Below are positions 1 through 26,086 of a stretch of DNA of 26,086 nt, piece by piece (positions within the stretch are counted from its first letter, which is position 1; the number at the start of each line of letters is the position of its first letter). Position numbers and translations under genes: made by a program. The stretch is from IMG/VR virus record IMGVR_UViG_3300025122_000132, positions 1-26,086 of that record, one strand, 5' to 3'. The notes under the pieces are model-generated. The model was not told the origin of the DNA, ran no database searches, and saw nothing but the letters and a program-made list of their open reading frames with translations. Source of the stretch: a virus.

Positions 1-295
1 TTATTCTGCGGTCAAGGAATTGCCATTCCCGCAAGATAGATATAGGAACGCCTTGCCCATCCACTTCGTATTTAACCTTCTGTCTGTCGAGATGATAAAA
101 TCGCTCCTCATACTCCCTGAGAAGTTTTCGATCAAATCGTTCTGTCAACCTATCCAGGTCTTGAGCGACAGCGTCAGTCTCAAACAGCCATGTCCACCTG
201 ATGCGGTGCGTGGTGGAGAAGGTGTAGAGACCTGTCAGTGACACAAGGAGTGCGGCGACAACAGATCCATACTTCAGCCTTTTCGATTGTGTCAT
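1..295 (-). CDS. Membrane-anchored phage protein with helical region, C-terminus outside window
   Basis: The frame starts at ATG 295 and stays open to the window edge, giving 98 residues without a stop. It begins MTQSKRLKYG. Residues about 11-26 form one hydrophobic helix (SVVAALLVSLTGLYTF) after a positively charged start, so a single N-terminal anchor with the rest outside the inner membrane is likely. Residues about 45-75 are rich in Glu, Arg, Lys and Leu (DRLTERFDRKLLREYEERF) and look helical or coiled-coil. A GAGG ribosome binding site lies about 8 bases upstream. The layout of short anchor plus charged helix fits an inner-membrane spanin or another lysis accessory protein, but no specific motif proves it. 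Its leader and first nine codons recur in degenerate form at 1061-1112. Confidence 0.6.
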   Translation of the reverse strand, partial: MTQSKRLKYGSVVAALLVSLTGLYTFSTTHRIRWTWLFETDAVAQDLDRLTERFDRKLLREYEERFYHLDRQKVKYEVDGQGVPISILREWQFLDRRI

Positions 296-322
296 TACAG
301 AACCTCACAACAATCACTGCTT
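269..322 (-). repeat. Direct repeat copy A: gene end, ribosome binding site and first nine codons
   Basis: Read on the minus strand, this 54-base unit runs AAGCAGTGA, then TTGTTGTGAGGTTC, then the start MTQSKRLKY of the gene beginning at 295. It matches 1061-1112 with about five substitutions and a two-base gap. Its first 22 bases (plus strand 301-322) are identical in both copies. Confidence 0.85.
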
Positions 323-457
323 TGGATAATTCCCCTTGACCTCGTTAATCCGATCCATCATGGCCTGCGCCTGTGGGTCAAGTATCCCGTCAGACAGGTA
401 TCGCCAAATCGCGTCAAGCTGGTCCCCTATTTTCGGGATATTCCCACTTTCAGGGTC
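314..457 (-). pseudogene. Out-of-frame C-terminal domain (GDQLDAIW type) of the upstream membrane protein
   Basis: This minus-strand frame has no ATG, GTG or TTG start ahead of its conserved part, yet it reads like real protein: DPESGNIPKIGDQLDAIWRY, then DGILDPQAQAMMDRI, ending in YPKQ and TGA at 316-314. From memory of phage proteins, a segment of the form YPSIGDQLDAIW...AQAML..I..VK..YPKP is a frequent C-terminal domain. It lies in the -1 frame relative to the gene ending at 427. It would join that gene smoothly after residue Lys197 (...ITDVEK then DPESGN), giving about 244 residues. The junction falls on GAAAAG (T-run 458-461 on the plus strand). This could be a real -1 frameshift, a decayed gene, or a one-base assembly error. 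Confidence 0.5.
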
Positions 458-1047
458 TTTTCTACATCGGTGATCGTAGCACCCAACGCTTGGTCATATG
501 CCGTTAGTATGGCGTACACCTTGCCATTTTGGGATGTGTAGATAGTAGAGTTTACGTTCGCCTCTATTGAACTTACCAAAATCGAAACTACTCTCGAATG
601 CCATTTACTGAAAGCAGAAATAAACTCTTCGGAAACCCCCGCTCGCCTCGCGGCGGCAAGATAATCCACCACCACATCACCCAACCCCCGCGACGATATA
701 ACTGCGTGTAACTGCTCGTTTGAGAGAGAGTTAAAATCGGTAGTTCGCACCAAATCTTCTAGTGCCTTTTGGAAATATGTGAACTTGATTTGCAGGAACT
801 TCCGGGCCTCTTCACTCACCCTGGTCTGCGGGATAATCAAACTTACCCAAGTCCTCGCGTGGGTGAAAAGACTATGATTGAGTAATGTGTTCGTATCGAT
901 AACCCCTGCTTGCATCTTGGCAGTCTCGGCCCGGTCCTTCATAAACTGGACGGATAGCGGGCCAAGCACACCAGTAATAAATGCAACCGCGATTATGATA
1001 ATATTTTTAGCAGTCATAAGTAGATTCTTCCGCGCCTCAACTTCCAT
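427..1047 (-). CDS. Membrane-anchored protein of unknown function
   Basis: The protein has 206 residues from ATG 1047. Met11 at 1017, preceded by GGAAG, is an alternative start. Residues about 13-32 (AKNIIIIAVAFITGVLGPL) form one membrane segment, and the remainder is soluble, helical and charged, with a likely extracytoplasmic location. I recognise no catalytic motif. The last nine residues (TLKVGISRK) may be an artefact, because a conserved-looking C-terminal domain continues in the -1 frame at 457-314. The gene is visibly less GC-rich than the structural genes and is flanked by an imperfect direct repeat (269-322 and 1061-1112), so it resembles an acquired cassette. Roles in lysis or superinfection exclusion are possible but only inferred. 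Confidence 0.65.
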   Translation of the reverse strand: MEVEARKNLLMTAKNIIIIAVAFITGVLGPLSVQFMKDRAETAKMQAGVIDTNTLLNHSLFTHARTWVSLIIPQTRVSEEARKFLQIKFTYFQKALEDLVRTTDFNSLSNEQLHAVISSRGLGDVVVDYLAAARRAGVSEEFISAFSKWHSRVVSILVSSIEANVNSTIYTSQNGKVYAILTAYDQALGATITDVEKTLKVGISRK

Positions 1048-1060
1048 CGTCTCGACGTTA

Positions 1061-1112
1061 ATACTTCAGTCCTTTCGATTGCTTCATTGGAACCTCACAA
1101 CAATCACTGCTT
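1061..1112 (-). repeat. Direct repeat copy B, carrying a truncated gene start
   Basis: This is the second copy of the unit at 269-322. On the minus strand it has the same GAGG ribosome binding site followed by ATG 1087 and codons for MKQSKGLKY. TAA follows at 1060-1058, only ten bases before the ATG of the next gene at 1047. It looks like a remnant of the gene start in copy A, now serving as a leader or nine-codon upstream reading frame. Confidence 0.8.
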
Positions 1113-1154
1113 CGTCGGCAGCGCAGCTAGGAGTTGGATGTATTCACACCCCCC
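1104..1154 (-). other. Slippery heptamer GGGGGGT and -1 frame extension
   Basis: At 1154-1148 the zero frame of the 113-residue gene reads TCG GGG GGT, so G GGG GGT fits the X XXY YYZ rule with perfect re-pairing. The -1 frame continues for 14 codons (CEYIQLLAALPTKQ) to TGA at 1106-1104, giving a 121-residue product. A stable stimulator stem was not evident by eye. Chance occurrence in GC-rich DNA remains possible. Confidence 0.35.
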
Positions 1155-1468
1155 GACTCGATGGCTTTATTGATCATCTTTATTGCAGGGACGAATATCC
1201 CCGGCACGTTATACATGGCGGTGATGAGGTCACCGATGAGTTTCAGATCCGCATCGAGCAGATCGGGCCGGTCCTCTTTTGCGATCTTCTTCCGCAGTTC
1301 CTCGCGCCGGTCGCCTTCCTCATAGTCGAGTGTTTCCTGTTTTGGGTTCATAAAAAGTGCCTGACACGCGAAGTACCGAAGGGTGCCAGCCTTTTTGCCG
1401 CCCGTACCCGCCATCATCGGGGAACCGTTCGCCTCATAAAAAAGCTGCGTAACGTCGATCTCTGCCAT
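1127..1468 (-). CDS. Small phage protein of unknown function
   Basis: The protein has 113 residues from ATG 1468. The ribosome binding site GGAAAGGGA lies at 1483-1475, inside the end of the upstream gene, whose TGA is three bases away. The sequence is soluble, charged and helical. Its layout (short N-terminal motif, TLRYFACQAL, an acidic basic helix with ETLDYEEGDRREELRKKI, then a C-terminal IGDLITAMYNVPGIFVPAI helix) resembles a common small phage protein of unknown role that carries a TLRDV..NAL segment. I am not certain of that match. The last codons include six consecutive G residues reading G GGG GGT, a canonical -1 slippery heptamer. The zero frame ends six codons later. Confidence 0.75.
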   Translation of the reverse strand: MAEIDVTQLFYEANGSPMMAGTGGKKAGTLRYFACQALFMNPKQETLDYEEGDRREELRKKIAKEDRPDLLDADLKLIGDLITAMYNVPGIFVPAIKMINKAIESGGVNTSNS

Positions 1469-1471
1469 CTT

Positions 1472-1822
1472 TCATCCCTTTCCAGTTCGGGCGGACCCAT
1501 CACAGGTTGAGTTCTTCTCCGTTCCATGCCAGTTGCCCGTCACGAAGTGGAGCAATTCGTGCGTCAGCGCACACGCATCATCAAACGGAACGACGATGGT
1601 GTTGAGCCAGTAAACCGAGCAAGCCTTGAACTGAAAATCCAGGCTGCCCGGTACGACGTGCAGAAACTTCATGCACGTCTCGTGCGGCCTCTCGGTGTAG
1701 TAGATCGTCACCGGGCCTCGATCACCAGCCACCACATGGGCCACATCTGGCTTGGGGGCGGCAGGTGCTTGCGCCATCCCCATGATCGCCAGAGCGAGCA
1801 GGAGGATGGCAGCGCGGATCAT
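1472..1822 (-). CDS. Secreted small protein with HELLH zinc-protease-like motif
   Basis: I chose ATG 1822 over ATG 1837 because it makes an exact ATGA overlap with the upstream stop at 1821-1819. The product has 116 residues. It opens with a signal peptide (MIRAAILLLALAIMGMAQA) and a likely signal peptidase I cut after Ala19, so the mature protein of about 97 residues should act in the periplasm or outside. Residues 88-99 read HELLHFVTGNWH, that is HExxH followed by a third histidine seven residues later, typical of zinc peptidases. The spacing is one residue longer than the metzincin pattern HExxHxxGxxH. Cysteines at about 50, 68, 84 and 107 could form disulfides. The C-terminus is short and basic. 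A role in envelope breakdown or in cleaving a secreted target is inferred only. Confidence 0.7.
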   Translation of the reverse strand: MIRAAILLLALAIMGMAQAPAAPKPDVAHVVAGDRGPVTIYYTERPHETCMKFLHVVPGSLDFQFKACSVYWLNTIVVPFDDACALTHELLHFVTGNWHGTEKNSTCDGSARTGKG

Positions 1823-2028
1823 CGCGCCACGGTGCATGCCGCCCTTGCCCGGTCGATGAGTGCCGCCTCATCGGCGGTCAACTCGACATCGCCCTCGATC
1901 ACGCCCTCCAGCTTCCGGCAGGCATCCCCGAGGCGGTTCCGCATCTTGACTGCACCTTGGACAATGATCTCATCATCGCTAGGTGTAGGCACTTCCTTCT
2001 TCGCTTCTGTAAGGGTCATTAAGCCCAT
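1819..2028 (-). CDS. Small hypothetical protein
   Basis: The product has 69 residues from ATG 2028, starting MGLMTLTEAKKEVPTP. This start is preceded by AAGGAG about seven bases upstream, a strong ribosome binding site. A longer frame from 2103 would have an Arg-rich N-terminus with no such site. The rest is acidic and helical (SDDEIIVQGAVKMRNRLGDA, then ELTADEAALIDRARAACTVA), with no signal peptide or membrane segment. It overlaps the secreted zinc-motif gene by four bases, so the two are probably translated together. I do not recognise a family. Confidence 0.65.
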   Translation of the reverse strand: MGLMTLTEAKKEVPTPSDDEIIVQGAVKMRNRLGDACRKLEGVIEGDVELTADEAALIDRARAACTVAR

Positions 2029-2050
2029 TTGTTTCTCCTTGCGCGAATAT

Positions 2051-2146
2051 CTATTCCGGCTCTGGTGCGGGCGTACATCCCTCGATGTGCGCCGTAAGTG
2101 CATCCAGTTCTGCTTGAGTTGCCTTATAGTTCAAGCTATTTTGCAT
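2051..2146 (-). CDS. 31-residue hypothetical micropeptide
   Basis: ATG 2146 opens a 31-codon frame ending in TAG at 2053-2051: MQNSLNYKATQAELDALTAH, then IEGCTPAPEPE. It fills the otherwise empty space between the 86-residue gene (stop 2155) and the 69-residue gene (start 2028). Its amphipathic helix and Pro/Glu tail look protein-like. The ribosome binding site (AGGG very close to the ATG) is weak, so confidence is moderate. Confidence 0.45.
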   Translation of the reverse strand: MQNSLNYKATQAELDALTAHIEGCTPAPEPE

Positions 2147-2154
2147 CGCCCTAG

Positions 2155-2415
2155 CTAATACTTTCCCGCTACCAATCTGTTTTTCGCCGTCGCCTTTTCC
2201 TCGTCAGTGCCCGTCACAGCCGTGACGAGGTCATCCTGAAAGGATGGTTCGGGGGGGCGTGCCAGCCATTCAGCTTCCCACTGCTCTACTTGTTCCTGTG
2301 TCGGCCAGGCACCGAGCGATGCCGGCCACGCAGTGAGCACCCCTTCACGAGTCGAAATCCCGCTCACATAGTCGTGCTTCCAACCAATCGCTACAGGGTG
2401 CTTTGTGATAATCAC
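2155..2415 (-). CDS. Small tail-fibre-linked hypothetical protein
   Basis: The product has 86 residues from a GTG start at 2415 that overlaps the tail fibre stop in a GTGA, so translation is probably coupled. The sequence has a central segment rich in Trp and Pro (LGAWPTQEQVEQWEAEWLAR) and a helical end (DDLVTAVTGTDEEKATAKNR). The position directly after the fibre and the PT.EQ...WE pattern resemble small fibre-associated or fibre-assembly proteins of other phages. This is a weak family assignment based on position and feel rather than a defined motif. Confidence 0.65.
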   Translation of the reverse strand: MIITKHPVAIGWKHDYVSGISTREGVLTAWPASLGAWPTQEQVEQWEAEWLARPPEPSFQDDLVTAVTGTDEEKATAKNRLVAGKY

Positions 2416-4856
2416 GATGCTATCTCCATGATGGTGAGGGATGACATTAAGGTGCCACCGTAATATCTTGACCCACCACCTCCATTCAATGTGAATGTAG
2501 CGGCGCCGGCATGTCCCGCCGCCCTTATTTTAAAGGTGGTTTCATTAGTTGTTCCCGCCGCCATTTCGTGTTCCACAGAAATTTGAAACGGAACGTCACT
2601 GTATGTACCCTGATACTCTACGCCGGTAGACAGCGCGTTTGCCGTAGAATCCTGAAACAATGCCGCCGTCATCCAACTGCCCGAACCATTCGACGCAAGC
2701 TGAACTTTTGCGCGGATAAGCAATCGGTTTGATGAATTCGTAGGAGTAATTGCCAGCGTAAGATACTCATCCCCCTCGGTGTTCTGTGGGATTGTGTCAT
2801 CTACCGGGATTTCAGTTGTCCCGGTAGACACCGCGCCGGTTTGTGTGTGTACCATCTGCACTAGGTTCCCGCCGCCCGCGCCCCCCACTTCCGCGTCAAC
2901 GTAAGCCTTAATAGACTGCTGAGTTGCTAATTTTACTGCACTGTCACTTGCCATATCATCTTCATCTAAGGTGCCTGTTACTGCCGTACTACTACCAATA
3001 TCCAGCGATCCATCAAGTCTGGTAGCCCCCGCATCCACCCAAAGAGCGTAATTCGAGGAGCCTTCATCGGGAGCGGCTTGAATGTAGACCGTTGATGCCA
3101 CCGTAACAGTTCCCGTTGCTGTAATATTTGGTTCAAAAAATCCAGCCGTTGCGACTATGGCGGCAGTGCCGGTAGGAATTGTTACGGCCCCGCCAGCTTG
3201 TATCATTAGGTCGTAATAGCTTGTGTCAGCGGTGGCAGTTCGTGCGTGTCGCTCAATCTTGACCATCTGGTCGGTACTGGAAGTGTCGCCGTTGTTGCCG
3301 ATTAAGACGGAGTTTTTCGCTCCATCAACATAGAACATATACGCCTTGCCATCCGACTCAACACGGAAGTCCAAATCCGCGCCAGCTTCGTTGAACACCC
3401 AAGCACTACCAGTAAAATCAAGTACGTTCTGCTCTCCCGCTCCAGCCACCCACATACCAAGTCTATAACCACCTGCTTCAGAACCAGCGGTAGCATTGCC
3501 AATATAGTAATCTTCAACAATGTAGTTTGTTACACCATCCCCATCATCAAGGGCTGTAAAACTATTTTGCCAGATTGTTGTTCCAGTAACCTTCATGTCA
3601 GAACGAATACGGTTTAACCATCTACCAATTCCCGTATTCGTATGGTCTATGAAGTTGTTATTGGCTGTTGCCGTAGTAAGGATAAATTCGTTTTCAGATG
3701 TTCCAAGAGTTAAACCCTCTAGAGTAAGTGTACCCGAGGACGTAATGCTACTAGCATTTAAGGTAATGTTATCGACAGTAAGAGTAGTCAATGTGCCAAG
3801 AGAGGTAATGGCCGCTTGTGCCGCACCAGTCACAGTCGCCGCCGTCCCGCTCGCGTTTCCGGTTACGTTACCCGTCAATGCTCCCGCAAAAGCAGTCGAT
3901 GTAAGAGTCCCCGTCGAAGGGTTGTATTTTAGGTCACCGTCAGACTCTAGTCCGATGTTGCCGCCATCTAAATCCCCACCAGAAGTGAAGATGATGGCAT
4001 TTTCTTCGTTAGTGCTTTCGTTGTCGGTGATCGTTACTGTGGTTGCGACACCCGCCGTCCCGCTCACGTTTCCCGTAACGTCCCCCGTGATATCACCCAC
4101 GAATGCAGTCGAAGTAATCGATGTCGCCCCAGTTACTACTCCCGCATCCACGTTTATTGTCCCGTCAAGAACAATCGCTGAACCGGAGGCAGGCGTGAGA
4201 TTCAGCGCACCCGAATCCGCCGTGATAGTATTTCCGTTAATTGTGAGGTTATCCACGGTGAGGGAAGTCAACGTGCCCAGGCTGGTAATATTTGTTTGTG
4301 CGGCTGTGGTGGTCGTGATGGGTGCGGTCGGGGTCGGGGTGATCATCACGAAGTCGCTTGTCGTGGCGTCGTACACCACGCCGATCAACTGGTTCTGGAC
4401 GATATCACCTGAGACGAGCGCAACATTGTGGTACTTCTTGATGTCGACTGCCCCGATTGAGTCCACGTTCAGGGTGCTCGCCCCACTGTTTGCGTTTGTC
4501 GATTTAAAGAAAAACACTTGCCCGGCAGCGTATGCCGTCTCGTTCGGCGTCAGGCTGATGGCGTAGGTGTTCGCAGAGCCGGTATCGACGGCATAGGTGA
4601 GCGAGCCGTCCTGTATCTGTGACGCGATGGGCGCATCCGTGGCGGCGGTGGCGGCTGCCAGGCTGGTGAGCCTGTTGGACCCGGCGTTAAAGTTGCCGGT
4701 CATGGCGTTGCTTCCCGACTTCTCGATGCAGGAATTTATGCCCGCGATGAACACGTCGTCCTGGGCTTTATGCCTGCTCGCCAATATCCTGATCGCATTG
4801 GATTGATCGGTCACCCAATTATGGAGTCCCGTGAATGTTCCTCCGCTCCAAGCCAT
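2412..4856 (-). CDS. Tail fibre or spike protein, repetitive
   Basis: The protein has 814 residues from ATG 4856, with GAGG about eight bases upstream. Residues 1-180 form an N-terminal region (MAWSGGTFTGLHNWVTDQSN) that probably attaches to the virion. Residues 180-380 contain paired repeats: ITSLGTLTSLTVDNLTIN near 190-207 and ITSLGTLTTLTVDNITLN near 350-367, and TSTAFVGDITGDVTGNVSGT near 249-267 and TSTAFAGALTGNVTGNASGT near 319-338. Beta-rich Gly/Thr/Ser/Ala repeats of this type are common in phage fibres. The last 150 residues (from LVQMVHTQTGAVSTGTTEIP, with DDTIP and ALFQD, to SLTIMEIAS) match a C-terminal domain I have seen often in phage tail proteins. It is the likely receptor-binding protein. 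Its first ~500 bases are clearly GC-richer than the middle, which suggests module exchange. Confidence 0.8.
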   Translation of the reverse strand: MAWSGGTFTGLHNWVTDQSNAIRILASRHKAQDDVFIAGINSCIEKSGSNAMTGNFNAGSNRLTSLAAATAATDAPIASQIQDGSLTYAVDTGSANTYAISLTPNETAYAAGQVFFFKSTNANSGASTLNVDSIGAVDIKKYHNVALVSGDIVQNQLIGVVYDATTSDFVMITPTPTAPITTTTAAQTNITSLGTLTSLTVDNLTINGNTITADSGALNLTPASGSAIVLDGTINVDAGVVTGATSITSTAFVGDITGDVTGNVSGTAGVATTVTITDNESTNEENAIIFTSGGDLDGGNIGLESDGDLKYNPSTGTLTSTAFAGALTGNVTGNASGTAATVTGAAQAAITSLGTLTTLTVDNITLNASSITSSGTLTLEGLTLGTSENEFILTTATANNNFIDHTNTGIGRWLNRIRSDMKVTGTTIWQNSFTALDDGDGVTNYIVEDYYIGNATAGSEAGGYRLGMWVAGAGEQNVLDFTGSAWVFNEAGADLDFRVESDGKAYMFYVDGAKNSVLIGNNGDTSSTDQMVKIERHARTATADTSYYDLMIQAGGAVTIPTGTAAIVATAGFFEPNITATGTVTVASTVYIQAAPDEGSSNYALWVDAGATRLDGSLDIGSSTAVTGTLDEDDMASDSAVKLATQQSIKAYVDAEVGGAGGGNLVQMVHTQTGAVSTGTTEIPVDDTIPQNTEGDEYLTLAITPTNSSNRLLIRAKVQLASNGSGSWMTAALFQDSTANALSTGVEYQGTYSDVPFQISVEHEMAAGTTNETTFKIRAAGHAGAATFTLNGGGGSRYYGGTLMSSLTIMEIAS

Positions 4857-4889
4857 ACTAATTACCTCATACCCTTTCCAGAGAGATAG

Positions 4890-7304
4890 CTATCTCGTTT
4901 GCGGCCCCCGCCTGCGCCTGCGATGGGTGGTGAGGGATGCTCCCCCTACCCCGAATATACTGCCCGTCCGCTGCTTGCCCTGCTCCTGGATGGTGCGCTT
5001 CGTGGCCGTCGAAATGGCCTGCCTCGCTGCTGCCCGCTCCACGTTAGCCGGTATGAACCCGATAAACTTCTGGAGAATGGCGCTTATCATCCCCGGTTGG
5101 TTCGTCATATAGCTGATGAGCTTGATTGTGCTGTTCGAGGCATTCACCGCGCCTTCCACCCTGGTAGTCGCCCGCATCGCCACCCGCTTGAACTGCTGGA
5201 GCAGGTCGAGGTCGCGCTTTGTGAATAGTTCGTGCATCACCTCGGGCGCTTCCTTCATGGCTTTATCGAGGGCCGTGCGGAATTTCCTCCCCGAGAAATA
5301 CGTCCTCGACGCATCGCTCACGAAAGCTCCGGTCCCCTTCTTGGCCTCCTCGAACAGCCTGACAATGGCCTCCTCCTGGAGCGCCTTCCACTCGGGACTA
5401 TTCACCCCGAATATTCCCTTGAGCTTCCTGACGGCGTGGGCAGCGCCCTTCTTGGCACCTATGGCGGACGCGGAGAACAGGTAATTCGTCGCCTCGGTGG
5501 GCGTCAGCCTGAAAGTCACCTCGGTGGGCGTCAGCCTGAAAGCCTCCTCCCCGCTTTCCTTGCTCACTTCCACCAGGGCGCTCACCATCTTGTTCGACTC
5601 GAACTTCTCACCCATCTTCCGGCGAAGGAACCGGGCGTTCCGGTATTTCATCAGGGTGCCGATATCACCTCGCGTTAGGGGGGTCTCGATCATCTTGTCG
5701 ATGGCGTTTTCGAACGACTTGATCACGAACCCGAGGGCCTTGCGCTCCACCGGGTCGGTCAGGCCACGCTTGAGGCGGTTCGCATTTGCCCTGAACTGCT
5801 CAAGCTCCTTGATCCCCACCGTGGGAACGCGCGATCCCTTTTTGGTCACCCTGCCCAGGACGAACCTGCCCTCCAGGAAATCGAGCGCCTTCATCGTCGC
5901 CCCGCCCTCGGGGAGTCCGCCGACGAACCGCCGCTCTATCTGCTCCCTTAATCCCGCCGCGAAGTTTTCGAGGGGTTCCTTGTCGAAACGCAGGCTTTTC
6001 CCGCGCCGCGCCAGTATGAAAGCCTTATCCACCGCATCCTTCGCCGCGTCGAGTCCCGCCTTCAGGCCCCGCTGCACCTCCTCGATCCCCGCACCTCTCG
6101 CGCCCACACGGGAAGCCTCGTCCCGGCCAGCCACACGGCCCTGCACTCCCGCCCTGTTGGCATCGAGGGCAGTCGATTGGGCTTCCCTGACCCTATGGGC
6201 TTCCGCCCTGATTCTCGTGTCAGCGACATCAAACGCACCCTTCGCCGCGCTGGATTCGGCTGATTGGCTTGCCACATCGCCCGACAGATCGCCGGGGCGC
6301 ATCGGAACATCCACGGGCAGGCTGCTCGCTTCCGCCGCCGCCGTGGCCTCCCCCACGTTCTGAGGGTTGCGCCTGCCGAGTGTGAGATTATCGAACTCCT
6401 GGATCGCCTCGTTCGTCACCGTATCCGGGTCAGCGCCCATGTTCCTGACCGCCCGCCTTCCCCTGGCGTTCAGACCACGGCCAGCATCATCGAAGTTGAG
6501 CGGGCTTCTGAGGATGGCCCTCATGCCCGGTATCACCTTGTTCCCGAGCGCCGCGAGCGCCGCACCCGTGATCCCGAACAGACCGGCCACCACCGCCGTC
6601 ACTTCGTCAATCCCCTTGTTCGATCCCAGGCCACCGGCGAGCAAATCCTGAACCACCGAACCCGCCGACAGGCCGCCCGACAGGCCAAGGGCCTGCCCGA
6701 GCTTGCCCAACGCTTTCAACCCGAGTTTCGCACCCGGAATGGACGTGAATAGCTCGATGCTCCCGGAGTTGACGATATCGTTCACATCCTGCCCCGATAT
6801 TCCGGGCCGGTTCAGGAAGTACCTGCCCGGCTTGATCCGCATCTGCGCTGCCTGATCGTCTCCGATGGTGACCACGATATTCCCCGCATCGTCGGACTCA
6901 TGCTCGATGCCGGGGATGAGGCGCTTCAATATGCCGAGCTTGCCCGCGTCGGTCTTGGCGAAGGCCATCAGCCTCGAGGTGGACGGATGGTTCGCCCTTG
7001 ACCCCGTATCGGGAGCCACGTCGGCGGCCTGATCACCGCCCAGGATAGAGGGCTTGCCTAGGGCGATGTCAGGGAGCGAGATCGGGGATCGGAAATCGGG
7101 CAGTTCAGGGACATCCCGGTCGCCGGGGCGCACCCTGCCCTTCCCCGTGATGAGGCTCTCAGCCGTCGATACGGGAGCGCGGACGGCCTCGCCAAACTGA
7201 TCGACGATGCCCGTATCCGAGGTGTTGTCATTATCTCGGTCTCGGGCTTCCCTTGCCCTTCTGGCCCTGCGTTTTGCGCGTTCCAGTACAAAATCTTCCG
7301 CCAT
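4890..7304 (-). CDS. Large internal virion (ejection) protein candidate
   Basis: The protein has 804 residues from ATG 7304, with GGAG about seven bases upstream. The N-terminus is strongly basic and helical (ERAKRRARRAREARDRD). Residues about 205-258 form a glycine/alanine-rich hydrophobic stretch (VVAGLFGITGAALAALGN) that could enter a membrane. Residues 300-800 are long charged helices with a basic end (RRRRRGPQTR). A nine-residue tandem duplication, FRLTPTEVT/FRLTPTEAT, lies near 587-604. Size, helix content, the internal hydrophobic patch and the position between the hub and the fibre fit proteins ejected with DNA by podoviruses. No lytic transglycosylase motif is visible. It could instead be another structural component. 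Confidence 0.6.
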   Translation of the reverse strand: MAEDFVLERAKRRARRAREARDRDNDNTSDTGIVDQFGEAVRAPVSTAESLITGKGRVRPGDRDVPELPDFRSPISLPDIALGKPSILGGDQAADVAPDTGSRANHPSTSRLMAFAKTDAGKLGILKRLIPGIEHESDDAGNIVVTIGDDQAAQMRIKPGRYFLNRPGISGQDVNDIVNSGSIELFTSIPGAKLGLKALGKLGQALGLSGGLSAGSVVQDLLAGGLGSNKGIDEVTAVVAGLFGITGAALAALGNKVIPGMRAILRSPLNFDDAGRGLNARGRRAVRNMGADPDTVTNEAIQEFDNLTLGRRNPQNVGEATAAAEASSLPVDVPMRPGDLSGDVASQSAESSAAKGAFDVADTRIRAEAHRVREAQSTALDANRAGVQGRVAGRDEASRVGARGAGIEEVQRGLKAGLDAAKDAVDKAFILARRGKSLRFDKEPLENFAAGLREQIERRFVGGLPEGGATMKALDFLEGRFVLGRVTKKGSRVPTVGIKELEQFRANANRLKRGLTDPVERKALGFVIKSFENAIDKMIETPLTRGDIGTLMKYRNARFLRRKMGEKFESNKMVSALVEVSKESGEEAFRLTPTEVTFRLTPTEATNYLFSASAIGAKKGAAHAVRKLKGIFGVNSPEWKALQEEAIVRLFEEAKKGTGAFVSDASRTYFSGRKFRTALDKAMKEAPEVMHELFTKRDLDLLQQFKRVAMRATTRVEGAVNASNSTIKLISYMTNQPGMISAILQKFIGFIPANVERAAARQAISTATKRTIQEQGKQRTGSIFGVGGASLTTHRRRRRGPQTR
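5492..5542 (-). repeat. 27-bp in-frame tandem duplication
   Basis: The 24-base string beginning CCTCGGTGGGCGTCAGCCTG occurs at 5492-5515 and again at 5519-5542, a period of 27 bases. It duplicates nine residues (FRLTPTEVT, FRLTPTEAT) without breaking the frame. Near-identity of the copies suggests a recent event. Confidence 0.9.
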
Positions 7305-7316
7305 GACAAAGCTCCG

Positions 7317-8612
7317 TTAAATTCCGAAGTTTTCCTTCATCCTTTTATCGATCATCCTTTCGAGGTTTTCACCCTCGAAGCCCTTATCCTTGAGTTCCCT
7401 CGTCCACTTCTTTTTGTCCTTGTTGATGATCTTCGTCATCTGGGAAAGCGTGGGTGCTTCAATACGAAGGTCGCCGGTATCCGGGAACGCCGATGCCTCG
7501 AAATCAGAAATAATTCCGCGCTTTCTCATCCAGAAAAGACGCGCCGTCGCCTTCTCAAGCGTGGCTTTTGCCTGAACCATCTTGGCCTCGAATTCAGTCG
7601 GACTGTCCCCACTGAAAATATACCCCTTTATCCCAGGATCAGGGAGGGCTTCTTTTAGACGCTTAACTTCCGCCTCGCTCATCTGTGCGCCGGTGATTTC
7701 CTTGATGTATCGGTTGATGTTATCAAATGCCACCGCCTTAAATTTCGAGAAATCGGTTAAATCCTTCCTTTCGTCGGGGTCGAGATCGAAACCCAGTTTT
7801 TCCTTGAACGAAAGGAACCTGGCCCACGTCTTAAATCCTGCGGTCTGGAATTTCCGGTCGAACAGGGTTTCCACATCATCCAGGCGAGCCAGTGATATCT
7901 GCGTGTCGATCAGCTTGTTTTCGAGCGTTCCGAGTGTTTTCTTCATCATCTCTGCCGGGGGCCGCGCGTCCACATAGACATTCGCTTCCGTCTTGCCGGC
8001 CTCGAATTTATTCCGCAAGAGGGCTTTACCCGCGTCCGTGAGCGTCCCATCCTCGTTCACTTCACCTAGCGCAAGCAGGTCTTTCATCGCCGAGGTCTTA
8101 CCTTGACCGGGGAGCGCCTTGAATTCCCGCGTTTTCCTGTTCTGCTGGAACGTGACCCCGCCGACATCCACGATATCGAATTTCGCCACCTTCCCCTTGG
8201 CGATGCGTTCCCTGCTCGATCTCCCGAAGCGCTCGTCCTCCCTCCTGGCCTGGCGATCCTTGATCCCCTTGATCATATCCAGGGCTTCGGGAATCTTGTC
8301 CGCACTGATGAGCGCCTGGGCGAATTCCTTCTGGCTTTTCGATATCCCGCCCAGACCATCGAGCGCACCGGCCACCTTGTCACGCACCGCCTGAATCTTC
8401 TCGGCCCCGAGTCTTTCGAGTATCCCCCCGATAGCGGCAGTCCCCATCTTGGCGAATGCCTGCGTCTTGCTCGTCACCGGACCTGGGCGGAGACCCTGCG
8501 CCATCATGGCCTGGGTGAGGGCGGGATTGATTCTCGTCTGCCCTGATCCCGCAAGGGTCGGCTGTCTTGCACCTGAGAGGGCTTTGATGAGGGCCGGATC
8601 AATAGGTGGCAT
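7317..8612 (-). CDS. Internal virion protein candidate (431 residues)
   Basis: The start is ATG 8612, two bases after the preceding stop, with a GGGGGA ribosome binding site. The protein is predicted to be soluble and mostly alpha-helical, with many Lys, Glu and Ala residues and no signal peptide. The N-terminus (MPPIDPALIKALSGARQPTL) is proline-rich. The centre holds helical segments such as LGTLENKLIDTQISLARLDD, and the C-terminus is basic (KIINKDKKKWTRELKDKGFE). I recognise no enzymatic motif. It sits between two larger probable ejection proteins, as the middle protein of a three-gene set like P22 gp7/gp20/gp16, although sequence identity to those is not claimed. Alternatives are a minor structural protein or chaperone of the ejection complex. 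Confidence 0.6.
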   Translation of the reverse strand: MPPIDPALIKALSGARQPTLAGSGQTRINPALTQAMMAQGLRPGPVTSKTQAFAKMGTAAIGGILERLGAEKIQAVRDKVAGALDGLGGISKSQKEFAQALISADKIPEALDMIKGIKDRQARREDERFGRSSRERIAKGKVAKFDIVDVGGVTFQQNRKTREFKALPGQGKTSAMKDLLALGEVNEDGTLTDAGKALLRNKFEAGKTEANVYVDARPPAEMMKKTLGTLENKLIDTQISLARLDDVETLFDRKFQTAGFKTWARFLSFKEKLGFDLDPDERKDLTDFSKFKAVAFDNINRYIKEITGAQMSEAEVKRLKEALPDPGIKGYIFSGDSPTEFEAKMVQAKATLEKATARLFWMRKRGIISDFEASAFPDTGDLRIEAPTLSQMTKIINKDKKKWTRELKDKGFEGENLERMIDKRMKENFGI

Positions 8613-8614
8613 CG

Positions 8615-11011
8615 TCAGTCCCCCTGTCCTTCCATTTCTTCCCTGAGTTGCTGAATCATCTTCGCCGGAGCCGTCCGGTCCCCGCCTATTGCCGCCCGGT
8701 AAATCTTGTCGGCAAGCTCGGCCATGAACTGCCCGCCCGTAGGCGCGTAGCGACTGATCTCAAAGGACGTGAGTCCAATCTGCCTGATCATATCGTCCGC
8801 CTGACTCATGGACTGACGGCGGGCTTCCTCGCCTCTCGCGACTGCGGCCTCTCGTTCCCTGTTCTGGGCCTCAAGCGCCTCGATATCCACCTGCGCCTGC
8901 TGTCGGGCTTCCGCTTCGCGGTCCTGTGCGGCCTGGTTGGCGTCCACCAGCCTTGCCGCCTCGGCGTTCCCCTGCGCGGCTGCCCGATTAAGATCTGCCA
9001 GCATGTCCCGCTGCCGCTTGATCTGGAGCGCCCTGTGCGGATCGATGGTGCCGTATTCCTCCTTGAGCTGATCGTTGAAATATTGCTCTGCCCGCTGACT
9101 CGCCGTTCCAGCACCCACCAGATCGTCCTCGGTATTGGTCAGGAGCGATGCGTCAATTCCCGCCCGCATATCGGGCGGGATGAGGATGCCCAACTCGGGC
9201 GCGAGAGCGAGGTTAGCCTTGATGCGGTCGAGCTCCGTAAATGCCGTGGATCGGGTGCTTTGATCTGCATCGGTAGAGAAAAGCCCCTTCTTGCCAAATG
9301 CCGCCGTCAGGGCGGGGAGGATTAATGGGATAGCTAATCCTGCTGCCGGTGCCGCGCCACTACCATACGCTGCCCCTGCTTTGCCAGATGCTCCGGCTAA
9401 AGCCCCACCAGAAACAGCACCACCTCCGCCACCAGTTGCTCCCAGAGAAGCTAAACTTGTACCAGAACCAAATGACTGCGCTAACTGAGCTAGCTGAGCC
9501 GCTTCTGTAGCTTGTGCAAGAGAAGCTGCACTTGTACCAGAACCAAATGACTGCGCTAACTGAGCTAGCTGAGCCGCTTCTGTAGCTCCGGCAGCAGAAG
9601 TAGTTAGTGGTCCTGTTATAGCCGCAGTCGCCGCAGGTGCCGCAGTCGCCGCAGGTGCCGCCGCAGGTGCCGCCGCCTTCGCCGCCTTCACCGCCGCCGT
9701 CCACGCCGCCTTCGACGCCAGGGACGACGCGGCCGACACCCCCACCGCAGTACCAAGCCCGCCACCCCCAGCACCAACAGGAGCGGCGGCGGCAGAACCA
9801 GCACCAGCTAGTGCGGGATCTAGGAGAACACCCGATTCATAACCAAGATCAGCTAATTCGGCGAGATACACCTCCGTCCCAAGCTCCGGGCCCAGGGTCT
9901 CGATGGTTGCCTTGGGTACGCCCAGTTCCAGCGCATCCATCACCGCCGCTTGATATTCACTTCTAAACACTTCTCCTGGCATGGGAGTATCACCAGTTGG
10001 CACCGCCTCTGGTCCGTATAGCGCCGTGCCGAAGCCTTGGGGATCGGTGGGATCGTATGCCGGGATCAGGCTCCGAAAATCTGGGGTTCCCCTGGGACTG
10101 CCCCAATAGGGACCGGCTTGGCCCGCATCCATGAGATCAATATCCGAAGGCACCAGAGTCGATGATAATATGTTGTCCGCGCCCTCGGCACCAAACACCT
10201 CCGTAATAAAGCCCGCCACCGACTTTCCTGCTTCCGCCGCCCCGGTCGCGATAGTGGAAGCGAGCTTCTTCCCCGATGCAGGGTTCGCGAGGAGTCCTAT
10301 CACCGCTGCCGATCCGAGCGACGTTAGTGCCTGAAGGTTACCGCTCTTGACCTGCGCGTCTATCTGATCCGCCGCGAGGGAGGCGTTGTTCGCCGCCATG
10401 TTCCGCTGCGTCTGAAGCTGCTCCGGGCCCAGGGTGTCGATGGCCGTAGGTGCGAAGAATGAGGATGTGTCCGGTATTCCCTTCGTGGGATCGAGGCCGA
10501 GCAGGCCGCTCGATACGTTGGCGAGCCTCGTCATCTCCTCCCCGCCCGCCCTGACAGCGTCCAGCCGCGCCGTCTCTATGGCGCGGTTCCTGGGATCGGT
10601 CACGTCGAGCCGGATGGCCTTGTTGAATGCCTCGTCCCCCTCGGGGATACCCCGGTTCAGGAGTTCCCTGCGGCGACGCTCATCGATGGTCTGGTATGCC
10701 GGGTCCGCCACGCCCCACAACCTGTCGAATGTCGCCTTCTCGACAGCGGACCTTCCGCCCTCCAGGTCGCCAAGGATGTTCCCTGCCGCAGTCGCTCCCG
10801 TACCCGCAGCCGTCACCCTGGCATCGAAAAGCCCCTGGATCGCGGGGTCGAGCGTGATCTTCGAGGTGCTTCTACCCGGCCCCGAGAAGGCGAGGCTGCC
10901 GCCCGGTATCGTCTGATCGATCCTGTTCGCCGCCCCTTGTAGGAGGACGTTCTTCGTTGCGAAATCGTTTATGCCCGCGAGGTTGAACGGGTCTTGTGGA
11001 TTCACGGCCAT
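8615..11011 (-). CDS. Large internal virion protein candidate with Ala/Gly-rich centre
   Basis: The start was set at ATG 11011 (MAVNPQDPFNLAG), which overlaps the preceding stop as TAATG. A longer start at 11035 would run into the upstream gene. The product has 798 residues. Residues 1-385 are globular and helical. Residues about 387-553 are low complexity, with poly-Ala/Pro runs (AAVKAAKAAAPAAAPAATAA), glycine runs and a 25-residue tandem duplication (TEAAQLAQLAQSFGSGTS in both copies). Residues about 650-745 are a charged coiled coil (EAEARQQAQVDIEALEAQNR). The layout fits an ejected internal protein or a flexible structural scaffold. No catalytic motif is visible. Codon use in the repeat section is less GC-rich than its surroundings, suggesting a later insertion or expansion. 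Confidence 0.6.
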   Translation of the reverse strand: MAVNPQDPFNLAGINDFATKNVLLQGAANRIDQTIPGGSLAFSGPGRSTSKITLDPAIQGLFDARVTAAGTGATAAGNILGDLEGGRSAVEKATFDRLWGVADPAYQTIDERRRRELLNRGIPEGDEAFNKAIRLDVTDPRNRAIETARLDAVRAGGEEMTRLANVSSGLLGLDPTKGIPDTSSFFAPTAIDTLGPEQLQTQRNMAANNASLAADQIDAQVKSGNLQALTSLGSAAVIGLLANPASGKKLASTIATGAAEAGKSVAGFITEVFGAEGADNILSSTLVPSDIDLMDAGQAGPYWGSPRGTPDFRSLIPAYDPTDPQGFGTALYGPEAVPTGDTPMPGEVFRSEYQAAVMDALELGVPKATIETLGPELGTEVYLAELADLGYESGVLLDPALAGAGSAAAAPVGAGGGGLGTAVGVSAASSLASKAAWTAAVKAAKAAAPAAAPAATAAPAATAAITGPLTTSAAGATEAAQLAQLAQSFGSGTSAASLAQATEAAQLAQLAQSFGSGTSLASLGATGGGGGAVSGGALAGASGKAGAAYGSGAAPAAGLAIPLILPALTAAFGKKGLFSTDADQSTRSTAFTELDRIKANLALAPELGILIPPDMRAGIDASLLTNTEDDLVGAGTASQRAEQYFNDQLKEEYGTIDPHRALQIKRQRDMLADLNRAAAQGNAEAARLVDANQAAQDREAEARQQAQVDIEALEAQNREREAAVARGEEARRQSMSQADDMIRQIGLTSFEISRYAPTGGQFMAELADKIYRAAIGGDRTAPAKMIQQLREEMEGQGD
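9444..9593 (-). repeat. 75-bp tandem repeat, two copies, in-frame
   Basis: Units 9444-9518 and 9519-9593 share 69 leading bases with only two differences and a period of exactly 25 codons. Each contains the palindrome AGCTAGCT within CTAACTGAGCTAGCTGAGC. A second, GC-rich repeat (CCGCAGTCGCCGCAGGTG, two units) lies at about 9622-9660. Both encode Ala-rich spacer. Confidence 0.9.
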
Positions 11012-12570
11012 TACATCACACCTCCAGGCACCCAAAGATAGTCAGTCCTAAACCATTTCACTGTTTGGTCGCTCGTCGCTCCCCGCACCCTCGCGCTCAC
11101 GGTGATGCCCGATCCTGCCGCGCCCCTCATCTGCATCTGGGGCGAGGTTTCCGGCGCCCATGAGGACGTGTCCCATGTGGCGGTATCCCAGGCGGACCCA
11201 ACCGTCCCGGCGGTGACCTGCTGTGCCACCGTGGACTGCTCGAAATCGAAGGCGATATCGACGCCGAGAGAGAGGCTGCCCTGGGAGGTCATAGCGAACC
11301 TCACGCCGACGAGCTTCTTCACGTTCGGCTGCCCAAGATTGTCCCAAGTAGTTTCGGCATCCCACGCGATTGCCGATCCATCATCATTGTCGCCCGAGAA
11401 CGCTTTATATACCTGCCCGCCGCCGCCGCCGAAATACACATCACCGTTATAGGTTCCGAGGCTGCGGGCATTCCATGAGTCAAACTTCGTCCACGCCTGG
11501 GTGGCGAGGTTCAGAACGTGCTGATGAAACGTAGTCGTATTCACTGGCACGTTAAATATGGCGAACCGCCTACTCCGCACCGCGCACCATCCAGCGTTCG
11601 CGCCGTACAGGACCTGTGCGCTGTCGGCGGCCCCCACCATCTTGGACTCCTGGGCGGGCGTGGTTCCGGCCTTGAGAGTATTGGCCGTGATGCGCTTATA
11701 GTCGCCCCCCAGAAGGCCCATGAGGTCGCCGCCGTGGTTGATGAATGTGTCGCGGCCCGTGGGTGCGCCCATGTCATAGACGCCCTTGAGCGCCCAGGCG
11801 TCGGCACTAGAAGGATCTGTCCCGGCATAGACGATCACCTGCCCGGTGGACATTATGACGCAGAAGAAATCGTCCTCGCCCGCGCCGCCGTCGAATGTCC
11901 AGGTCTCGATGGCGGTGATCTTCCCGCCCCTCGATGCCACGGCCCCGAGCTTGGAAAGTGAGAACTTCGTCATCGTGCCGCCAAGTGCCAGCGCCGCCGA
12001 ATACCAGAAGTCCTGCGAGTCATCCTCCCAGACGATGGAGACGCCCTTGAACGCCATGATGCCGATGATGTTGGCGACAGTGAGACCCGATCCCGAGATG
12101 GAGAGCGCACCCCAGGTAGTCCCATCGTATTCCTGCGGCGCGTTCGCGCCGTCCACGAAGGCGATGGACCCGTTCATGTTCACCCAATCCCACCGCCCAT
12201 TACTCGTCAGGCCGGACCTCAGCACCGAGGCCGCGCCCGCGCTCGTGGCGTCGTATGCCGCCGTGTCGTCGAAGGCGATCATCTTCTGGGTGGCGCCGTT
12301 GTTGAATTCTGCAATCGTCAGCACGTCGCCAGATCCGACGCCGGTGGCGTGTTCCGTGTAGCCCTGCCTGACCGTCAGGCCCCCGTAGTCGGGTATCCAG
12401 TTCAGGAGCGTCCGGGCGTCCTCCAGGGCCATATTATCGAAGGTGTCGCGGGTGTTGAGTCCACCTATGGGCGCTTCGCGCTGGCGAAGGTTGGCCGATT
12501 GGCCCGATCCCCGTGGATATATCCTCGATGCCTTCGACTGCGCTATCCTGATCGCGTTTGCAACGCTCAT
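11011..12570 (-). CDS. P22 gp10-like tail hub / DNA stabilisation protein candidate
   Basis: The protein has 519 residues from ATG 12570, which overlaps the upstream stop as TAATG. It is almost entirely beta-rich with repeated Trp/Gly/Asp turns (GGLTVRQGYTEHATG, FVDGANAPQEYDGTTWG, WDTATWDTSSWAPE), consistent with a beta-propeller or barrel. The N-terminal segment EAPIGGLNTRDTFDNMALED leading into ALLNWIPDYGG-like sequence (here RTLLNWIPDYGGLTVRQGY) is characteristic of phage structural proteins placed between the adaptor and the ejection proteins, the location of gp10 in P22. It probably sits under the portal ring, closes the packaged head and links to the tail. The assignment rests on position and fold pattern, and a distinct minor tail protein is the main alternative. 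Confidence 0.65.
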   Translation of the reverse strand: MSVANAIRIAQSKASRIYPRGSGQSANLRQREAPIGGLNTRDTFDNMALEDARTLLNWIPDYGGLTVRQGYTEHATGVGSGDVLTIAEFNNGATQKMIAFDDTAAYDATSAGAASVLRSGLTSNGRWDWVNMNGSIAFVDGANAPQEYDGTTWGALSISGSGLTVANIIGIMAFKGVSIVWEDDSQDFWYSAALALGGTMTKFSLSKLGAVASRGGKITAIETWTFDGGAGEDDFFCVIMSTGQVIVYAGTDPSSADAWALKGVYDMGAPTGRDTFINHGGDLMGLLGGDYKRITANTLKAGTTPAQESKMVGAADSAQVLYGANAGWCAVRSRRFAIFNVPVNTTTFHQHVLNLATQAWTKFDSWNARSLGTYNGDVYFGGGGGQVYKAFSGDNDDGSAIAWDAETTWDNLGQPNVKKLVGVRFAMTSQGSLSLGVDIAFDFEQSTVAQQVTAGTVGSAWDTATWDTSSWAPETSPQMQMRGAAGSGITVSARVRGATSDQTVKWFRTDYLWVPGGVM

Positions 12571-13310
12571 TATCCGAATCCCTGTGCGGGCGTTTCTGCT
12601 CCAAGCACGACCGCATCGACATTATTCCCCGCCGCACTGAGTATCTTCGTCCCGCCGTCCCTGCCCACCACCCGACTGAACCTGTCGGCTGCCCGCTTCT
12701 GGGCTCCAGCGAACGGGAACCCCAGATTTTCGAGGTATGTGGCCGTCGCCCATAGTTTCACGAGCTCCTCGTCGATCAGGGAGATGTCAGAATCGGATGC
12801 GGTGTCGCCCGACTTCCCGAAGTACTGAGTCCTGGACGAATCACCGTTGAGCCGCACCCATCCGGTAGAGATGTATTCAAAGACAATCGTGTCGCTGCTG
12901 GACGATGGGGCTGTCTCGAACGTGAACTCGTTGTTGTGGGAAGCATTAACCTTGATCCGGTACGAGGGTGTCGTGGAGGCAACCCCTCCCCCGCTCTTGA
13001 TGTCCTGCCATTCGGCAGCCGTGAGCGGCCCGCCAAAGGCAAGCGTGTTCGTCCGGTCATAGGTCGTGGCGAGCCGGAATCTGCTGAAGTCAGAAGGCAG
13101 ATCGTAGGTCGAATCCGACGCCGTGGTGGAGAAGGTATGCTCCCGCGTCATGCGGATGAAATCCGCCATATCGTTCAGTTCCTTGCCCGCCCGGTTGATG
13201 TGGGCAAGAATCCTGACGACCGTCTCGTCGGTGGTGTTCCCGATCACGGTGGCCGGCTTAGGCCATCCGTTCTCGGTAGTTATTTCCTCGACCATCGTGA
13301 GCAGACTCAC
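12570..13310 (-). CDS. Head-to-tail adaptor (P22 gp4-like) candidate
   Basis: The product has 246 residues from GTG 13310, with AAGGA eight bases upstream. ATG 13295 is a weaker alternative. The N-terminal half is helical (TVVRILAHINRAGKELNDMA), followed by a beta-rich middle starting at TFSTTASDSTYDLPSDFSRF, and a helical end (EELVKLWATATYLENLGFPF, then RAADRFSRVVGRDGG). A helical bundle followed by the YDLPSDF-type strand is typical of phage adaptor proteins that dock on the portal. It lies between the coiled-coil gene and the gp10-like gene, which supports an adaptor role. I see no muramidase motif, although gp4 of P22 has such an activity. Confidence 0.65.
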   Translation of the reverse strand: MSLLTMVEEITTENGWPKPATVIGNTTDETVVRILAHINRAGKELNDMADFIRMTREHTFSTTASDSTYDLPSDFSRFRLATTYDRTNTLAFGGPLTAAEWQDIKSGGGVASTTPSYRIKVNASHNNEFTFETAPSSSSDTIVFEYISTGWVRLNGDSSRTQYFGKSGDTASDSDISLIDEELVKLWATATYLENLGFPFAGAQKRAADRFSRVVGRDGGTKILSAAGNNVDAVVLGAETPAQGFG

Positions 13311-13343
13311 GCGGCGATTCCTTCTCCCTTTCCTTCATGCGTT

Positions 13344-14087
13344 TTATGCCGCCAGATTGTCCTTCTTCGTCGCCTTCTTGGTGGCCCTTTTCAGCAGCTC
13401 CTCAATGTCCGCGCCAGCGGGAACGGACCACCCCTTATCGGCGAGGACATCCTTGATCACCTTCCTGATGGCGTCAGCCTCCCCGCCACCCCGGCTACTC
13501 ATCTCGGCTCCCTCAAGTTCGGTCACCCGCTCCTTGAGCCGGTCACGCTCGCCCGTCAGGCTTTCGGTGTCCTGCTTCAAGACGGCGAGCTCCTCTTCGA
13601 GTGTCTTTGTCCGCTCCTCGAAGGTGTCCGCCCGCTCGGCGGTGTTCGACCACTTGAGAACATTGTGCTGCAATTCCGTCGAGTCGGGTCCGAGTTGATG
13701 GAGCGCGGTATCGGGAAGCGAGAGGAACGCCTCGACGGTGTTGATGTTCTTCGCCTTGAGCCGGGGCCGCCACGACACCGGAATGACGGCGCAGGCTTCT
13801 ACCGGCGTTCCATCCTGGGCAATAGTCTCCTTGTTCTCGAAGGATACCCATTGTTCGGGCCATCGCAGCTTATGCTCCATCGTCACCTTGGTGTCGGGCC
13901 GCTCCAGGTTAATGCCCGGTATGAGTATCTCGACAAACGGCACCTCCCGGTATTTCTCGATCCCGCCCGCCTCCTCTGTGGCCTTCGGGTCCAGGATGGC
14001 CCGCATATAAAAACGTGGGAACGCCGTGTCATCCTGGTTCTTGCCCTGGGCGCGATCAACTGCTTCCTCGAACGTGTCGAGTTCCAT
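13344..14087 (-). CDS. Coiled-coil virion-associated protein of unknown function
   Basis: The protein has 247 residues from ATG 14087. The ribosome binding motif GGAAAGGGGAGAA lies about nine bases upstream at 14104-14092. Residues 1-105 are a mixed globular domain (VPFVEILIPGIN, LRWPEQWVSFENKE). Residues about 110-135 (LKAKNINTVEAFLSLPDTAL) resemble a small helix-hairpin-helix type module. Residues about 150-195 form a strong coiled coil (TLEEELAVLKQDTESLTGER), and the C-terminus is Lys-rich (KRATKKATKKDNLAA), which could contact DNA or capsid. Its position between head genes and the adaptor suggests a head-completion or assembly role. No specific family is assigned. Confidence 0.65.
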   Translation of the reverse strand: MELDTFEEAVDRAQGKNQDDTAFPRFYMRAILDPKATEEAGGIEKYREVPFVEILIPGINLERPDTKVTMEHKLRWPEQWVSFENKETIAQDGTPVEACAVIPVSWRPRLKAKNINTVEAFLSLPDTALHQLGPDSTELQHNVLKWSNTAERADTFEERTKTLEEELAVLKQDTESLTGERDRLKERVTELEGAEMSSRGGGEADAIRKVIKDVLADKGWSVPAGADIEELLKRATKKATKKDNLAA

Positions 14088-14105
14088 TATCTTCTCCCCT
14101 TTCCT

Positions 14106-14226
14106 TCAGTTAGATGGCAGGGGCCGAGACTGGCCGTGGAAAGGGCGTTCGGACCACCCCGGCCCCTGCGTCACAGCGCCCCCCCAGGAGGCGCCGATCT
14201 CTTGCCGGGGGAACGCATCCCCCTTT
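14106..14226 (-). other. Likely true C-terminal reading frame of the MptE-like/methyltransferase gene
   Basis: After Lys461 of the upstream enzyme the annotated frame turns into Arg/Pro/Gly-rich sequence. Leaving out one G of the run at 14219-14223 switches to a frame reading GDAFPRQEIGASWGGAVTQG, then PGWSERPFHGQSRPL, ending in TGA at 14108-14106. That frame has more GC-rich third positions and a more protein-like composition. The run sits in a small hairpin (GGGGGA TGCGT TCCCCC). A +1 frameshift or an assembly indel would explain this. Confidence 0.45.
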
Positions 14227-15606
14227 CCACATCGATAGCCTAACGTGATGCCTGCCGGTAGCGACCCTTATCACCGACCAATATTTTCTGGCCAACCTTT
14301 CCCACCACTCCGCGCCCCTGACCGTCAGATGCAAAACCTCCCCGATAGTGCGTCCGAAGGTATCCGGCACGGTGGCAATCTGAAAAAACGCCCCTCGTAG
14401 GGTTTTTTCATAAATCAACCCCATGACTTCACTTACCCGTCCGGGGGGGATGTGTTCCATCACGTCGCAGCAGAAGGCATAATCGGTGGCGGGCAAGGCC
14501 GTCATGTCGTCCTCGTCCCACAAGCAGGCCCGGAACACATCCCGCTTGCCTCGATGGGAATTGGTGGCGATATCACACCCATAGACCTTCACGCCCGCCT
14601 CGGCGAAGATATCCATCGCCTTGCCTTCGCCGCACCCGTAATCCATAAGCGAACCCTTGATCTCCATCGCAGACAAAACAGAGGGGGCCAATTCTGCTCC
14701 AGGGGAATAGTCCCGGTACATATCATTCCCCCAGATTTCTTCGTTCTTGGCACTGGCTATCTGCTTTTCGGTCATGCTTAAAGCCTTGTCCTTCTTGGCC
14801 TGAACTCTGGCGCCCTCCTTGAGTATGGCCGATATGAGGCCGTCACCATGCACCCTCATGGTGACATGGGGATGGATAACCTTTATCACCCGCTGGAAGT
14901 CCTGGGCCTGGAGAAGCATCCACGGCTTGCATATGAACGACTCGCCTCCCACATAAATAGGGTCGGGCCACACTTCCTTGCTGTCGTTCCAGGGCTGGTC
15001 ATACGCATGGTGCTTGCCGTCCATCACGCACGAATCGAGACCGAAGAACTCGAAATCCCGGAACCCCATGTTGAATCCTGACACCAATGCTTGAATTGCC
15101 ACGCTCGATCCCGAAGCGGCCTGTTTCCCGTCGTTGGCGGTCAAGAGCTTCCCGCCCTTCACCATCCTGCCGTGAGCGGCGATCTCGTCCACGTTAGCGT
15201 TCACGTCCCACACCCGGACGTCGTATTCGCCATCCGCGAACCGTTCAAACACGGAAGGATGGCACCGGGAGGCTATCAAGTGGATGGTGTCGGGGTGCAA
15301 TTCGGTCAGAAATTTATGGTTGTTCTCGTCCGTGTCCATGATCATCATGGCCCAGGGAATAATCTTTCTCTTGAGCAGGTATTGATAAGACCCGTTACAG
15401 GCTAGAATTTTTGCGCCCTGCTGGTAGAGGAACATCAGATCAACAATCGAATGTCCAAGGGAAGGGCCTCCCGCAACGACAACAAGGGTGCCCTCGCCCT
15501 CGGGCATACTGGCCGAGTACCCCAACGAATGGGCAAACTCCCGGTTTCTCTCAAGCTCCACCGGGTCGCCGATATATTTAGACTTAATTTCCACGGGGTG
15601 CATCAT
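14110..15606 (-). CDS. Two-domain MptE-like (DUF115) and SAM-dependent methyltransferase enzyme
   Basis: The protein has 498 residues from ATG 15606 (MMHPVEIKSK; Met2 is equally possible), with GAGAGG just upstream. Residues 40-260 resemble the MptE-like/DUF115 fold: a glycine motif VVAGGPSL at 43-50, ILACNGS at 67-73, and MDTDENNH at 90-97. This family includes pterin pyrophosphokinases and the Maf proteins involved in flagellin glycosylation. Residues 315-445 form a class I methyltransferase: MDYGCGEG at 321-328 (SAM binding), VYGCDIA at 341-347, and DVMEHIPPG at 381-389. Its placement right after the coat and decoration genes hints at modification of virion or surface sugars, which is inference. 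The last ~36 residues are probably misread because of a frame change at 14219-14223. Confidence 0.7.
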   Translation of the reverse strand: MMHPVEIKSKYIGDPVELERNREFAHSLGYSASMPEGEGTLVVVAGGPSLGHSIVDLMFLYQQGAKILACNGSYQYLLKRKIIPWAMMIMDTDENNHKFLTELHPDTIHLIASRCHPSVFERFADGEYDVRVWDVNANVDEIAAHGRMVKGGKLLTANDGKQAASGSSVAIQALVSGFNMGFRDFEFFGLDSCVMDGKHHAYDQPWNDSKEVWPDPIYVGGESFICKPWMLLQAQDFQRVIKVIHPHVTMRVHGDGLISAILKEGARVQAKKDKALSMTEKQIASAKNEEIWGNDMYRDYSPGAELAPSVLSAMEIKGSLMDYGCGEGKAMDIFAEAGVKVYGCDIATNSHRGKRDVFRACLWDEDDMTALPATDYAFCCDVMEHIPPGRVSEVMGLIYEKTLRGAFFQIATVPDTFGRTIGEVLHLTVRGAEWWERLARKYWSVIRVATGRHHVRLSMWKGGCVPPARDRRLLGGRCDAGAGVVRTPFPRPVSAPAI

Positions 15607-15619
15607 ATGCCCTCTCGTC

Positions 15620-15645
15620 GGGGGGCGGAGTTTCCCCCGCCCCCC
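15620..15645 (-). terminator. GC-rich hairpin after the coat/decoration genes
   Basis: A perfect nine-base stem (GGGGGGCGG at 15620-15628 with CCGCCCCCC at 15637-15645) and an eight-base loop lie six bases after the decoration gene stop and before the next ribosome binding site. No U-tract follows on the minus strand, so it may attenuate or process the transcript rather than stop it fully. It would help keep coat mRNA separate from the downstream enzyme. Confidence 0.5.
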
Positions 15646-15651
15646 TGAGAA

Positions 15652-16152
15652 TTACACCGCCTCGACGTGCATACCGTTCATGGAAATCAACTCCACGGCG
15701 GTCACGCCCCCTCCCGACGCAGCCGTCACCGCAACCACACCATCGATCCGGGTGGACCCACTGGACTGATCGTCCAGTTTGCCAGCCGTCCCGGAGGTGT
15801 AGAGCGAGATGTCAGCCGCGCAAGATGCGAGGGTATTGCCACTGAAGTTGGTGCCGGATTTACGGACCCAACCAAACTCATTGTCTGCCAGCGCGACATC
15901 GGCGGCTACGCCGATACCGTGACCAACAAGAGCCAAGGCAGCCGTGATTGCCGCTACCTCGAAGTTCTCGTCAATGGCGACAAAATCGTTCACCGAGACG
16001 GCTCCGCCCGCGTGAACATAAATAGCCTCGCCGCCATCGTCGAGCGTGACAACGGTTCCGAGCTTGAACTCGTTGCCCTCGTCACTGCTCGTCCCACTCC
16101 CTGCTATGGCTTCGTCCAGCTTCACGCCGGGGAAACCCATTACTTCAACCAT
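15652..16152 (-). CDS. Capsid decoration protein candidate
   Basis: The protein has 166 residues from ATG 16152, with GGAAAGGAGAA upstream (16168-16158). It is beta-rich and Ala/Gly/Val/Asp-rich, with strands such as GTVVTLDDGGEAIYVHAGGA, VSVNDFVAIDENFEVAAIT and GHGIGVAADVALADNEFGWV. This pattern (short N-terminal motif, VS.NDFVAID, GIGVA..ALADNEFGWV, a cap ending in VELISMNG) is typical of small head decoration or stabilisation proteins encoded directly after the coat gene. It probably binds the outside of the expanded capsid. No enzymatic motif is present. A DUF2190-like relation is possible but not established. Confidence 0.7.
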   Translation of the reverse strand: MVEVMGFPGVKLDEAIAGSGTSSDEGNEFKLGTVVTLDDGGEAIYVHAGGAVSVNDFVAIDENFEVAAITAALALVGHGIGVAADVALADNEFGWVRKSGTNFSGNTLASCAADISLYTSGTAGKLDDQSSGSTRIDGVVAVTAASGGGVTAVELISMNGMHVEAV

Positions 16153-16171
16153 TACGATTCTCCTTTCCCCG

Positions 16172-17134
16172 TTAGGCGATCATCACGCCCTGGCGTTTAG
16201 CGTTTGAGGTTGTCAGATTGCCCGCGAACACGAGAGGGATGATTATCGCATCCTGATTCCCGCTATCCCGCTTCGTGAGGGGCACCATGTTGCGCTTGGT
16301 GTGAGGCCGCCACGAGATGTAGTCCGTGTTCAGGAAATACATCCGGGTGGCGCTCAGATCGCCGTCGCCGTCATAGATGACCGGCGCATTGTTGAACATG
16401 AGCGACTGATACCCGGCGTTGGCCTTCTGGTCGCCCGAGATGCGCTGGATGTCAGTAAGGCTGCCCCAGAAATACTGGTAATACGTTGTCCCGCCGATGA
16501 TGATCTTCGGCAGATCGTTACCACGCTGGCACCGCAGCCACATGACCTGCATAGAATTCTGCATCGTTGTTTTCGATGCCGAGACCGACTCCACCGAGAA
16601 GTCGTAGAGAGAATTCTGCCAAAACGAGAAGTTGGCGCGATTGATCCCGCCGTAGGTTCCCGACGTTGGGGCATCAGCCACCGCAGCCTGGAGCCCTGTT
16701 ACCTGCTTCCCGCTGGTTCCCGTCCCGTCGGAATAGATACCGTTCGACAGGTTGTTCGCCATTGTTTTCTCGGCGTTCCTGATGCGGCTGTCGAGAAGAT
16801 CGAGAGTTGCCTCGATTCCCGTGTTCTGCACCTCGGTCTCAAGGCCCGAAGCCGTGACGACGACCGCCGCCTGCTTCCAGTTGTACTCAGCCGCCGACAG
16901 CACGACCGCCTTGGTGACATCGAGGACTTCATAGCCGCTGTAGTACTTGAACGTCGAGTTTTCTGCATATTCGAGTTCTTCGACGATGGTCCGACCACCG
17001 TCAGCGTTGCGAACCCTTCCCGAACTGTTCAGGCGCTGAAGAAGTGCGTTGCCATTAGTGACGTTGTCCGCCGTTTTCTTCGAGCGTTTCCGAATTGTCG
17101 AGGTTACGAGTTCGCTCAGGTTTGGATCTGCCAA
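16172..17134 (-). CDS. Major capsid protein
   Basis: The protein has 320 residues. The frame starts at TTG 17134: an in-frame TAG lies two codons upstream, and there is no ATG or GTG before residue ~131, so TTG is required. The ribosome binding motif GGAAAGGGAGAA is unusually far away (about 14 bases). An N-terminal helical arm (TIRKRSKKTADNVTNGNALL) is followed by a segment with strands (GRTIVEELEYAENSTFKYYS), a long spine-like helix (EATLDLLDSRIRNAEKTMAN) and a C-terminal beta-rich half (TRMYFLNTDYISWRPHTKRN). This layout fits the HK97 coat fold. The position after the acidic scaffold and before the decoration gene supports it. Homology to a particular coat family was not tested. Confidence 0.8.
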   Translation of the reverse strand: MADPNLSELVTSTIRKRSKKTADNVTNGNALLQRLNSSGRVRNADGGRTIVEELEYAENSTFKYYSGYEVLDVTKAVVLSAAEYNWKQAAVVVTASGLETEVQNTGIEATLDLLDSRIRNAEKTMANNLSNGIYSDGTGTSGKQVTGLQAAVADAPTSGTYGGINRANFSFWQNSLYDFSVESVSASKTTMQNSMQVMWLRCQRGNDLPKIIIGGTTYYQYFWGSLTDIQRISGDQKANAGYQSLMFNNAPVIYDGDGDLSATRMYFLNTDYISWRPHTKRNMVPLTKRDSGNQDAIIIPLVFAGNLTTSNAKRQGVMIA

Positions 17135-17158
17135 AGCCTAAGCCCGTTCTCCCTTTCC
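17135..17158 (-). promoter_or_regulatory. Leader and distant ribosome binding motif of the coat gene
   Basis: On the minus strand this stretch holds CTGGAAAGGGAGAA-type sequence, then an in-frame TAG and the TTG start. The purine-rich motif ends about 14 bases before the TTG, longer than the usual 5-9. The same GGAAAGGG motif precedes several other genes in this window. Confidence 0.6.
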
Positions 17159-17161
17159 AGT

Positions 17162-18247
17162 TCAGTCCTTGATGAGGGCCGCATATTCCTGCGCCAGATG
17201 ATCACGAATGTTGTCTGGCACCTCGTCCTTGGGTGCGGGTGAACGTGATGTTCCCCTCGCGCCCCTGGACGCATTTCTGGCCCTCTCTACCTTTTTGCGT
17301 TTTTCTTCCTTGGCGTCCGGGTTGGGCGTTTTTCCGCCGTTCACCGTCACCTGCTCCCGCACCGATGGCACAAGGTGGACTGCCTCGTCGTACACGCTCT
17401 GGAGGGAGTAGGGCTTCCCCGTCGCCCGATAGCCGGTGGCAAGAACTAGCATCTGCTCCTGCACCTGGGCGAAGTGGGGATGGATAAGGTCTCCGCTGCT
17501 GTCCGTAGCCTCCGCGAACTCTGCGATCCGGGCATTACTGGCAGCGGCGGCATCGGCAGACTGTTTCGATTCAAGCCGGTTAAGCCGCTCGTCTCGTTCC
17601 CTGTCTGCCGCACTGTCGCGGCGTCCTTCCTCGCGTTCGTCCTCGTCGTCGAACAGATGGTCGTCGTCCTCATCCCGCTCCGAGGGAGACAGGTTGACCC
17701 CGTTCTCCCTCGCCAGCCTTCTGATCTCGGCCTCCGGGTCTCTCACGAGGCCAGCGTGAATATCGGCAAGTTTCGCCACCGCCGCCTCGACGGATGTACC
17801 CGCCGCCGCTACCGTCTGCTGGAATGGCTCGAAGGCCCTGCGAGTGGCGGCCACTTCCTGCGACCGCCGCGTATAGTCGGCCTCCATGTCCCTGTGGCGC
17901 TCCAGCAAGAACGCCTGCCCCTCCGTGGGCAATCCATCAAACGTCGCCTTATGCTCGGCGCTCCAATGGGCTGGGGCTTCGAGCCGCTCGTCGGTGGACC
18001 CGTCGCCGGGTTCCTCGTCAGCTTCGCCCTCCTGCTGCCCATCATCGTCGGACTCTCCAGGAGCGCCATCCGGTTCAGCGTCTTTTTCCCCATCCTCCCC
18101 GTCGGGTTCAGGGGCGGCGGTGGCCGTCGCCTGTCCGCCTTCGTCGCTGTCCTCGGCTGCCATCTCCTCATACGTGGTCCGAAGGTCGTTTCTTATTGAA
18201 TCTTCGGTCTCGGCTGCTCCCTCTGCTTCCTGGATGCCATCAACCAT
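17162..18247 (-). CDS. Scaffolding protein
   Basis: The protein has 361 residues from ATG 18247. The ATG directly follows the upstream TAG, with GGAGG nine bases before it. Residues 1-90 are extremely acidic and low in complexity (DGEDGEKDAEPDGAPGESDD). Residues 95-140 carry WSAEHKATFDGLPTEGQAFL and a helix (ERHRDMEADYTRRSQ). The middle is acidic and helical (DEDDDHLFDDEDEREEGRR), and the C-terminal 60 residues are basic (KEEKRKKVERARNASRGARG). An acidic, helical protein with a basic end that can bind coat, encoded just before the coat gene, is the classic P22-type scaffold. It would guide procapsid assembly and leave on packaging. I see no protease motif. Confidence 0.8.
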   Translation of the reverse strand: MVDGIQEAEGAAETEDSIRNDLRTTYEEMAAEDSDEGGQATATAAPEPDGEDGEKDAEPDGAPGESDDDGQQEGEADEEPGDGSTDERLEAPAHWSAEHKATFDGLPTEGQAFLLERHRDMEADYTRRSQEVAATRRAFEPFQQTVAAAGTSVEAAVAKLADIHAGLVRDPEAEIRRLARENGVNLSPSERDEDDDHLFDDEDEREEGRRDSAADRERDERLNRLESKQSADAAAASNARIAEFAEATDSSGDLIHPHFAQVQEQMLVLATGYRATGKPYSLQSVYDEAVHLVPSVREQVTVNGGKTPNPDAKEEKRKKVERARNASRGARGTSRSPAPKDEVPDNIRDHLAQEYAALIKD

Positions 18248-18652
18248 CTATAATGCCTCCATCTCTGCGGGGCTGGCATCCTGGTACTCGAAACTGATGC
18301 CAAACTTCCCGCGTTCGTGTTCGGTAAGCCCATCATCCTCGGGCTGGTTGTTCATTTCCTTCACCACCTGGGCGGCTTCCTCATCGCTTCCGCCGTCCGC
18401 GACGATCTGGTCATACTCTTTCTGCCAGGGCTCCCGGTGCGTACCCACTTCCTCGGCACCGTTCCGCGCCAGGAATTCCCGGTGGGCGTGGCGCGTGGTT
18501 ATTTCCTCGCCGTCCACGATGTTGCGATACGCCACAAACGGCTTGATAAATTGCTGCCCCCGATAGCGGGCATTGGAGTTGTCCGGCCCACGGTCAGGAG
18601 GGTGCGGGTATAGCTTGCCGTCCGGGTGCTGCCAGAAGCGCCTGCGGGACAT
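18248..18652 (-). CDS. Hypothetical head-gene protein between portal and scaffold
   Basis: The start was set at ATG 18652, which overlaps the portal stop as TGATG. A GTG at 18655 would add one residue. The product has 134 residues. The N-terminus is basic and proline-rich (SRRRFWQHPDGKLYPHPPDR), the middle holds PFVAYRNIVDGEEITTRHAH, and the C-terminus is acidic (EDDGLTEHERGKFGISFEYQ). There is no signal peptide or membrane segment. I do not recognise a named family. Its location in the portal-scaffold gap suggests a minor head or assembly role. Confidence 0.65.
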   Translation of the reverse strand: MSRRRFWQHPDGKLYPHPPDRGPDNSNARYRGQQFIKPFVAYRNIVDGEEITTRHAHREFLARNGAEEVGTHREPWQKEYDQIVADGGSDEEAAQVVKEMNNQPEDDGLTEHERGKFGISFEYQDASPAEMEAL

Positions 18653-20742
18653 CACGCCGCTTGCTTCCCGGTGGCCGCCGCCGCCTTGATCTGGATTTCA
18701 AGCGTTTTCAGGCGGGAATTCGTCTCGACCTTGAACTGCTCCAGATCGAGCGCCCTGGCCTTCAGTTCGAGTTCCTGCTCCTTCAATTCAAGCTCTTTTT
18801 GGCGATATGTTGCATCGATCTGCTGTGCATCACCCGCAAGTGCCAGTTTCTGGGCCTCAGAGGCCGCCTGGCCCTGTGGTCCCCCCTGCCCTTCTGCGCC
18901 CGGCACAGGGCTTCCCTGGGCCTCACTTTGCTCGGGCGGCTGTCCGATCTGATCGAGGGTCTCCTCGACATCCCGGCTAACCTTGAACCTCCGGGCCGCG
19001 AAGGCGACGAGCTTGCCGATGGCCTCGCCGGTGAGCGCCCCCGTCTGGGCCAGCGGGAATGCCTGCGCGAAGAACGATCCCAATGCGGCGAGGAACTCGG
19101 TCACGTCCTGCTTGGTCTGGGAGTCATCCGCCGCCACCGTCGAGTCGGTCTCGACATCCACCCGGAAGCCGCGCTCCCCGTCATCCCGGATGATACCCAG
19201 GACGCCGGGCATATCCTCCTCGCCCACCACGTCGGTCCCGGCCATCCTGATGAGCGTCTCGGGCGAGAATTCCTCGCCGATCACCTCGGCGAACAGCCGG
19301 AACAGATCCCGGATGAACCGCTGCACTTCCTCCTGGCGGGGCTTGAGGCGAAGGGTGCCGAACTGCGCCTTCAGGTGCTGTGCGCCCAGCGTCTCCCTCG
19401 GATCGGTGGACCCGCGCTGAATATCGGATATCCCGGTGATGTCGTAGATGGCCTGGATGAGTTCTGCCCGGCGGACGAACATCACCTGGAGGGCGTTAGC
19501 GAACTGCTCGATGGGAAGCCAGAGTATCGTCCCGTCGAGACCGCCCTGCTCCAGCAGATTCTGGAAGTTCTCGACCGGGAGCATCCGGGTGTTGGAAATC
19601 TTGAACAGACCGTCAAGCTGGTCCTTGAACCTCGCGTCGTAGACGCCCCGGACCTGGATAGCGTCGATCAGGGTGTCGATGCGGGCTGTGATCTTGTCGA
19701 GCTCGTCGGCCTGATCCTGATATAGAGTGAATTCGGGGATCGGCACCTGGGTGCGGTTGCTCTTGACCGCCACCATCGGCCTCGGGCAAGGGAAGAATTC
19801 CTTGAGACTGAGGGGCGCCGGACCCTTGTGAATGGGCTTATCCTGGAGGCCGGGGCTGACGACGATCATCTCGCCCGAGTCCCTGTCCCATATCTCCCAG
19901 ACCAGCGCCCGCTGCACGACGCCATCAACCTCCGTCAGGGCAGCCGTGTCGAGTGACATCTTCTCGGCATCGCCCTCCCAATCCCCGACGAGCAGTACCT
20001 CGCCGCCGATGGAACCGAACTGCTCCTCAAGCTCGTCCCGCGTCATGTAGGTGCGGAAGGCCACCCACCGGACATCCTCCCACCGCTTGGCGGGGCTCTG
20101 CCGGTAGTCGTCCCAGGGGACATACTCCGCGATCACTTCCTCGTGGACCACCTCCTCCTCGCCTGGGCGCATCCTGAAGTAGCCGTCATCGTCCTCCTGG
20201 ACCATGTCGTCCACATCCTCGAAATCCTCGCCGGCGGGGGTGGTGAAGCGCCTGGGGGCGTCAGAGTCGAGCGTGAAGGTCTGTCCGGGATCGAGTGCCT
20301 CCCTGGTTTCCTCGCCCCGGCCCATCTGGGTGATGTAGCGCACCCGCGCCTGTCCCCTGCCGGGAAGGAGGTAGTCGTCGACCGAATCGTCGATCACCTT
20401 CTTGAAATCGTGGTTCTCCTTCGCAAATTCGATGCCGCGCTCCAGCACGATGGCGGCGTTCTTGGCTTCCTCGTCCTTGTCCCGGAATCTGCGGCGCACG
20501 TCCGCCTTGGGTTCGCCCGAGAATATTGCGGAGTGGAGTACCTGGGTGTTTGACCAGAGGATGTTGAACTTCGAGCCAGTGGTGCGCTCGTCGTCGCGGT
20601 AGCGATCCTCGACCTTCACGCCAGCGAGGCGGAAGTCCTTCTCCTCGTCGTCCGCTGACTTCAGTTCGAGGAACCAGCGCCGCACGACGCCGGAGTCGCC
20701 CTCTTTCTCGATGTCCGATACTCTTTCAGCTTCGCCCGCCAA
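18652..20742 (-). CDS. Portal protein (P22-like)
   Basis: The protein has 696 residues from TTG 20742, with AAGGA eight bases upstream. The first in-frame ATG falls only near residue 139, so the TTG is required. The N-terminal segment (FRLAGVKVEDRYRDDERTTG, then KFNILWSNTQVLHSAIFSGE) and the acidic middle (EEVVHEEVIAEYVPWDDYRQ) match the P22-type portal family, as does YDITGISDIQRGSTDPRETL. Later come a long helical stem with FIRDLFRLFAEVIGEEFSPE and a Gln/Glu-rich C-terminal coiled coil (QKELELKEQELELKARALDL), as in long-tailed P22-like portal barrels. It forms the dodecameric DNA entry ring and docks the terminase, whose large subunit is encoded three genes upstream. Length agrees with the P22 portal (725 residues). 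Confidence 0.85.
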   Translation of the reverse strand: MAGEAERVSDIEKEGDSGVVRRWFLELKSADDEEKDFRLAGVKVEDRYRDDERTTGSKFNILWSNTQVLHSAIFSGEPKADVRRRFRDKDEEAKNAAIVLERGIEFAKENHDFKKVIDDSVDDYLLPGRGQARVRYITQMGRGEETREALDPGQTFTLDSDAPRRFTTPAGEDFEDVDDMVQEDDDGYFRMRPGEEEVVHEEVIAEYVPWDDYRQSPAKRWEDVRWVAFRTYMTRDELEEQFGSIGGEVLLVGDWEGDAEKMSLDTAALTEVDGVVQRALVWEIWDRDSGEMIVVSPGLQDKPIHKGPAPLSLKEFFPCPRPMVAVKSNRTQVPIPEFTLYQDQADELDKITARIDTLIDAIQVRGVYDARFKDQLDGLFKISNTRMLPVENFQNLLEQGGLDGTILWLPIEQFANALQVMFVRRAELIQAIYDITGISDIQRGSTDPRETLGAQHLKAQFGTLRLKPRQEEVQRFIRDLFRLFAEVIGEEFSPETLIRMAGTDVVGEEDMPGVLGIIRDDGERGFRVDVETDSTVAADDSQTKQDVTEFLAALGSFFAQAFPLAQTGALTGEAIGKLVAFAARRFKVSRDVEETLDQIGQPPEQSEAQGSPVPGAEGQGGPQGQAASEAQKLALAGDAQQIDATYRQKELELKEQELELKARALDLEQFKVETNSRLKTLEIQIKAAAATGKQAA

Positions 20743-20765
20743 TTTCGGCGTCCTTGCCCCTTTCC
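20743..20765 (-). promoter_or_regulatory. Ribosome binding region of the TTG-initiated portal gene
   Basis: On the minus strand the stretch reads GGAAAGGGGCAAGGACGCCG followed by AAA and the TTG start. AAGGA ends eight bases before TTG, while GGAAAGGG is the recurrent motif of this window. The strong site supports initiation at TTG. Confidence 0.7.
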
Positions 20766-20775
20766 AAAGAGCAAA

Positions 20776-21072
20776 TCAAGCAGCAAGCCGCTCAAGCCTT
20801 GCTGCCCGCAGTTCCAGATATTCCTTGGCGTCACGTGATGTGGGGAATTTCAGTGCGACGAGTCGCTTGGGTTTTTCCATCGCCGAACTTATCCATTCGC
20901 CCGATTCACCCGACACGGCGTTCCAGTCAAACAACTCGCCCAGATACCGCTCCCCGAATGCGCCCAGCCTGTCGAACGGACTGAGGCTGGTGATTTTTAG
21001 ACTGTATTCACCGAAATAGGACACCTTTATCGCTTTGCCGGATTCGCTTTCCATGTGCCAGACGAACTCCAT
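20776..21072 (-). CDS. Hypothetical protein (98 residues)
   Basis: I chose ATG 21072 because AAAGGGAGG lies eight bases upstream. A start at 21108 would add twelve residues without a comparable site. The sequence starts MEFVWHMESESGKAIKVSYF, with aromatic and acidic residues in a compact domain (FDRLGAFGERYLGELFDWNA), and ends in a basic helix (SRDAKEYLELRAARLERLAA). There is no signal peptide or membrane segment. It lies between the micropeptide and the portal gene, and I do not recognise a family. Confidence 0.6.
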   Translation of the reverse strand: MEFVWHMESESGKAIKVSYFGEYSLKITSLSPFDRLGAFGERYLGELFDWNAVSGESGEWISSAMEKPKRLVALKFPTSRDAKEYLELRAARLERLAA

Positions 21073-21159
21073 GCGCACAGCCTCCCTTTGCTCGGGCGGT
21101 GGGATCATCTCACATCCGGCACCAAAAATGCAATATGTTGCTGTATTACCCCTACGCGC

Positions 21160-21273
21160 TTAGTCCTTGTGCCTTTTGACCCACCGCTTCATGGCCCACA
21201 GATCGCAGTCGTGCCCTGCCGCCCACACCGCCAGGCATCCAATCGCAAGCCACACCCAGAACATCTCGCTCAT
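21160..21273 (-). CDS. 37-residue membrane micropeptide
   Basis: ATG 21273 overlaps the upstream TGA as ATGA, and the frame ends in TAA at 21162-21160. It encodes MSEMFWVWLAIGCLAVWAAG followed by HDCDLWAMKRWVKRHKD. The first 20 residues form one hydrophobic helix, and the tail is strongly basic, so an inner-membrane peptide with a cytoplasmic tail is likely. The exact ATGA coupling argues that it is a real gene. Confidence 0.6.
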   Translation of the reverse strand: MSEMFWVWLAIGCLAVWAAGHDCDLWAMKRWVKRHKD

Positions 21274-21716
21274 GCGACGGCCTCCCATTTGAGCTTGGGC
21301 TGGTTAGGGTTCAGGTCAATCCTGGGCCTGTTTTTCCGGTTCCATGTGTCCCCTCCCGTTTGACCCAGGAGACGCCACCCCGCTGCCCGTAGACTCACAC
21401 CCCCCTCGGATGGGAGGGTGTATGTGATGAGTCGCTTGTATCCCATCGCTTTCGCTGCCCGCCACGCCGCACCATACAGAATCGAGCAGGCGTTTTTTGT
21501 TCCGTCCGTACAACAGCGGTTGACTTCAAGGGTCCAGCCATTATCTTCGGCCATCGCAACGGGCCTGCCCACAAGGGCGACCCCCACCACCTCGCCCGAC
21601 ACCGACACCCCGATAGCGAACTTGGTCCCTGGAATGGGCTTGTGGTGCCTATGGTGGGCACTTACGAAGGCATTTGCCTCCCGTAGCGTCATGGGGGTCA
21701 ATTCCAGAACCCTCAT
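21270..21716 (-). CDS. XF1762-like protein, presumed GNAT-type transferase
   Basis: The start was set at ATG 21716, which overlaps the large terminase stop as ATGA. A longer open frame upstream is the terminase read out of frame. The product has 148 residues. The segments ANAFVSAHHRHHKPIPGTKF, VVGVALVGRPVA, TLEVNRCCTDGTKNACSILY and GAAWRAAKAMGYKRLITYTL, then SLRAAGWRLLG, match the pattern I associate with the XF1762 family found in phages. The fold looks GNAT-like: a strand near VVGVALVG, then an acceptor-binding loop with GTKNACS, then the helix AAWRAAKAMGY. The substrate is unknown. Modification of DNA bases or of a protein during infection is possible but only inferred. Translation is probably coupled to terminase synthesis. 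Confidence 0.75.
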   Translation of the reverse strand: MRVLELTPMTLREANAFVSAHHRHHKPIPGTKFAIGVSVSGEVVGVALVGRPVAMAEDNGWTLEVNRCCTDGTKNACSILYGAAWRAAKAMGYKRLITYTLPSEGGVSLRAAGWRLLGQTGGDTWNRKNRPRIDLNPNQPKLKWEAVA

Positions 21717-23281
21717 ATCCGCACCCTCCCTTCCTCGGTCCCTGCCATATCCTGCTCGTGGAATAGCTGATCGAGCGTCTGCTCGACGGGCTTGCGCTCC
21801 TCGGGCACCCTCCCGCCCATCAACTGCGGCAGCACCCTGCCGATCAGACTGAGCGCATCCACCTGATCGTCGTTCACCCCCGCCGGGAACGTCATCATCT
21901 CCGAGACCAGCCCCGGCACCCACGGCTGGCTGGTGGGGAGGTAGAGCTTCCCCTGCTGCACCCGGCCACGGATGGACTGCGCCCTGGTGGACTTGTCGCT
22001 GGACGAGGCGAACTGGAAGCGGGCGGTGTATATCTTCCGCTCCTCCATGCGCTTCGTGAGGAAGGGGCCGACGCCTTTGATGATCTGGCCCGCCTCCTCG
22101 GCCCACCCGATGGGTTTCCACTTCTCGCACAGGTCGCAGAACGACTCCACCCATTCGAGGCTCGATGTCTGCCCACGCCAGAGGTCAAGGATGTACAGGT
22201 CATCCTCTGAATCGACGCCCAGGATCATGTGGACGGTGAAGTCGCCATCGTCCTCGGTCACCGCATAGTCCGAGGTGCCGTATATCTGGAGGTGGCGGGG
22301 CCGCTGCTGGTAGTGCTGGAGCCATCGCCGCTGGAAGAATAGCCCGGTCTCGGGGGAGGGCCGCTGCTGGTAGAGGGCGGACCATGAACGCTCCCCGCCG
22401 GGACGGTTCTTGATGCGCTCCAGTTCCTCGGGATCGAACCAGCCGGGCCAGAGGTATTCGCCCCGCTCCCTGCCCAGAAGGTCGCTCGCCGGGTCCGTGT
22501 AGTCGTTCTGGGCAGGGATGCACACCACATCCCACACTGTCCCGTCCCTGGCCGTGATCTTCCCGCTTTCCCCGGCATAGCTCTCGGGCAGGATGCGCCC
22601 GGCAAGATCGTCCTCGTGCCAGCGGGTCATGATGAAAACTTGCCAGCAGTCGGGCTTCATCCGGGTGCATAAGTCATCGACATACCAGTTCCACGCCTTG
22701 TCCCTCATGCGGAGGCTGTCCGCCTCCTCCCTGCCCTTCACCGGATCGTCCACGATGATGCCGTCCGCCCGGTGGCCGGTGATGCCGCCCGATACGCCCA
22801 CACCCCGGTAGTCGCCGCCCGTCGCCGTTTCTCTTCCCTCGGGCTTCTTGAGCGCCCACTTGAGCATCCCCTTCTCGGTCTCGGACAGGCCCGCCCCGAA
22901 CACCTCGCGGAAGGCCCGGCTGTCCACCGTGTTCCGCGCCCGCTTGCCGAAGGTCTCGGCCAGATCCCCTGTGTGGGAACCTCCGATGATGGACTTGTCG
23001 CGGTTGCGCCCCAGATACCATGCCGGGAACACAACCGAGGCATAGGTGGACTTGGCCGCACCTGGCGGCAGGAACAGCATCAGGCGCTTTATCTCGCCGC
23101 GCTCGACGGCTTCGAGCTTCGAGATGATGAGACTGTGGTGTTCGGCCGGGCCGGTCTCGTACAGGATGCGCTCGTCGTCACCGCAAAAGAACGTACAGAA
23201 GCCCTCAAGGGACTGGCGGGCGTACTCGGCACGAGCCAAGGCACCAAGGCCATAGATGTCAGGCTGGACGGTGGTGGTCAT
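21713..23281 (-). CDS. terL: Terminase large subunit
   Basis: I chose ATG 23281 (MTTTVQPDIYGLG), with GGAAAG about eight bases upstream, rather than an earlier in-frame ATG at 23332 whose extra 17 residues look unlike protein. The product has 522 residues. The ATPase has a Walker A-like loop LPPGAAKST at 71-79, Walker B GIIVDDP at 174-180, and a coupling motif TRWHEDD at 219-225. The nuclease domain has Asp338 in YGTSDYA, Glu395 in WAEEAG, and Asp residues at 471-476 in NDDQVDAL, as expected for an RNase H-like terminase nuclease. It cuts and pumps phage DNA into the procapsid through the portal. Its start overlaps the 141-residue gene by 23 bases. Confidence 0.9.
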   Translation of the reverse strand: MTTTVQPDIYGLGALARAEYARQSLEGFCTFFCGDDERILYETGPAEHHSLIISKLEAVERGEIKRLMLFLPPGAAKSTYASVVFPAWYLGRNRDKSIIGGSHTGDLAETFGKRARNTVDSRAFREVFGAGLSETEKGMLKWALKKPEGRETATGGDYRGVGVSGGITGHRADGIIVDDPVKGREEADSLRMRDKAWNWYVDDLCTRMKPDCWQVFIMTRWHEDDLAGRILPESYAGESGKITARDGTVWDVVCIPAQNDYTDPASDLLGRERGEYLWPGWFDPEELERIKNRPGGERSWSALYQQRPSPETGLFFQRRWLQHYQQRPRHLQIYGTSDYAVTEDDGDFTVHMILGVDSEDDLYILDLWRGQTSSLEWVESFCDLCEKWKPIGWAEEAGQIIKGVGPFLTKRMEERKIYTARFQFASSSDKSTRAQSIRGRVQQGKLYLPTSQPWVPGLVSEMMTFPAGVNDDQVDALSLIGRVLPQLMGGRVPEERKPVEQTLDQLFHEQDMAGTEEGRVRI

Positions 23282-23684
23282 CGGAGGGTCTTTCCATATT
23301 GAGGGCATCGAGGAGGACGCCATCAAGCTCACCCCACATATCGCCGAAAAAACAAATCCGGGCGCCCTCCGGCGCGTCCATTATCGTCTGCTCCACTTTT
23401 TCTCGCAGCGGAGTCTTGCCTATCTTGACTTCCTTAAAAATCATGACCTTACAGTCACCGGGCAAACGAATCAAAGCATCGAACGCAGCACTACCAGTGA
23501 TCGTTAGCTCTGGTTCCCCGTCCACCATGCGGCCACCCGAGAGACAGATATAAATGGTTTTCCCGCGACAGACGGTCTCAAAGACCATGAACACCGGGCG
23601 ATAGGTTCCGGGAATTTCATTCAACTGCAACAGATTCGCCTCGATTTCAGGGCTGGCGGGGGCTTCAATCAAACGGCTTTTCAT
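23259..23684 (-). CDS. Hypothetical protein between the terminase genes
   Basis: The product has 141 residues from ATG 23684. The ribosome binding site is weak (AAAAGG). Sequence features include IPGTYRPVFMVFETVCRGKT, a beta-rich stretch (SGGRMVDGEPELTITGSAAF), and a helix with basic residues (MIFKEVKIGKTPLREKVEQT) followed by an acidic end (MDAPEGARICFFGDMWGELD). There is no signal peptide or membrane segment. It overlaps the large terminase start by 23 bases, so expression is linked, but I do not recognise a family. Confidence 0.6.
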   Translation of the reverse strand: MKSRLIEAPASPEIEANLLQLNEIPGTYRPVFMVFETVCRGKTIYICLSGGRMVDGEPELTITGSAAFDALIRLPGDCKVMIFKEVKIGKTPLREKVEQTIMDAPEGARICFFGDMWGELDGVLLDALNMERPSDDHHRPA

Positions 23685-23726
23685 GGGATCGCCTTTTTCG
23701 GACGCTCCTGAACTGGATACGGCACC

Positions 23727-23969
23727 CTAATCCCACCGGGTCGTGGAGTATTTGCCGCCATCGTCCTCGGGCGTTTTCATTTCGACCGACTCGACCGGCA
23801 CCCCGTTGATACGGGCGATCAACTCCCTTGCATCATCCGGCACCGCATAAAACAGGTGGCGTCCCGTATCGTCCCTGATGGCCCAGGACTCGCCGCACAG
23901 CCGGTGTGCCGGTTGCCCCACCCCGACTACGGGATAACTAATGGGTGCCCACGTCAAAGCTGTACTCAT
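23727..23969 (-). CDS. Small hypothetical protein after the small terminase
   Basis: The product has 80 residues from ATG 23969, overlapping the small terminase stop as ATGA. A GGAAAGGGGGAA stretch inside the terminase end serves as ribosome binding site. Sequence: VVGVGQPAHRLCGESWAIRD, then a segment with VPDDARELIARINGVPVESV, and an acidic end (EMKTPEDDGGKYSTTRWD). It is probably soluble. I do not recognise a family. Confidence 0.65.
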   Translation of the reverse strand: MSTALTWAPISYPVVGVGQPAHRLCGESWAIRDDTGRHLFYAVPDDARELIARINGVPVESVEMKTPEDDGGKYSTTRWD

Positions 23970-24523
23970 CCAGCTTCCCCCTTTCCGTTAGAGGTTGCCT
24001 TGTCAGATATCGCCGTGAATTCCGCCTCCAGCACATCTGCCGGCAGTCCCTTCTTGTGGAGTTCCTCGACCTGCTGGCTCAGTTCGGATAGCTGCTTGAG
24101 TTCCGGGATGGATAGCAGGGACGGATCGAAGGCGGCCCCGGTGGCCTCGGGTATCTCGTCCCGGTGGACGGCCTCGCGTTCACGGCGTCCCCACTTGTGA
24201 GGCATACGCCGCTCCAGCTTCCAGGCGATGGCCTGCCAGTTCTCCACCCCTGCCGCGTCGATGCGTAGCAGATCCCGCGTTTCCCCTTCTGCCACGGCCC
24301 TTTTGACGGCGTTCAGAAAACCTACATAAACCGGGTCGCCATGCTTGGCCTGCTTGCACCAGGAATAGAACGTGACCTTGGAAATGCCGCCCATCTCGAC
24401 GGCTGTCTCGACGTAAGACCCGGCCCGGAGCAGCTTGCAGATGATATCCTCGATCTCCTGCGTCCAGATAGTTGAACCGAGTGGCCTGCCGCCTTTATTC
24501 TTGGACGGCTTCTTGGCGGGCAT
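23966..24523 (-). CDS. terS: Terminase small subunit
   Basis: The product has 185 residues from ATG 24523, with GGAGG nine bases upstream and a 29-base overlap with the methyltransferase gene. The basic N-terminus (PAKKPSKNKGGRPLGSTIW) is followed by a helix-turn-helix at about 22-60 (AGSYVETAVEMGGISKVTFY, then SWCKQAKHG), which would bind the packaging site. Residues 94-114 (ENWQAIAWKLERRMPHKWGR) are typical of phage small terminases. The acidic C-terminal half (PELKQLSELSQQVEELHKKG) is a coiled coil that likely oligomerises and contacts the large subunit. The position upstream of terL supports the call. Confidence 0.85.
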   Translation of the reverse strand: MPAKKPSKNKGGRPLGSTIWTQEIEDIICKLLRAGSYVETAVEMGGISKVTFYSWCKQAKHGDPVYVGFLNAVKRAVAEGETRDLLRIDAAGVENWQAIAWKLERRMPHKWGRREREAVHRDEIPEATGAAFDPSLLSIPELKQLSELSQQVEELHKKGLPADVLEAEFTAISDKATSNGKGEAG

Positions 24524-25727
24524 CGAATAGCGCCTCCGGTTGTCCTTCGAGGTGAGCCTGCTTGCCGGTGAACTCCTGCCAGCGCCGGACTATGACATCG
24601 ATGTAGCGGGGGTCTATCTCCATCATCCTGCAACACCGGGACAGGCGTTCACAGGCGATGAGCGTGGTGCCCGAGCCGCCGAAGGGATCGAGGATCGAGT
24701 CACCTACCTTGGATGAATTATTGAGGGCCCGTTCGACAAGCTCGACGGGCTTCATGGTGGGGTGTTCGCGGTTGGCGGAGGGCTTCTTCTCGTTCCAGAG
24801 GGTCGATTGGGTCTTGTCCCCATACCAAGGGTCTTTCTCGCCTTTTACATGGGCATAGAATATGGGTTCGTGCTGGAACTTGTAGCGGCCGAAGCCCCAC
24901 CCAAAGTTACTCTTGGCCCAAATGATCTGTGTACGAACCTCAAATCCCGCCGTTTCGAGGGCCGTCTGCGCCTCTCGCTGGTATGACGATGCGTGGCAGA
25001 CGTAAAGGCTCGCGCCCGGTTTCATGGCTGCGAGGGTGAGGGTAAATGTGCGGGCCAGGAACGTCATATATTCCTCGGGCTTCATGGCATCGTTCTCAAT
25101 CTTCAGGCCGTCCTTCGTGTATCCCTCGTAATCGACGTTGTAGGGGGGATCGGTGAAGCATAGGTCTGCCTTCTCGCTACCCATCAAATTATCGATCGGA
25201 CCTGCCTCGCCTGCGTCACCACACATCACCCGATGCGCCCCGAGAATCCAGACCTCCCCTGTCTCGCTCACGACATCCGGCAACGGTTCGGGCGCATCGT
25301 CCGGGTCCGTCTTACCTTCCGACCCACCCATGAGACCGGCGATCTCGTCATCCGAGAAGCCCGTGAAGTCTATGCCGTAATCGTTATCCATGAGATCGCC
25401 AAGCTCTATCTTCAGGAGTTCCTCGTCCCACCCGGCATTGAGGGCCAGCTTATTCTCCGCGATACGGAAGGCTTGCACCTGGCCGGGCGTGAGATGCGAC
25501 CCGTCGATGGTGGGTATTTTGGCGATGCCGAGTTTCTGAGCTGCCAGGATGCGACCGTGTCCGGCGATCAGGATGTTCTCCGAATCCACCACGGCAGGCA
25601 CGAGCCAGCCAAATTCCTTGATGGATGCGGCTATCTGGCCCACCTGCTCGTCTGAATGGGTGCGCGGATTCCTGGCGTAAGGGATCAGCTTGTCGGTGGG
25701 GACCATCGTGATCTTGGGGTTGGTCAT
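24495..25727 (-). CDS. ParB-like domain fused to DNA methyltransferase
   Basis: The protein has 410 residues from ATG 25727, with GAGG about eight bases upstream. Residues about 8-100 form a ParB/sulfiredoxin-type domain with GHGRILAAQKLG at 56-67. Residues 155-385 form a DNA methyltransferase with DPPY at 193-196, EHPTMKPVELVERAL at 321-335 and DPFGGSGTT at 347-355. Motif IV before motif I marks a beta-class enzyme, most likely an N6-adenine or N4-cytosine methylase. The same fusion is widespread in phages and prophages, where it may protect phage DNA from restriction or mark it for packaging. It overlaps terS, so expression is joined with packaging. The recognition site cannot be read from sequence. 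Confidence 0.85.
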   Translation of the reverse strand: MTNPKITMVPTDKLIPYARNPRTHSDEQVGQIAASIKEFGWLVPAVVDSENILIAGHGRILAAQKLGIAKIPTIDGSHLTPGQVQAFRIAENKLALNAGWDEELLKIELGDLMDNDYGIDFTGFSDDEIAGLMGGSEGKTDPDDAPEPLPDVVSETGEVWILGAHRVMCGDAGEAGPIDNLMGSEKADLCFTDPPYNVDYEGYTKDGLKIENDAMKPEEYMTFLARTFTLTLAAMKPGASLYVCHASSYQREAQTALETAGFEVRTQIIWAKSNFGWGFGRYKFQHEPIFYAHVKGEKDPWYGDKTQSTLWNEKKPSANREHPTMKPVELVERALNNSSKVGDSILDPFGGSGTTLIACERLSRCCRMMEIDPRYIDVIVRRWQEFTGKQAHLEGQPEALFDARQEAVQE

Positions 25728-25778
25728 GGCTGCACCTCGGGGGTCAGGGATGTGGGGCGGCCTACGGGGCGGGTCATC

Positions 25779-26086
25779 TTAGTTGAACCCGAAGGGGTTG
25801 GACTCATGCGTCTGGATGAATAAATTTCCCGTACCCCCAAGGGCTACATCTCCGCCCCGGAAGTCGCATTTCACCTGAACGTCGAGCGTTAAATTGACGC
25901 GGATATCCGTTCCCGAAATCTGGATATCCCTGTCCGTGATGAATTCGTGTGAGACCATGAAAGGAAATCTCCCGGTTTTTATCATTCCAGTGACGATCTT
26001 GACCGCCCTGTCGCCTTTCTCTGATGTGCTTTGAGACTCGTCTATTCCGGCTTTTTCCCACCACGCGGCAGGGAGAGAAATTTCGC
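25779..26086 (-). CDS. C-terminal part of a possible PD-(D/E)XK-like nuclease, start outside window
   Basis: The minus-strand frame is open from the window edge to the stop at 25779, giving 101 visible residues. An internal Met at 25985 is unlikely to be the true start, because the upstream codons also read as protein (EISLPAAWWEKAGIDES). The visible layout is a helix with SEKGDRAVKIVTGMI, then FPFMVSHEFITDRD, then GTDIRV...LDVQVKCDFRGG. An Asp about ten residues before QVK recalls the D...QxK variant of nucleases such as Mrr, so a nuclease fold is possible. The case is weak because no full active site is visible and the N-terminus is missing. Confidence 0.5.
   Translation of the reverse strand, partial: EISLPAAWWEKAGIDESQSTSEKGDRAVKIVTGMIKTGRFPFMVSHEFITDRDIQISGTDIRVNLTLDVQVKCDFRGGDVALGGTGNLFIQTHESNPFGFN

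Follow-up and report, generated by a model that had tools for sequence, protein, structure and literature searches.

The closest solved relatives of the phage protein reported here are the Maf flagellin glycosyltransferases (PF01973), represented by the Magnetospirillum magneticum structure 5mu5. The Maf of Clostridium botulinum accepts both CMP-Neu5Ac and CMP-Kdo and modifies Ser/Thr residues of flagellin (PMC11339370). The central catalytic fold and the GPS and GxD...H motifs of Maf are alike in the phage protein, which is without the extra N-terminal Rossmann-like and C-terminal helical domains, adds a methyltransferase and has no flagellin gene seen nearby. The GT42 sialyltransferases Cst-I and Cst-II have a similar fold (Z about 11); phrog_4603 ('alpha-2,3-sialyltransferase') is matched by a second type of phage fusion and by several separate neighbours of the methyltransferase in related loci, but no match of the protein studied here to GT42 or phrog_4603 sialyltransferases was detected by sequence. 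MptE, the 6-hydroxymethylpterin diphosphokinase (8sd5) after which PF01973 is named, is also similar in fold, with a sequence match in the N-terminal half only. SteA of Corynebacterium and Mycobacterium (9hmz, 9hmy) has part of the fold in common (157-158 residues aligned, Z about 12.7), but is a cell division regulator with other domains and is not listed in the profile search. Among phages, a glycan is described on the coat proteins of Che8 and Rita, two mycobacteriophages (PMC11256854, citing Freeman et al. 2023), with putative glycosyltransferases near the 3' end of the genome of the related phage Maravista (PMC11256854). All three are actinobacterial phages, and the passages covered report no such methyltransferase fusion for them (PMC11256854). 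A literature search found no description of the transferase–methyltransferase pair in the titles, abstract openings and passages that it covered.

The window, that is, the whole stretch of 26,086 nucleotides analysed here, is a viral record with large terminase, portal, coat and adaptor families (Pfam, PHROG), of which the coat and adaptor families are SU10-type. All virion genes of the window lie on the same (minus) strand as the fusion gene. The features are, by position in the window:

14110..15606, minus strand: fusion gene P0001, 498 amino acids (ORF, Pfam, relatives)
14815..15567, minus strand: Maf/MptE-like (DUF115) transferase domain, residues 14-264 (PF01973, alignments, fold match to Maf 5mu5)
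14239..14772, minus strand: class I SAM methyltransferase domain, residues 279-456 (Methyltransf_23, alignment, fold matches)
14113..14232, minus strand: C-terminal tail of about 40 residues, 459-498 (alignment, pLDDT, codon-position GC)
15620..15645, minus strand: 11-bp GC-rich hairpin with a GAAA loop, between the decoration-like and fusion genes (fold -35.3 kcal/mol, z -5.0)
15652..16152, minus strand: decoration-like protein, 166 amino acids (33% identical over 84 amino acids to its positional counterpart in fusion locus L044)
16172..17134, minus strand: major capsid protein, phrog_9953 (4.5e-91; 47% identical to the major capsid protein of L044)
13344..14087, minus strand: 247-residue coiled-coil protein downstream of the fusion (weak coiled-coil family matches; phrog_20268, 2.3e-7)
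12570..13310, minus strand: SU10-type adaptor/tail protein (PF24175, 1.1e-9; phrog_6013, 8.6e-30)

An earlier note, made from the letters of the window, had described an ORF at 14110-15606 joining a DUF115/Maf-type domain to a SAM methyltransferase directly after the coat and decoration genes. The ORF is found at exactly those positions, on the minus strand, with the coat (16172-17134) and decoration-like (15652-16152) genes immediately upstream, and both Pfam profiles exceed their curated cut-offs. The plus strand of the same interval is closed by stops. The same gene is present in four other IMG/VR contigs, complete and 99-100% identical in three of them and partial in the fourth, and diverged copies of the architecture occur in 22 further viral loci (among the best 80 of at least 427 methyltransferase relatives), which excludes an assembly artefact.

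The N-terminal domain matches PF01973 (MptE-like) over residues 37-194 (1.5e-13, 51.4 bits against a curated cut-off of 34.6). The full fusion was modelled with AlphaFold2 using a 21-member alignment (pLDDT 75), and the transferase domain was also modelled alone (pLDDT 80.5). In the predicted full model, residues 14-264 superimpose on Maf 5mu5 with Z 19.5 over 215 aligned residues (rmsd 3.1, 19% identity; VIA-align); the domain modelled alone gives Z 17.4 (VIA), the rmsd over both models being 3.1-3.3. For the domain alone, MptE/HPPK 8sd5 follows with Z 14.0, then SteA with 12.8, Cst-II 1ro8 with 11.3 and the GT29 sialyltransferases with about 10; Foldseek likewise ranks Maf first. A larger alignment of transferase domains was too variable throughout to serve for a scan, and a smaller one was used. 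The sequence profile of 23 phage transferase domains finds Maf at 4.5e-15 over a stretch that includes the GxD...H motif, and finds MptE at 5.7e-5 over positions 28-146, in the N-terminal half. Conserved residues of the domain are G47, S49, N71, D91, G181, G189, D191, H200, Q204 and N207. G189, D191 and H200, aligned to Maf, are invariant across the 23 domains, and GPS is largely conserved. The full-length model of the flagellar Maf PseD (NF050051, NCBIfam) scores 18.4 bits against a cut-off of 670. Judged from sequence, the transferase domain is common to flagellar Maf and the protein as a whole is not.

The nearest solved enzyme to the N-terminal domain is thus Maf, with MptE less close and the sialyltransferases after it. 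The earlier note had held that its reading would fall if HMM searches placed the domain in another family; they did not, Pfam returning PF01973 and both fold and profile leading to Maf. As fold and profile are nearest to Maf, we take the Pfam name as a superfamily label. Were the name to be read literally, the domain would be a pyrophosphokinase or another nucleotide-binding enzyme, as MptE is, and the pair would make a small molecule or a modified nucleotide. The second rank of 8sd5 and the profile match to MptE agree with this reading; Maf is clearly nearer by both sequence and fold, in the profile alignment Maf alone has the GxD...H segment in common with the domain, and general family scans of the window proteins gave no pterin genes. 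We consider it very improbable. Since MptE, a pyrophosphokinase, ranks second, the fold does not by itself fix the donor.

Methyltransf_23 covers residues 317-413 of the C-terminal domain (1.9e-7, 31.4 bits against a curated cut-off of 27; Pfam), and in a fold search this part of the model fits class I methyltransferases such as ChlM, UbiG and NodS. The methyltransferase motifs are intact in the alignment: D322-x-G-x-G, D345, DVMEHIP (381-387), LHLTV (425-429) and WW (434-435). D322, G324 and G326 of motif I (DxGxG) and D345 after strand 2 are invariant in 21 fusions; as the window copy is one of the 21, it necessarily has every residue that is invariant in this alignment. At some positions where at least 18 of the 20 other fusions agree, the window differs; an example is position 134, with D in the window and H in the others. 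Residues 459-498 have no counterpart in the 20 aligned fusions, model confidence is low towards the C-terminus (pLDDT under 50 for residues 451-478) and GC by codon position is flat in the tail (0.73/0.68/0.66 versus 0.56/0.40/0.71 in the body). For these three reasons the tail is probably former intergenic DNA, translated after loss of a stop codon, with both domains untouched.

The place of the fusion gene is conserved, as far as can be judged from gene calls in related loci made with a simple ORF picker. In the lineage of the window the order is coat (phrog_9953), phrog_29386, fusion, one gene and adaptor (phrog_6013), as in L044 and L087, and the coat and adaptor genes that flank the fusion of L088 belong to these two families as well. 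The coat gene product also matches Pfam SU10_MCP (2.6e-4, below its cut-off). The decoration-like protein has no family match of its own (Pfam, PHROG), and its place in related loci is taken by phrog_29386, 'virion structural protein'. L087 is an Isosphaeraceae contig of 649 kb (CAMFLR010000004.1) with the same coat–structural protein–fusion–adaptor order in a head module, which looks like a prophage; this planctomycete is a possible host clue for the lineage.

The hairpin between the decoration-like and fusion genes is terminator-like but without a T-run, and a simple terminator scan does not list it. In 10 of 16 loci the 80 bases upstream of the fusion gene contain a stem of at least eight pairs, compared with 61 of 3915 background windows (1.6%) from the same loci, and several of the related hairpins are followed by T-rich tails. 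The hairpin may lower expression of the fusion relative to the coat, and because it precedes the gene we read the product as a low-dose enzyme.

To find relatives, viral contigs were scanned with a three-member methyltransferase alignment (the window, MW202621 and CRP-9). At least 427 relatives were confirmed and the best 80 were kept; these form 49 clusters at 80% identity (D, transferase; M, methyltransferase). Nineteen clusters are fused D-M, one fused M-D, eight adjacent D,M and 13 adjacent M,D; in two the transferase is near and in six there is none. The transferase domain is therefore fused or adjacent to the methyltransferase in 41 of the 49. Because the D profiles were partly seeded from the same loci, position is the fair control: 48 D domains are found no more than 1.2 kb from the methyltransferase (114.6 kb searched) and one elsewhere in the same loci (296.6 kb). 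PF01973, which is independent of the seeded profiles, exceeds its cut-off in 21 of the 49 records. When the DUF115-first sample and bacterial genomes are included, there are 71 clusters (21 fused D-M, six fused M-D, 11 adjacent D,M, 18 adjacent M,D, three near and 12 none). The methyltransferase is also present in 20 of 79 DUF115-first loci, a count that takes in near-duplicates and relatives of the window itself. Reverse-order fusions are found in L086, L089, L090, L101 and L155, and where the two genes are separate they may overlap by 4 nt (L006, 8567/8564; L058, 5573/5570). In cellular genomes the scan shows the methyltransferase family to be rare: of 38 candidates, 12 loci were confirmed, and four of these 12 are fusions. 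The earlier note knew of no described phage pathway with the fusion in this position. That the fusion is peculiar is not supported, as the pair recurs in both domain orders and as neighbours in many uncultivated phages, whose coat proteins differ.

Searching with the N-terminal domain against 50,697 phage records (tblastn) gave no match, so known isolates yielded the methyltransferase half only. MW202621 has a coat of another family (phrog_247) followed by separate methyltransferase and transferase-like genes. In CRP-9 the methyltransferase follows the coat gene, but a ParB-like neighbour occupies the position where the transferase would be.

A quick tree from a short search, with 65 methyltransferase domains, was used to follow the fusions. 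The D-M label needs six changes on the best tree versus 18 on average with shuffled labels. Starred branches force the conclusion that, on this sequence tree, the D-M fusion needs to have arisen at least twice; one starred clade contains two fusions (L016, L035) and one adjacent pair (L019). For M-D the tree has two changes and one origin is possible. The methyltransferase of the window falls outside the main fusion clade, on a long branch that has no starred support, and its own fusion may for this reason be separate. The pairing bears on whether the domains belong together at all. Cargo genes often lie between conserved phage genes, and the two domains could be unrelated passengers in a slot beside the coat gene, paired through module exchange only; six of the 49 clusters are without the transferase and DUF115 also occurs alone. 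Pairing by fusion and by adjacency, in both orders, with at least two fusion origins and 48-to-1 clustering, argues against chance company, and we hold this account to be quite improbable.

We suggest that the protein is a late, low-dose Maf/GT42-like glycosyltransferase with a methyltransferase, using an activated sugar of the host and favouring a virion acceptor, a reading to which we would give just short of an even chance. The N-terminal domain would transfer the activated sugar to the acceptor. The donor would be a CMP-linked 3-deoxy-2-ulosonate such as CMP-Kdo or, in hosts that produce it, a nonulosonic acid. It would come from the host, since no CMP-sugar synthetase (PF02348, CTP_transf_3) is found in 41 related virus records, many of which are fragments, making this weak evidence. 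The C-terminal domain would then methylate the transferred sugar, or the same acceptor, with SAM. Since the gene is surrounded by those of the head, the favoured acceptor would be Ser/Thr of a virion protein, as for Maf and flagellin.

The same two steps might instead be directed at a glycan or protein of the host surface (LPS core, capsule, flagellin), blocking superinfection or masking receptors. GT42-like enzymes and methyltransferases commonly modify surface glycans, and Gram-negative hosts have CMP-Kdo available. Against this, the fusion belongs to the head module, with a conserved position behind the coat and decoration genes. Phage genes that alter the cell surface are more commonly early or lysogenic ones that come with membrane proteins. 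Although Maf itself acts on flagellin (PMC11339370), we think a host surface acceptor unlikely.

With a virion acceptor, glycosylated and methylated capsids would be recurrent in uncultivated phages rather than a mycobacteriophage peculiarity. This would have consequences for the stability of particles, for adsorption and for recognition, and would also offer a compact Maf-like protein glycosyltransferase. The recurrent pair, fused or adjacent, suggests that phages assemble a sugar and methylate it, perhaps on the virion itself, and gives a functional hint for a DUF115 branch named after a pterin enzyme. The broader proposal is that a Maf-type glycosyltransferase and a dedicated methyltransferase, fused more than once and in both orders, form a widespread phage system and place a methylated, possibly Kdo- or nonulosonate-type sugar from host CMP-sugars on capsid or tail proteins; we place it on the unlikely side. 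The same DUF115 type occurs without the methyltransferase in many marine phages, beside terminase or tail genes, so that methylation is not required in every case and something other than the coat may be the acceptor.

In loci with DUF115 and no methyltransferase (L112, L140, L161 and similar), a gene of about 195 residues precedes DUF115 in several and one of about 147 residues follows it. The latter is phrog_644 in the L112 copy, a family that matches 12 of 52 neighbour proteins. The 195-residue gene was considered as a diverged methyltransferase, but the four proteins scanned have no Pfam match and the idea is unsupported. A second, shorter DUF115-type gene lies slightly downstream of the fusion in three loci (L073:3188-3892, L084:5485-6189, L075:4898-5551). 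The gene directly before the methyltransferase in L060 (4260-4961) encodes a methyltransferase of another family (phrog_6564, 6.9e-61). Elsewhere in the window, the C-terminal part (residues 151-266) of the minus-strand ORF at 21270-22154, beside the terminase gene, matches PF25680 Mom (6.2e-7), the family to which the DNA modification protein of phage Mu belongs. The minus-strand ORF at 24495-25727, which lies upstream of the terminase genes, encodes a ParB_N domain fused to an N6/N4 DNA methylase (phrog_498, 2.9e-153).
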